A stretch of 64,000 nucleotides of DNA. Origin: Fibrobacterota bacterium. Its GTDB lineage: Bacteria; Fibrobacterota; Fibrobacteria; UBA11236. This document shows, in pieces, positions 1 through 64,000 of the stretch. A model generated the notes under the pieces. It was given only the letters and a program-made list of their open reading frames with translations. It was not told the DNA's origin and did no database searches. Made by a program: the position numbers and the translations under genes. Position 1 is the first letter of the stretch. Every line of letters begins with the position of its first letter. The stretch is taken from the NCBI GenBank assembly GCA_947482115.1, contig CANKII010000002.1, positions 310,001-374,000 on the forward strand. Direction: 5' to 3'.

Positions 1-169
1 ATTTGAGGAACTTTTTTCCAAAGCCGATGGAGAAAGTGTGAACCTTGACTCCGCTCCATTTGGCGGCGAGGAAATGGCCGAGTTCATGGATGAATACCAT
101 GAAGCTGAGGCCGAGCAGGCCAACGGGGATTTGAAACAGCAGGGACCAATAACCGGTAAGATGATTCAT
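1..169 (-). CDS. rseP: RseP-like site-2 zinc metalloprotease, N-terminal fragment (runs off window start)
   Basis: Reverse-strand translation from ATG at 169: [54 protein letters not shown]; HExxH (HELGH) motif, directly downstream of dxr. Absent from the supplied ORF track because it is truncated. Confidence 0.88.
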
Positions 170-184
170 GATGGCACTAGTATA

Positions 185-1324
185 TCAAGATTTAGCGGCG
201 TCGCGTGCCCACGCATCCGCTGCGAGGGCTTCTTCAAAGGAATTCAACGGTCCAATCGAGGCTTTGCCCAGTACGCGTTCCAGAATTTTGGGAATATCCG
301 TAAACGCAATTTTCTCATCCAGGAACATCGCCACGGCAACTTCGTTGGCCGCATTGAGAATCGCTGGAGCGGTATCCCCGCGACGACCGGCTTCGTAGGC
401 CAATCGCAGACAGGGGAATTTGTCCGTGTCCGGTGCGAAGAATTCCAGCTTGCCGATTTCTGTGAGATCGAGACGTGCAATGTCCAGCAGCAACCGTTCG
501 GGATACACCAGCGCATACTGGATGGGCAATTGCATGTCCGGGCTGCCGAGCTGCGCCATCAAGGAACCGTCACGGAATTGCACCATGGAATGCACGATGG
601 ATTTGGGATGGATGACGACACGAATGCTGTCGAAGCCGACACCGAAGAGATAATGCGCTTCGATGACTTCCAGTCCCTTGTTCATCAAGGTCGCCGAGTC
701 GATGGTGATCTTTTCACCCATCACCCAGGTGGGATGTTTCAACGCGGCGGCCTTAGTGATGTTTTTGAATTCCTCTTTCGGAAAATCGCGGAACGGTCCG
801 CCCGAAGCCGTGAGTTCGATGCATTCGATTTCTTCAGCAGGTCGTCCGGCAAGGCATTGGAAAATGGCGGAATGTTCCGAGTCGATGGGGATGATGGAAC
901 TTTCGGGATGTTGTTTCAGCGTCGTATTGATCAACGCACCGGCCATGACCATGGTTTCTTTGTTGGCCAGTCCCACGGTTTTTCCATGGCGAATCGCTTC
1001 CAACGTCGGGTTACATCCAATGGCACCGACGAGTCCGTTGAGGACATAGTCCACGTTGGAATCGGAAACGAGAGCGAGCAAACCTTCCATGCCGGAAAGG
1101 ATTTTGCCTTTGTAAACCTTGGACAAAGCCTGTGCTGCATCGGCGTCATACACTGCAGCTACGGGTATGTGAAACTCTTCGAGAATCGGAAGAAGTTTTT
1201 CCCATTGCCGTCCCACGGCTGCAGCCACGATCTGAAATCGATCCGGGTGCTGGCGCACGACCTTGAGGGTCGATGATCCGATGGAGCCGGTGGCGCCGAG
1301 GAGGGCTATGCGTTTGGGGGACAT
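185..1324 (-). CDS. dxr: 1-deoxy-D-xylulose 5-phosphate reductoisomerase
   Basis: N-term LLGATGSIGSSTLKVV, LANKETMVMAG, IPIDSEHSAIFQCL, LTASGGPFRD; full length 379 aa. Confidence 0.97.
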   Translation of the reverse strand: MSPKRIALLGATGSIGSSTLKVVRQHPDRFQIVAAAVGRQWEKLLPILEEFHIPVAAVYDADAAQALSKVYKGKILSGMEGLLALVSDSNVDYVLNGLVGAIGCNPTLEAIRHGKTVGLANKETMVMAGALINTTLKQHPESSIIPIDSEHSAIFQCLAGRPAEEIECIELTASGGPFRDFPKEEFKNITKAAALKHPTWVMGEKITIDSATLMNKGLEVIEAHYLFGVGFDSIRVVIHPKSIVHSMVQFRDGSLMAQLGSPDMQLPIQYALVYPERLLLDIARLDLTEIGKLEFFAPDTDKFPCLRLAYEAGRRGDTAPAILNAANEVAVAMFLDEKIAFTDIPKILERVLGKASIGPLNSFEEALAADAWARDAAKS

Positions 1325-1341
1325 TGTGGGGGAGAAGATAG

Positions 1342-2430
1342 CTAAGGGGATATTTCGTGCGGTTTCTTAGATGTAGTTATCCATTTCCTTTTGATAATAT
1401 CTGAACAAATAGAATCTAAGCCTGGGAATACAGTGCTTTCTTGTATTCCACGCTTTCTTAATTCAGATAGGATTTTTTTTGAATAGGTTGCACAGATTGC
1501 TATCCCTTCGACTTCTCCACTGCCCTCTGGACGCTCTTTAAAACTATCCCAATCCCCTTCTGCAGTCAAAACAGATTCTTGGGCTCGTATTCGAGCATGA
1601 ATATGAGAAGGATAGTAGAGCTCGATTTTTTCAATAGAAAATGGATCTGGATTCATGGTCGTGTCAATGGGAGAGGACAAATGATTATAAGCTATCACTT
1701 TACCATCACGGTCACCCATATTTTCATTTACGGCAAAGAATAAAGCGATTAAAGGATTGGTTGTCCAGTCTAATAATCTTGTGGGCATCCCATGATGTTG
1801 GGCCAGTGTTAGCCATTCCCAGTCGTTTTTAGGGGGAATTGGAAGGAAGGGCGTTGCGTGTTTTTTGAATTCATTCAGAATATTTCGTTCGAAGTTTGTG
1901 CGTTCCCCTTTAGTATAAAGGTTCTGATATGTTTCCCTTGATATGCTGCATGCCCCTTCCCAATGGGCATCTTTTTGGCCTCTAAAAAACCATTTTCCTT
2001 TTGGAAGTTTTTGAACAAAAGCAAGATATTCTCTTGTGCTTTTAATCAGACGGCTCTTTGTGGGGAAGAGTTTTTCCATCAAATTGCCTACTTGATAGAT
2101 GCTCCCATTAACTTTGAAAGTGGTTTTGGACTCGTATGAAAACTCTTCAATCCCTAGAGGCTTAAAATGTGAAGGACTGATCCAATTGGGCCATGGGTAG
2201 TGCCAATCATCGTTTTCATCAGAATGCGGGATAGATTTTTTGAGATATTCTTCTTCAATTGTCTTTGGAATGGGCAACACGTATTCTGCTTCGATATCCC
2301 TGTAAGATAGGTCTAGCCCTTCAACATTAGCGTGGAATCTTTCAGCTTGCGCTTTTGATTTTGCGATAATGAACCAATCTTCTTCGTGGCAGCTATAACA
2401 TCTTACCCAGTATAATTTCCACGTTGCCAT
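1342..2430 (-). CDS. FRG-domain protein
   Basis: WFFRGQKDAHWE...LTLAQHHGMPTRLLDWTTNPLIALFFAV is a typical FRG domain core; 362 aa, visibly AT-richer than neighbours. Confidence 0.85.
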   Translation of the reverse strand: MATWKLYWVRCYSCHEEDWFIIAKSKAQAERFHANVEGLDLSYRDIEAEYVLPIPKTIEEEYLKKSIPHSDENDDWHYPWPNWISPSHFKPLGIEEFSYESKTTFKVNGSIYQVGNLMEKLFPTKSRLIKSTREYLAFVQKLPKGKWFFRGQKDAHWEGACSISRETYQNLYTKGERTNFERNILNEFKKHATPFLPIPPKNDWEWLTLAQHHGMPTRLLDWTTNPLIALFFAVNENMGDRDGKVIAYNHLSSPIDTTMNPDPFSIEKIELYYPSHIHARIRAQESVLTAEGDWDSFKERPEGSGEVEGIAICATYSKKILSELRKRGIQESTVFPGLDSICSDIIKRKWITTSKKPHEISP

Positions 2431-2485
2431 ATAGAAAACTTCATTTTCGGTTGGTTAGATGAGGCTTTAGTTTTGCCACATAATT

Positions 2486-2530
2486 ATCCCAACCATGCAA
2501 TCGGTACACAAAAATCGGCATATCAAAAAT
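2486..2530 (-). pseudogene. Remnant resembling the cdsA 3' end
   Basis: 19-nt exact match ATCCCAACCATGCAATCGG (2486-2504) to cdsA 3' end (3255-3273); weaker similarity continues; reverse strand can be read as ...FV-PIAWLG* with a frame slip. Confidence 0.6.
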
Positions 2531-2543
2531 CGACTCGCTGTAA

Positions 2544-2915
2544 TCACCCATCTTGATTTTCACCTCTCCGCACCAAAACCCTTCGATCCATGATCAAAAA
2601 TGTTTTACCACGAATATCCTCTGAGATAATCAAAGGCCAGTTTGATTCCAAAGCCTTCAGCAACGCCCCGCCACTTGGCTGACTCAAAGAGACCACGATA
2701 ATTCCGCAATGTTCCGGGTGAAACAATGGAAGAGTGTGGAAAAAATCTTTGTCTGTCGAAAGAATGGTGGCGTTTTCGGCTTGAGCGAAATCGAATAGAA
2801 CTGCATCGGTGCTTCCCTCAAGCGGGGTTCCCCGGATGTCGAGTACTTCATGTCCCATTGATTCCAGAAAATTCCGGGCGGCTTTGGGAAAGTTTTCGTC
2901 GAGGAGGATTTTCAT
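2544..2915 (-). CDS. DUF5615 PIN-like family protein (putative toxin)
   Basis: MKILLDENFPKAARNFLESMGHEVLDIRG...ATILSTDKDFFHT; paired with a DUF433 gene. Confidence 0.85.
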   Translation of the reverse strand: MKILLDENFPKAARNFLESMGHEVLDIRGTPLEGSTDAVLFDFAQAENATILSTDKDFFHTLPLFHPEHCGIIVVSLSQPSGGALLKALESNWPLIISEDIRGKTFLIMDRRVLVRRGENQDG

Positions 2916-3142
2916 CCAAGCGCGGCGGATGGCAAAGTATCGAATTGCGCCAGTTGGCTGCCAAACTCTAGAGCGGAGCGGATATCGTCATCCGTAAGGT
3001 TGGGATAATGCCCGCGAATTTCTGGAAAAGATTCGCCTGCGGCAAGTGAGGCCAGCACATTGGAAACCAGCACGCGAGTGCCTTGAACCACAGGCTTGCC
3101 GTGGCAAATCGCAGGGTCGATTGTAATTCTTGAAAAAGTCAT
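2912..3142 (-). CDS. DUF433 family protein (putative antitoxin)
   Basis: ITIDPAICHGKPVVQGTRVLVSNVLASLAAGESFPEIRGHYPNLTDDDIRSAL; 4-nt overlap with the DUF5615 gene. Confidence 0.88.
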   Translation of the reverse strand: MTFSRITIDPAICHGKPVVQGTRVLVSNVLASLAAGESFPEIRGHYPNLTDDDIRSALEFGSQLAQFDTLPSAALG

Positions 3143-3237
3143 TGTATCACCTCTTCCAAATTATACTCTCTCTCGACTTTACCGTGTTGGAAACGGCCAA
3201 TCTACAGAATTTGGTTGGATTTTGAGGGTGAGCCGAG

Positions 3238-4053
3238 CTAAGACAGCAACTTCAATCCCAACCATGCAATCGGCGCCACAAACGTCAATGCATCAAACCG
3301 ATCCATAATCCCACCATGACCCGGAATCAATTGCGAAGTGTCCTTCGCCCCCGCGTAGCGTTTCACAACCGAAATAAACAAATCCCCAACGGCTGCAAGC
3401 AAGGCCAGAACGGCCCCGAAGATCAGTGCAGGGCCCATCGGGATCCCAAAGAACATCGGTCCTAAAATTCCTGCGGCCACCATGCCTGCAACCGTTCCAC
3501 CAATCGTACCTGCCACTGTCTTTTTTGAACTGATGCTCGGTGCCAGTTTCCTGCGTCCCCACATCCGGCCTGCCGCATAGGCTCCAATGTCCTCCACCGC
3601 CACGCAGATGATGGTGAACGCCAGTGGAAGGATTCCGGCCCAGCCGAGTTCGGGACCCATCAATGCGAACAGCCGTGTGGCCCAAAGTCCCATGTAAGCG
3701 CAGATGAATCCGTTCATCAAAATCCACGGAGCCATGAGTTCGATGTCGAGATGGCGGAAACCCAACAGCACATAACCCACGAGTGAAAGAATGGAAACGA
3801 TCCAAATCCAATATTCCGGCAAGGCCAAGCCCGGAAAATAGGTGAGGGAAAATCCGAATGCGGAGAGCGCAGAAAACCATGCCAGATGCGGCGACCCGAA
3901 TTTGCGATCCACCAATCGGGAGAGTTCCCAGGAACCGATAATAATGATGAGAGCAATGGCGATCCACCGCGAATGGACATTCAATAGCAGTGCTGCGAAT
4001 CCACCTAGGGTCAAAACGATGGCGGAGAGGGTGCGTACAGTCAGATTGGACAT
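3238..4053 (-). CDS. cdsA: Phosphatidate cytidylyltransferase
   Basis: C-term ISVVKRYAGAKDTSQLIPGHGGIMDRFDALTFVAP signature; start likely at MSNLTVRT (4053) rather than 4086. Confidence 0.95.
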   Translation of the reverse strand: MSNLTVRTLSAIVLTLGGFAALLLNVHSRWIAIALIIIIGSWELSRLVDRKFGSPHLAWFSALSAFGFSLTYFPGLALPEYWIWIVSILSLVGYVLLGFRHLDIELMAPWILMNGFICAYMGLWATRLFALMGPELGWAGILPLAFTIICVAVEDIGAYAAGRMWGRRKLAPSISSKKTVAGTIGGTVAGMVAAGILGPMFFGIPMGPALIFGAVLALLAAVGDLFISVVKRYAGAKDTSQLIPGHGGIMDRFDALTFVAPIAWLGLKLLS

Positions 4054-4063
4054 GATTTCTCCG

Positions 4064-4780
4064 TTAGCCTTCCAGCACCTTGCCAAAGCGGCGTTGGCGG
4101 CTGTGATACGCTTCGATGGCTTTGACCAGTTCTTCCTTGCCGAAGTCCGGCCATAAGGTCGGAGTCACGTACAATTCGGTGTAGGCGATCTGCCACAGCA
4201 GGAAATTCGAGATGCGCATGTCTCCACCGGTGCGAATCAGCAATTCCGGATCAGGAGTCTCGGGCAAATACATGTGCTTGGAAATAGAGGCTTCATCAAT
4301 CGCCGCAGGATCCAGCTTGCCCTGTTGTACTTCGGAGGCGATGCGACGGCAGGCGTCGATGATTTCTTCGCGACCACCATAGGAGACGGCGAGGTTGAGA
4401 GTCAGGCCGGTGTTGTTCTTCGTTTTCTCCATGCCCCATTCCAATTCCTGCAATGTTCTGGGAGGAAGTTTGGAAAGATTTCCCAAGGCTTTGAGCCGCA
4501 CGTTGTTTTTCATCAAGTCTTCGACCTCTTGATGAATCATTTCCACCAACAAGTCCATAAGCGCATTGACTTCCAGAATGGGCCGCGCCCAATTTTCAGA
4601 GGAGAACACATAAATGGTGAGATACTTGACGCCGAGTTCGCCGCAGGCTTCCACAATGCGCCGTGTTGCGCGCGTGCCCGCACGATGCCCCATGACGCGC
4701 GGCTGCAGACGCTTGCGCGCCCAACGACCGTTGCCATCCATGATGACGGCGATATGTTCTGGGGGGGGAGAAACAGCCAT
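4064..4780 (-). CDS. uppS: Isoprenyl transferase (undecaprenyl diphosphate synthase)
   Basis: HIAVIMDGNGRWARKR, YVFSSENWARP, LLIRTGGDMRISNFLLWQIAYTELY. Confidence 0.97.
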   Translation of the reverse strand: MAVSPPPEHIAVIMDGNGRWARKRLQPRVMGHRAGTRATRRIVEACGELGVKYLTIYVFSSENWARPILEVNALMDLLVEMIHQEVEDLMKNNVRLKALGNLSKLPPRTLQELEWGMEKTKNNTGLTLNLAVSYGGREEIIDACRRIASEVQQGKLDPAAIDEASISKHMYLPETPDPELLIRTGGDMRISNFLLWQIAYTELYVTPTLWPDFGKEELVKAIEAYHSRQRRFGKVLEG

Positions 4781-4813
4781 ACCAAAGAAGGGGGGGTGGG
4801 GCTGAATGAAGCC

Positions 4814-5365
4814 TCAGACCGTGAGGATGTCTTTTTCCTTGTCGGCGAGAATCTGATCGATCACGGCGACATACTTGTCGGTGATCTGCTGGATTTTTTC
4901 CAGCTCGAGTTTCAATTCATCTTCCGAAGTCTTGTCGTCTTTGGCGGCTTTCTTGAGCTGCTCATTCTCATCGCGGCGAATGTTGCGCACTGCGACCTTG
5001 GCTTCTTCGCCCATCTTGTGTGCGGTCTTGGCCAGTTCTTTGCGGCGGTCGGCGGTGAGAATGGGAAGATTGATACGGACGTAGGTTCCATCGTTCATCG
5101 GTGTGAGACCGAGGTTGGCGGCCATGATGGCTTTCTCAATGGGTCCGAGCAGATTCTTTTCCCATGGTTTGATTGCCAAGGAACGGGGTTCGGGAACGGT
5201 GACCGCAGCGAGTTGGGGCAGGGGCGTCTTGGTTCCGTAATAGTCCACGAAAATATTGTCCAGCATGGCGGGCGAAGCAATGCCCGTGCGGACCTTGGTG
5301 AGATCCTTTTGCAAGGTATCCACCGATTTTTGCATGCGTTCGTTGAGTGATGCGACGTCGTACAT
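4814..5365 (-). CDS. frr: Ribosome recycling factor
   Basis: LTKVRTGIASPAMLDNIFVDYYGTKTPL, VRNIRRDENEQLKK. Confidence 0.97.
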   Translation of the reverse strand: MYDVASLNERMQKSVDTLQKDLTKVRTGIASPAMLDNIFVDYYGTKTPLPQLAAVTVPEPRSLAIKPWEKNLLGPIEKAIMAANLGLTPMNDGTYVRINLPILTADRRKELAKTAHKMGEEAKVAVRNIRRDENEQLKKAAKDDKTSEDELKLELEKIQQITDKYVAVIDQILADKEKDILTV

Positions 5366-5368
5366 GAT

Positions 5369-6091
5369 TCAGTCTCCGCCGGTGACGAGGGTTCCGATGT
5401 TTTCGCCACTGGCGGCGCGCATCAGGTTTCCCGGAACATTCAAATTGAAAACCCGGATGGGCATGTCGTTTTCGCGGCACAGCGCAATGGCCGAAGTATC
5501 CATCACCTTGAGCTGGCGGTTGATGGTTTCGGTATAGGTCAGATGATCGAAGCGTACCGCATCGGAATGCTTGTTCGGGTCCTTGTCGTACACGCCGTCC
5601 ACATTGGTGGCCTTCATCAGGATGTCGCAGCCAGTTTCGATGGCGCGAAGCGTGGCTGCGCTGTCGGTGGTGAAATAAGGATTTCCGGTTCCGGCGGCGA
5701 ACAAGACAATGCGGCCTTTTTCCAGATGGCGGATGGCGCGGCGACGGATGAAGGTTTCCGAAACCTTGCTCATTTCCATGGCGCTCATGACACGCGTGTA
5801 GACGCCGTGCTTCTCCAGCGCGTCCTGCATGCAAAGACAGTTGATGACGGTGGCCAGCATGCCCATGTGATCGCCGGTGACGCGATCGACGCCCAATTCA
5901 CTCAATGCTGCGCCGCGAATGATGTTCCCGCCGCCGATGACAATGCCGACCTGCACGCCGCTCTGGGCGACTTGCACGACTTCGGAGGCGAGACGGGTGA
6001 ATGTGGCGGGATCGAGGCCGAAATCTTGTCCGCCCGCGAATGCCTCGCCGCTGAGCTTGAGGAGAATCCGCTTGTAACGCGGAGCGGACAT
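5369..6091 (-). CDS. pyrH: UMP kinase
   Basis: [50 protein letters not shown]. Confidence 0.97.
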
Positions 6092-6095
6092 TAGC

Positions 6096-6983
6096 TTATT
6101 GGCCCAGTTGAAGCCGGTGGAAGGCCGCGACCCGGAGATTTTTCACGCCAAGGGTTTTGGCGGTGGCTTCCAGCAACTTGTCGATGGAGGTTTTGTTGTC
6201 CTTCACGAAAATCTGCTGCAGGAGGCAATTCTCCTTGTAGAACTTGTTCAGTTTGCCGTCGACGATGCGTTCCAGCATGTCCCCGGTTTTGCCTTCCTTC
6301 ATGGTGATTTCGCGTGCAATTTCACGTTCCTTGGCAATCAAATCAGCAGCCACGCCGCTGGGGTCAATTGCCACGGGCGAAGTGGCTGCAACCTGCATGG
6401 CCAAATCACGGGCAAGACTTGTGAGTGCGGCTTTGTCGGAAGCTTCGCCTTCAAAAGCAAGTTTGAGCAACACGCCGATTTTTCCACCCATGTGGGAATA
6501 AGTCTCGATCCATTCACCGGTTCCGGATTTCTCCACGACGAAGCGGCGAATGGCGATCAACTCTCCGATTTTGGCGATGGCTGCAGTGAGCAGTTCACCC
6601 AAAGTGGTGTTGTCGATGGAAAGCGCGGAAGTGGCTTCCACATTTGCAGGTGCTGAGGCCGCAATGGCGGTGACAGCCTTGGAGGCGAAGGTGTTGAAGT
6701 CGTCGGACATGGCCACGAAATCAGTTTCGCAGTTGATTTCCATCACTGCAACGCTGGGCAAGCCGGTCGCTGAGCTTGTCGAAGCGCCAAAGACGATTTT
6801 GCCTTCTTTGGTTTCTTTGCCCACGCGTTTGGCGGCAACGGCAGCGCCCTGCTTGCGCAGGAATTCAATGGCTTTTTCGAGGTCTCCGGAGGTCTCCGCC
6901 AATGCTTTTTTGCATTGCATGAGACCGAGTCCGGTTTTTTCACGGAGCTGTGATACAGCCTGTGCGCTGATTTCCACCACCAT
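6096..6983 (-). CDS. tsf: Elongation factor Ts
   Basis: [42 protein letters not shown]; carries an unusual [12 protein letters not shown] insert. Confidence 0.96.
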
Positions 6984-6985
6984 GA

Positions 6986-7738
6986 TTAAGCTCCCTCTGC
7001 GGCAGCAGGAGCGGCAACCACGGGGGCTGCAACTTCAGCTTTCACCTCTTGAACGGGGGAATCCGTTGCATTGAGAATGGCATCGGAGATAACGCGGGTA
7101 ATCAGGCCCACGGACTTGAGCGCATCGTCATTGCCCGGAATCGGATAGGTCGTTTGATCGGGATTGGAATTGGAATCCACAATGCCGATGACGGGAATGT
7201 GAAGACGGCTGGCCTCATGCACGGCGATGTGTTCATGTTCCGTGTCGGAGATGAACAACGCACCCGGCAGAGTCTTCATGTGGCGGATGCCGCTGAAGAT
7301 GGCTTCGAGTTTGGCGCGCTCTTTATTGAGGGTGAGGATTTCCTTCTTGTTCAATTCCTTGAACAGTCCGTCAGCTTCCATCTTTTCGATTTCTTCCAGA
7401 CGCTTGATGGATTTGCGCACGGTGGGGAAGTTGGTGAGCATTCCGCCCAACCAGCGTTCGGTCACGTAGAACATGCCGCAGCGAGTGGCTTCTTCCTTGA
7501 TGCAATCCTTGATGGTCTTCTTGGTACCGACGAAGAGCACGGGGCGGCCTTGCTGGCGGACGCGGCGAACCGCATCCACGGCAGCTTTGAGGCAAGCCTG
7601 AGTCTTTTCCAAATTGAGAACGTAAATGCCGTTGCGCTCGGTAAGAATATACTGGCGCATTTTCGGATTCCAACGCTTGGTGAGATGTCCGAAATGCACT
7701 CCGGCATCGAGCATTTCTTTGATATCGGGGATTGACAT
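6986..7738 (-). CDS. rpsB: 30S ribosomal protein S2
   Basis: IKEMLDAGVHFGHLTKRWNPKMRQYI; start at MSIPDIKEM (7738). Confidence 0.97.
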   Translation of the reverse strand: MSIPDIKEMLDAGVHFGHLTKRWNPKMRQYILTERNGIYVLNLEKTQACLKAAVDAVRRVRQQGRPVLFVGTKKTIKDCIKEEATRCGMFYVTERWLGGMLTNFPTVRKSIKRLEEIEKMEADGLFKELNKKEILTLNKERAKLEAIFSGIRHMKTLPGALFISDTEHEHIAVHEASRLHIPVIGIVDSNSNPDQTTYPIPGNDDALKSVGLITRVISDAILNATDSPVQEVKAEVAAPVVAAPAAAEGA

Positions 7739-7767
7739 GCTGTTTTGAGTCCTTTCCAAATCCTGGC

Positions 7768-8175
7768 TTAGCGCTTCGAGAACTGGAAGCTGCGACGAGC
7801 TCCGGCCTTGCCGTATTTTTTGCGTTCCACGGCGCGGGCGTCGCGGGTGAGAAGGCCGTGCTCACGGAGCATCGGTCGATAGTCTTCTTGAAAAGTCAGG
7901 AGTGCGCGGGCGATTCCGAGGCGGACCGCTCCGGCTTGTCCATTTACGCCGCCGCCATCGGCGGAGACGATGACGTCCCATTGTTTGTTTGCACCGAGCA
8001 CAGTCAAGGGCTGCTCCACGATCATCTCGCGAATCTCGTTGCAGAAATATTCCTTGAAGGTGCGGTTGTTAATGGTGCGCTTGCCGGTGCCGGGCTTGAG
8101 GATCACGCGGGCAATGGCGGTTTTCCGGCGGCCGGTGGCGCGGTATTGAGGCTGGGGAATCGGTTGAGTAGCGAT
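7768..8175 (-). CDS. rpsI: 30S ribosomal protein S9 with apparent non-canonical ATC start
   Basis: Frame upstream of the listed GTG (8106) encodes (I)ATQPIPQPQYRATGRRKTAIARVILKPGTGK, matching the S9 N-term; no ATG/GTG/TTG between the in-frame rplM stop and this region; SD AAGGAG 6 nt before ATC (8175). Confidence 0.9.
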   Translation of the reverse strand: MATQPIPQPQYRATGRRKTAIARVILKPGTGKRTINNRTFKEYFCNEIREMIVEQPLTVLGANKQWDVIVSADGGGVNGQAGAVRLGIARALLTFQEDYRPMLREHGLLTRDARAVERKKYGKAGARRSFQFSKR

Positions 8176-8196
8176 GATGGGCTCCTTGTAAATCTC

Positions 8197-8625
8197 TTAG
8201 ACTTTGATCAGTTCGGGTTTCTGAGCCCCGTGTGGATGTTGATCGCCGTCATAGATGTGAAGTTTCTTGGCCATTTGACGGCCCAAAGTGTTGTGCGGGA
8301 GCATTCCCAAAATGGCATGCTTGACAGGAAAGCCTGGACGGCTCGCCTGAACCTGCGCCACGGTCAGATTGCGCCATCCACCCGCATATTGGGAGTGACT
8401 GAAATAGCGGATGTCTTCACGCTTGTTGCCCGTCAATGCGACCTTTTCAGCGTTGATCACAATGACGAAATCGCCGTGGTCATGAGCGGGGTCGTAAGTT
8501 TTTTTGTGCTTGCCAATCAGCAATTTGGCGGCAGTGCTGGACAGACGGCCGAGCACAGTCTCGCGGGCGTCAATAACCCACCATTTTTTTGGGAAGGTTT
8601 CGGGATTGATCGTCGGCGTTTTCAT
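8197..8625 (-). CDS. rplM: 50S ribosomal protein L13
   Basis: WWVIDARETVLGRLSSTAAKLLIGKHKKTYDP...GMLPHNTLGRQMAKKLHIYDGDQHPHGAQKP. Confidence 0.97.
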   Translation of the reverse strand: MKTPTINPETFPKKWWVIDARETVLGRLSSTAAKLLIGKHKKTYDPAHDHGDFVIVINAEKVALTGNKREDIRYFSHSQYAGGWRNLTVAQVQASRPGFPVKHAILGMLPHNTLGRQMAKKLHIYDGDQHPHGAQKPELIKV

Positions 8626-8724
8626 GAGTCCAAATCCTGGTAAAAAGGGAGGGCGAAATGTAGTAAGGCCCGGGGCTAAAATGCAAGGAAATCAGGGAAA
8701 AATAGGGGACGGGACGTTGGCGGG

Positions 8725-9474
8725 TTAACCGCCATGAACCGCATTCGCAAATTCGATGAAAAGGGCGGGATCCTTTTCTTTTTCGAACAAATTCCCAATC
8801 ACAATGGCATCGGCTCCCGCCAAAACGCGTTCCCGGGCCTCTTTTGGGGTACGGATACCTCCGCCCACGATAAGTTTCAACGGTGTGGACGCCCGAACGA
8901 CCTGCACCATCTGAGTGGGAACCGGGTTTTGCGCACCACTACCGGCTTCGAGATAAACCCAGCGCAATCCCAATAATTCAGCCGCCATGGCATGCGCTGC
9001 GGCAATGCCAGGCTTGTCGGAAGGCAGGGGACGGGTGTTGCTGATGAATTCCACCGCCGTGGTTTTTCCGGATTCCACCAATAAGTAGGCCGTGGGTAGT
9101 GCTTCGATTCCAAAACCTTTGACCAGTACCGCGCCTTTGACCTGTTCATCGATCAAATATTGGGGATTGCGACCGGAGAGCAAGGTGGTAAACAGAATGG
9201 CGTCAGGCCCAGGAACGACGTGGGAACAGCCGCCGGGGAAGAGGATAATCGGCAGGGAGGTTTCTTTTTTCAATTCCGCGGAAATTTTTGTGAAGTTGGC
9301 GTTGCCGACGAAAGAGCCACCGAGCAGAAGCGCATCTGCGCCATGTTTGGCGGCCTTCAAACCACATTCGACCACATGCTCAGTCGAACCTGAATCGGGA
9401 TCGAGCAAAACGAAAAACAGCGCCATGCGGGTCTTAAGCCCTTCGACTAAACTGCTTTCAATCTTACCGATCAT
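8725..9474 (-). CDS. Geranylgeranylglyceryl/heptaprenylglyceryl phosphate synthase family protein
   Basis: FFVLLDPDSGSTEHVVECGLKAAKHGADALLLGGSF...LPIILFPGGCSHVVPGPDAILFTTLLSGRNPQYLI...YLEAGSGA...LIVGGGIRTPKEARERVLAGADAIVIGN; start likely MIGKIESS (9474). Confidence 0.92.
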   Translation of the reverse strand: MIGKIESSLVEGLKTRMALFFVLLDPDSGSTEHVVECGLKAAKHGADALLLGGSFVGNANFTKISAELKKETSLPIILFPGGCSHVVPGPDAILFTTLLSGRNPQYLIDEQVKGAVLVKGFGIEALPTAYLLVESGKTTAVEFISNTRPLPSDKPGIAAAHAMAAELLGLRWVYLEAGSGAQNPVPTQMVQVVRASTPLKLIVGGGIRTPKEARERVLAGADAIVIGNLFEKEKDPALFIEFANAVHGG

Positions 9475-9475
9475 A

Positions 9476-12169
9476 TCATCCACCCAGAATGCGTGACAAG
9501 ATACTTGCCGCTTCGGCGAGCACCAATTCTTCCTTGTGAACAGCCTTGGAGCCTGCTTGGGCGCGATCCGGGCGGCCTCCACCCTTGGCTTCCGCAATCG
9601 GAGCCAGTTCCTTAATCAAGTCGCCGGCCTTCACCTTATTATGAACAGACTTGCCGGCCACGGCATAGATGGAAAGCGAATCTCCGCTTACCGCTGTGAA
9701 AACTCCGACACCATCCTGAAGCTGCACAGACAGCGCATCGATGAAAGCTTGTTGGGAATCCTTGTCCAAACCGGCATCGAGTTTGGAAACGACGTACGAA
9801 ATTCCGCCTGCGGTTTTCGATTTCTCACGGACAATGACTTGCGCCTGTTGCGAAGCCTGTTGCTGACGCAGCTCAGACAATTCTTTTTCCGCCGCGCGCA
9901 GACGCTGAGCCAGTTCGGCAACTTTTTGCGGTTCATCTCCCGGTTTTGCCTTGAGCGCGGAACCGATTTCGGAGAGCAGTTCAAACCGTTTGTTCACCAA
10001 TTCCAATGCGCCTTCGCCGGTCATTGCTTCAATGCGACGTACGCCCGCAGCGATGGAACTTTCAGAAGTGACTTTGAAGAATCCGATTTGACCCGTGGCG
10101 ATGGCATGCGTGCCGCCGCACAATTCCAAACTGAAATCTCCCATGCGGATCACGCGGACGCGGTCGCCGTATTTCTCGCCGAACAATGCCATGGCTCCCA
10201 TGTTCTTCGCTTCATCGATGCCATGTACCGAATGGGAGACAGAAAGGTTTTCCTGAATCTTGCGATTCACAATCAACTCAACAGTGCGCACTTCATCCGG
10301 TGTCACGGATTGGAAATGCGTGAAGTCAAAGCGCAGACCTTCCGGCCCCACGCGCGAACCCTGTTGCTGCACATGATCGCCGAGCACTTGTCGCAAGGCC
10401 GAATGCAGAAGATGCGTCGCGCTGTGATTGCGCATGGCCGCCGCGCGGGCTTCGCCATCCACGGTTCCTACCACTTTTTGCAGGCTCTCACGAGTCAGCA
10501 GGCCATGAACCAAAGCGCATTTATGCAGCACCATGTCGAATATTTTGACCGTGTCGAGGACACGCAAAGTCACGCCCTGTCCTTGAATCAAACCGATGTC
10601 ACCGACTTGTCCGCCGGACTCGGCATAGAAAGGTGTTTTTGCGGAAACGAGAAGAACGGTGTCGCCTTCTTCGCGGTAGCGCAGGATGGGCATGCCGGAT
10701 TCCAGTGTTTCATAACCCACGAATTCCGTATCCAACCCTTCGGAAAGAATGGTCCAGCCTTCGTCGCCCGCGATGGCGGCTTCGAATTTTGCGGCACCGC
10801 GCGCGCGTTCGCGCTGTTCTTCCATATGCTTTTGGTATCCGGCCTCGTCAATGCTCAAGCCCTGCTCTTCGGCGAGCAGGCGTGTGAGATCGGAAGGGAA
10901 TCCGTACGTATCATATAGAGTGAAGACTTCGACGCCGTCGATGGCGGTGAGATTCTTTTCCTTGGTTTGCTTGGCGACTTTGGCAAAGCGATCGAGTCCC
11001 AGATCCAAAGTCTTGCCGAAGCGTTCCTCTTCAGAACGAATCACTTGAGCGATATAATCCTGACGGGCGCGAAGTTCGGGATAAGCACCGCCCATGTGCT
11101 GAGCAAGAACCGGCACGATGCGATAGAGGAACGGTTCCTTGCGTCCGAGATTGCGGGCAAAGCGGCTCGCGCGGCGCAAAATACGGCGTAATACATAGCC
11201 GCGGCCTTCGTTGCCAGGTGTAGCGCCGTCCGCGATGGCGAAGCTTAGCGCGCGAATGTGATCCGCGATGACGCGATGCGATGTGCCTTCGACGCCGTTG
11301 GAATATTCCGTGCCGGACAATTCCGCGATGCCGTTGATGATGGGGCCGAACACGTCGGTCTCATAATTGTTGCCGGAGCCTTGAATGATGCTGCACACGC
11401 GTTCGAAGCCCATGCCGGTGTCGACATTCTTGTGCTTCAGCGGTTTGAGTTCGCCGCCTGCGATGCGTTCGAATTGCATGAACACGAGATTCCAGATCTC
11501 GATGTAGCGGGCGTTCTGTCCGTTGACTCCGAGAATAGGATCGGCGAAGGTGGCATCGCGCGTGGCTTCATCGCCCATATCGAAATGAATTTCGGAGCAG
11601 GGACCGCAGGGACCGATTTCACCCATCTCCCAGAAATTTTCCTTGTCGCCGAAGCGTAGGACACGGGCCGGATCGATATCCGTTTCCGATTTCCAGATTT
11701 CAATCGCCTCGTCGTCTGTTTTATAAACGGTGACGAAGAGTCTGTCCTTGGGCAGCTTCCACGCTTCGGTAAGCAGTTCCCAGGCCCAGCTGATGGCTTC
11801 CTTCTTGTAATAGTCGCCGAAGGACCAGTTGCCGAGCATTTCAAACAGAGTGTGATGGTAGGTGTCGCGACCGACTTCGTCCAAATCGTTGTGCTTGCCG
11901 GAAACGCGGATGCATTTTTGCGAGTTGGCGACGCGCTTCCAGCCTTCGCGGTTTTCACCCAGCAAGGCGGACTTGAATTGGTTCATACCTGCGTTGGTGA
12001 ACAGCAAAGTCGGATCGTCATGCGGGACGACCGGGGCCGAGGGAACGTAAACGTGTCCCTTGGACTTGAAAAAATCGATGAAGCCCTGGCGGATTTGATC
12101 CCCGGTAAGCGTGGGAATGCCGAAGCCCTTAAGTTCTGTAGAAGCGGAGGAAGAAGTAGGTTTTTGCAT
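9476..12169 (-). CDS. alaS: Alanyl-tRNA synthetase
   Basis: IRQGFIDFFKSKGH, FTNAGMNQFK, NHSATHLLHSALRQVLG, LELCGGTHA; 897 aa. Confidence 0.98.
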   Translation of the reverse strand: MQKPTSSSASTELKGFGIPTLTGDQIRQGFIDFFKSKGHVYVPSAPVVPHDDPTLLFTNAGMNQFKSALLGENREGWKRVANSQKCIRVSGKHNDLDEVGRDTYHHTLFEMLGNWSFGDYYKKEAISWAWELLTEAWKLPKDRLFVTVYKTDDEAIEIWKSETDIDPARVLRFGDKENFWEMGEIGPCGPCSEIHFDMGDEATRDATFADPILGVNGQNARYIEIWNLVFMQFERIAGGELKPLKHKNVDTGMGFERVCSIIQGSGNNYETDVFGPIINGIAELSGTEYSNGVEGTSHRVIADHIRALSFAIADGATPGNEGRGYVLRRILRRASRFARNLGRKEPFLYRIVPVLAQHMGGAYPELRARQDYIAQVIRSEEERFGKTLDLGLDRFAKVAKQTKEKNLTAIDGVEVFTLYDTYGFPSDLTRLLAEEQGLSIDEAGYQKHMEEQRERARGAAKFEAAIAGDEGWTILSEGLDTEFVGYETLESGMPILRYREEGDTVLLVSAKTPFYAESGGQVGDIGLIQGQGVTLRVLDTVKIFDMVLHKCALVHGLLTRESLQKVVGTVDGEARAAAMRNHSATHLLHSALRQVLGDHVQQQGSRVGPEGLRFDFTHFQSVTPDEVRTVELIVNRKIQENLSVSHSVHGIDEAKNMGAMALFGEKYGDRVRVIRMGDFSLELCGGTHAIATGQIGFFKVTSESSIAAGVRRIEAMTGEGALELVNKRFELLSEIGSALKAKPGDEPQKVAELAQRLRAAEKELSELRQQQASQQAQVIVREKSKTAGGISYVVSKLDAGLDKDSQQAFIDALSVQLQDGVGVFTAVSGDSLSIYAVAGKSVHNKVKAGDLIKELAPIAEAKGGGRPDRAQAGSKAVHKEELVLAEAASILSRILGG

Positions 12170-12220
12170 GATAGGACGCGAGAATTTAACTCTTTAACTT
12201 CTTTAACGTAAAAGCCGGAA

Positions 12221-14128
12221 ATGAAGAAGGTCATTCAAAACGACAATTTTATCGGCCTTGCGCTGGCATTGGCCTCTTTTCTCGTTTATCTGAGCACGAT
12301 GGCGCCTTCGCTATGCTTCATCGATAGCGGGGAATTGGCCACCGACATTTCCACACTCGGGATCGCGCATCCGACGGGTTATCCCTTGTTCACGCTCGTG
12401 GGCTGGGTGTTCATTCACTTGATTCCATTCGGCCGGGTCATTTGGAAACTCAATCTGTTCGCGGCAGTATGTTGCTCCGTTTCCGTGTTTGGATTCTATC
12501 GATTATTTCTGTTTCTACTTGCAGAAAAAACCCTAATCGGATTTGGCATTCGGCAGGAATCATCCGGTCGCAAGAAAGGGAAAGCCGTCGAGTCAAAACC
12601 TCTTGGCTCAACGGAAAGAATTGCGGCAGGGATTGCGGCATTGATTCTGGCGTTTTCCGAAACCTTCTGGTCACAAGCCGTTTCCATCGAAGTGTATCCA
12701 TTGCATCTGGTTTTTCTTTCGCTGGTGATCCTGTTGTTTGTCCGTGCGATTCTGGAGTACTCCGAAAATCATGAAAAGAAAAAGTCCGGGACTTGGATTG
12801 TTTTCGCTTTGGCTTTGGGTTTGGCTTTTAGCAATCACATGACCACCATTCTATTAGCTCCGGCATTTCTTTATCTCTACTTCGCGACACACGGCTTCTC
12901 TCGCCCATCATGGTTCAAGATTTCGAAGGCCGCAATTCCATTTATCGCAGGGTTGTCCGTTTATCTCTATCTGCCATTGCGCGCAGCGCAGCATCCGTTG
13001 ATGAACTGGGGAAATCCTGTCACCTTCGAAAGGTTTATGTGGCACATTTCCGGCAAACAATTCCGGTCATGGATGTTTTCGTCATGGGATTCGGCAGGCA
13101 AACAATTCGGATATTTTCTCTCCAGTTATCCCTCCGAGTTCGGATATGCTCCGTTGCTTTTTGCCTTACTCGGATTGACGGTTCTTTTCCGCCGCTCCAA
13201 AAAGCTGTTGATCTTTTCCCTGCTGCTTTTTTTCGGCTGCTTGTTCTATTCCATCAACTACGACATTCACGACATTGACTCGTATTTCCTGCTGGCCTAT
13301 GTGGCGACGGCAATTTGGATCGCCTATGGAGTTCAATCGTTTCTTGGTTACATGCGCAATGGGGCAAAGAAATGGATTGGGTTGGCAGCCTGTGTCGCTC
13401 TAGTCCTTTTGCCGCTGGGCATTCATTATCGCAGCATCGATGAAAGCAAGGATTATGCAGTGGAGGATTACACTAAAAATCTGTTGGGATCTTTGGATTC
13501 CAATGCCGTGATTCTATCCTATCAATGGGACGCATTCGTGTCCGCAGCCTATTACTTGCAGCGCGTGGAAGGCTTTCGTTCCGATGTGGTAGTGATTGAC
13601 AAGGAACTTTGCCGTCGCTCCTGGTATCCTGTTCAACTGGAACATCAATTTCCTTGGCTGATTCAGAATTCGCGTCCTGAAGTGAATGCTTTCCTGCAGG
13701 CGGTTGCGCCGTTTGAACACGATGAGCCCTTCAATCCAAACGTGATTGAAGCAAGTTTTGAGGGGATGATTCAAAGCTTTCTCATCAAAAGTTCTGAAAC
13801 CCGTCCTGTTTATGCGACTTCGGATATTGGTCCGGAGTTCACTCCCGGATTTCGACGGCTCCCTTCCGGTTTGTCTTTCCGGCTTTCACGCGATACGGCT
13901 TTGATTCCCATTGCTCCTAGGGAATTTTTCATTCGTCCTTTTACCAAAACCAACTCGTATGCCGAAGGTGTGAAGGCAATGTACGCCGAGGGGTACGCAA
14001 ATCAGGGGATTTATCAGTCGATGCTGGGGAACAAGGCCGAAGCGATTGTACAGTTGAAAAAAGCTTTGGAAGTGAAGCCGGATTTCCAGCCTGCGCAAGC
14101 TTGGTTACAACGGCTCAGCGGTTCCTGA
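12221..14128 (+). CDS. DUF2723 family membrane protein with C-terminal TPR-like repeat
   Basis: SGELATDISTLGIAHPTGYPLFTLVGWVF, multiple TM segments; C-term YQSMLGNKAEAIVQLKKALEVKPDFQPA. Confidence 0.85.
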   Translation: MKKVIQNDNFIGLALALASFLVYLSTMAPSLCFIDSGELATDISTLGIAHPTGYPLFTLVGWVFIHLIPFGRVIWKLNLFAAVCCSVSVFGFYRLFLFLLAEKTLIGFGIRQESSGRKKGKAVESKPLGSTERIAAGIAALILAFSETFWSQAVSIEVYPLHLVFLSLVILLFVRAILEYSENHEKKKSGTWIVFALALGLAFSNHMTTILLAPAFLYLYFATHGFSRPSWFKISKAAIPFIAGLSVYLYLPLRAAQHPLMNWGNPVTFERFMWHISGKQFRSWMFSSWDSAGKQFGYFLSSYPSEFGYAPLLFALLGLTVLFRRSKKLLIFSLLLFFGCLFYSINYDIHDIDSYFLLAYVATAIWIAYGVQSFLGYMRNGAKKWIGLAACVALVLLPLGIHYRSIDESKDYAVEDYTKNLLGSLDSNAVILSYQWDAFVSAAYYLQRVEGFRSDVVVIDKELCRRSWYPVQLEHQFPWLIQNSRPEVNAFLQAVAPFEHDEPFNPNVIEASFEGMIQSFLIKSSETRPVYATSDIGPEFTPGFRRLPSGLSFRLSRDTALIPIAPREFFIRPFTKTNSYAEGVKAMYAEGYANQGIYQSMLGNKAEAIVQLKKALEVKPDFQPAQAWLQRLSGS

Positions 14129-14164
14129 GATAATCTGATATTTCACAGGAGTATCTTTCCACCC

Positions 14165-15976
14165 ATGGCATCCTCCCTGCAAGACATTCTCCTCCGAGTC
14201 AAGGAGGCTGCGGATATTGTCCAAATCGTCGGGCAATATGTGCCGTTGAAGCGCGCGGGGTCCAAATATCTCGGCGTCTGCCCGTTCCACAACGACCGCC
14301 ATCCCAGTATGAACGTCAATCCGCGCATGGGCATTTACAAATGCTTCGCCTGCGGCGCGGGGGGAGACGCCATCAAGTTCGTGCAGGAGTTCGAGCGTGT
14401 CGGATTCGTGGAAGCATTGCGGCTCGTCGCGGGCAAGGCGGGCATTGCCATTCCGGAGAATCTCAGTCTCGGCGACAAAGGCGATTCGGATAAAACTGCG
14501 ATGGTGGTGCAGGCCAATCAAATCGCCCTGCAAATCTATGTTGAGTCGTTGGAGAAGTCGCAAGTCACATTGGATTATTTGCAGGAGCGCGGATTGAATC
14601 GCGAGACTGTGAAGCATTTTCAAATCGGTTATGCGCCCGAAAGTTCTGATTTGATTCTGCAACGCGCCGCTGCGAAAAAAGTTCCCAAGGAAGCATTCAT
14701 CGAAGCAGGAATTTTGGGTGAAGCCGCCGGTGGCCGTGTCTTCGATCGCTTTGCCGGACGTTTGATGTTTCCCATCTTCAATCTTTCCAGCCGTGTCATC
14801 GGCTTCGGCGGGCGCATCCCGCCGGGTCGCGACGGAGCGAAATACATCAACACGCCCGAGTCGCCTTTGTATTCCAAAAGCCGTGTCCTGTACGGATTCA
14901 ACTTTGCAAGGCAGTCCATCGATCAAAGCGGCGAAGCGGTGATTGTGGAAGGTTACATGGATCTCGTTTCACTCTGGCAGGCCGGGGTTCACAATGCAGT
15001 TGCCGTATGCGGAACCGCGTTGACGCGGGAACATGCGCAAATGCTGATGCGCTTCGCGAAAAAGGTTTATTTGTTCTTCGATGGTGATACGGCGGGGCGT
15101 CAGGCTGTGCGGCGCAGTTTGGAACCGTTACTCGCGCAGGGTGTGGAAGTGCGTGTGCCGGTATTGCCCGCTTCCGAAGATCCGGACAGCTTTGTCAAAA
15201 AGAATTCTCCCGATGCTTTGCCTGCCCTGCAAACCTTATTTGCTGCCGCAGAAGATTTGCCGTCCTTCCTGATTCGCGATCATGGAAAAAGTGTCGACTC
15301 GCTGAGTCCCGAGGAAAAAGATGTGTTGGTGAAAAGCGCAGCGGAAGTTTTACAACACAATCCTTCCGTCGAGGTGCGCGATGCGCATCTTCAAAGTTTG
15401 CGCAAAAGTTTGGGTTTGCGCCCTGCTCCAATAAATCGAACGCAACCTCGTGGAACAAATATTCCGACTGCAGCGCCGACAGCGCGGGTTCCCGGTCTTT
15501 TTGTTCCGGGCGCATCCTTGACGGTGAGAGCTGAAGCTGTACCTGAATGGCAGTTGCTTCAGCTACTGCTTTCCTATCCAGACATTGCAGTATCAAGAGC
15601 AGATGCAATGGATCATCTTGCTTGGTTTATGGATGAGCGTGTTCGGGAGCTTTTCGACATAACTTTAGGACTTTTAGCTGAGAAGAAAACATTGTCCCTT
15701 CGGGAGCTTCGAGAACTTGTTCCTGAGTCCTTACAGGAAGTGTTGGCATCTCTTGAAATTGCGGAAGGTGGAGATCCAGAACGTATACGTCGCCAATTAA
15801 AAGAATATGCGGAGGAAGTTGAATCACGTTATTTGCAGTTAGAACTGCAACGCCTCAAACAGACGATGGGCGGCTCTATTGAAACCGATAATAAGACCAA
15901 AGAAATTTATTTTGGACTTTACAAACGCCTTCAAGCATTCAATGCTCGAAAAGGACCTTTAGGGTTTAATCCCTAA
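14165..15976 (+). CDS. dnaG: DNA primase
   Basis: CHC2 zinc finger CPFHNDRHPSMNVNPRMGIYKCFACGAGGDAIKF; Toprim VIVEGYMDLVSLWQAG...YLFFDGDTAGRQA. Confidence 0.97.
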   Translation: MASSLQDILLRVKEAADIVQIVGQYVPLKRAGSKYLGVCPFHNDRHPSMNVNPRMGIYKCFACGAGGDAIKFVQEFERVGFVEALRLVAGKAGIAIPENLSLGDKGDSDKTAMVVQANQIALQIYVESLEKSQVTLDYLQERGLNRETVKHFQIGYAPESSDLILQRAAAKKVPKEAFIEAGILGEAAGGRVFDRFAGRLMFPIFNLSSRVIGFGGRIPPGRDGAKYINTPESPLYSKSRVLYGFNFARQSIDQSGEAVIVEGYMDLVSLWQAGVHNAVAVCGTALTREHAQMLMRFAKKVYLFFDGDTAGRQAVRRSLEPLLAQGVEVRVPVLPASEDPDSFVKKNSPDALPALQTLFAAAEDLPSFLIRDHGKSVDSLSPEEKDVLVKSAAEVLQHNPSVEVRDAHLQSLRKSLGLRPAPINRTQPRGTNIPTAAPTARVPGLFVPGASLTVRAEAVPEWQLLQLLLSYPDIAVSRADAMDHLAWFMDERVRELFDITLGLLAEKKTLSLRELRELVPESLQEVLASLEIAEGGDPERIRRQLKEYAEEVESRYLQLELQRLKQTMGGSIETDNKTKEIYFGLYKRLQAFNARKGPLGFNP

Positions 15977-16141
15977 AAATTTCTTGATGTGTTTCGCGAG
16001 GTTTTCGTCGACTTCAGTATGACGTGGAACCGGTTGCTTTTGACCGGTGGCTGGGTTCATGTAAATGTCGTGATTGCCGCCATGCCGATGTAATAAACAA
16101 CCCTCTCGTTCGAGTTGCCGAATCAACTCGGTTCTTTTCAC
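15959..16141 (-). CDS. hicA: HicA family toxin
   Basis: MKRTELIRQLEREGCLLHRHGGNHDIYMNPATGQKQPVPRHTEVDENLAKHIKKFLGI; convergent overlap with the dnaG 3' end. Confidence 0.92.
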   Translation of the reverse strand: MKRTELIRQLEREGCLLHRHGGNHDIYMNPATGQKQPVPRHTEVDENLAKHIKKFLGIKP

Positions 16142-16329
16142 AAGGCAATTTCTTTTGTCTGATAAAGTTCGGGAACATCCTCCATCACCATCATGCGGTA
16201 GGCATCCTTGAGATTTTCCTCAAGTTCTTCCATCGTTTCGCCTTGAGTCATTATTTCAGGATGATCCATCAGTTTCCCCACCCAGAATTGGGGTCCCTTC
16301 CAATACAGCATGGTCATTTTCTGTTCCAT
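16138..16329 (-). CDS. hicB: HicB family antitoxin
   Basis: WKGPQFWVGKLMDHPEIMTQGETMEELEENLKDAYRMMVMED; 4-nt overlap with hicA. Confidence 0.88.
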   Translation of the reverse strand: MEQKMTMLYWKGPQFWVGKLMDHPEIMTQGETMEELEENLKDAYRMMVMEDVPELYQTKEIAL

Positions 16330-16456
16330 GAAAACCTCCGAGTGAACGCAATGAAATTTACCTGAAAATTCATGGGAAAGGGAAGGGCCGAAAATTCGTT
16401 TTTAAGGTCAAAACAAGGGGAGGCCGAGTCCCGCGACTACTTATTAAGTTAAAAGT

Positions 16457-18721
16457 ATGGCCTCCGCAGATTCTTCCATCATCCCTGAAATGCCCCTTCC
16501 CTCAGCGGGTTCGGATGAAGGTGTTTCGGGTCAAGAGCCGTTGAACCCGCCCGAGATTGAACGCAGCCTCGATCGCGCCAAGGAAAATCTGATCGATTAC
16601 GTGCAGGAGCGGAATCCTGATTGCGATGAGGCACTGCTGCGCAAGGCCATTGATTTCACGATTCTCGCGCACAAGGATCAATTTCGGCATTCGGGAATGC
16701 CCTATGTCGAACATCCTTTTGAAGTCGCCAAATTGCTGGCCGATTTCAACATGGACACCGTGACCATCGTCGCCGGTCTTTTGCACGATGTCGCGGAAGA
16801 CACCATTCACGGGTTGCCGGAAATTCGCCGCGAGTTCGGTGATGAAGTTGCATTCCTGGTCGAAGCGGTCACCAAAATTTCCGCGTTGCAAAGTCATTCG
16901 CGCGCCGAGCAACAGGCTGAGACGTTCCGCAAGATGCTGGTCAGCATGGCGAAGGATATTCGCGTCATCATGATCAAGTTTGCGGATCGATTGCACAATA
17001 TGCGCACCTTGAGCTATCACGGCAAGGAGGACCGCCGCCGCGACATCGCTGCAGAAACGCTCGAGGTGTATGCGCCGCTGGCGCATCGCTTTGGTTTGGC
17101 CCAATTGAAATGGGAACTGGAAGATCTCGCCTTCAAACATTTGAATCCCGATGCCTACAAGAGTTTGGTGGGCAAGGTGGTGGAGAAACGCGAAGAGCGC
17201 GAGGATTATGTTCGCGGTGTGTTGGGACCGGCGAAAGATGCTTTGGCCAAGGCGGGGTTGGACGCAAAGGTGTTCGGCCGCCCCAAACATCTTTACAGCA
17301 TTTGGATGAAAATGCAAACCCGCAACTGCCAGTTCGAAGACATCTACGATTTGCACGCGCTTCGCATCGTCGTGAAAACGTTGGGAGATTGTTATGGTGT
17401 GCTGGGTGTGATGCACTCGATATGGCCGCCTTTGCAATCGCGGTTCAAGGATTATATCGCCACTCCGAAATCGAATCTGTATCAGAGCTTGCATACGACG
17501 GTGATTGGGCCGGGTGGAAAGACTTTGGAAATTCAAATTCGCACCGAGGAAATGGATCGCGTGGCGGAGCACGGCATTGCGGCGCATTGGGGTTACAAGG
17601 AAGGCTCATCCTCGCGCGAGATCGGCAAGGAAAACATCTGGTTGAAGCAGTTGCTGGAATGGCAGCAGGATCTCACCGACTCTTCGGAGTTCATGGAATA
17701 TTTCCGTCGCGATCTGGCTCCCAGTGAAATTTTCGTGTTCACTCCCAAAGGGGATTTGATCCAGCTTCCCAAGGGCGCCACGGTTTTGGATTTCGGATTT
17801 TCCCTCCACTCGCGGTTGGGTTTGCGCTGCGTGGGCGCGCGCGTGGACGGCAACATGGCTCCGTTGTATCGCACGTTGCAAACGGGCGAGCGGGTGGAAA
17901 TTCTCAAGTCGGATTCGCAGCGTCCTTCCAAGGATTGGCTGTCCATCGTTGTTACCAGCAAGGCCAAGCACGCCATCCGTCGCTGGTTGCGCACGGAGGA
18001 AATGGCCCACAGCATTCAGCTCGGCCGCGAAATGTTGGAGCGTGAATTCCGGCAGGCTCATGTGCCTGCGGAGAAACAATCCGATTTGAAACCCTTCACG
18101 ACCAAGTTCGGTGTGCAAACCTGGGAAACCTTGTGGGAAAAAATCGGGCATGGGGAAATCACCTTGGGCGCGGCCTCGGCGATTGTGCAGGAACTCAGTC
18201 CGTTGCGGAAAAAAACATCGGTGCTGGATCGCATCGGATTCCGGCGGACACCGAAGACAACCACTGAGGATTCGGTGTTGGTTTCCGGAATCGGCAACAT
18301 GCTGATGCGTTTCGCCACCTGCTGCCATCCCGTTCCGGGTGACCGCATTGTGGGTTATGTCACCAAGGGTCGCGGGGTTTCCATCCACCGCGCCAACTGT
18401 CCCGAGGGACAGCGTCTCATGCAGGACAAGGATCGCGTAGTGCCGGTGCAATGGCGTACCGAGCGCGATCAGATGTTCAACGCCCATCTTGAAATCACCG
18501 CCAAGGATCGAACGGGCCTTTTAAGCGACCTGACCGGAGTGTTCTCCAAGTCGGGAATCAACGTGGAGCGCGCCAGCATCGTGACCTTGCGCGATCAGGT
18601 GCGCAATCGCTTTCGAGTGCAGGTGAAGGATTTGGATCAACTTGAAAACGCCATGGAGCGTTTGCGCAAAGTCGCGGGTGTGACCATGGTCAGCCGGAGA
18701 CAGTCCGGAGGCGAAGTGTGA
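16457..18721 (+). CDS. Bifunctional (p)ppGpp synthetase/hydrolase, RelA/SpoT family
   Basis: HD domain HPFEVAKLLADFNMDTVTIVAGLLHDVAEDT, synthetase RPKHLYSIWMKM, TGS FVFTPKGDLIQLPKGATVLDF, C-terminal ACT domain. Confidence 0.97.
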   Translation: MASADSSIIPEMPLPSAGSDEGVSGQEPLNPPEIERSLDRAKENLIDYVQERNPDCDEALLRKAIDFTILAHKDQFRHSGMPYVEHPFEVAKLLADFNMDTVTIVAGLLHDVAEDTIHGLPEIRREFGDEVAFLVEAVTKISALQSHSRAEQQAETFRKMLVSMAKDIRVIMIKFADRLHNMRTLSYHGKEDRRRDIAAETLEVYAPLAHRFGLAQLKWELEDLAFKHLNPDAYKSLVGKVVEKREEREDYVRGVLGPAKDALAKAGLDAKVFGRPKHLYSIWMKMQTRNCQFEDIYDLHALRIVVKTLGDCYGVLGVMHSIWPPLQSRFKDYIATPKSNLYQSLHTTVIGPGGKTLEIQIRTEEMDRVAEHGIAAHWGYKEGSSSREIGKENIWLKQLLEWQQDLTDSSEFMEYFRRDLAPSEIFVFTPKGDLIQLPKGATVLDFGFSLHSRLGLRCVGARVDGNMAPLYRTLQTGERVEILKSDSQRPSKDWLSIVVTSKAKHAIRRWLRTEEMAHSIQLGREMLEREFRQAHVPAEKQSDLKPFTTKFGVQTWETLWEKIGHGEITLGAASAIVQELSPLRKKTSVLDRIGFRRTPKTTTEDSVLVSGIGNMLMRFATCCHPVPGDRIVGYVTKGRGVSIHRANCPEGQRLMQDKDRVVPVQWRTERDQMFNAHLEITAKDRTGLLSDLTGVFSKSGINVERASIVTLRDQVRNRFRVQVKDLDQLENAMERLRKVAGVTMVSRRQSGGEV

Positions 18722-19299
18722 GCACGGATATTTTCATCCAGAACCGTCCCTTCTTTTCGCGTGTCCGTGCCGCGGCCTATGTCCGTGCCCGTGAACGCCT
18801 GCATCAGGTGATCGCGATGTTTCCATCCGATGGCCATCTGGATCGGGAATTTTTGCGGGCGGTGGAAGCTTTTGTGGTGGAACTCGAAGCTGCGCATGAA
18901 TATGCCATGGATGCCGTGCGCGGCCTGAATCGTCTCCGTGTGCAACGTTTTCGGCATGATCGATCGAATGGCATTCTGGAAGAAGAACTCGTCCTGTTGC
19001 ATTTTTTGGAAGAGCGGGTCACTCATGCCCGTTTTTTGCGCATACGGGTGGAGACCGACCTCAAAATCAGCCGTTATGGCGATCGTATTCGTCGTCTCAA
19101 AATCCAACGTTCCGAGGGAAGAGCGCCATTACAGGGCGTTTTGGACTCATTGGGTGGATTAATGGGCGAAGAAGTCGAGGATCTCCGTAACATTCTGGAT
19201 ATGACGGAACGCCGTTTTAAAGTGGGTGACCGCCTTATGGAAATCCTGGAGAATAAGATGCCTCTCCCCAGCTTGGAAAGCGACCCCGTCCTTAACTAA
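18718..19299 (+). CDS. Hypothetical protein (193 aa, helical)
   Basis: GTGTGA overlap with the rel/spoT stop; no family recognised. Confidence 0.65.
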   Translation: MSTDIFIQNRPFFSRVRAAAYVRARERLHQVIAMFPSDGHLDREFLRAVEAFVVELEAAHEYAMDAVRGLNRLRVQRFRHDRSNGILEEELVLLHFLEERVTHARFLRIRVETDLKISRYGDRIRRLKIQRSEGRAPLQGVLDSLGGLMGEEVEDLRNILDMTERRFKVGDRLMEILENKMPLPSLESDPVLN

Positions 19300-19350
19300 C
19301 TTTCCGGCTCCTTTTTTCACGTTTTCACCTTTTTAAATCGGAATTCGGCC

Positions 19351-21480
19351 ATGAGACCATTGGACAATCTGCGGAATATTGGAATTAGCGCCCATATCGA
19401 TTCGGGTAAGACGACCCTGACGGAGCGCATTCTGTTCTATACCGGTATCATTCACCAGATTCACGAAGTCAAGGGCAAGGACGGCGTGGGCGCGACCATG
19501 GACTCCATGGATTTGGAGCGTGAACGCGGCATTACCATCCAGTCTGCTGCCACCCGTGTGCAGTGGAAAAAGTCGCCCTATTATCTCGATGCCGATGAAG
19601 CCAAGGGCATTGATATCAACATCATCGATACCCCGGGACACGTGGACTTTACCATCGAAGTGGAGCGTTCGCTCCGCGTGCTCGACGGTGCTGTTCTCGT
19701 TCTTTGCGGTGTGTCCGGTGTGCAGTCGCAGTCCATCACCGTGGATCGCCAAATGCGCCGCTACAGCGTTCCGCGCGTGGCGTTCATCAACAAGCTCGAT
19801 CGTTCCGGCGCGAATCCTTTCCGCGTGACGCAGCAGTTGCGCGAGAAGCTTGCCCACAATGCCGTGATGATGCAGATTCCCATTGGTGTCGAAGACAAGC
19901 ACGAAGGTCTGGTCGATTTGCTGACCATGAAAGCCTATCGCTTTGAAGGCCCGAATGGTGAAACCATCACCGAGATTCCCGTTCCCGAGGATTTGAAGGC
20001 CGTTGCCGCCGAGCGTCGCGAAATCATGCTTGACGCGCTCTCGCATTTCTCCGACGAACTCACCGAGTTGATTCTTGAGGAGAAGGAAATTCCGCTCAAG
20101 CTGCTCAAAGACGTGGTTCGCGAAGCGACCATCAAGATGGAATTGACTCCCGTGTTCATGGGCTCGGCCTTCAAGAACAAAGGTGTGCAATTGTTGCTGG
20201 ACGGCGTGGCGGATTTTCTGCCCAGCCCCTACGACGTTCATAACTATGCTCTCGACATTGCCCACAACGAAGAGAAGGTCGAAATGGCCTCCGATTCCAC
20301 CAAGCCTTTCGTGGGTTATGCGTTCAAGCTGGAAGAAGGCCGTTTCGGCCAGCTGACCTACCTCCGTATCTATCAGGGCAAGCTGGAAAAAGGCAAGCCG
20401 ATTTACAACATGACCACGAAGAAGAAGCACAACGTAGGCCGCTTGGTTCGCATGCATGCCGGTGAAATGGGCGATATCACCAGCGCCGAAGCAGGTGACA
20501 TTGTGGCCTTGTTCGGCATTGATTGCGCGACGGGAACCACCTTCACCGACGGTGAAGTGGAAGTGAACATGACCTCCATGCACGTCCCCAACGCCGTTAT
20601 CGACTTGGTGATCGAAGCGAAGAATCGCGATCACCTTGCCAATCTTTCCAAGGCGCTCAACCGTTTTACAAAAGAAGATCCGACCTTCCGCGTCAAACTC
20701 GACGAGGAAAGCGGACAGACGATTATCTCCGGCATGGGCGAGTTGCATCTCGATGTGTACATCGAACGCATGCGTCGTGAATACGGTGTGGAACTCACGA
20801 CGGGTCGCCCGCAGGTGGCCTATCGCGAAGCGATTTCGCAACGCGCCGAGTTCAACTACACCCACAAGAAGCAAACGGGTGGTTCGGGTCAATACGGTCG
20901 CGTGGCCGGATACATCGAGCCGATTCCCGAGGAGGAGAACAAGGATTACGAATTTGTCGACGACATCGTCGGTGGTTCGATTCCCCGCGAATTCATTCCT
21001 TCCTGTGACAAGGGTTTCCAGGGTTGTTTGCCCACCGGTGCGATGATCGGATTTCCGATTGTGCGCATTCGCTGCGTCATCAACGACGGTCAGCAACATC
21101 CGGTGGACTCCAGCGATATCGCCTTCCAATTGGCGGCGCGCGGCGGTTTCCGCGATGCGTATCCGAAAGCCAAGCCGATTATTCTGGAACCGATCATGAA
21201 ACTTGAAGTCTCGGCTCCGACCGAATTCCAGGGCACGGTCATGGGTCAGATCAACCAGAAGCGCGGCATCATCACGGGAAGCACGGAAGAAGCCAACTTC
21301 ACCATCATCCAGTCCGAAGTTCCGCTTTCGGAAATGTTCGGCTACGCGACGGATCTCCGTTCGGGTACGCAGGGCAAGGCTGAGTTCACGATGGAATTCC
21401 TGAAGTATTCTCCGGTGCCGAAGATGGTCAGCGAGGAATTGATCAAGAAGTACTCTGCGGCGAGCAAACGCGCAGAGTAG
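19351..21480 (+). CDS. fusA: Elongation factor G
   Basis: [61 protein letters not shown]; 709 aa. Confidence 0.98.
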
Positions 21481-21481
21481 C

Positions 21482-21520
21482 CTCGATACGCCGTCTTGCG
21501 ACGGCTACTCGGCTACCGTT
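21482..21520. repeat. Intergenic palindromic repeat candidate
   Basis: CTCGATACGCCGTCTTGCGACGGCTACTCGG with perfect GCCGTC/GACGGC stem. Confidence 0.5.
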
Positions 21521-21534
21521 CGTTGGTAAAATTG

Positions 21535-21562
21535 AAAGCCCCGGGAGACCGGGGCTTTTTTG
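21535..21562 (+). terminator. Rho-independent terminator after fusA
   Basis: AAAGCCCCGG-GAGA-CCGGGGCTTT followed by T-tract. Confidence 0.88.
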
Positions 21563-21602
21563 TTTATGTAGCTGTAGAAAAAGAGAATGTTATACTGTGC
21601 TT

Positions 21603-21911
21603 ATGAATCCCAAAGTCGTTGTCGTCGGTTTTTTCAGATTTCCTCCCGATAAGATGCCTGAAATTTTGCCTCAACTGGAAGAGCTTTTGAAGGCAACGCG
21701 CATGCACGATGGATGCATCGCTTATGATGCAGCGGAAGATCCTTTTGATCGAGGGGTCATCCGATTTTCCGAGGTGTGGCCGGATCATGAAAGCCTGGAA
21801 CGGCATTTTAAGGCTCCGCATATCGAACCTTGGCGGGAAGCTGTGCGTCGGGGTGGTGTAATGGAGAGGCACTTCGTCGCCTACGATGTTTTGCATGAGC
21901 GATCCATTTAG
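21603..21911 (+). CDS. Antibiotic biosynthesis monooxygenase (ABM)-like protein
   Basis: FRFPPDKMPEILPQLEELLKATRMHDGCIAYDAAEDPFDRGVIRFSEVWPDHESLERHFKAPH. Confidence 0.82.
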   Translation: MNPKVVVVGFFRFPPDKMPEILPQLEELLKATRMHDGCIAYDAAEDPFDRGVIRFSEVWPDHESLERHFKAPHIEPWREAVRRGGVMERHFVAYDVLHERSI

Positions 21912-21920
21912 CAGGAGGTT

Positions 21921-22562
21921 GTGATGGACGCAAGTTTTTGGCGGCAACGGTGGGAAAACAATGAAATTGCTTTTCACCAAAGCGAAGCGAATCCGCTGCT
22001 GGCGAAGCATTTCAAAGAGCTTTCTTTGGCCAAAGGGAGCCGCATCTTTCTGCCATTATGCGGTAAAACTTTGGACATCGGCTGGTTGCTTTCCAATGGC
22101 TATCGTGTTGCCGGAGCAGAGTTGAGTGAAATAGCCGTTCAACAACTGTTCATGGATCTGGTGGTCGAACCCAAAATATCCGTAGTGGGTCATATGCATC
22201 ACTACAGTGCGGAAAACATCGACATATTCGTCGGCGACATCTTTAATGTGACTGGTGAGATGCTTGGTCCAGTTGATGCAATCTATGACAGGGCCGCTTT
22301 GGTGGCACTACCCGAAGAAATGCGGAACCGGTATGCGCCGCATTTGATGGAGATCACTGGTAAAGCTCCGCAACTGCTCATCTGCTATGAGTATGATCAA
22401 AGCCTGACGGACGGCCCCCCATTTTCAATCAGTGATGCGGAAGTCAGGCGGCAGTATGACCGCGATTATGAGTTATCTCTGATTGAAAGTGCTGATGTTT
22501 CCGGTGGATTGCGGGGAAAATTTCCGGCGAAAGAGAAAGTTTGGCTGCTGCAGAGGAAGTAA
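21921..22562 (+). CDS. Thiopurine S-methyltransferase family protein
   Basis: FWRQRWENNEIAFHQSEANPLLAKHF...RIFLPLCGKTLDIGWLLSNGYRVAGAELSEIAVQQLF. Confidence 0.9.
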   Translation: MMDASFWRQRWENNEIAFHQSEANPLLAKHFKELSLAKGSRIFLPLCGKTLDIGWLLSNGYRVAGAELSEIAVQQLFMDLVVEPKISVVGHMHHYSAENIDIFVGDIFNVTGEMLGPVDAIYDRAALVALPEEMRNRYAPHLMEITGKAPQLLICYEYDQSLTDGPPFSISDAEVRRQYDRDYELSLIESADVSGGLRGKFPAKEKVWLLQRK

Positions 22563-22598
22563 AACATGCGGTGTAACGGTCATTGATTTGAGCGTTTA

Positions 22599-22626
22599 AA
22601 AGCCCTGGTAAACCGGGGCTTTTTAT
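22599..22626. terminator. Bidirectional terminator between convergent genes
   Basis: AAAGCCCTGG-TAAA-CCGGGGCTTT stem-loop (one mismatch) with flanking A/T runs. Confidence 0.8.
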
Positions 22627-22635
22627 TTCCGTGAA

Positions 22636-23724
22636 TCAAATGATTGAAGTCAATCCGCCACTTCGCAGCCAATCATTAATGTCTTTCCCCGGCGGGAGCG
22701 GAAGGCGATGGGCTTCGATGCCTTGCTCCGTCAATTGCGCAATGGTTTTAGCCGCTCCGGCTTCGCCTGCCGCATCGGCGTCAAACACCACATAAACCGA
22801 CTTGTTCTTGAACATCGAAACCCATGCGGCTTTGAAATTCGCCGCACCCGGAATGCCAACCGCAGGGAACCCCGCTTCAATTAACGTCAATGTATCGATC
22901 ACACCTTCGCACAAATAAATCGGACCGCGTTCACCGTTCAATAACCTCGCATTGTAAGGACAAGGGATGGGACCCGCCAGCGAAAGTTCCTTCGGTTGAA
23001 TCACCGAATCCAAAGCGCGGGCCTGCAGATAAACCGGACCGTGGGAATCGAAGTAGGGAAGGATGAGCGGATGACGGTAGAATCGCAAATGCCCGTCAGC
23101 ATTAAATAAGCCACTGTCCCGCAAATCCTTTATCGGGAACCGTGCCAGCAAATCATCGCTGATGCGTCCGTAATTCTCCACCACCCGCAGCCGCTGACCA
23201 TCCCAGGTTTTTTTGAAAATGCGCCGGGCCTTCAGCCATGTCATCGCTTTCCCGTGAACTCCGCCGCATAATTCCAGAAAGGCACCGATGAGTTCGCGGC
23301 GTTTCTCATCACTCAGCGTTTCTTCAACAGGAGCCGATTCGGGTGTTTTCTTCGCGGGTGCAGTTTGGAATAATTCGACTTGAGATTGAGAAATAGAATG
23401 CGTGTGGGTTTGTGAGCGATGCCCTGAGCTTGTAGAAGGGTGGGGGGAATATCCACCGCGTTTTTCCAGAAAAGCCACGGCCTCCGCAAACCCAATGCCT
23501 TTCACCACCTGAATGAGATTGAGGACATCGCCTTTCACATCCGGGCAAACCCAGCATTTGAAAAGATTGCGATCCGGCCACAAAGTGACCGAGGCCGTGC
23601 GGTCGCCATGCGTATGCCGTTCGGGATGCGGGCAGCGAAAGCGATTGTGATTCACTTCCAGTCCCAAATCCCGTGCCACCTCCAGAATCGGGTGCCGGGC
23701 TTTCAATGCCTCAAGGTCGGTCAT
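22636..23724 (-). CDS. Small CHC2 zinc-finger/Toprim primase-like protein (362 aa)
   Basis: FRCPHPERHTHGDRTASVTLWPDRNLFKCWVCPDVKGDVLNLIQVV; Toprim IYLCEGVIDTLTLIEAGFPAVGIPG...VYVVFDADAAGEAGA. Confidence 0.85.
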   Translation of the reverse strand: MTDLEALKARHPILEVARDLGLEVNHNRFRCPHPERHTHGDRTASVTLWPDRNLFKCWVCPDVKGDVLNLIQVVKGIGFAEAVAFLEKRGGYSPHPSTSSGHRSQTHTHSISQSQVELFQTAPAKKTPESAPVEETLSDEKRRELIGAFLELCGGVHGKAMTWLKARRIFKKTWDGQRLRVVENYGRISDDLLARFPIKDLRDSGLFNADGHLRFYRHPLILPYFDSHGPVYLQARALDSVIQPKELSLAGPIPCPYNARLLNGERGPIYLCEGVIDTLTLIEAGFPAVGIPGAANFKAAWVSMFKNKSVYVVFDADAAGEAGAAKTIAQLTEQGIEAHRLPLPPGKDINDWLRSGGLTSII

Positions 23725-23740
23725 GGTTTATCTTTGCCAT

Positions 23741-24631
23741 ATGCCTTTGGTTATCCAGGAATCCATCCTATTAGCTCATTATACCTCCTTCCAGGTCGGA
23801 GGGCCAGCGCGGTATTTCTGCGAACCTGCAACCACCGGTCAATTCGGCGAAGCCTTGCGTTTTGCGCATCAGAATCATCTCCCGTATTTCGTCTTAGGCA
23901 AAGGCACCAATCTTGTTTTTTCCGATTCTGGTTATCCCGGTCTCGTGATTCACACGGGCGGCTTCGCCAAAATTTCCTGGAGCCGCGCGAAAGTTGTTGC
24001 GGAATGCGGAGCCTTGTTGATGAATGTGGTCGAGCAATCCGTGGAGCAGGGAATGGGCGGGATGCAAAACATGGCGGGAATTCCGGGAACCTTGGGCGGG
24101 GGAGTGTACATCAATGCCGGAGCTTTCGATCAGGAATTGAAGGATGTGGTGGTCGAAGTTTCCTCCATGCGCAAAGACGGAAAATTGATGAAGCGCAGCA
24201 ACAAGGAATGCGCCTTTGCCTATCGCCGTTCCGTCTTTTGTGGAGCGGGTGAAATCGTGTTGGAAACTTCCATGACTTTGCTACCCGGTGGCGATCCTTC
24301 GGCATTGCGTAATGAGATGGAAGCGACTTTGAAAAAGCGCAGCGACAAGCAGCCGCTGCATCTTCCCAACGCGGGCAGCATGTTCAAACGTCCTCCGGGA
24401 AATTACGCCGGGGCGTTAATCGAAGCTGCGGGTCTCAAGGGATTCAGCATGGGCAATGCGGGAATCTCCGACAAGCATGCGAACTTTACGGTGAATCTGG
24501 GTGGCGCGACGGCGCAGGAGATTTGGGATTTGACCAGCGAAGTAATTCGCCGTGTTCGGGAACATAGTGGGATTACACTGGAACGTGAACCGATTTTTGC
24601 TGGTGAATTTTTGCCGTGGCCACGCCTGTAG
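23741..24631 (+). CDS. murB: UDP-N-acetylenolpyruvoylglucosamine reductase
   Basis: TSFQVGGPARYFCEPATTGQF, VLGKGTNLVFSDSGYPGLVIH, GMQNMAGIPGTLGGGVYINAGAF, NAGSMFKRPPG. Confidence 0.96.
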   Translation: MPLVIQESILLAHYTSFQVGGPARYFCEPATTGQFGEALRFAHQNHLPYFVLGKGTNLVFSDSGYPGLVIHTGGFAKISWSRAKVVAECGALLMNVVEQSVEQGMGGMQNMAGIPGTLGGGVYINAGAFDQELKDVVVEVSSMRKDGKLMKRSNKECAFAYRRSVFCGAGEIVLETSMTLLPGGDPSALRNEMEATLKKRSDKQPLHLPNAGSMFKRPPGNYAGALIEAAGLKGFSMGNAGISDKHANFTVNLGGATAQEIWDLTSEVIRRVREHSGITLEREPIFAGEFLPWPRL

Positions 24632-24664
24632 GGGCGCACGGCAGTGCGCCCCTACAGGCGTGGC
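24619..24664. repeat. Near-perfect palindrome, GTAGGGGC family
   Basis: Arms GCCACGCCTGTAGGGGCGCAC / GTGCGCCCCTACAGGCGTGGC (21 bp), 4-nt loop GGCA. Confidence 0.95.
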
Positions 24665-24948
24665 AATTCCCTAAACCCTTCTTCTTCGGTTGTAATCCCG
24701 TCTTTGCGGCGATCCAGTTTGGTCAATGACCAATTCCCATCCTTGCATTTGCATTGCATCACCAAACCTTTGAACGGCGGGGAATCCACGGCTCCGCCCC
24801 AATGGAAACGGCGGCCTTCCCAATCCGATTCCGGAACTCCGGATTCGTGCAAATGCTTTTCCACCAAGGCCGTGAAATCGGCGGGCTGGAAATGGGTGCA
24901 TTTCCCATCGTCATTTGGAACTTGATTTTGCATTTCGATAAAATACAT
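24652..24948 (-). CDS. Hypothetical protein (~98 aa)
   Basis: Open frame convergent with murB; stop codon lies in the palindrome; no family recognised. Confidence 0.6.
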   Translation of the reverse strand: MYFIEMQNQVPNDDGKCTHFQPADFTALVEKHLHESGVPESDWEGRRFHWGGAVDSPPFKGLVMQCKCKDGNWSLTKLDRRKDGITTEEEGFRELPRL

Positions 24949-25012
24949 CTCCTACGGAGAGGCCGTGGAATGGCTATTTTCAGTCCTTATGATAGACGTT
25001 GAAGAGTCCTAC

Positions 25013-25516
25013 ATGAAGAGATACCTGATCGAAGCCTCCGTGGACACGGTTGCGGAAAAAGTCTCGGCGCATCTCGAAGAAACCATTCGATTATTGGCCC
25101 ATCTTCCCGAAGACAAGGCTGACTTTGCCTATGCGAAGGGAAAGTGGACAGTGCGGCAGGTCGTGGGACACATTCTCGTCGCACACCGAATCTTTGTCAC
25201 CCGGGCCATGTGCATTTCACGCGGTGAAACGAAATCCCTGCCGGGTTTTGACGAACCGGTTTATGCCGAGGGCTGGCCGCCGGAAAACATCGGCTTGAAG
25301 GAATTGGCCACGACCTATGCCTACGAAGCGCTGGCGACTTTGAACTGGGTCCGTTGGATGAGCGTGGAAGAATTGCAGCGCGTCGGCGAAGCCAATGGAA
25401 TTCGGCTGCAGCCGCAACATATTTTCCGCGCCTTGATCGGCCATGAGCGGCATCATTTGAAAATGTTGTGTGAAACCTATGGAATCCCATTTCCTGAACA
25501 CGGGAAACCCATGTGA
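25013..25516 (+). CDS. DinB superfamily protein
   Basis: His-containing helices KWTVRQVVGHILVAHRIF and RALIGHERHHLKML; GAAGAG upstream of ATG 25013. Confidence 0.82.
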   Translation: MKRYLIEASVDTVAEKVSAHLEETIRLLAHLPEDKADFAYAKGKWTVRQVVGHILVAHRIFVTRAMCISRGETKSLPGFDEPVYAEGWPPENIGLKELATTYAYEALATLNWVRWMSVEELQRVGEANGIRLQPQHIFRALIGHERHHLKMLCETYGIPFPEHGKPM

Positions 25517-26784
25517 AAATCATTTCCCTTAAATCACTGAAGCATCCTGAAATCGAATCGCTGCGTTCGCGCGAGCCGAGCCCATCCGCTGAAATCCAGA
25601 AAACGGTTTCGGATATTTTGAACCGCGTCCGCAAGGAAGGCCATGCGGCGGTATTGGATTATGCCCGCCGCTTTGATGGGCTGCAGGGAAACTTGCGCGT
25701 CACCGAATCGGAAATCACGCGTGAAGCGAAAAAGGCTTCGCCAACTGTGCGCAGTGCCATTCGCAAAGCCATTTCCAATGTGAAAAAATTCCATGTCAAA
25801 CAAAAGGAATCATCCTGGAGTTTCAAGGGAACTCATGGCGAAACTCTCGGACAAATCATTCGTCCGCTGGATCGCGTGGGAGTTTATGTTCCCGGTGGTG
25901 CGGGAGTTTATCCCTCAACCTTGATTATGAACACGGTTCCGGCCCAAGTGGCGGGAGTTTCAGAGATCGCTGTCATCACACCCTGTGCTCACGGATTGAA
26001 TCCGGCCGTAGCTTGTGCTGCGCAGGAATTGGGTGTCAACGAGATTTACAAAGTGGGCGGGGCGCAGGCTGTGGCCATGCTGGCTTTTGGCACCGACAAA
26101 GTTCGCCGCGTAGACAAGATTGTGGGACCAGGAAATGTTTATGCGGCTCTTGCGAAAAAAGAAGTGTTTGGCGTGGTTGATATCGATATGATCGCGGGGC
26201 CTTCGGAAGTGTTGGTTTTGTTCGATGAAAGCGCGGATCCGGATTGGGTGGCTGCGGATTTGTTGTCGCAGGCCGAACATGGCTCGGGCTACGAAGCCGT
26301 TATCGGGGTCACTACTTCCAAACAGGCTGCTGTTTGGGTTGCGGAATGTGTGAAAGCGCAGGTGGAAAATTCTCCAAAAAAAGCCTTGCTTGAGAAAGCA
26401 TTGAGCCGATATGGTCGCATCTTCGTGGTTTCAGATTGGAAACTCGGCTGCGATGTGGCCAATGCGCTGGCGCCCGAGCATCTGGAAGTGATGACGGAGT
26501 TTCCGCGAAAGTTGCTGCCTTCGCTGCGCAATGCTGGAGCAATATTTCTCGGCCCGTATTCTTCCGAACCCGTCGGCGATTATTTCGCAGGTCCGAACCA
26601 TGTGCTGCCGACGAACGGATCCGCGCGGTTCTTTTCTCCGTTGGGAGTCTATGACTTCTACAAACGCACGAGTCTCATCGAGTATAACGCAAAGGCTTTG
26701 CGGAAGGAAGGAAAATTGATTGCGGCGTTAGCGGATGCGGAGGGATTTATCCATCACGCGGCGGCGGTGCGGAAGCGGATGTAA
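25513..26784 (+). CDS. hisD: Histidinol dehydrogenase
   Basis: RVGVYVPGGAGVYPSTLIMNTVPAQVAGV, VGGAQAVAMLAFGT, VDKIVGPGNVYAALAKKEVFG, NHVLPTNGSARFFSPLGVYDFYK. Confidence 0.97.
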   Translation: MKIISLKSLKHPEIESLRSREPSPSAEIQKTVSDILNRVRKEGHAAVLDYARRFDGLQGNLRVTESEITREAKKASPTVRSAIRKAISNVKKFHVKQKESSWSFKGTHGETLGQIIRPLDRVGVYVPGGAGVYPSTLIMNTVPAQVAGVSEIAVITPCAHGLNPAVACAAQELGVNEIYKVGGAQAVAMLAFGTDKVRRVDKIVGPGNVYAALAKKEVFGVVDIDMIAGPSEVLVLFDESADPDWVAADLLSQAEHGSGYEAVIGVTTSKQAAVWVAECVKAQVENSPKKALLEKALSRYGRIFVVSDWKLGCDVANALAPEHLEVMTEFPRKLLPSLRNAGAIFLGPYSSEPVGDYFAGPNHVLPTNGSARFFSPLGVYDFYKRTSLIEYNAKALRKEGKLIAALADAEGFIHHAAAVRKRM

Positions 26785-26786
26785 GC

Positions 26787-28340
26787 TTACCGCCCCTGCG
26801 TTTTATTCTTTACCTGCTCTACCGGCTTCACGATATAAGTCCCAGCCGGAAGCGGCGAGCCGTTCTGCGGCATGTTCTTCCCATCTAGCGAATAAACCTG
26901 TCCTTCGATCTGTTGCGAGCCAGACATCACAGGAACCAGCCGGGCTTTGGCGGAATTGTTAGGCGAGAACGGGGCGATGTTCTTCGAAATTCCAGTGACA
27001 CCTCCGGCTAACATCCCACGATAAATAACATGTGCCAGCGTATCGTGTCCCAATTCTCTCGGGTGGACACCATCCGGAACATAGGACGGCGTCACGTTAT
27101 AAGTGTACGGTTGCCCCATCAACATCGGAGTATAAACATCAATCGTGGGGAACCCTCTTTCCGTGGCCACCTGTTGCACGGCGGGGATTACCGAGTCGCG
27201 AATGGTGAAACCGCTGATGCCGTTTCCGGCGGTGCCATTGTCAAAACCCCATCCCAAGGTGTTGGGCGATGTCACACTGGAATTGTTGAGCGCATACCAT
27301 GCCGGCATGGGCTTGATTAAAAAGAATTGTGGCTTGGGTGAGATGTTGTTGGAGAATGTGTCGATCATGGCACGGGAGTCCGTCATGAATCTCGCGGTGT
27401 TCCATTGCGTCGAGCGCGAGTCATTGGTACCCAGCATGATGGTGATATAGTTGGGCTTAAAATTGAAGACGTCCTTGAATTGCGTCGTGGTCCAATAAGG
27501 GGAACGACCCGCCTTTTGCATGTATGCCCCGGAAAGCCCTTCATTGCGCACATAAAAATCCCTGCCCAGCAGCATGTTCAAGCGGACCGCATAGGCGGTT
27601 TGCAGCGGAGCCGTCAAAGTGGAGCCGGCAGTGATGCTGTTGCCCACGCAGGCAATGCGTGTCACTTGCGACATGAAGGAACGGTAAAGGATGGCGGAGA
27701 GCGAATCCGAACCCCTTGGGGTGAAATGAACGCCGTCTACATAGTAGGTCGTCGGACTTGAAGTTGCGATGGCACGCATGCGCGTATTGGCATCGAGGAC
27801 TTTTAATCCTTTCGCTGCGGCAACCTGTTGGATCTTGGGAATGACGCCGTAGGTCATAATGGAGTCATTGATACCGAAGGTATTGGAAAAAATGGGTGGT
27901 GGTAACATGAGCCAGATACGGGGTGCGGGGGAGATGTTATTGGTAAGAGTGTCTACCAGCGCTGTCAGATCCGCGACGAATTCAGAATTGAAAGCCCAGT
28001 TTGCGGGCTTGGTGTCGTTCGTACCAAGTTCAATTGAAATGATATCGGGTTTGAATGCGAAGACGGAAGCGAGAATGTTTGTTCCCGATACGGTTCGGGT
28101 CCAGTAAGGCACATCGCCTTTTTTGAGCAAAGTGGAACTCGACACGCCGAAGTTTCGGATGGTGTCCTGATATCCCACCAAGCCGGATAAACGCGTCGTT
28201 CCGTTCACATAGGTCAGGTTAGCTTGGGGATATCCGGCGGTAAGACTGTTGCCAAGGCAGGCCCATTTAATGCGCTGCGGGACTTGTGCCTGCACTGCGA
28301 AAGCCGCGATAAGGCCGATGGAAAGGATTCGTTGGAGCAT
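26787..28340 (-). CDS. Secreted protein with two SGNH/GDSL-type hydrolase domains and C-terminal tag
   Basis: Signal peptide; two sets of GNS(L/I)TAG, GTND, DGVH motifs; C-term GQVYSLDGKNMPQNGSPLPAGTYIVKP. Confidence 0.88.
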   Translation of the reverse strand: MLQRILSIGLIAAFAVQAQVPQRIKWACLGNSLTAGYPQANLTYVNGTTRLSGLVGYQDTIRNFGVSSSTLLKKGDVPYWTRTVSGTNILASVFAFKPDIISIELGTNDTKPANWAFNSEFVADLTALVDTLTNNISPAPRIWLMLPPPIFSNTFGINDSIMTYGVIPKIQQVAAAKGLKVLDANTRMRAIATSSPTTYYVDGVHFTPRGSDSLSAILYRSFMSQVTRIACVGNSITAGSTLTAPLQTAYAVRLNMLLGRDFYVRNEGLSGAYMQKAGRSPYWTTTQFKDVFNFKPNYITIMLGTNDSRSTQWNTARFMTDSRAMIDTFSNNISPKPQFFLIKPMPAWYALNNSSVTSPNTLGWGFDNGTAGNGISGFTIRDSVIPAVQQVATERGFPTIDVYTPMLMGQPYTYNVTPSYVPDGVHPRELGHDTLAHVIYRGMLAGGVTGISKNIAPFSPNNSAKARLVPVMSGSQQIEGQVYSLDGKNMPQNGSPLPAGTYIVKPVEQVKNKTQGR

Positions 28341-28343
28341 GGA

Positions 28344-29879
28344 TTATTTCCCCGTGTTTGAATTATTCGGTATAGTCTTGTTGTCTGGTTTCATGATATA
28401 AGTTCCGGCGGGAAGCGGCGAGCCATTCTGTGGCATGGCTTTTCCGTCCAGGGAATAGATCTGTTCCTCGCCCCGCACTGAGGGAGATAGAACAGGAACT
28501 AAACGGGCTCTGGCATTGCCGGAGTTTTGCGCGCTCTGCTTCTGCGGGGTGATGCCGACCACCGTGGACAGGGTACGAAAGAAGATGTGCGCGAGTGTAT
28601 CCTGTCCGGCTTTGTTGGGATGAACTCCGTCACCGCTCATGATGCTTGAGGGTTGGGTGGGGGAGTTGAATGCGGAGTTGTAGAGATCGATGGTTTGCAA
28701 TCCTTTGGCCGAAGCGACCTGCAGAATGGCGGGAATCACGGAGTCGCGGATAATGTCCCCGCTGATGCCATTGGTCGTATCGCTCGTGGGATTTCCAAAA
28801 GCCCAATGTCCGTTTATACGCCAAGCTCCCACAGGACGGACCAGTAAAATCTGGGGCTTGGGGTTGATGTTGTTGCTGAAGGTGTCGATCATGGTCTTGT
28901 AGTCATTGATGTACCGCGCTGTGTTCCAGGATTTTGGACGCGAATCGTTGGTGCCCAGCATGATGGTGATGATGTGGGGTTTCAGATTGAAGACATTGGT
29001 GAGTTTCCCGCCACTCTGATTCCAATAGGACATGATGGCCGGGGTGATATTGCCGGGCTTTTGCATATAACATCCGGATCGCCCGTCGTTTTCCGCGTAG
29101 AAATTTCGTCCCAACAGCATGTTCAATTTGGTCGTGTAGGCGTCCACGGCAACAGCTCCGGAGACGCCGCTGTTGATGTATTCCGTAATGCTGTTGCCGA
29201 CCACTGCAATGCGTGTGACTTTGGAGATGTAGGCGCGGAAGATGTAAGCTGCGATCGAGTCGTATCCGGGCGTGGTGGGGTGAATGCCATCGGTTCCGAA
29301 CAGACTTGATCGACCAAGGAAGGGCGTATGTGTATCGATGGTATCGATCCCCTTTTCAATGGCCACCTGTCGGAGGCGCGGGATGACTCCGTAGCGAATG
29401 ACGGATTCGCGGATATCTCCGGGCTGTGGATTGGTTTCGCTGTTGAAAGTCGGGGTGGGGTAGATCAGGAAAATTCTCGGATGAGAAGGCATGGCGGCCA
29501 AAGTATCGATCATGTCCCGCGTGTCCCGCAGGAAATTGGCGCTGTCCTTCCAGTTGATGGGCTTGGAATCGTTTGTGCCCAGATCAATGGACACGATGTC
29601 GGGTTGGAACGCGAAGACTTGCGCAAAACGGCCATACTTCCAGTAGGTGGAATCCCCGCTGCGAAGCATGGTTCTCCAACCCACTCCCGCGTTCAGCACT
29701 GTATCCATGATTAGACGGGTTCCCAACCTCACGGGGTAGGCATTGGTCGCCCCCGTCGTCCCTTGGGTGATGCTATTGCCGACACAAGCCCACTTAATCT
29801 TTGTGGATACTTGGGCTTGCAGGGCATATGCGGTGGCAAATACGCCGAATGCAAAAGTGAACGTACGCTGATTCATCAA
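28344..29879 (-). CDS. Paralogous secreted protein with two SGNH/GDSL-type hydrolase domains
   Basis: GNSITQGTT/GNSITEY, GTNDSKP/GTNDSRP, DGIHP/DGVHP; C-term EQIYSLDGKAMPQNGSPLPAGTYIMKP. Confidence 0.88.
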   Translation of the reverse strand: MMNQRTFTFAFGVFATAYALQAQVSTKIKWACVGNSITQGTTGATNAYPVRLGTRLIMDTVLNAGVGWRTMLRSGDSTYWKYGRFAQVFAFQPDIVSIDLGTNDSKPINWKDSANFLRDTRDMIDTLAAMPSHPRIFLIYPTPTFNSETNPQPGDIRESVIRYGVIPRLRQVAIEKGIDTIDTHTPFLGRSSLFGTDGIHPTTPGYDSIAAYIFRAYISKVTRIAVVGNSITEYINSGVSGAVAVDAYTTKLNMLLGRNFYAENDGRSGCYMQKPGNITPAIMSYWNQSGGKLTNVFNLKPHIITIMLGTNDSRPKSWNTARYINDYKTMIDTFSNNINPKPQILLVRPVGAWRINGHWAFGNPTSDTTNGISGDIIRDSVIPAILQVASAKGLQTIDLYNSAFNSPTQPSSIMSGDGVHPNKAGQDTLAHIFFRTLSTVVGITPQKQSAQNSGNARARLVPVLSPSVRGEEQIYSLDGKAMPQNGSPLPAGTYIMKPDNKTIPNNSNTGK

Positions 29880-29977
29880 TTATTGGCTCCTGATTCGGGA
29901 GTATTTGCGAAAACTACAGGTGAAATTTATACCCGGAATCCCTTTGGGGATGGATGTTTTCTAAAATTGCCGTTCCT

Positions 29978-30054
29978 CGGGACTTAGCTCAGTCTGGTAG
30001 AGCATCTGCTTTGGGAGCAGAGGGTCGCATGTTCGAATCGTGTAGTCCCGACCA
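29978..30054 (+). tRNA. tRNA-Pro(TGG), CCA encoded
   Basis: Acceptor CGGGACT/AGTCCCG, D-arm TAGCTCAGTCTGGTAGAGCA, anticodon loop TTTGGGA (TGG), T-arm GTTCGAATC, 3' ACCA. Confidence 0.97.
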
Positions 30055-30177
30055 TTTTTCATCGCATTCCATGGATTCTTCCGGGTTTTCCGGAAAAATC
30101 CTTAAATTTGAGCGTATTCCATACAGTTTCCAAATCCTGAGGCGATTCAATGCTGGGTTCACGGGAAGGGCTTCATC

Positions 30178-33100
30178 ATGAATAAAACCGGTCTGTTGGT
30201 TCTCTTTGCGTTTGTGGGTCTGTCGCTCGGGGCCGAGAACTACGCACAGTGGAAGTATACGAGAAACATTACCATAAATACAACAGGTTCCGGCGCAAGC
30301 ATCCCCTCCACCCAGGTACAGTTTCCGGTTCTGGTGCGTTTGAATTCGGGAAACTTTGATTTCTCCACGGCTTCCCGCAATGGCGAAGACGTCCGGTTTA
30401 CAAAGTCCAATGGAGCCACGCGACTTTCGCATCATACCGCGCGCTGGGACAGTTCCGGTCAGGCTGCGGAAATATGGGTGCTGGCGGATTCCGTCAAAGG
30501 AAACTTCAATACAACCCTGCGCATGTTCTGGGGTAAGGCTGGAGCGGCCGACAGCGGTAGCGCTACCGCAGTGTTTTCCACCGCCAACCATTTTCAGGCC
30601 GTGTTTCACATGGACGAGGCGGCCAACGACACAATTCGCGACATTACGACGAATGGATTTCGCGGAGTCCCCACCAATGTTGGCGGAACGAATCCAACTG
30701 ACACGGCGGGTGCGATAGGCAAGGCGAAGAATTGTCTGGGAAGTAATTCCAACGGCAATGGCGGGTCTTATCGCATCCTCACCTCGACAGGCGCGCACAC
30801 TTATACCAACCATGCTTTGAATTTTCAGAATGACTCCTCCACGAGCGCCAACGGGCTTCCTTTTTATACGATATCGACCTGGGTGAATGTCAGTTCCATT
30901 CCGGATGGAACCATTAACCGCAAAGGCATTGTTGCCAAATCCGCAGGCTTGAACGGGAAGCAATATCATCTTCGGTTGATGGAACCCAACGAAGACACGC
31001 TCAATCCGGCCGTGCCGCTGAACAGGTTTGATTTCAACGACGGCCCTTCCGCCACTTATCAAAGTCACTCCGACAACTGGGATGTCGGAACCTGGAATCT
31101 GGTGACAGCAGTACGCAGCTTTGTACCGGGATTCTCCGTCGGCAGTTCCCGCATTTATGTGAACGGCAATCCTGTGCTATCCGGTACCAACCTTGTCCAG
31201 ACCGTGCGTTCCGATTTCGATGTGTTCATCGGCAGCTTTTCAAATGACTCCGGATTTTTTAACGGCAAAATTGATGAAGTTGTTTTTGCCGACACGATTC
31301 GCGACTCCAACTGGGTTCGGCTGAGCTATCAAACTCAAAAGCCGAATCCAACAGCCATAGCAGCCTCTGCCGTTCAGGATCAGTTTCCCTCCCTGCTCAC
31401 CTACGCCTCGAATCCCGCTACTTTTGCCGTCGGGATTCCGGCCTCCAATCCGGCTTCCGTACATGGCATTGCCACGCATTACTCGGTAAGCCCGGCCCTG
31501 CCGTCAGGCTTGGTGTTGGATACCGTGACAGGAGCGGTATCAGGGACGCCTACGGTCATTTCCTCCACTGCGAATTATACGGTCACCGCCACGAGTCCGG
31601 CAGGCAGCACCACTGCGACGTTGAACGTGCGCGTGCTGACGCCCCCCTCCAATCTGGTTTACACCCAGCAAACCTCGGTGTATGGCCTTAATCTGGCCAT
31701 TGCCAACAATGTTCCTACGGTAGTCGGCGATGTAACCCGTTATTCGGTGAGTCCCGCCCTGCCCGTCGGTTTGATATTGGACACGGTCACTGGTGTGATT
31801 TCGGGTACTTCCATTGTGCCGTTGCCCGCTGCAAATTATACCGTGACTGCCAGCAACCCGGCTGCTTCAACCACTAAAACTCTCAATATCACCGTGCTGG
31901 CGCCACCTTCAAGCTTTGCCTATTCTACACCGGTGATTTACGGCGTGGGCGCTCCCATTGTGGTCAATACCCCCATGATCGACACCCCAACGTCCATTCA
32001 CACCGTTTCCCGTTATTCGGCCACGCCAGCGTTGCCTGCAGGTTTGATTCTCGACACGATCACGGGTGTGATTTCCGGGACGCCAACTGTGGTGTCTTCA
32101 TCCACCAACTATACTGTTACCGCCATGAATGTCGCCGGTTCGGCTTCGGCGATTGCGAACATTTCCACCATTCTGTTTCCTTCCAATCTGACTTACACGA
32201 CACAACGACCCGAGTATCCGGACTCGGTGACCATTACGCCGAATAATCCCACGGTCACAGGTGTGATAGCTCACTATTCCATTTCACCCGCGCTACCTGT
32301 GGGCTTGACTTTGGATACGATTACCGGAATTATTTCGGGAACGCCCATAGTGCAGACGCCCACGATTGCATGTGTGGTCACTGCGGCCAATGCCGTGGGA
32401 TTCACCGTGGATACTCTTCATATCACCGTAACAATTGCACCCCCAACCAACCTGTTTTACTCGCCCAACACCGCTGTCTATGGAACCGGAACTCCCATTG
32501 CAGTGAATACTCCCGTGGTGACGGGCACAGCCACTCATTATTTAGTGGCGCCCTCATTACCGGCTGGTTTGGTGATGGATCCTTTTTCAGGAGCTATTTC
32601 GGGAACACCCACGGTGGCAATACCCGCCACAAATTTCGTTGTGACTGCAAGCAATCTGGTCGGTTTCACACAGGACACATTGACCTTGGTGGTATTGGCG
32701 GCGCCAACCGGTTTCAGTTACGTATCGAATCCTGCGATTTACGGTGTGAATGTTCCGATTGTAAATGACAGTCCGACTTTGACCGGCGCGGTGACTGGAT
32801 ATTCCGTCAATCCGCCACTGCCTGCGGGATTAACATTGAATCCCTCCACGGGAGTGATTTCGGGAACTCCCATCTCCGTTCAATCGGCGGTGAATTACAC
32901 CATCACGGCATTTAACGGCCCTGCATTTACCACGGTTACACTGAGCATAACCGTGTTGGCTCCTCCGGCGGGTCTGGTTTATTCCTCCAATCCCGCAACA
33001 TACGGAGTCAATGTGGGGATTGCGAATAATGCTCCTGCTGTGACGGGTTCTGTCACTCACTATTCCGTGACACCCTCGCTTCCCTCGGGCTTGCAATTCG

Positions 33101-35058
33101 ATTCGATTACTGGAGTGATTTCAGGAACTCCCTCTGCGGCGCAATCGGTGGCTTCGTATTTGGTAACCGCGAGTAACATTGCCGGATTGGACACGGAGAC
33201 CGTTTTCATTACGGTTCTGGTGGCGCCGACCAATCCTGTTTATACCTCCACCCAATATTGGCTTGGATTGCCGGCTACTCCCAATATTCCCACGGTAACG
33301 GGTATTGTAAGCCACTATTCAATAAGTCCTGCGCTTCCCGCAGGTTTGATATTGGATTCTGTGTCGGGTGTGATTTTGGGAACTCCGACTTTTGCTTTTC
33401 CCGCTGCGAATTACACGGTGACGGCAAGCAATGTGGCGGGTGCCGCCACGGCCAATGTCAATATTCGTGTCTTCCCGCCTCCCTCAGCGCTTTCCTATTC
33501 CTTCAATCCTGCGATTTACGGTGTGAATGTGGCGATAGGGAACAATGTTCCCTCCGTGGCGGATACCGTGACACATTATTCCGTCAATCCCGTTTTACCC
33601 GCTGGTTTGACATTGGATTCTCTCACGGGTGTGATCACAGGCGCTCCGACCGCGGCTTCCTCTGCAGCCAACTATACGGTAACCGCTGCCAATCCGGCGG
33701 GAGCAGCCACCGTGGCCGTGAGCATACGCGTTTTGTCAGCGCCGACCGCTTTGTCGTATCCCGTTACTTCAGCCATCTATGGTGAGAATGTGGCGATTGC
33801 CAACGACAGTCCTACGGTGACAGGAACGGCGACCCACTATTCTGTAAGCCCCGTACTTCCAGCCGGTTTGAGTTTGGACAGCAGCACCGGTGTTCTTTCC
33901 GGAACTCCAAGTGTGGCCGCAGTCGCGGCGAATTACACGGTGACCGCATCCAACGTTGCAGGATTCATCACCACAATTCTGAATATCCGGATTTTATCCG
34001 TTCCGTCGGGACTTTCCTATTCCACCAATCCGGCGACTTATGGTTTGAACGTGGCGATTGCCATTGACAGCCCCAGCGTAACGGGTACGGTGAGTCGTTA
34101 TTCCGTAAGCCCCGCCCTTCCTGCAGGCTTGAGTCTGGACAGCAATACCGGATGGATTTCAGGAACTCCGGTGGTTGCTTCGGCTGCGTCGAATTATACC
34201 GTCAGTGCTGCCAATGTTGCCGGCACTGCAACTGTGAATTTGAATATCCGCGTTTTGTCGGCACCCACAGGGCTTTCTTACTCCCCGAATCCGGCCACCT
34301 ATGGTGTGAACGTGGCAATTGCAGGCAATACCCCGACCCTCACAGGCACTGCGACGCGCTATTCCGTCGCTCCTGCGCTTCCTTCAGGCCTCGCTCTGGA
34401 TACGCTAACTGGAGTGATTTCCGGAACCCCCACCGCCGCCAAAGGAGGAGCCAATTACACGATCACAGCATCCAATATTGCAGGCTCTACTACCGCGACC
34501 CTGAATATCCGGGTGTTGACCGTACCCTCGAATCTCTCCTATATCGACGACCCCACCATCTATGTTTTGGGTATACCCATTTTATCAAATACAGCCTCGG
34601 TTACAGGATTCGTCAGTCGTTATTCCGTGATTCCGGCGTTCCCTCCCGGGTTGGTTTTGGATACGGTCACCGGGTCGATTTCGGGGACACCCACAGGCAG
34701 CCAGTCTTTTGCCACTTTTTACACTGTCACCGCCTCCAATGTGGCTGGATCGACACAAACTACGGTGAACATCACCATTGTCGGCGCCCCTTCCAATCTT
34801 TCCTATGCCGATGAGGCCCCCACTTATGGAAGGGGCCTGCTAATCTCTCCCCCCAACACTCCTTCTGTTCATGGCATTGTCACGGATTATTCAGTGACAC
34901 CGGCCTTTCCGGCCGGAATAACCCTCGATGTGACGACCGGCTATATTCTTGGGACTCCGACGGTGCTTTCAACCTCGTCGGTTTACACGGTTACGGCGCG
35001 AAACCCGGGTGGCTCCTCGCAAACCACCCTCACTTTAGGGGTAATTCTTCCTCCATGA
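30178..35058 (+). CDS. Large secreted protein: DUF2341-like + LamG-like N-terminus and 14 putative Ig-like (He_PIG-type) repeats
   Basis: Signal peptide; WKYTRNITINTT...FPVLVRLNSGNFDFSTASRNGEDVRFTKSNG; repeated YSVSPALPAGLxLDTxTGVISGTPT...NYTVTASNVAGS. Confidence 0.9.
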   Translation: MNKTGLLVLFAFVGLSLGAENYAQWKYTRNITINTTGSGASIPSTQVQFPVLVRLNSGNFDFSTASRNGEDVRFTKSNGATRLSHHTARWDSSGQAAEIWVLADSVKGNFNTTLRMFWGKAGAADSGSATAVFSTANHFQAVFHMDEAANDTIRDITTNGFRGVPTNVGGTNPTDTAGAIGKAKNCLGSNSNGNGGSYRILTSTGAHTYTNHALNFQNDSSTSANGLPFYTISTWVNVSSIPDGTINRKGIVAKSAGLNGKQYHLRLMEPNEDTLNPAVPLNRFDFNDGPSATYQSHSDNWDVGTWNLVTAVRSFVPGFSVGSSRIYVNGNPVLSGTNLVQTVRSDFDVFIGSFSNDSGFFNGKIDEVVFADTIRDSNWVRLSYQTQKPNPTAIAASAVQDQFPSLLTYASNPATFAVGIPASNPASVHGIATHYSVSPALPSGLVLDTVTGAVSGTPTVISSTANYTVTATSPAGSTTATLNVRVLTPPSNLVYTQQTSVYGLNLAIANNVPTVVGDVTRYSVSPALPVGLILDTVTGVISGTSIVPLPAANYTVTASNPAASTTKTLNITVLAPPSSFAYSTPVIYGVGAPIVVNTPMIDTPTSIHTVSRYSATPALPAGLILDTITGVISGTPTVVSSSTNYTVTAMNVAGSASAIANISTILFPSNLTYTTQRPEYPDSVTITPNNPTVTGVIAHYSISPALPVGLTLDTITGIISGTPIVQTPTIACVVTAANAVGFTVDTLHITVTIAPPTNLFYSPNTAVYGTGTPIAVNTPVVTGTATHYLVAPSLPAGLVMDPFSGAISGTPTVAIPATNFVVTASNLVGFTQDTLTLVVLAAPTGFSYVSNPAIYGVNVPIVNDSPTLTGAVTGYSVNPPLPAGLTLNPSTGVISGTPISVQSAVNYTITAFNGPAFTTVTLSITVLAPPAGLVYSSNPATYGVNVGIANNAPAVTGSVTHYSVTPSLPSGLQFDSITGVISGTPSAAQSVASYLVTASNIAGLDTETVFITVLVAPTNPVYTSTQYWLGLPATPNIPTVTGIVSHYSISPALPAGLILDSVSGVILGTPTFAFPAANYTVTASNVAGAATANVNIRVFPPPSALSYSFNPAIYGVNVAIGNNVPSVADTVTHYSVNPVLPAGLTLDSLTGVITGAPTAASSAANYTVTAANPAGAATVAVSIRVLSAPTALSYPVTSAIYGENVAIANDSPTVTGTATHYSVSPVLPAGLSLDSSTGVLSGTPSVAAVAANYTVTASNVAGFITTILNIRILSVPSGLSYSTNPATYGLNVAIAIDSPSVTGTVSRYSVSPALPAGLSLDSNTGWISGTPVVASAASNYTVSAANVAGTATVNLNIRVLSAPTGLSYSPNPATYGVNVAIAGNTPTLTGTATRYSVAPALPSGLALDTLTGVISGTPTAAKGGANYTITASNIAGSTTATLNIRVLTVPSNLSYIDDPTIYVLGIPILSNTASVTGFVSRYSVIPAFPPGLVLDTVTGSISGTPTGSQSFATFYTVTASNVAGSTQTTVNITIVGAPSNLSYADEAPTYGRGLLISPPNTPSVHGIVTDYSVTPAFPAGITLDVTTGYILGTPTVLSTSSVYTVTARNPGGSSQTTLTLGVILPP
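31384..35055 (+). repeat. 14 tandem diverged ~85-aa Ig-like repeat units
   Basis: 14 occurrences of (L/F)P.G(L/I)...(T/S)G...(S/L/T)G(T/A)(P/S) counted in the translation. Confidence 0.9.
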
Positions 35059-35852
35059 ATATTCGCCAAAAAAAAATACCCGGTCGCTTACCCTTTCAAG
35101 TCGTCGGGATTTTCCTGATCATGACTGTTTCCGCCGAAGTTCGCTACAAGATGGTGTTTTTTGATACCGGAATCAAGGACGCTTACGAGGCTCTTTACGG
35201 AGCCATGCCGGATACGGTTCCAGTATTGAGACATCTGGATTCCCTGACCGAGGGAAATGTGTGCCATGAAAAATCCGAACGCCGTATTGTGGATTGTTAC
35301 AGCAACAGTATGGATTACAAGAGTCTGCCGGAGCGGGAATGCTGCCTGATTCGCACCAAGGGCAAGGCTGTTTTGAAATTAACGGATTCCCTTTCGCAGA
35401 TGCGCATTCAGTACGAAGGGCTCAACAATGCCCTGGCGAGCGGCAGAATCAACGAAAGCATCGTGATCCGGGAAAACACCTATACCAGTCTGATGTTTTT
35501 CAATAGTGCCGGCAGGTTCTGGAAGTATGAAGTTACCGGAAACCGGTATCGCGCCGACCGCATGGCGATGGTTCTTTCCGAAGCGGATTCCCTCCGGCAT
35601 TTCATGCAGGCCAAATACGGGGCTCCCGTATGGAAAGCCCGAAGGGGCAATCTCGTTCCGGAACGCAGCGGAGACACCTATTTTGCCAACTGGGAATTCA
35701 AGGAATACATCATGTATCTCGTCATCAATGCGACGGATTCCCTTTATGCGGCACGCGAGGTGGTGATGAGCAGGCCTCTGGCAACGGCCTATGAGCGTGA
35801 GATGATGAAGCAGGGGAAGGACGTTCATCCCCTGATCGCCACCCCCAAATAA
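35055..35852 (+). CDS. Hypothetical secreted/membrane-anchored protein (265 aa)
   Basis: ATGA overlap with the preceding stop; N-terminal hydrophobic segment; no family recognised. Confidence 0.7.
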   Translation: MNIRQKKIPGRLPFQVVGIFLIMTVSAEVRYKMVFFDTGIKDAYEALYGAMPDTVPVLRHLDSLTEGNVCHEKSERRIVDCYSNSMDYKSLPERECCLIRTKGKAVLKLTDSLSQMRIQYEGLNNALASGRINESIVIRENTYTSLMFFNSAGRFWKYEVTGNRYRADRMAMVLSEADSLRHFMQAKYGAPVWKARRGNLVPERSGDTYFANWEFKEYIMYLVINATDSLYAAREVVMSRPLATAYEREMMKQGKDVHPLIATPK

Positions 35853-36568
35853 GACAGTCGCAGCGACGGCGTCAGCACAAACCGGAAATCCTTCGGAATC
35901 ACTCGAGTCCATAGCATTTTCCAGAAAGCCATTCTTTTAAAATCGGGCCGCACTCCGGTCCATGCTGCGACTTTCATTCGGCTTTCATTGCAATAATTTT
36001 CCAGTTCTTTCGGTGTGATGAACAAGCGCAGCACATGCATGTCTTGAGGGGTATTTCGTACAAACCATTCCAACCCTTTGATGATAATTAGCCATGCCAG
36101 AAAATTCCGGTTGAAAGTGTGAAAAAAGAAAAGACCACCGGGCTTCAACACCCTTGAAGCTTCTGCAATCACAGCTCCCGGATTTTCAACGTGTTCGAGA
36201 AAGTCCATGGCGCAAACAACATCGAATGAAAAATCCTGAAAAGGGAGTCGCAACGCATCGCCCCGGTGGTATTGAGCCGAGGTTGTCCGTGTTCGTGCCG
36301 TGTGAAGACTGCTGAACGAATAATCTAATCCCTGTACCGAATGACCTAATTCCGCCATACGATTGGCAAGAAATCCGGCGCCGCAGCCGATATCCAAAAT
36401 GCGCAATGGGGACGCCTTCGTCTGAGACTGAAGCTGCGATTCCACCCATGCCTGCTTGACGATTCCCTCGGCACGCAACAACGCCACAGGATCATCTTGT
36501 GCGTGGAGCCAGCGTTCACCCAGATCATCATAGAACGCGTTGTTTACCGGCCTCAGGTTTTTCGCCAT
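35825..36568 (-). CDS. Class I SAM-dependent methyltransferase (UbiG-like)
   Basis: LRILDIGCGAGFLANRMAELGHSVQGLDYS...FDVVCAMDFLEHVENPGAVIAEASRVLKPGGLFFFHTFNRN; start likely MAKNLRPV. Confidence 0.9.
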   Translation of the reverse strand: MAKNLRPVNNAFYDDLGERWLHAQDDPVALLRAEGIVKQAWVESQLQSQTKASPLRILDIGCGAGFLANRMAELGHSVQGLDYSFSSLHTARTRTTSAQYHRGDALRLPFQDFSFDVVCAMDFLEHVENPGAVIAEASRVLKPGGLFFFHTFNRNFLAWLIIIKGLEWFVRNTPQDMHVLRLFITPKELENYCNESRMKVAAWTGVRPDFKRMAFWKMLWTRVIPKDFRFVLTPSLRLSYLGVAIRG

Positions 36569-36996
36569 GGCAGATTCCAATACAGAATTTGATAGACCAT
36601 GAAGGCAGCGCAAAGGATCGTCTCAACTCTCAAAAGGAACATCCCTTCGTTGCCAAGCCACAAACTGTAAATGGCCCATAACAAAATGGGATGCAAAAGG
36701 AACAGCATCGAATGCAGCCATTGTTCGGCGGGTTTGCAAAGGGTTGTGTGAACCCATTCATCCTTGGTCACACAGAGGCAGGAGAGAATTGCCGAACAGA
36801 AATAAATTCCCATCCACGGTTGCCGCGCAGGCAGGACTAGAGTCATTCCAAGGCAGAGCAATACCGAAAACGTGTCGATAGGGTGTCCCCATCTTTCCCA
36901 ACGGGGAAGTCCGCGTTGCCTATGAAAGATGAGTTCATCGTACACAAGTGCAAAACCTTGCGCGCCGAAAATTAAGATGGCAAGCGTTGTGTTCAT
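36553..36996 (-). CDS. Small integral membrane protein in PKS operon (147 aa)
   Basis: Start likely MNTTLAILIFG (36996), overlapping the PKS stop; several hydrophobic segments. Confidence 0.7.
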   Translation of the reverse strand: MNTTLAILIFGAQGFALVYDELIFHRQRGLPRWERWGHPIDTFSVLLCLGMTLVLPARQPWMGIYFCSAILSCLCVTKDEWVHTTLCKPAEQWLHSMLFLLHPILLWAIYSLWLGNEGMFLLRVETILCAAFMVYQILYWNLPWRKT

Positions 36997-38186
36997 ACCC
37001 GTCGCATTAAGGAACCGTAAATCGTCAGGCCCGGACCGAAAGCAAGGCTCACGATTAAAGTATTTGAAGGAACTGTGGTGTCTTCCAGAATCCCCGCCCA
37101 AATATGCGGCAAGGTTGCGGAGGACATGTTGCCGCGCTCGAGCAACACCTTGCGCGATGCCTGCAGTTGTGAAGGTTCCAGATGCAGCCATTCACTGACT
37201 TTGTCCAGAATGCGCGGACCACCGGGATGCACAGCATACACGGCGTTGTTCAAATCCTCACGGGCCAATCCACATTCGGCTGCCAATGCGATGAGAAAAG
37301 ATTCAAGAACGGCGGCGATCTTGTCGGGAACATGGCGCGACAACGTCATCCGCATGCCGAAGTCGCCCGGTATCCAGCCAATGTCCGGCAGGGAATCGGG
37401 GATGAGGCGTTCGAGAAATCCGAGTAGGATGAAGCCCGCCGTTTCGACGGATTCGACAAGCTCACCGCGAGCAAGCTCAACGAGCGGGCTTCGGGTCAAA
37501 CTATATCGAACATATCCATCTGCAAAAAGGGATTGCACCACCAACTGTTCCGCGTCATGCCGTGTGGGATTCAAATGCAAGGTGCAGATTTCCGTGTGAA
37601 CCAGATCGGCGCGGACATCCGGCGAATTTGAGGAAGCGAGATAACCCGCTGCAATGCGTATCGCCGGCAGCGAAGCATAACAGCCCATATGATACACATG
37701 GGTAATATGAGTTTGCTCGTTCCATTGTCGCTGCTCCACCAATTTCTGCGGGGCGGAGGGTGAAGCGTAACCCGTGCAAGTCACGTGCAGAATTTCATTC
37801 GGAGCTGCTTCGTCGGTAGTGTATAAACTCTTCACCGCATTGTCCGCCATTTCGGCGAAGACATCCATGCGCAAACCCAAGCCAGCACCTTCGGGTTTTT
37901 GATGAAGCGGAAAAAGTTTTTTGTTTTCAAATTCTTCATCCAGAAATTCGTCGATGTCACTACGTCGTCCACCTACCGCTTCCGGAGAAGGCCCGAACCG
38001 GCGGATGTATCGTTCGATTTGCCGTCGAAAAGCCGACTGGTCAAAATCCGGTTCGTCCTTCCGCAATGTCGCTTCAGCTTGGGCGTGCGCTGCCGCCAGC
38101 CATTGTACGTTCTGCTCATGGGTGCCGAGATTTTTCGGCAAGTGAATGCGGAAGTTGTGCAGGAAGAGCGGGGAAGAGGAACGCAT
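36993..38186 (-). CDS. Type III polyketide synthase (chalcone/stilbene synthase-like)
   Basis: Active-site Cys region ILHVTCTGYASPSAPQ; AVHPGGPRILDKV (His); RGNMSSATLPHIW (Asn). Confidence 0.92.
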   Translation of the reverse strand: MRSSSPLFLHNFRIHLPKNLGTHEQNVQWLAAAHAQAEATLRKDEPDFDQSAFRRQIERYIRRFGPSPEAVGGRRSDIDEFLDEEFENKKLFPLHQKPEGAGLGLRMDVFAEMADNAVKSLYTTDEAAPNEILHVTCTGYASPSAPQKLVEQRQWNEQTHITHVYHMGCYASLPAIRIAAGYLASSNSPDVRADLVHTEICTLHLNPTRHDAEQLVVQSLFADGYVRYSLTRSPLVELARGELVESVETAGFILLGFLERLIPDSLPDIGWIPGDFGMRMTLSRHVPDKIAAVLESFLIALAAECGLAREDLNNAVYAVHPGGPRILDKVSEWLHLEPSQLQASRKVLLERGNMSSATLPHIWAGILEDTTVPSNTLIVSLAFGPGLTIYGSLMRRV

Positions 38187-38204
38187 GGTAGTGTGTTGGA
38201 TATA

Positions 38205-38238
38205 CAAAAAAGCCCCGTCCGTTTTCGGACAGGACTTT
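38205..38238 (-). terminator. Terminator downstream of gltD
   Basis: Minus-strand AAAGTCCTGTCCG-AAAA-CGGACGGGGCTTTTTT: 13-bp stem using two G-U pairs on that strand plus T-tract. Confidence 0.8.
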
Positions 38239-38306
38239 CAACATTTTTTCTTGAATATCGATTGCTGGCAGAGTCCGCCTAAGGCGGAAAGCCAGCAGTA
38301 GCTTGT

Positions 38307-39776
38307 TTAAGCCACAGTCTCTTCACAGAGCGAATGATCCTTCGCCGCCAACCGCGAGGTTGAGCCGGTGAGGAATTCATCCACATGTCTTGCGCATTCC
38401 CGGCCTTCGGAGATGGCCCACACCACCAGCGATTGGCCACGACGCATGTCACCTGCCGCGAAGATGCCTTCCGCCGTCGTCTGATAGCTGGCATCCGCTT
38501 TTACGTTGCCGCGCTCGTCGCACAACACACCCAGTCCTTCCAGCATCGCCTTGTGTTCGTGATGCAAGAAACCCATGGCCAGCAAAACAAGATCCGCAGG
38601 CATTTCAAATTCGCTGCCCGGGATTTCAGTGAACTTGGGACCGTTCCATTCCAGACGCACGGCCTTGATGGCGCGAACATTGCCCTTGTCGTCCTTGAGG
38701 AATTCCTTGGAAAGCACCGACCAGTCGCGAATGGCGCCTTCGGCCTGTGAACTCGAAGTGGAAAGCATGCGCGGACCGGGATGCGTCGGCCAGGGAGTTT
38801 CCGGTGTGCGTGATCCGGGAGGCTTGGGAAGCAATTCGATTTGAGTCAAGGATATTGCGCCATGACGAATGGATGTGCCCACGCAGTCGGAACCTGTGTC
38901 ACCACCGCCGATGACCACCACATGCTTGGCCGTGGCCATGATGCTTTCGGCTTCAGGGATTTTATCGCCCGCCACACGCTTGTTGTTCTGGGTCAGAAAC
39001 TGCATGGCTGGATACACACCGGTTGCATCACGTCCTGGAATAGGAAGATCGCGGGCCAAAGTGGAGCCACCAGTTAATACGATGGAATCAAATTCCTGCC
39101 GCAACTGAAACACGGGAACGTTTCCGCCCACGTTGGAGTTGGTCTTGAAGACCACGCCTTCGGCTTCCATCAATTTCACACGGCGTTCCACAACCTTTTT
39201 CGACAGCTTGAAATCAGGAATGCCGTAGCGGAGTAATCCGCCGATGCGGTCTGCGCGTTCAAATACCGTGACCGAATGTCCGGCTTTGTTGAGTTGATCT
39301 GCTGCTGCCAAACCTGCAGGTCCGGAACCGACCACTGCCACGGTTTTTCCCGTGCGGAAAAGAGGCGGTTCGGGTTTGATCCAGCCTTGGGAAAAAGCGT
39401 AGTCGACGATCGAGACTTCGATGTTCTTGATCGTCACCGGTGGCTTGTTGATTCCCAGCACGCATGCGGATTCACAAGGCGCAGGACAAATGCGGCCGGT
39501 GAACTCGGGGAAATTGTTCGTGGACATCAGCGACTTCAGAGCCGCCTGCCACTTTCCGTTGTACACGTGATCGTTGAAGTCGGGAATGATATTGCCCAGC
39601 GGACAGCCGGTATGGCAAAAGGGAATGCCGCAATCCATACAGCGCGCACCCTGTGTTTCCATGTCCTCTTTCGACAACTGAACCGTGAACTCCTCGTAGT
39701 TCTGCGTGCGCTTCTCCACGGGGAGATATTGCGGAGTCTTGCGTTCAAACTCCTTGAACCCTGTTGCCTTGCCCAT
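38307..39776 (-). CDS. gltD: Glutamate synthase small subunit
   Basis: [60 protein letters not shown]. Confidence 0.97.
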
Positions 39777-39780
39777 CGTC

Positions 39781-44319
<4,539 letters not shown>

Positions 44320-44458
44320 GACACAACCTCTCCCTATTTAAAGGGGGAAAAAGCAAAAAAGACAAGGCATCGCCAGATTCGATGTTTTTGGGGATCGGAA
44401 ACTGCGGCCGGGAGATATTCTTTTCAGCCGGGAAAAATAAAAAGGATTTCCAGAATAA

Positions 44459-44524
44459 CGACCCCGTCGGGGCATCCCTTGTGGGTGCCCACAAGAGGCA
44501 CCCCAACGCATGGGTCGCCCCTAC
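44459..44524. repeat. Imperfect palindromic element, GTAGGGGC family
   Basis: Minus strand GTAGGGGCGACCCATGCGTTGGGGTGCCTCTTGTGGGCACCCACAAGGGATGCCCCGACGGGGTCG; inner CTTGTGGG/CCCACAAG stem. Confidence 0.85.
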
Positions 44525-45072
44525 AACGTCGCTAAAAAACGGCGGAAATTGTCAGATCCGCCGAACCAAGGTTCTTCCGGTCCCATCAATAATTTTTGGA
44601 GATCGACTTGATAAACTTCCCAAGCGCCAAGTTCCACCTCATTTTCAAGCTGGCCTGCAGCCCATCCGGAATATCCGAGGAATAAACGGAGGTTTTTAGG
44701 GTTTCGGGAAAGAATTTCCTCCAAATCATTCCACGCTCCTCCCAAATGAATTTTGGGGGCGATTTCTGAAGAACCAGCCACGGCTTCCACATCCACTTGA
44801 AGGATTTGTAACTCCACCGGTTGCACGGGACCGCCGAGGTAAACTCGTCGGTTTTTGCCTGTGGTCGCCAAGCCTTTTGGGGGATGTTCAAATAATTCGC
44901 TTAAGGGCATGTGCGAAGGGCGGTTTAAAATCAATCCATATGCCCCGGTGGAACCGTATTGGCAGAGTAAAACTACGGTCGAATCAAAGTTGGGATCACC
45001 CAGGGAATCTTGGGCGACTAAAATGCTGCCTGGAGCCAATCGCTGTTTTTGGGCTTCAGGGTCAAAATCCAA
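44521..45072 (-). CDS. YqgE/AlgH family protein
   Basis: LAPGSILVAQDSLGDPNFDSTVVLLCQYGSTGAYGLILNRPS; stop codon lies in the palindromic element. Confidence 0.93.
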   Translation of the reverse strand: MDFDPEAQKQRLAPGSILVAQDSLGDPNFDSTVVLLCQYGSTGAYGLILNRPSHMPLSELFEHPPKGLATTGKNRRVYLGGPVQPVELQILQVDVEAVAGSSEIAPKIHLGGAWNDLEEILSRNPKNLRLFLGYSGWAAGQLENEVELGAWEVYQVDLQKLLMGPEEPWFGGSDNFRRFLATL

Positions 45073-45280
45073 GGGAATATCCTCGCCATTAGAGCTGTGC
45101 CAATAGTAGAATTCCGTTGTTTGAGTAATATCGGCAAAAAAGTGTACGAAATCGGGATAGTATTCTAAAATTACCCCGTAAAATTTACTTTTTCTCGGAA
45201 ATGCTCACGGATGTCAATACCCCGCCGGATAGGGAACTTTGCAAGCATCCTGACGCCACTGAACCAGTTGGGATTTTAGA

Positions 45281-46789
45281 ATGTTGACCGTTGCGGCGCT
45301 TTACCTCCTTTTCGGCCTCTACGCAGTGGCTTCCATCGGTTTATTCACGTACGGCATTAATTGCTACTGGCTCCTTTACATCTTTCTGCGCAACCGCCGC
45401 AAGGAAGTGATTTATGACCGCCGCCATCTGCGCCAATTTTACACCCAAAAGGGGATGGAAAGCCTTCCCTTGGTCACGACCCAACTCCCTGTTTTCAACG
45501 AAGCCAATGTCATCGAGCGTTTGATTCGTTCCGTCTGCGCCATGGAATATCCTGCGGGTCGCCACGAGATTCAAGTCTTGGATGATTCCACGGACGGCTC
45601 TGAGAAAATCGGCATGGCCTTGGTTGAAGAAATGCGCGCCCAAGGGCATGATATTGTTTTGATCCATCGCACGCATCGCCAAGATTACAAAGCCGGAGCC
45701 CTCAACGAGGGGATGGAAAAAGCGAAGGGGGAATATCTCGCCATCTTCGACGCCGATTTTGTTCCGCCCAAAGATTATTTGTTGCGCACGGTTCCCTTCC
45801 TTTGCATGGATGACGGCGTGGGACTTGTCCAAGCGCGCTGGGGTCATTTGAACTCGCAGGAATCGTCGCTGACATTGGCCCAGAGCATTGGTATCGATGG
45901 ACATTTCGTCATTGAGCAGTCGGCCCGTTCGTGGGGTCGTCTGTTTATGAATTTCAACGGCACGGCAGGCGTGTGGCGCAAAACGGCCATTGAAACTTCC
46001 GGCGGTTGGGAAGGCGATACGCTTACTGAAGACATGGATCTTTCCTATCGCGCGCAGCTCAAGGGCTGGAAGATGAAGTTTGCATATGACGTTGTGGTTC
46101 CGGCTGAATTGCCTTCGGATATCAACGCCTTCAAGTCGCAGCAGTTCCGTTGGGCCAAGGGTTCGATTCAAACCGCCATCAAGTTGTTGCCTCAGGTCAT
46201 GGCTTCGAAAGAAAGCTGGCGCGTTAAGTTGCAAAGTGTTCTTCACACGACTCACTACATGATTCATCCCTTGATGTTGATCACCGCCTTGCTGGCCATG
46301 CCGCTCCTTTACTGGTTTCCGTTCAAGGTGAGCACCAGCGCCTTTGCCGCCCTTTGTGTTTTGATTGTGACCTCTTCGCTCGCCCCTTCCATTCTCTATC
46401 TGGTTGCTCAGCGCATGTCCCGCAAGAATTGGAAGAGCCGTATTCTCTCCCTGCCGACCCTGATGGCATTGGGTGTGGGCGTGGCGTTCAACAATACACG
46501 CGCAGTGACTTCCGCCATCAGTGGCCAGAAGGGTACGTTCGTACGTACACCCAAGGCCGGAGACAAGGCCGTGTTCATGTATAAGTCCAAGTTTCCCTAT
46601 ACGGCAACCATTGAATTGCTACTCGCGGCCTATTGCTTCGTGGGCTTCTTTCATTATACGACGGCGCAAAAATATTTGGTCGGTCCGTTTCTCGGACTTT
46701 ATGCGGTTGGATTCCTTGTCGTGGGGTGCATGTCCATGTTCCATCACGTGAGGAAGCAGATCCTTATGCGCTCTCTGGGCGCGGCTTGA
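45281..46789 (+). CDS. Family 2 glycosyltransferase (cellulose synthase-like), membrane
   Basis: VTTQLPVFNEANVIERLIRSVCAMEYP...VLDDSTDGS...FDADFVPPKDYLLRTVPF...TLTEDMDLSYRAQLKGW...QQFRWAKGS. Confidence 0.93.
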   Translation: MLTVAALYLLFGLYAVASIGLFTYGINCYWLLYIFLRNRRKEVIYDRRHLRQFYTQKGMESLPLVTTQLPVFNEANVIERLIRSVCAMEYPAGRHEIQVLDDSTDGSEKIGMALVEEMRAQGHDIVLIHRTHRQDYKAGALNEGMEKAKGEYLAIFDADFVPPKDYLLRTVPFLCMDDGVGLVQARWGHLNSQESSLTLAQSIGIDGHFVIEQSARSWGRLFMNFNGTAGVWRKTAIETSGGWEGDTLTEDMDLSYRAQLKGWKMKFAYDVVVPAELPSDINAFKSQQFRWAKGSIQTAIKLLPQVMASKESWRVKLQSVLHTTHYMIHPLMLITALLAMPLLYWFPFKVSTSAFAALCVLIVTSSLAPSILYLVAQRMSRKNWKSRILSLPTLMALGVGVAFNNTRAVTSAISGQKGTFVRTPKAGDKAVFMYKSKFPYTATIELLLAAYCFVGFFHYTTAQKYLVGPFLGLYAVGFLVVGCMSMFHHVRKQILMRSLGAA

Positions 46790-47997
46790 TTCGCTACTAC
46801 CCACTCGAAATAAATCTTTGCGGTAAAACCGTCCTCATGGTTGGTGGCGGTTCCGTTGCTGCGCGCAAACTTCCTGAACTTCTGGCTTGTGAAGCCTCCG
46901 TTATTTTAGTCGCTCCGGCCTTGTCCCAAACCGTGCGGCGACTGTTGCCGGGGTTGGAATGGCGGGAAAGAAAATTTCAATCCGATGATGTGAACGGTTG
47001 CGCTTTGGTTTTTGCCTGCACGAATGATCCGGTTGCGAATGCAGAGATATCCAACGCATGTCACAGCGGTGGAATTCCCTGTAATCGCGCAGACGCAGCT
47101 GTGGAAGGCGATTTCATTGTTCCCGGTGTGATTCGCCGTGGTGCTGTGACGGTATCGGTTAGCACGAGTGGTCAGGCGCCTTCATTGACCCGCGATCTCA
47201 AACAAAAATTGGACGCATTTCTTGGGCCGGAATGGGCGGATATTGCCACCAAATTGGCCAATGTGCGTGGGGGCGCCCCGATTGATGGGGCCATCACCCA
47301 TCCGGTATTATTGGTGGGTGCAGGGCCGGGTGATCGTTCGCTGTTAACATTGGCCGCAGCGGATGCGTTGAAGAACGCCGAGGTGGTAATCCACGATCGA
47401 CTGGTCTCGCCGACCATCATGGATTTGATCCCGCAACACTGCCAGAAAATTTCCGCAGAGAAGCGCGGGCATTTCGAATCGCAGCGGCAGGAACACATCA
47501 ATTCGGAAATCATTGACTTCGCCAAAGCGGGGAAGCGCGTGGTACGCCTTAAAGGCGGCGACCCGTTTGTATTTGGCAGGGGATTTGAAGAAGTATTGGC
47601 GCTCGAAGCCGCAGGGATTCCCTGGCGTGTGATTCCTGGAGTCAGCTCTGCGACAGCGGTTCCTGCTTTGGCCGGAATTCCCGTGACGCATCGCGGTGTG
47701 GCACGCTCTTTTGCAGTAGCATCCGGCATGGCCGGTAGCGCCACCAATCAGGACTTCCCGAAGGCCGACACGCTCGTGTTGCTTATGGCCCTGTATCGAT
47801 TGGATGAAATCGTCCCTGCTTTGCTCCGCGCAGGTTATGCATCGGAAACGCCAGTGGCCGCCATTGAAAGTGGTGGTTTGCCGGAACAGCGCGTATGCCG
47901 CACAACTTTGGCTCATCTGCGCGCGGAAACCGCGCGATTGGGATTTGATTCGCCGACCTTGATTGTGGTGGGCGATGTGACCGCATTGTCGGCGTAG
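46786..47997 (+). CDS. Precorrin-2 dehydrogenase/uroporphyrinogen-III C-methyltransferase fusion (siroheme synthase-like)
   Basis: LCGKTVLMVGGGSVAARK Rossmann domain; LLVGAGPGDRSLLTLAAADALKNAEVVIHDRLV; KGGDPFVFGRGFEE. Likely TTG start at 46786 overlapping the upstream TGA; listed 46633 start reads through the GT2 gene. Confidence 0.9.
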   Translation: MIRYYPLEINLCGKTVLMVGGGSVAARKLPELLACEASVILVAPALSQTVRRLLPGLEWRERKFQSDDVNGCALVFACTNDPVANAEISNACHSGGIPCNRADAAVEGDFIVPGVIRRGAVTVSVSTSGQAPSLTRDLKQKLDAFLGPEWADIATKLANVRGGAPIDGAITHPVLLVGAGPGDRSLLTLAAADALKNAEVVIHDRLVSPTIMDLIPQHCQKISAEKRGHFESQRQEHINSEIIDFAKAGKRVVRLKGGDPFVFGRGFEEVLALEAAGIPWRVIPGVSSATAVPALAGIPVTHRGVARSFAVASGMAGSATNQDFPKADTLVLLMALYRLDEIVPALLRAGYASETPVAAIESGGLPEQRVCRTTLAHLRAETARLGFDSPTLIVVGDVTALSA

Positions 47998-48026
47998 GGG
48001 CAGGATAACCCTGCCCCTACGCCGAC
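47988..48026. repeat. Perfect palindrome, GTAGGGGC family
   Basis: Arms GTCGGCGTAGGGGCAGG / CCTGCCCCTACGCCGAC (17 bp), 5-nt loop ATAAC. Confidence 0.93.
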
Positions 48027-48052
48027 CGCATAATGATTGAACCGTTCTACCT

Positions 48053-50170
48053 TTGATTCCCATGTCGAATAAAACCTTTTACGTCACCACGCCCATCTAT
48101 TACGTCAATGACGTGCCGCATATTGGGCATGCCTATACCACCGTGTTGGCTGATGTGCTGTCGCGCTACCACAAGTTGCTGGGCGACGAAGTTTTCTTCC
48201 TGACTGGGACGGATGAACATGGTCAGAAGGTGCAGCAGGCTGCGGAGAAGCGCGGAGTTACACCACAGGCGCATTGTGATGAATATTCGGAACGGTTCAA
48301 ATCCGCATGGAAGGATTTGAACATTGATTTCAACCATTTCATCCGCACCACCGACAAGGCGCATGTGGAGTATGTCCAGCGGAAGATGGAAGAACTTTGG
48401 AATAAAAAACTTCCTTCCGGTGAGAGTCTGATTTATGACAAGGAATATTCCGGCTGGTATTCCACATCGGAGGAACGGTTCTTCTCCGAAGACGAACTGG
48501 TGGATGGAAAAGATCCCATCAGTAATCGCGCTGTCGAATGGATTACGGAGAAGAATTATTTCTTCCGGATGTCGGCTTTCCAGGAAAAACTGATCCATTA
48601 TATCGAAATCGAAAAACCCGATTTTATTCTGCCGGACTTTCGCAAGAATGAAGTTCTGGGATTTTTGAAGCAGCCCTTGCGGGATCTTTGCATCAGTCGT
48701 CCTAAATCGCGGTTGAATTGGGGCATCACGCTACCCGATCCCGATTACGTGGCCTATGTCTGGGTCGATGCCCTTCTCAATTATGCCTCGGCAGTGGACG
48801 GGAAAAAGTTTAAAACGATTGGCAACAATGTTTGGCCTGCCGACTTTCATCTGATTGGCAAAGACATTCTGACGACGCATGCCATTTATTGGACCACATT
48901 GCTGATGGCGTTGGAAATGCCGTTGCCGAAGCACATCCTTGCGCATGGCTGGTGGATGATCGATAATGCGAGGATGAGTAAAACAACGGGGAACGTCGTA
49001 AGTCCGTTGGCGATGAAGGATAAATATGGAGTCGATGCCTTCAGGTTCTTTTTGATTCGTGAAATGACAATGGGTTATGATGCGACCTTTAGCGATGCAA
49101 TTTTCGTTACCAGATTGAATGCAAGCTTGGCAAATGATGTTGGCAACGGATTGAGTCGCGTGTTAAAGCTTGCTGAATTTTTAGAGTTCAAGCTTGATTA
49201 TTCGCAAGATAATTTTAGTGAATACGTCCGATTCGGCAATAGTTCTGCGTCCGCGCAGCCTCAATTATTTGCGTATGAGTCCTTAATAAATACAAGTCGA
49301 GCTGTTATTCGAGAGCTTCCTGGCATGGTGGAAAAGGTGTTCTTGAGTTTCGCATTGGATAGCCATGTCGGGCTTTTTGGAGATTTAAACCGCTATCTCG
49401 AAGTTTCGGCTCCTTGGAAGCTTGCAAAAGGTGGTGAGGTAGAGAAACGACTGCTGAATAATATTTTGTGGCATTGCTCTGAAGCCATGCGTATTGGTTT
49501 CACTTTGCTGCATCCTGTTATGCCGAAGAAAATGGACGAGGCTTTGGCAGCACTTGGTTGGACTTTTGAAGAAAGTCAAAAACAACTAGTCTGGCGTGAT
49601 TCAGGAAGCTTTTCCCTCAAATCCATTTCTCCGTTGTTTCCTCGAATCGACACCAAAACTATTCCAGTTGCAGATGCTCCTGGAAAAACGGAATCTACTG
49701 ATCCTTTTTCTTCCGTCGAACTTCGCGCCGTGAAAATTTTATCTGTGGAAGATCATCCCAATGCTGAAGCGCTCTATGTTCTTCAAGTGGATGCAGGCGG
49801 TGAGACTCGCACGGTTTGTGCTGGATTGCGCAAGCATTTGACGAAAGAAGAGTTGATAGGGAAGATGGGCGTCTTGGTTGCCAATCTCAAACCGGCATCT
49901 CTGCGCGGCGTGATGAGTCAAGGCATGATGCTGGCTGCGGACAGCGAGGGTGGAAAATTATCCCTCGCAAATCCTGAATCCGCGCAACCCGGAGATGCGA
50001 TTACCGCGGAAGGGTTGGAAAGCCATCCCAAGCCTCAAATCAATTTGAAAGATTTTGAAAAGTGCCCGTTGGCCGCAAAGGGTGGAAAAGTCCATTACAA
50101 GGGCAAAGAGCTGCGATCTCCGCATGGAGCCGTGCTGGCGCAGGCTCCCGATGGCGCTGTCGTAAAATGA
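48053..50170 (+). CDS. metG: Methionyl-tRNA synthetase with C-terminal tRNA-binding domain
   Basis: YVTTPIYYVNDVPHIGHAYTTVLADVLSRYHKL; ARMSKTTGNVVSP (KMSKS-like); C-term VELRAVKILSVEDHPNAEALYVLQVDAG. Confidence 0.97.
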   Translation: MIPMSNKTFYVTTPIYYVNDVPHIGHAYTTVLADVLSRYHKLLGDEVFFLTGTDEHGQKVQQAAEKRGVTPQAHCDEYSERFKSAWKDLNIDFNHFIRTTDKAHVEYVQRKMEELWNKKLPSGESLIYDKEYSGWYSTSEERFFSEDELVDGKDPISNRAVEWITEKNYFFRMSAFQEKLIHYIEIEKPDFILPDFRKNEVLGFLKQPLRDLCISRPKSRLNWGITLPDPDYVAYVWVDALLNYASAVDGKKFKTIGNNVWPADFHLIGKDILTTHAIYWTTLLMALEMPLPKHILAHGWWMIDNARMSKTTGNVVSPLAMKDKYGVDAFRFFLIREMTMGYDATFSDAIFVTRLNASLANDVGNGLSRVLKLAEFLEFKLDYSQDNFSEYVRFGNSSASAQPQLFAYESLINTSRAVIRELPGMVEKVFLSFALDSHVGLFGDLNRYLEVSAPWKLAKGGEVEKRLLNNILWHCSEAMRIGFTLLHPVMPKKMDEALAALGWTFEESQKQLVWRDSGSFSLKSISPLFPRIDTKTIPVADAPGKTESTDPFSSVELRAVKILSVEDHPNAEALYVLQVDAGGETRTVCAGLRKHLTKEELIGKMGVLVANLKPASLRGVMSQGMMLAADSEGGKLSLANPESAQPGDAITAEGLESHPKPQINLKDFEKCPLAAKGGKVHYKGKELRSPHGAVLAQAPDGAVVK

Positions 50171-50181
50171 GCCGTCTTGAG

Positions 50182-50231
50182 CCCTGAGCGTAGTCGAAGG
50201 GCGAAGGTCGTTTCGGCTCCGCTCAACGACC
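50182..50231. repeat. Two adjacent palindromes of the TGAGC-N-TCGAA family
   Basis: CCCTGAGCGTAGTCGAAGGG (50182-50201) and reverse-oriented GGTCGTTGAGCGGAGCCGAAACGACC (50206-50231). Confidence 0.8.
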
Positions 50232-50299
50232 GGGCCAAGCCTGCTTTTCTATCTTTCACACCCTGTACAATGAATCCTTGAATCCATAAACGAGAATCC

Positions 50300-51754
50300 A
50301 TGACCGATATGCCCGACAATACCGAACCCGCACCTTACAAGGGCGAAGCACAGGTCACCATCATCGAGCCGCAGCCTCCGCTGCCCGAGTTGACCATTGA
50401 AAGTTTTTCGCCTGCGTTGCAGGATGTGATTCGGAAAAACGGCTGGTCGGATTTGATGCTGGTTCAGAAGAAGGCGTCGCCGTATCTCCTGAACGCCATG
50501 GACATCATCGTCCAGTCCAAAACGGGATCGGGAAAAACCGGCGCGTTCATTTTACCGATGCTCGAGGTGATCGAGAAAAGCCACATGATGCCGCAGCTGC
50601 TCATCATGACTCCCACGCGGGAATTGGCGCTGCAGGTTTATCAGGAAGCCGTGCGTTTCGGCGAGCCGCTGGGCATTCGCGCCGTTGCCGTGTATGGCGG
50701 TGTCGCCTATCAGCCCCAGCTCGATGCATTTCGCAATGGCGTGCATATCGTGGTCGGAACACCGGGCCGTTTGCTCGATCATATTCTCAGCGGTAATCTC
50801 AAGCTGACTTCCGTGCGCGATCTCGTGCTCGACGAAGCCGATGAGTTGTTGTCCATGGGTTTCTACCCGGACATGAAGCGCATCCAGCAATTCATTCCCA
50901 AGGAACGTTGCACCTATCTGTTCTCGGCCACCATTCCGGTGAACGTGAAGCGCCTCGCACAGGAGTTCATGCGCAAGCCGAAGTTCATGAGCCTGTGTCC
51001 GACCGAGGTTTCCGTGTCAAGCATGGAGCACGTCTATTACGTGGTCGATCCGCATGACAAGGACAAGGCGCTGCTTCAGTTGATTGAATTCGAGAACCCC
51101 GAATCCGCCATCATCTTTTGCAATACTCGCCGCGACACGGGCTACATCTACGAATACCTTAAAGCCAAGGGGTTGCGCGTAGGCCAGATCTCGGGCGACG
51201 TACAGCAAAAAGATCGCCAGAAGGTGATGAAGGAACTCAAGACGGGGGCGATTCGCTTTCTCGTGGCTACGGATGTGGCTGCTCGCGGCATTGACATTAA
51301 CGGACTGACGCACGTATTCATGTACGATCATCCAGACGATCCGGAAGTGTATGTGCATCGCGCCGGCCGCACGGCCCGTGCCGGAAACTCCGGTTTGGCA
51401 ATTTCGTTGGTCGGTTTGGTGGAAGAGATGGCGCTGAAGAATACGGCGCGTCAATTCAGCATTCCCTTCGTCAAGAAAACATTGCGCAGCGACAAGGAAC
51501 TCGAGGAAGTGATTCAGGAACGGACCACGGTTTATCTCGAGCAAGCCTATCGCAATTTCAAGCAGTTTGAAAAGACCGGTGCCAAGCGCATGATGCCGCT
51601 GATCGATTCGCTGATCAAGTCCGATGACGAGAAACTGGTGCTGGGTTCCATCCTTCACCAATTCTATTGGAAAACCTTCACGGGCAATGAGGGTGTGGCT
51701 CCGGCAGCGGAAACTCCAATTGAAGAAGAAACCCCCGAGACTCCCGCGACCTGA
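50300..51754 (+). CDS. DEAD-box RNA helicase
   Basis: QSKTGSGKTGAFILPML, TPTRELALQV, VLDEADELLSMGF, FSATIP, ATDVAARGIDI, HRAGRTARAG. Confidence 0.96.
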   Translation: MTDMPDNTEPAPYKGEAQVTIIEPQPPLPELTIESFSPALQDVIRKNGWSDLMLVQKKASPYLLNAMDIIVQSKTGSGKTGAFILPMLEVIEKSHMMPQLLIMTPTRELALQVYQEAVRFGEPLGIRAVAVYGGVAYQPQLDAFRNGVHIVVGTPGRLLDHILSGNLKLTSVRDLVLDEADELLSMGFYPDMKRIQQFIPKERCTYLFSATIPVNVKRLAQEFMRKPKFMSLCPTEVSVSSMEHVYYVVDPHDKDKALLQLIEFENPESAIIFCNTRRDTGYIYEYLKAKGLRVGQISGDVQQKDRQKVMKELKTGAIRFLVATDVAARGIDINGLTHVFMYDHPDDPEVYVHRAGRTARAGNSGLAISLVGLVEEMALKNTARQFSIPFVKKTLRSDKELEEVIQERTTVYLEQAYRNFKQFEKTGAKRMMPLIDSLIKSDDEKLVLGSILHQFYWKTFTGNEGVAPAAETPIEEETPETPAT

Positions 51755-51762
51755 GTATTCCC

Positions 51763-52515
51763 ATGTCCATCAAGATCAAATCCGATCGTGAAATCGCATT
51801 GATCCGCGACTCCTGTCGTTTGACGGCGGAGATTCTTGCACGCGCGGGCGAAATCGTGAAACCCGGAATCACTACAGACGATATCAACACCTTTGTGCAT
51901 AACGCAACCATCAAGGCCGGAGCGATTCCTTCTCCGCTGAACTATCACGGTTTCCCCAAATCCGTTTGTACGTCGGTGAACAACGTGGTATGTCACGGCA
52001 TTCCCGGCAGTCAGGTGTTGAAGGATGGCGACATCATCAACATCGATGTGACCTGTTTGCTACAGGGCTATCACGGCGACGCCTCGCGCACTTACTTCGT
52101 GGGTTCTCCGACACCGAAGGTTCGCAAGTTGGTGGACACCGCCGAGCGTTGTCTGGACGAAGGTATTTCCGTCGCCGTTCCCGGTGGCTACTTCGGGGAA
52201 ATTGGAAACTGCATTCAGGATTTGGCGGACGAAGTGGGTTATGGTGTGGTGCGCGAGTTCTGCGGCCATGGCATCGGGCGCAATTTTCATGAAGACCCTA
52301 TGGTGTTGCATTATCGCACCAAGAATCGCGGCGACCGGATTCAAGAGGGCATGGTTTTTACCATTGAGCCCATGATCAACGACGGCGGCACCGGGGTGTA
52401 CGTGGCAAATGACGGTTGGACTGTGTTGACGAAGGACGGCTCGCTCTCGGCGCAGTTTGAGCATACGGTAGCGATGACCCGCCATGGGCCGGAAGTCTTA
52501 ACGAGGCTGGATTAA
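51763..52515 (+). CDS. map: Methionine aminopeptidase, type I
   Basis: ILARAGEIVKPGITTDDIN, NVVCHGIPGSQVLKDGDIINIDVT, HGIGRNFHEDP, MVFTIEPM. Confidence 0.96.
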   Translation: MSIKIKSDREIALIRDSCRLTAEILARAGEIVKPGITTDDINTFVHNATIKAGAIPSPLNYHGFPKSVCTSVNNVVCHGIPGSQVLKDGDIINIDVTCLLQGYHGDASRTYFVGSPTPKVRKLVDTAERCLDEGISVAVPGGYFGEIGNCIQDLADEVGYGVVREFCGHGIGRNFHEDPMVLHYRTKNRGDRIQEGMVFTIEPMINDGGTGVYVANDGWTVLTKDGSLSAQFEHTVAMTRHGPEVLTRLD

Positions 52516-52583
52516 GTTACGCCGGTCGCTGAGTCCGCTACGGTGGATCAATGCGCGGCGATTAGTCACATCGTTTGGGTATC

Positions 52584-53204
52584 ATGTCTTCTGAACAAAC
52601 TCTTCGCATCACTGAAATCTTTTACTCCCTCCAGGGCGAAGGGTTTCACGCCGGTACGCCCGCTGTGTTTATACGCGGCGCAGGATGTAATCTGGCCTGC
52701 ACATTTTGCGACACGGATTTTTCGTTGAAAGAAAAATTGACTCCGGAAGAAATCATTGAGCGCATTGCGGAATATCCCGCCAAGTTTATTGTGCTAACCG
52801 GAGGAGACCCGACCATTCAACCCGCCGGGTTTCGGCGATTGATCGAACTTCTCCATGAACGCGGATATTATGTCACCATGGAAACCAACGGAACGTCCGA
52901 GGATTCGCTCGGCGTCGATTGGGTCACCGTCAGTCCCAAACTCAGTCAGGGTGGGGAATGGAAGCTGCGCAGTGGAAACGAACTCAAGCTGGTATACGAA
53001 GGACAGGACTTGGGCTTTTTTGAAAATTCCAATTTTGAACATTATTTCCTGCAACCCAAGGAAATCCGCACCGGCAGCTTCGGAAAGGGCGAACGCGATG
53101 TTGCGGCCACGCATTCGGAGTGGAAACGCACCATCGAAGCGCTGCTGGTCCGTCCCCGCTGGAAATTATCTTTCCAATTGCACAAGGAACTCGGCCTTCG
53201 TTGA
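52584..53204 (+). CDS. queE: 7-carboxy-7-deazaguanine synthase
   Basis: TEIFYSLQGEGFHAGTPAVFIRGAGCNLACTFCDTDFS radical SAM; LTGGDPTIQ; adjacent to queC. Confidence 0.93.
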   Translation: MSSEQTLRITEIFYSLQGEGFHAGTPAVFIRGAGCNLACTFCDTDFSLKEKLTPEEIIERIAEYPAKFIVLTGGDPTIQPAGFRRLIELLHERGYYVTMETNGTSEDSLGVDWVTVSPKLSQGGEWKLRSGNELKLVYEGQDLGFFENSNFEHYFLQPKEIRTGSFGKGERDVAATHSEWKRTIEALLVRPRWKLSFQLHKELGLR

Positions 53205-53225
53205 GATATTAATTCGCTGATTGGA

Positions 53226-53933
53226 TTGCTCTTGCCTGCACAGAAGAAAAAACTGAATCGAGCCTGTCTCGTCGTCTTTTCCGGCGGGCAGGATTCCACC
53301 ACATGCCTGCACTGGGCGCTGAACACCTTCACCTCGGTTGAGGGTGTTTTCTTCGACTATGGCCAGCGGCACAAGTCCGAAGTGCTGGCCGCGCAGGCCA
53401 TTGCATGGCGGGTGAAAATTCCACTGCGATTATTCCGTCTGGATTTTTTCCGCGAGTTGAAAGGAAATGCCCTCACCGATTCTTCCATCGCCATCAGTTC
53501 TGAAACGGGACCGATGGGCTTGCCCAATACATTTGTGCCGGGCCGCAATCTGGTTTTCTTGACTCACGCCGCTGCGTATGCTTACACCAAGGGTATTCAC
53601 GACATTGTGACAGGCTTGTGTCAAACCGATTACAGCGGTTATCCCGATTGCCGGATTGATACGCTAAAGGCTTTGCAAAAGTCCCTGCATCTTGGTCTTG
53701 GCTGGCCGGAGAGGCACGGAGTTTTACGTTTGATCGCCCCGCTGATGTTCAAGACCAAGGCCGAGAGTGTGCGACTGGCGCAAAAATGGGGAGCGATGGA
53801 TTCACTGGCCTTGAGCCACACCTGTTATGAAGGTTCGGTTCCGCCCTGTGGAAAATGTCCGGCCTGTCTTTTGCGGGCAAAAGGTTTTTCGGAAGCGGGA
53901 ATGGCCGATCCCCTGCTGACCCGGTTAGGTTGA
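53226..53933 (+). CDS. queC: 7-cyano-7-deazaguanine synthase
   Basis: LVVFSGGQDSTTCLHWAL PP-loop; zinc site CYEGSVPPCGKCPACLLRAKGF. Confidence 0.95.
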   Translation: MLLPAQKKKLNRACLVVFSGGQDSTTCLHWALNTFTSVEGVFFDYGQRHKSEVLAAQAIAWRVKIPLRLFRLDFFRELKGNALTDSSIAISSETGPMGLPNTFVPGRNLVFLTHAAAYAYTKGIHDIVTGLCQTDYSGYPDCRIDTLKALQKSLHLGLGWPERHGVLRLIAPLMFKTKAESVRLAQKWGAMDSLALSHTCYEGSVPPCGKCPACLLRAKGFSEAGMADPLLTRLG

Positions 53934-53947
53934 TATCAGGAGACGAG

Positions 53948-55462
53948 ATGGATATTCCGAATAAATATGATGTTTGCATTCTCGGTTGCGGTCCCGGCGG
54001 ATTCGCAGCCGCAATGCGCGCTTTTGATTTTGGAAAGAACGTCTGCATCATTGAAGGCGGGAACATCGGCGGGGCCGGCATTGTCCACGGTGCGCTGACG
54101 AGTAAAACACTGTGGGAACTGGCGAAGGATTATGCGCTGGCATCCACCACGGATCGCGGTTATCGCGTGGCCGGGTTAATGGTGGATTATCAGGCGGTGC
54201 GCGACACGGTCATTCAAGCCGCGAAGGAAAAACAATACCAAATCCTCTCGCAAATCGAAACCTTCTCACCGCCACGCTGGAAGGGACCGGGTTCGATCAC
54301 TTTGAAGCGGGGATTCGCCCGCTTCCAGGATTTGAACACGGTGAGCGTATCCATTCACGGCGGGACTGAAGAACTGGTGAAGGCGGACAACTTCGTCATT
54401 TCGACGGGATCCAAGCCGCGTGATTTTCCCGGCATCATCATTGATAATGAGCGCATCATCAACTCCGACGGCATTCTTTCCTTCCGTCAATTTCCCAAGC
54501 GGCTGCTCATTCTGGGCGCGGGCATCATCGGCTGTGAATACGCCAGCATCTTTTCCAACTTCGGGCAGACCAAGGTGCATTTGCTGGATCGCCAATCGCG
54601 CATCATCCCGTTTGAGGACGAGGATATCAGCCGTTTCGTCAGCCATAATCTGGAACAAAAAGGTGTGACCATTCACCACAACGCCATTCTCCGCGCCATT
54701 CACAAACGACCGGAGTTTCTCGAGGTCGTGGTGGATTACGAGGACGGCCGCAGCCAGGTGCTGGAAGTGGATGCCGCACTGGTTTCTGTGGGTCGTGTTC
54801 CCAACGTGGGACTTCTGGAACTGGATCGGATCGGTCTGGTTCCCAATTCCCGCGGTGCCATTGAAACGGATGCCGGTTGTCGAGCGCGATTCAACATTTA
54901 CGCGGTGGGCGATGTGACCCAGCATACGGCGTTGTTTAACGTGGCGGAGATGGAAGGCCGTTATGTGGCCAAGTCCATGTTCGGGAAGAACAATTATCCG
55001 CTTCGCTATCACAACATGTCCACCATCATGTTTTTCAATCCCGAGGTCGCGGTGGTGGGACTCAATGAACAGCAATGTCAGGAGCAGAAAATTCCCTATC
55101 GCGTGGGATTCTATTCCAACGCGCTGGTGAACCGCGCCATCGCCATGCGCCGTACGGACGGCTTCGTAAAAATTCTGATCTCCCAGGACGGACAGAACCG
55201 CATCCTTGGAATGCGCGCGGCGGGTCCGCAGGCCTCCAGCACCATCATGGTCATCGCGCACTTGATGGATCAGGAAAAAGGACTGGAGGAAATCATGAAA
55301 TCCATCCACCCGCATCCGTCGATCACGGAAGGCATTCAGGAATGTCTGCGCATGCTGCTGGGCAAGTCGATCTACAAGCCGATGGTGTTTCCGGATTACA
55401 TGAGCATTAAGTCATGGCATCCTGAGATGGGTTATGCCAGCATGGCTGCCATGCCGGGGTGA
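53948..55462 (+). CDS. Pyridine nucleotide-disulfide oxidoreductase-fold flavoprotein lacking the active-site Cys pair
   Basis: YDVCILGCGPGGFAAAMRAFDFGKNVCIIEGG; GGAGIVHGALTSKTL replaces GGTCLNxGCIPSK; GVHP-like HPHPSITEGI. Confidence 0.88.
   Translation: MDIPNKYDVCILGCGPGGFAAAMRAFDFGKNVCIIEGGNIGGAGIVHGALTSKTLWELAKDYALASTTDRGYRVAGLMVDYQAVRDTVIQAAKEKQYQILSQIETFSPPRWKGPGSITLKRGFARFQDLNTVSVSIHGGTEELVKADNFVISTGSKPRDFPGIIIDNERIINSDGILSFRQFPKRLLILGAGIIGCEYASIFSNFGQTKVHLLDRQSRIIPFEDEDISRFVSHNLEQKGVTIHHNAILRAIHKRPEFLEVVVDYEDGRSQVLEVDAALVSVGRVPNVGLLELDRIGLVPNSRGAIETDAGCRARFNIYAVGDVTQHTALFNVAEMEGRYVAKSMFGKNNYPLRYHNMSTIMFFNPEVAVVGLNEQQCQEQKIPYRVGFYSNALVNRAIAMRRTDGFVKILISQDGQNRILGMRAAGPQASSTIMVIAHLMDQEKGLEEIMKSIHPHPSITEGIQECLRMLLGKSIYKPMVFPDYMSIKSWHPEMGYASMAAMPG
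55400..55462 (+). repeat. Tail repeat copy 1 (intact 3' end of oxidoreductase)
   Basis: ATGAGCATTAAGTCATGGCATCCTGAGATGGGTTATGCCAGCATGGCTGCCATGCCGGGGTGA, matching 56123-56185. Confidence 0.95.
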
Positions 55463-55463
55463 G

Positions 55464-56066
55464 TTAAAAAGAAGATCGCTGTGGAGCCATGGGAGGGCCC
55501 ACACAACAAGCAAGAACTACAGGGCCGATTACAAGAGGCAGAACGATGAATGTAATTACCAACCCTGTTGATAAAGAATTGAGCTCTTCATAGCTGATAT
55601 GATCGATAGACTTCCATTGCAAAGAAAAATTTCGTACGGAGGAAGCGCTATCATTTTGTTCGAACAAAGCATCGGCAACATTGCTATTCTCGATCAGAAA
55701 CAAATCCATTTGTTTTGAGCCAGTGGGCATTAAGCTGCTTTCTGTTCCTTTTTTCCACGATGTCCCAAGAATTTTTTCGAGGTTTGTGTCGTTAACTAAT
55801 TGGAAAGGATTATGGAGTTGCCCTTCCAATCCGGTTTCTGTCCATCTAGGAGATTTCAGTATTCCCATTTTCCCCCCGCTCTTCAGAACAAAGGCCCAGT
55901 CTTCAAGAATCTGAATGGTGTCGCCCACTTGGGTCCGTATTTTTCTTGCCTTCAATTGTTCCAGTGGGATCATCCCCTTGCTGTAGCATCCGGTGAGGTG
56001 CAGGCAAAATGTGGCAAGCAGGAACCAGCTGATGAAAATGCGGGATGATCGAATCTGCTTGTTCAT
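55464..56066 (-). CDS. Hypothetical lipoprotein
   Basis: Lipobox LHLTGC after signal peptide; C-terminal hydrophobic segment. Confidence 0.75.
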   Translation of the reverse strand: MNKQIRSSRIFISWFLLATFCLHLTGCYSKGMIPLEQLKARKIRTQVGDTIQILEDWAFVLKSGGKMGILKSPRWTETGLEGQLHNPFQLVNDTNLEKILGTSWKKGTESSLMPTGSKQMDLFLIENSNVADALFEQNDSASSVRNFSLQWKSIDHISYEELNSLSTGLVITFIVLPLVIGPVVLACCVGPPMAPQRSSF

Positions 56067-56122
56067 GTTCCTTTGACGAATGGTTTTTTGTTCTGGTAAC
56101 CAGTCAATTCAAGATTTCGCCC

Positions 56123-56185
56123 ATGTACATCCGCTCGTGGCATCCCGAGATGGGTTATGCCAGCATGGCCGCCATGCCGGGGTGA
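56123..56185 (+). pseudogene. Tail repeat copy 2: isolated 3'-end remnant of an oxidoreductase paralog
   Basis: Encodes MYIRSWHPEMGYASMAAMPG* versus MSIKSWHPEMGYASMAAMPG* at the intact gene; last 48 nt differ only at two synonymous third positions. Confidence 0.92.
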
Positions 56186-56187
56186 AC

Positions 56188-56547
56188 TTAATGGGAGTAG
56201 ATTAACTTGTAGGCGAAGCCCTCATACCCATAACCATAAATGGTGACCCCTTTCGATTGGGAATTCTGAAACCATTTATGCGAAGGAACAAACCAGGCTT
56301 CTGTCTCGTCTTGGCGAATGTAGATCTGATCTGTTGCGGTATCCGAAGGTAATGCGGTATTCCAAATGACGCATTCGACCACCCAAGGACCTGAATAATA
56401 TGGTCCAAGGCCGGTAAAGGGGTCCTTGGAACTAAGGTTTCCCTGTTGGGTGAATCCGCCACTTTCATGAGGCCCTCCGTTGAGGCATCCGAATACGAAT
56501 AATGTCGTAAATAGAATGGCTCCGATCAGGCAAAATTTCTCCTTCAT
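56188..56547 (-). CDS. Hypothetical lipoprotein
   Basis: MKEKFCLIGAILFTTLFVFGCLNGG lipobox. Confidence 0.7.
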   Translation of the reverse strand: MKEKFCLIGAILFTTLFVFGCLNGGPHESGGFTQQGNLSSKDPFTGLGPYYSGPWVVECVIWNTALPSDTATDQIYIRQDETEAWFVPSHKWFQNSQSKGVTIYGYGYEGFAYKLIYSH

Positions 56548-56565
56548 GGTTCCCTCCTTCCCGAT

Positions 56566-57153
56566 TTAAAACCTCGCCCATGCCATCATGCCGGGTTGCG
56601 GTGTTCCGTTTTCATCAATATTCCATGAAGGTGTCACCCCAAATTTTTGAAGGTTCCGTTCACCTGGATTGTTATATCGGTGGACGGCAAAATGGGTGTC
56701 AATCAAGCTGTAAAAAAATCCTCCGAAGAAGAGAAAAGATCCGGAAAGTCCGAGCGCATCGGAACCATTGAATTTGTGATGGCCACCGCTGGAAATAAAA
56801 TGGCTGCCGTTGGCGACCATTAAGCTGAGCCCCAATCCTCGCGCTGCAATTCCCAGAAGCCCCTCCTTGTAAGAGCTGGCATAGATTTGCCCCGTTGAAG
56901 GTCCCACTACCACTCCGGACAAAGCCAAGGCGATTCCAATTGTTTGTATGGGTCTGGCGTCTGAATTCTTAGATATCGCCACTCCGATTAAGCCGGGTAA
57001 ATAGGTTGAGCCGATGGCCAAACCATAAGCGATGGCTTCGTTCTTTGCCTTGTCAGGTAAAACCGGCGAAGGAATCGAGTCGGGTGAATAATATGAAGCG
57101 GCAAAAGTCGCAGAGCTGAGGAAGAGGAGGAAGAGTGATGTTCTGAGATTCAT
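56566..57153 (-). CDS. Hypothetical envelope protein ending QPGMMAWARF
   Basis: Signal peptide; C-term GTPQPGMMAWARF shared with the 58656-59549 product. Confidence 0.7.
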   Translation of the reverse strand: MNLRTSLFLLFLSSATFAASYYSPDSIPSPVLPDKAKNEAIAYGLAIGSTYLPGLIGVAISKNSDARPIQTIGIALALSGVVVGPSTGQIYASSYKEGLLGIAARGLGLSLMVANGSHFISSGGHHKFNGSDALGLSGSFLFFGGFFYSLIDTHFAVHRYNNPGERNLQKFGVTPSWNIDENGTPQPGMMAWARF

Positions 57154-57192
57154 ATCTGATTCTCCTTGTCAGATACGTAGCAATTTAAACTT

Positions 57193-57765
57193 TCATTTTA
57201 CGCCGACCACCCGCCGATACCGTGTTCCAAACACCGTGTCCCAGAAGCGGCTTGAGATCCCAAAGTTGTATTCGGGAAATTGGTGGTGGACCAGATGATG
57301 GACTTTTACCTTCCGAATCCACGAATTCGTGGTTTTCCAGTGGTGATGACTGTGGTGGACAACGCCGTACCAGAGGGTACCCGCCTGCCAGCCTGCAAAG
57401 AGGGATGAGAGTATCGGGATGTGAACGACGGCGGTAAACATCCACCAGAGTCCGATTGCAATGGACGCGGTCAGAAACCAAGGGGTAGCGATCATGCTCA
57501 GAGGTTTCACGTGATGCACATTGTGAAGATCGCGGACGAAGCTGCTGAAGTAATGGTAAACCCACCGGTGGAGGATGTATTCCGACAGGGTGAAAATCAC
57601 AAAACCCGCAATTCTGCCGAACACTACATGGCTAATGGGGGAGCGCCAAACGGTTGTTTCCCAGACCAGAAAAAAAATGACAAGGGAAATATCGGCGACG
57701 TAACTCAATTTGTAGTTCAATGCACTGCCGAAAAATTTCGCGGTGATCCATTTCCACAGGCTCAT
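57193..57765 (-). CDS. Fatty acid hydroxylase/sterol desaturase family membrane protein
   Basis: Histidine boxes HRWVYHYF, HNVHH, HHSHHHWK, HHLVHHQF. Confidence 0.85.
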   Translation of the reverse strand: MSLWKWITAKFFGSALNYKLSYVADISLVIFFLVWETTVWRSPISHVVFGRIAGFVIFTLSEYILHRWVYHYFSSFVRDLHNVHHVKPLSMIATPWFLTASIAIGLWWMFTAVVHIPILSSLFAGWQAGTLWYGVVHHSHHHWKTTNSWIRKVKVHHLVHHQFPEYNFGISSRFWDTVFGTRYRRVVGVK

Positions 57766-58619
57766 TAGTGTTCTTTCGGAATCAGTTTGAGTTTGCGGTC
57801 CTTGTCAATCACAACGATTCGTGTTCCTCCATCCTTGGACATTTCAATCCGCAGAATGTTTGCAATGGCAAGATCGTGCAGAACACCGCTTTTCTCATAC
57901 ACGATTCCGGAACCACGTATTTCCCGGATGGCACAGGATTTTTTTTCGGTACCGTCCTTTAAGAGAATCCGGACTGTTCCGAGATTTTCAAGTGCGACAA
58001 ATTCATCGGGGGCAGGGGAGTTGATTTTTGGGATCGACAGGGTTTCCGCGGTATGTACGGTTGAATCTTTGTCTTGTGGTTTTCCGTCCGCTTCGATCTT
58101 TTTCAATTCTGGAGCTTCGGTGTGAATCGTCTGCGATCCCCCGTTAGGGAATTGATAGACCACATGGGCGCCCCCGATACCTCCCGTGATCAGACCGATG
58201 GCACCGCCATACAATGCCCCGAAAAAAAGGCCGGGAATGAAATTGCCGGAACCCGCACCTATCAGAGCTGCGATTCCACCCACCCATAACGCGCCGAATT
58301 GCATGCCTCGCATGGCGCCGAGACCGTGATCCGTTATGGTGATGTTTGAAATGCGATCCGCCGGAATTTTGGAATGAGCCCGAAGAGTCTTTAAATCAAC
58401 CGTGTCACGTCTCACTCTCGTGATGTTTCCCGAATACACGGCTCCGTCCCGCATGAGGACTTCGGATTCCGTGGACTTCATGTCGTTTATGGCGGATTCA
58501 TAAGCGACCGGATCGCGATCATCCAGTTGCCGGGTCACTGTTCCCGCGCAGTTTATCAGAAAGAGGGGAAGGAGATTGATTGCTGCGAGAGCCCTCCAGG
58601 ATGGCATGTTGTTGTTCAT
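57765..58619 (-). CDS. Hypothetical lipoprotein with glycine-rich membrane segment
   Basis: LFLINCAG lipobox; GALWVGGIAALIGAGSGNFIPGLFFGALYGGAIGLITGGIGG; TAATG overlap with the next gene. Confidence 0.75.
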   Translation of the reverse strand: MNNNMPSWRALAAINLLPLFLINCAGTVTRQLDDRDPVAYESAINDMKSTESEVLMRDGAVYSGNITRVRRDTVDLKTLRAHSKIPADRISNITITDHGLGAMRGMQFGALWVGGIAALIGAGSGNFIPGLFFGALYGGAIGLITGGIGGAHVVYQFPNGGSQTIHTEAPELKKIEADGKPQDKDSTVHTAETLSIPKINSPAPDEFVALENLGTVRILLKDGTEKKSCAIREIRGSGIVYEKSGVLHDLAIANILRIEMSKDGGTRIVVIDKDRKLKLIPKEH

Positions 58620-58655
58620 GCCGCTTGGACGCAGGAGTGGAGGTTTAGGTAACCG

Positions 58656-59549
58656 TTAAAATCTCGCCCATGCCATCACACCGGGTTGTAGTTTGCCGGT
58701 TGGGGTGAAGGATAGGGCGGGAAAGGCGCCGAAGTGACGCGCCGAATTTTTTTTCGCTTTATCTTCCGGAAGAAAGGCATTATGAAACCCGCCATAGATG
58801 GCGTAGCCGATGCCACCTAACGCAATAATCGTCCCCGTAGGTTCCAATGGATGTTTTTCTTCCCCATATGCATTTCTGCCGGTTTGGATTCGGGCTACAG
58901 CCACACCGATTGCAGTTATCCCCATTCCCACAAGTATCGGGTGCCAGAGTCTTTGCTTTGGTTTTTGGGGATCGGAGTTTACGTGGGCTTCAGTTTTTTC
59001 TGTTGCCGTTGCAGCACTGACATCCGTGGGTGTGGTCGTTAAAGGGACATCCTTGCCAATCGAATCGTGGGACGCCCCAAAGTTCTGTGCGCCCGAGTCT
59101 TTCGAGAGCGTATCCGGTATCGTCGAGTTATAGATGCCACCTACCGTTGCATATAGAACCCCTCCGATCAAAAACGTGATTCCGGAGATACCCAGGATGT
59201 TGCCCTTGGTTCTGCTAGCATCCCTCTCTTGCTGGGTTTGGTTTGGATTCTCCCATGCACTATTCATACCCTCTCCTGCGGCTCCCATCATAAGAACAAG
59301 TCCAACGAGCGATATGGCCACCCCAATCGCCACAGGGTGGTTCAATTTTGTCTTTGGTTTGTGGGAAAGGGAATCGGTTGGATTTTCATGTTCCGCCTCG
59401 GTGTATTCCACAGTGCGTCCATCGTGTAAATATTTTATCGTCGTGCCATTGGGAGACGTGCGGCTGGAATCAACGATGAAGTTTTCGCTTTGCGCCCATA
59501 GGAGCGACGAAGCGAGGGAGAGGCTAAGGAGAAAACTGGAGACTTTCAT
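58656..59549 (-). CDS. Hypothetical envelope protein ending QPGVMAWARF
   Basis: Signal peptide; repeated HPVAIGVAISLVGL/HPILVGMGITAIGV segments; C-term GKLQPGVMAWARF. Confidence 0.72.
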   Translation of the reverse strand: MKVSSFLLSLSLASSLLWAQSENFIVDSSRTSPNGTTIKYLHDGRTVEYTEAEHENPTDSLSHKPKTKLNHPVAIGVAISLVGLVLMMGAAGEGMNSAWENPNQTQQERDASRTKGNILGISGITFLIGGVLYATVGGIYNSTIPDTLSKDSGAQNFGASHDSIGKDVPLTTTPTDVSAATATEKTEAHVNSDPQKPKQRLWHPILVGMGITAIGVAVARIQTGRNAYGEEKHPLEPTGTIIALGGIGYAIYGGFHNAFLPEDKAKKNSARHFGAFPALSFTPTGKLQPGVMAWARF

Positions 59550-59777
59550 GGTCGTTTCCCAATCTTAATGTTCGTGTTGGACGCGTGCCTTCGGAAAAGG
59601 GTAACCATTCAAACCGGATAAGCCTCTGACAACCTGACAGCAAAAAGTGGCCTGTTCGCAGCCGGAAAGGTGAATCACAGGAATATTAACCGATATATCC
59701 CGGTATTATATTTGCTATTCCATTTTGGTCAGGGGGTCTTCTGGTTCCCGACTTTTTTCAGACGATTTCGGAGCATT

Positions 59778-61031
59778 ATGTCTACCTACAAGCACATTCA
59801 AGTCCCTTCACATGGCGAACACATTACCCTCGGCAGCGATGGCGCCATACAGGTTCCCGACGAACCGATCCTGCCTTTCATCGAAGGCGACGGCACCGGT
59901 CCCGACATTTGGAAGGCCGCGAGTTACGTCCTCGATGAAACCGTCCGCAAGGTCTATGGAGGCAAACGCAAAATTTCGTGGGTGGAAATCTACGCAGGTG
60001 AAAAATCGCTCAAGGTTTACGGTGAGAACCAATGGCTTCCCGAAGAAACACTCGAAGCCATCAAGGAATTCAAAATCGCCATCAAGGGACCGTTGACCAC
60101 TCCGGTGGGTGGCGGCATCCGTTCCATCAACGTGGCTTTGCGTCAGGAACTTGATCTCTATGCCTGCGTGCGGCCTGTGCGCTGGTTCCAGGGCGTACCT
60201 GCGCCAGTGAAGGAACCTCACAAACTCGATGTGGTGATCTTCCGTGAAAATACCGAGGACGTTTACAGCGGCATCGAGTTCGATGCGAACACTTCCGAGG
60301 CCAATGAATTGATCGCCTTTCTGAAGCAAAAACTTCCCAAGAAATTTGTGCGCGAAGGCAGCGCGCTGGGCGTCAAGCCCGTCTCCGCATTTGGCTCCAA
60401 GCGGCTGGTGCGCCGTGCCATCCAATTTGCCATCGACAAAAACCTCCCGTCCGTGACATTGGTTCACAAGGGCAACATCATGAAGTTCACCGAGGGTGGA
60501 TTCATGAAATGGGGTTATGAGGCCGCGAAGGAATTCGGGGACAAGGTTATTACCGAGGCAGAGGTCTACGAAAAGCACGGTGGCAAAACGCCTGCGGGCA
60601 AGGTGCTGATTCAGGATCGCATCGCCGATGCCATGTTCCAGCAATTGCTTCTGCGTCCCGACGAGTATTCCGTGCTTGCAACCTTGAATTTGAACGGAGA
60701 TTATCTCTCCGATGCCTGCGCTGCGCAGGTGGGCGGTCTGGGCCTCGCTCCGGGAGCGAATATTGGCGATCGCGCAGCAGTGTTTGAAGCTACGCACGGA
60801 ACGGCTCCCAAATACGCGGGATTGGATAAAATCAATCCGGGATCGGTTTTGCTTTCCGGCGTCATGATGCTGCAACATCTCGGTTGGGATGAAGCAGCCG
60901 ATGCCATTTTCCGCGCGTTGAGCCAGACCATTTCGCATCGCAAGGTCACTTACGATCTCGCGCGCCAGATGGAAGGCTCCACGGAAGTCAAATGTTCCGA
61001 GTTCGGCCGCTTGATTGCGGAGGCCATTTAA
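59778..61031 (+). CDS. icd: NADP-dependent isocitrate dehydrogenase
   Basis: [59 protein letters not shown]; start at MSTYKHIQ (59778). Confidence 0.95.
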
Positions 61032-61057
61032 CCGCATCGATTGCGGAGGGAGACATC

Positions 61058-62230
61058 ATGTCGGGCGGCGAAGACATTTTATTCAGTATTACCAAAGCGC
61101 AGTTGGATACCGGCATGCGCGGTTTTCCAGTAGGCACCTGTCCCATCAGCGACGTCGATCCCATGACCGGATTGAGCTACGGCGGTTATCCCATTGCGAA
61201 ATTGGCTTTGCGCCAACCCGAAGAAGTCATTTACCTCCTCTTGAATAAGACGCTTCCCGACGCAGCGCAACTCGCCGCTTTTCGTCAGGAGCTGATCAAA
61301 AATTCCCGCTTGCATCCCGAGATTCTGGAGAGACTGCGCGAACTTCCGCGTCACGGTCATCCCATGAAATGGCTGATGTCCGCCATCATCCTGATGGGCA
61401 TGTATTCCGGCACCGGGGATTATCGCAAGGATTGTTTGCAGGTGATTGCGCAATTGCCTGAAGCCGTTGCGGCCATCTTCCGCATCCGTTCCGGTTGGGG
61501 AGAACTGATTTCTTCCAAACCCGAACTGGGTTACATGGAAAACTTCACACACATGCTGAGCGCGCCGGGAGCCACTCCTGAGCTTGCTCATTTGCTGCGT
61601 GTGTTCAATATTCTCCACATGGATCACGGTGGGGGAAACCTTTCCACCTTTGTCGGCAAGGCCATTGCCTCGGGCCATGAAGACATGTATGGCTCACTCG
61701 CTGGAGCCATGGCGGGACTCGCAGGCCCTTTGCATGGCATGGCGAATCAGGAATGTCTGCGGTTTTTAAAAACAGTATCGAAAGACATCAAGGATCCTGC
61801 GGATGAAAAACACGTTGCGGAATACGTCGAGAATCTTTTAAACTCCGGCGGTGTGTTGTATGGTTTCGGTCATGCCGTATTGCGGGTGGAAGATCCCCGT
61901 GCCACGGTGCAATTTGATTTGGGCGAACAAATCGCCCCTTCCGATCCCCTGTTCCGTTTGGCGGTGACCTTGCGGAAGGTGGGCAGCGAAGCCCTTAAAA
62001 AACGCGACAAGGTCAGCGACCCCTATCCGAATGTGGACGCTGTCTCGGGCTGCCTGCTGAGCGCCTGCGGTCTTGTGGACGAGAACTATTATACGGTTCT
62101 TTTTGGGTTGGCTCGCTGCGTGGGCATCGCTTCCCAAATCGTTTGGGAACGCACGGAAGCGCGTGGCGGCAAGGGAATGCCCATTGTACGGCCTTCATAT
62201 CTCTATACGGGTCCTGCAATCCAGTCCTAA
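61058..62230 (+). CDS. Citrate synthase family protein
   Basis: SAPGATPELAHLLRVFNILHMDHGGGNLSTFVGKAIASGHEDMYGSLAGAMAGLAGPLHGMANQEC; YGFGHAVLRVEDPRA; GGAGGGAGACATCATG. Confidence 0.93.
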   Translation: MSGGEDILFSITKAQLDTGMRGFPVGTCPISDVDPMTGLSYGGYPIAKLALRQPEEVIYLLLNKTLPDAAQLAAFRQELIKNSRLHPEILERLRELPRHGHPMKWLMSAIILMGMYSGTGDYRKDCLQVIAQLPEAVAAIFRIRSGWGELISSKPELGYMENFTHMLSAPGATPELAHLLRVFNILHMDHGGGNLSTFVGKAIASGHEDMYGSLAGAMAGLAGPLHGMANQECLRFLKTVSKDIKDPADEKHVAEYVENLLNSGGVLYGFGHAVLRVEDPRATVQFDLGEQIAPSDPLFRLAVTLRKVGSEALKKRDKVSDPYPNVDAVSGCLLSACGLVDENYYTVLFGLARCVGIASQIVWERTEARGGKGMPIVRPSYLYTGPAIQS

Positions 62231-62468
62231 CCTTCATAACCCCAAGGGATATTGAGCGTTGTAACGTTCAAAAATCCCTTTAAATCCCCCGAAAATCCCC
62301 GGGTTCCGCTTTTTCACATTTATTTGGGTTTAGGGGTTGCAAATTTTTTTACAAACATTAGCTGCGGAAACCCAGGATTACTTCTACCTTATCCCGGACA
62401 ATCCGCGTTAGAAATCCCATGTTGGGTTTTCTTTTGAGGATTAAAACCAGAAAGACAAGGAAGACACA

Positions 62469-62744
62469 ATGAATTTATTCGTAGGAAATTTATCCTGGGA
62501 CGTTACACAGGATGAATTGGAATCGGCGTTTGGCGCCTTTGGCCAGGTCGGCTCCGCCAAGATCATGATGGACCGTGAGACCGGCAAGCCCCGTGGCTTT
62601 GCCTTCGTGGAAATGGCCAATGACGGCGAGGCTCAAAAAGCCATCGCAAGTCTGAATGGCAAGGAATTCAAAGGCCGTGCGTTGAATGTCAACGAAGCTC
62701 GTCCCCGCGAAAACCGCCCGCGTCCTCAGAACAACCGCTGGTAA
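62469..62744 (+). CDS. RRM-domain RNA-binding protein
   Basis: MNLFVGNLSWDVTQDELESAFGAFGQVGSAKIMMDRETGKPRGFAFVEM (RNP1/RNP2). Confidence 0.96.
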   Translation: MNLFVGNLSWDVTQDELESAFGAFGQVGSAKIMMDRETGKPRGFAFVEMANDGEAQKAIASLNGKEFKGRALNVNEARPRENRPRPQNNRW

Positions 62745-62766
62745 AAGCCCGTTTCGGGCTTTTTTA
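62743..62766 (+). terminator. Rho-independent terminator after RRM gene
   Basis: AAAAGCCCG-TTT-CGGGCTTTT plus T-tract. Confidence 0.88.
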
Positions 62767-62829
62767 TAGCAGGCTCCTCCCGCTCTTGTTTTCGATAAAC
62801 TCGGAACCTTGAGCGGAATCCTCCCCCCT

Positions 62830-64000
62830 TTGAAATCCCCTTCCATTGAAGTCAAGGGTTCGTTACTGGGCGTTAGCCTCGTAATGTTCCTCAGCTTCTC
62901 CGGATTCTCCGCCGTTCAGTTTCACGCCTACCTTTTTGAGCGGATGGGTTTCTCACCCTTTCGAATTGGCGTGCTTCTCGGACTCGGATTTACTGCGGCC
63001 ATTGTCGCCCCCATTTTGCAGGTCAGTGCCATGCATCGCTTGCAAGGCCCGCGTCGCGCCCTTTTTCTGACGCTGGCCGGAGCCGGATTGACTTTGGCTG
63101 TCTTGCCGCATATGCATGGTTCCCTTTTTATTGCGGTGACATTTTTTACGGTCATTTTTTTCGTCAGCGGAATCGATCCCCTTGTCACCGCTTGTGTTCT
63201 GGAAGTGACGAGATCCCGGGGCCGAAGCACTTATTTCATCATTCGCAGTTTCGGAACCCTCGGGTTTTTATTGGGCTGTCTTGTGAGTTATTTCCTGCCG
63301 CACCCCGAATTTTTATCCCGACTCTATCTGGGTTTCGGAATGGTTTTTTTGCTGGCACTGGTCGTGGGGCTTTGGGGACTGCGTCCCACCGATCCACGAC
63401 AGGCGCCTGAAGACGGTTGGATAAGTTCCCATCCCCGTCATACGCCAACCTTTCGCCGTGCTTTGCGGCTGCTTTCCGCCCCGCGTTCACAAAGGTTGTT
63501 GTGGACTTTGGGAGTACTGAATTTTGCCAATGCGATGGCGATTCTGGTGCAGGGAAATTATCTGGTGTCCCGTTTTCCAGGCGGTCAAGGATCCATCAGT
63601 CTGGCATGGGTTGTATCCACCGGGGGTGAAATTCCGCTGATGCTTTTATGCGCGTGGCTGGTGCGGCATTACGGTTTGCGTGTGGTCATCGGCATGGGGC
63701 TTTTGGGCACCACCCTCAAACTGGTTTTAATTGGAATGGCTGAAACGCGGGGGATGTATTTCGCCGGGCTTTTATTTCACGGGTGTTTTTACTCCGGGGC
63801 GCTGGTGGGATTCAATCTGTATGTGGATCAAAATTTTCCCGTTGCCGATCGTCCGACACTCCAAACACTCGGTGCCCTGTTTTATCAGGGATTGCCCACT
63901 GCCTGCGGCGGGCTGGCCGCCGGCCTCTTGTGGCATTTTCTGGGGTTGCGCAGCGTGTATTGGACTTCAGCGGCAATAGGAATCGCAGTGGCCGTATATG
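62830..64000 (+). CDS. MFS transporter (MFS_1-like/nucleoside-proton symporter-like), truncated by window end
   Basis: Frame: (L)KSPSIEVKGSLLGVSLVMFLSFSGFSAVQFHAYLFERMGFSPFRIGVLLGLGFTAAIVAPIL...; many TM helices; no stop before window end so absent from the ORF track; start uncertain (TTG 62809 or 62830, or ATG 62884). Confidence 0.85.
   Translation, partial: MKSPSIEVKGSLLGVSLVMFLSFSGFSAVQFHAYLFERMGFSPFRIGVLLGLGFTAAIVAPILQVSAMHRLQGPRRALFLTLAGAGLTLAVLPHMHGSLFIAVTFFTVIFFVSGIDPLVTACVLEVTRSRGRSTYFIIRSFGTLGFLLGCLVSYFLPHPEFLSRLYLGFGMVFLLALVVGLWGLRPTDPRQAPEDGWISSHPRHTPTFRRALRLLSAPRSQRLLWTLGVLNFANAMAILVQGNYLVSRFPGGQGSISLAWVVSTGGEIPLMLLCAWLVRHYGLRVVIGMGLLGTTLKLVLIGMAETRGMYFAGLLFHGCFYSGALVGFNLYVDQNFPVADRPTLQTLGALFYQGLPTACGGLAAGLLWHFLGLRSVYWTSAAIGIAVAVY

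Follow-up and report, generated by a model that had tools for sequence, protein, structure and literature searches.

An orphan copy of an lpd 3' end in a Fibrobacteria genome as a probable scar of illegitimate recombination

The 3' end of lpd, a dihydrolipoamide-dehydrogenase-like gene, is present twice in the window (the whole 64,000-nucleotide stretch of DNA analysed), once within the intact gene (55399–55462, plus strand) and once as an orphan tail (56122–56185, plus strand) that lies 723 bp downstream of the first copy, about 0.7 kb past the intact gene, and shows an 86% match to it across 64 nt. A second lpd 3' end did become joined to this locus, and on balance we favor the view that an unequal, homology-facilitated illegitimate join between two haplotypes of the interval separating lpd from the isocitrate dehydrogenase gene, icd, left the orphan tail as its scar. 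The locus is most likely a readable recombination scar of a known kind, and not a new class of mobile element.

The repeated unit comprises the last 21 codons of lpd together with the preceding C, which is the first base of the sequence CATG. A first-pass annotation had located the repeat correctly, as 21 codons recurring without a gene body, although the shared stretch begins one base earlier than it proposed, at the C of CATG. The two copies differ at nine of the 63 coding nucleotides, with six of the nine in codons 2–4, and are 94% identical over 51 nt; alignment of the tails bears out the earlier statement that the last 48 nt differ at only two positions, both of them third codon positions. 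The encoded peptides are as previously given, MSIKSWHPEMGYASMAAMPG and MYIRSWHPEMGYASMAAMPG, each followed by a stop codon. Each tail copy is also adjoined, as described, by the stop codon of a convergent lipoprotein gene, with the TTA at 55464–55466 being 1 nt past the intact tail and the TTA at 56188–56190 being 2 nt past the orphan tail. Searching the entire genome (2.72 Mb) identified the tail in these two places only (E values of 2e-27 and 2e-16), and the next-best matches are 15-nt chance matches (E = 0.5). A dispersed repeat family was rejected on this count of two, and a tRNA-type target was also rejected, as the window has a single tRNA, at 29978.

The intact lpd gene (53948–55462, plus strand) codes for a 504-residue pyridine nucleotide-disulphide oxidoreductase with Pfam domains PF07992 and PF02852; its best NCBIfam match is to TIGR01350 (lipoamide_DH) at 338 bits, under the 409-bit cut-off for that family. 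It is followed by lipoA (55464–56066, minus strand; 200 residues, lipobox LTGC), and the orphan tail by lipoB (56188–56547, minus strand; 119 residues), an orphan gene with no recognisable relative; neither lipoprotein matches a Pfam or NCBIfam family above cut-off. Beyond lipoB are a gene of an uncharacterised family, referred to here as the C-family (56566–57153, minus strand), a fatty acid hydroxylase family gene (57193–57765, minus strand; PF04116), a putative lipoprotein gene of a D-family (57765–58619, minus strand), a second C-family gene (58656–59549, minus strand), and icd (59670–61031, plus strand), coding for an NADP isocitrate dehydrogenase of discordant type (TIGR00183). The C-family has a conserved C-terminal motif and no Pfam match above cut-off. 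Its two members in the window have near-identical C-termini, PGMMAWARF (56566–56611) and PGVMAWARF (58656–58701), and the remaining protein is barely alike.

The source genome is a member of a small genus (g1) in a Fibrobacteria family, and its named relatives are mostly metagenome assemblies. We read the lpd 3' end in six of these (G001–G006) and all six have a single tail, such that the two-tail structure is seen in this genome only, and none carries a full-length tandem lpd paralogue; the two observations that the first-pass annotation had named as fatal to an insertion (two tails in all relatives, or a tandem paralogue in relatives) were thus not encountered. In G001, G003, and the three genomes of genus g2 (G004, G005 and G006) icd comes straight after lpd, without any intervening lipoprotein gene, and the interval is therefore insertion-variable. 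The nearest relative, G002 (OMJM01000022.1), has an lpd product with 85–86% amino acid identity, and its gene order is lpd, a convergent lipoA orthologue (41% identical and in the same place beside lpd), a C-family gene (C1), D-family genes, a gene with a weak TolB_N match, a second C-family gene (C2), and icd. G002 has one lpd tail and no lipoB. The C-family gene beside lipoB is 33–35% identical to both C1 and C2, and the D-family gene is 42% identical to a gene in the G002 interval; the fatty acid hydroxylase gene is not in the G002 interval, and its homologues lie elsewhere in relatives. Judged by these gene orders, the lpd-icd stretch is demonstrably a variable interval, missing in most relatives and differing in content from G002, and lipoA appears to be an older neighbour of lpd, with lipoB a gene known here only. 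The anticipated relative with a single tail joined to lipoB and lacking lipoA was not found among these genomes; G002 has the reverse arrangement, with its tail beside the lipoA orthologue.

Duplication and decay are also apparent in the G002 interval, where one D-family gene (L035:10746–11582) is split by a stop or frameshift, with one TGA inside the match, and is followed by a further D copy at 12022–12408. The C-family likewise occurs in duplicated surroundings in a g2 genome (G008:C326:13438–16661; L072, L078), in which two C-family genes are about 2.7 kb apart with repeated DNA between them.

A second gene remnant, missed in the first-pass annotation, marks the orphan tail at its left edge. 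The minus strand at 56126–56109 reads T-W-A-K-S-stop, at the position where G002 has the end of C1, which terminates in AWAKF and a stop codon directly upstream of lipoA. This relic of a C-family 3' end (W-A-K-S-stop, 56123–56109) is only 15 nt long, and 12 of the 15 nt match the G002 C1 end. The C-terminal signature of these genes is AWARF in both members in this genome, and AWAKF and AWVRF in G002; a motif of W-A, then K or R, any residue and a stop codon is present in 0.025% (about 2.5e-4) of dinucleotide shuffles of the 60-nt stretch. The orphan tail begins immediately beyond the relic and the two abut exactly, so that the order in the window is lpd, tail, lipoA and C-gene end, joined to tail', lipoB and C gene. 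This is the junction expected if a C1 3' end is joined to another lpd 3' end. The C-family genes of this genome both terminate in GCATGGGCGAG, and CATG is common to the start of the tail and these gene ends (GCATGGGCG). The microhomology at the junction (CATG, 56122–56125) is thus 2–4 nt, with CA being certain, and comes to all 4 nt if GCA, the codon in both C-family genes here, was the one lost, or to 2 nt if it was GCT as in G002. In its sequence the junction looks like a tandem-duplication or unequal-crossover join with short microhomology.

The two lipoprotein genes have no detectable relationship to each other. Nucleotide and protein alignments of lipoA and lipoB are no better than those of shuffles in any of six frames, with 463 of 1000 shuffles giving an equally good protein alignment, and since there is no detectable homology, even though the flanking tails differ at just two of their last 48 nt, the two genes most simply arrived already different. 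No convincing match to lipoB was found in 168 genomes of the phylum (weak matches only, E values of 0.003 or worse). Searches of phages, plasmids and IMG/VR yielded no lipoB homologues, and viral contigs yielded no match to the lpd tail; a phage, plasmid or viral origin for either was rejected.

The two ends of the interval have different affinities. In the lpd tree this genome groups with G002 (support 80/97), and in the icd tree with G004 and G006 of genus g2 (support 100/100), with icd identities of 82–84% to these two and about 59–68% to its own genus-mates and G005. From its tree and identities, icd is a xenologous gene in a conserved place, and part of the interval has therefore been exchanged, either before or in the same event as the join. 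The G004 and G006 icd genes differ in the same way from that of G005, a member of their own genus. Along lpd itself, there is no clear step in identity to G002, in what is a single-relative comparison. The G002 tail, to which the orphan tail aligns at 76% over 68 nt, polarises eight of the nine differences between the two tails, and the orphan tail has the ancestral base at seven of these eight, although this 7:1 ratio is not significant (binomial p = 0.07) and codon 4 contributes three of the sites. It is no more than suggestive that, of the two copies, the orphan tail looks more ancestral. Such a polarity agrees with a derived lpd-lipoA end having been joined into an lpd'-lipoB genome, or the reverse, and argues mildly against the orphan tail being an old, freely decayed relic.

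Because the tails are 94% alike and the lipoproteins look unrelated, two gene-order versions of the interval are most simply the source of the two halves. Haplotype 1 would have had lpd, lipoA and C1, as in G002, and haplotype 2 would have had lpd', lipoB and a C-family gene. This second haplotype is a hypothetical parent, and an lpd'-lipoB arrangement was not found among the relatives and 168 genomes of the phylum; its existence, the side that acted as donor, and the recombination mechanism are those that we infer. DNA of one haplotype would have reached a cell that had the other, through transformation or some other route of transfer. Genes of the ComEC and DprA families are present in this genome; these are widespread in bacteria and are no proof of competence. 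A RecA-type homologous exchange would have anchored one side, whether within lpd or, rightward, in the C-family, D-family or icd genes or the downstream region, and the other side would have been joined by the 2–4 bp of microhomology (CA or CATG), linking the C1 3' end to the point where the lpd tail begins. The product would be a complete lpd with lipoA and the last codons of C1, followed by the lpd tail of the second allele, lipoB, and its C gene.

The same final map could be reached if about 720 bp had been duplicated locally in tandem at microhomology and one of the two lipoprotein copies had then been replaced or had diverged to an extreme degree, and the breakpoints, at which a C-gene end is joined to an lpd tail, have exactly the geometry that such an event predicts. 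There are also repeated C and D genes in the G002 interval. A plain tandem duplication was rejected because only the 64-nt tail and a few codons of a C-gene end are repeated and the lipoproteins are not, and an extra replacement step is needed to account for two lipoproteins that align no better than shuffles beside tails that differ at two of 48 nt. In addition, most of the polarisable tail differences are on the coding copy rather than the relic, and we consider this explanation unlikely. The first-pass annotation had proposed instead that a cassette of a tail and lipoA inserted at the lpd 3' end in the manner of integrase-bearing elements, so that the gene received a new tail and its original one was displaced together with lipoB. 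One part of this survives, in that a second lpd end was indeed joined in, and the cassette is compatible with the final map, with CATG at the start of both tails, and with the displaced tail being more ancestral-looking than the one now in the gene. However, lipoA has the look of an older lpd neighbour, being beside lpd in G002 where there is no second tail, and a self-contained unit leaves the C-gene relic, which points to illegitimate joining, unexplained. The annotation saw no integrase or transposase here, and for integrases this holds; no gene of the interval is an integrase by Pfam and NCBIfam profiles, and the two Phage_integrase-family genes of the genome are about 152 and 220 kb away. 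The failure to match lipoB in phages, plasmids or viral contigs, or the tail in viral contigs, also weighs against a cassette, which we regard as improbable.

An assembly artefact that merged two strains occurring together into a single metagenome contig would mix just such a pair of haplotypes, and the related records are metagenome assemblies, as this genome may be too. Nonetheless, an overlap of at most 4 nt at the join would not suffice for a k-mer or overlap assembler unless reads spanned it, and the contig is 505 kb with no run of N in the stretch read; a chimera is improbable. Finally, the orphan tail could have been kept for a function such as a transcription terminator for lipoB, since both tails contain an inverted repeat (GCATGG-NNN-CCATGC) beside a lipoprotein stop codon. 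Against this, z-scores for folding are unremarkable (-0.03 to -1.8), neither tail receives a terminator call, there is no Rfam match, and the stem is missing from the G002 tail; a retained function is thus very improbable.

An illegitimate join of two haplotypes has parallels in several described systems. Events of homology-facilitated illegitimate recombination (HFIR) have one homologous end and usually 3–10 bp of microhomology at the other, and change about 1 kb (PMC3240628); the locus described here shares the change of about 1 kb and an available homologous flank and would resemble them in its short microhomology of 2–4 nt at one junction, although the homologous-exchange end and one parent are hypothetical and the one product is known from one locus. 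In the T6SS immunity arrays of Vibrio cholerae, a new allele pushes the older gene end and its partner downstream, and HFIR has been proposed (Kirchberger 2017, PMC5361080). Here too a gene 3' end and a neighbouring gene lie downstream of a second allele, but the V. cholerae arrays are of effector and immunity genes with known strain intermediates, whereas this single known locus has a housekeeping-type flavoenzyme with convergent lipoprotein neighbours; the genes here are not an effector and immunity pair, lpd being a Pyr_redox enzyme and lipoA and lipoB matching no Pfam or NCBIfam family above cut-off. Prophage e14 in the E. coli icd gene leaves a displaced end, icdC (PMC4444293), and the likeness is that the intact gene has one 3' end and another version survives downstream as an orphan. 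However, e14 is a 16-kb, integrase-bearing element with precise excision, and the unit here is 0.7 kb with no adjacent integrase and no relative with a single tail joined to lipoB. Strings of orphaned 3' ends beside small partner genes are also found where Rhs and CdiA C-termini are displaced (PMC3150448; Jackson 2009 cited in PMC5361080), although lpd does not belong to the polymorphic toxins and the two copies of its tail differ little.

If the haplotype join is correct, the locus preserves in readable form an illegitimate recombination event between strains in a Fibrobacteria lineage that has been little studied and is represented here mostly by metagenome assemblies. It would also show that arrays of displaced tails, familiar above all from toxin and prophage loci, can arise next to a gene of housekeeping type. 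From the direct repeat one would expect strains in which lipoA is deleted and lpd is intact. The locus also cautions that orphan 3' gene ends alone are no sign of a mobile element. A more speculative proposal, to which we give little credence, is that small convergent lipoprotein genes are exchanged time and again at the lpd 3' end, each accompanied by a few dozen bases of lpd tail that serve as a portable homology block. Strains could then swap lipoA for lipoB, or stack them, without the enzyme gene ever being broken, and the 64-bp direct repeats would allow clean loop-out loss of lipoA.

Elsewhere in the window, two neighbouring open reading frames (26787–29879, minus strand; 517 and 511 codons) share two blocks at 73% nucleotide identity and are probably tandem genes.
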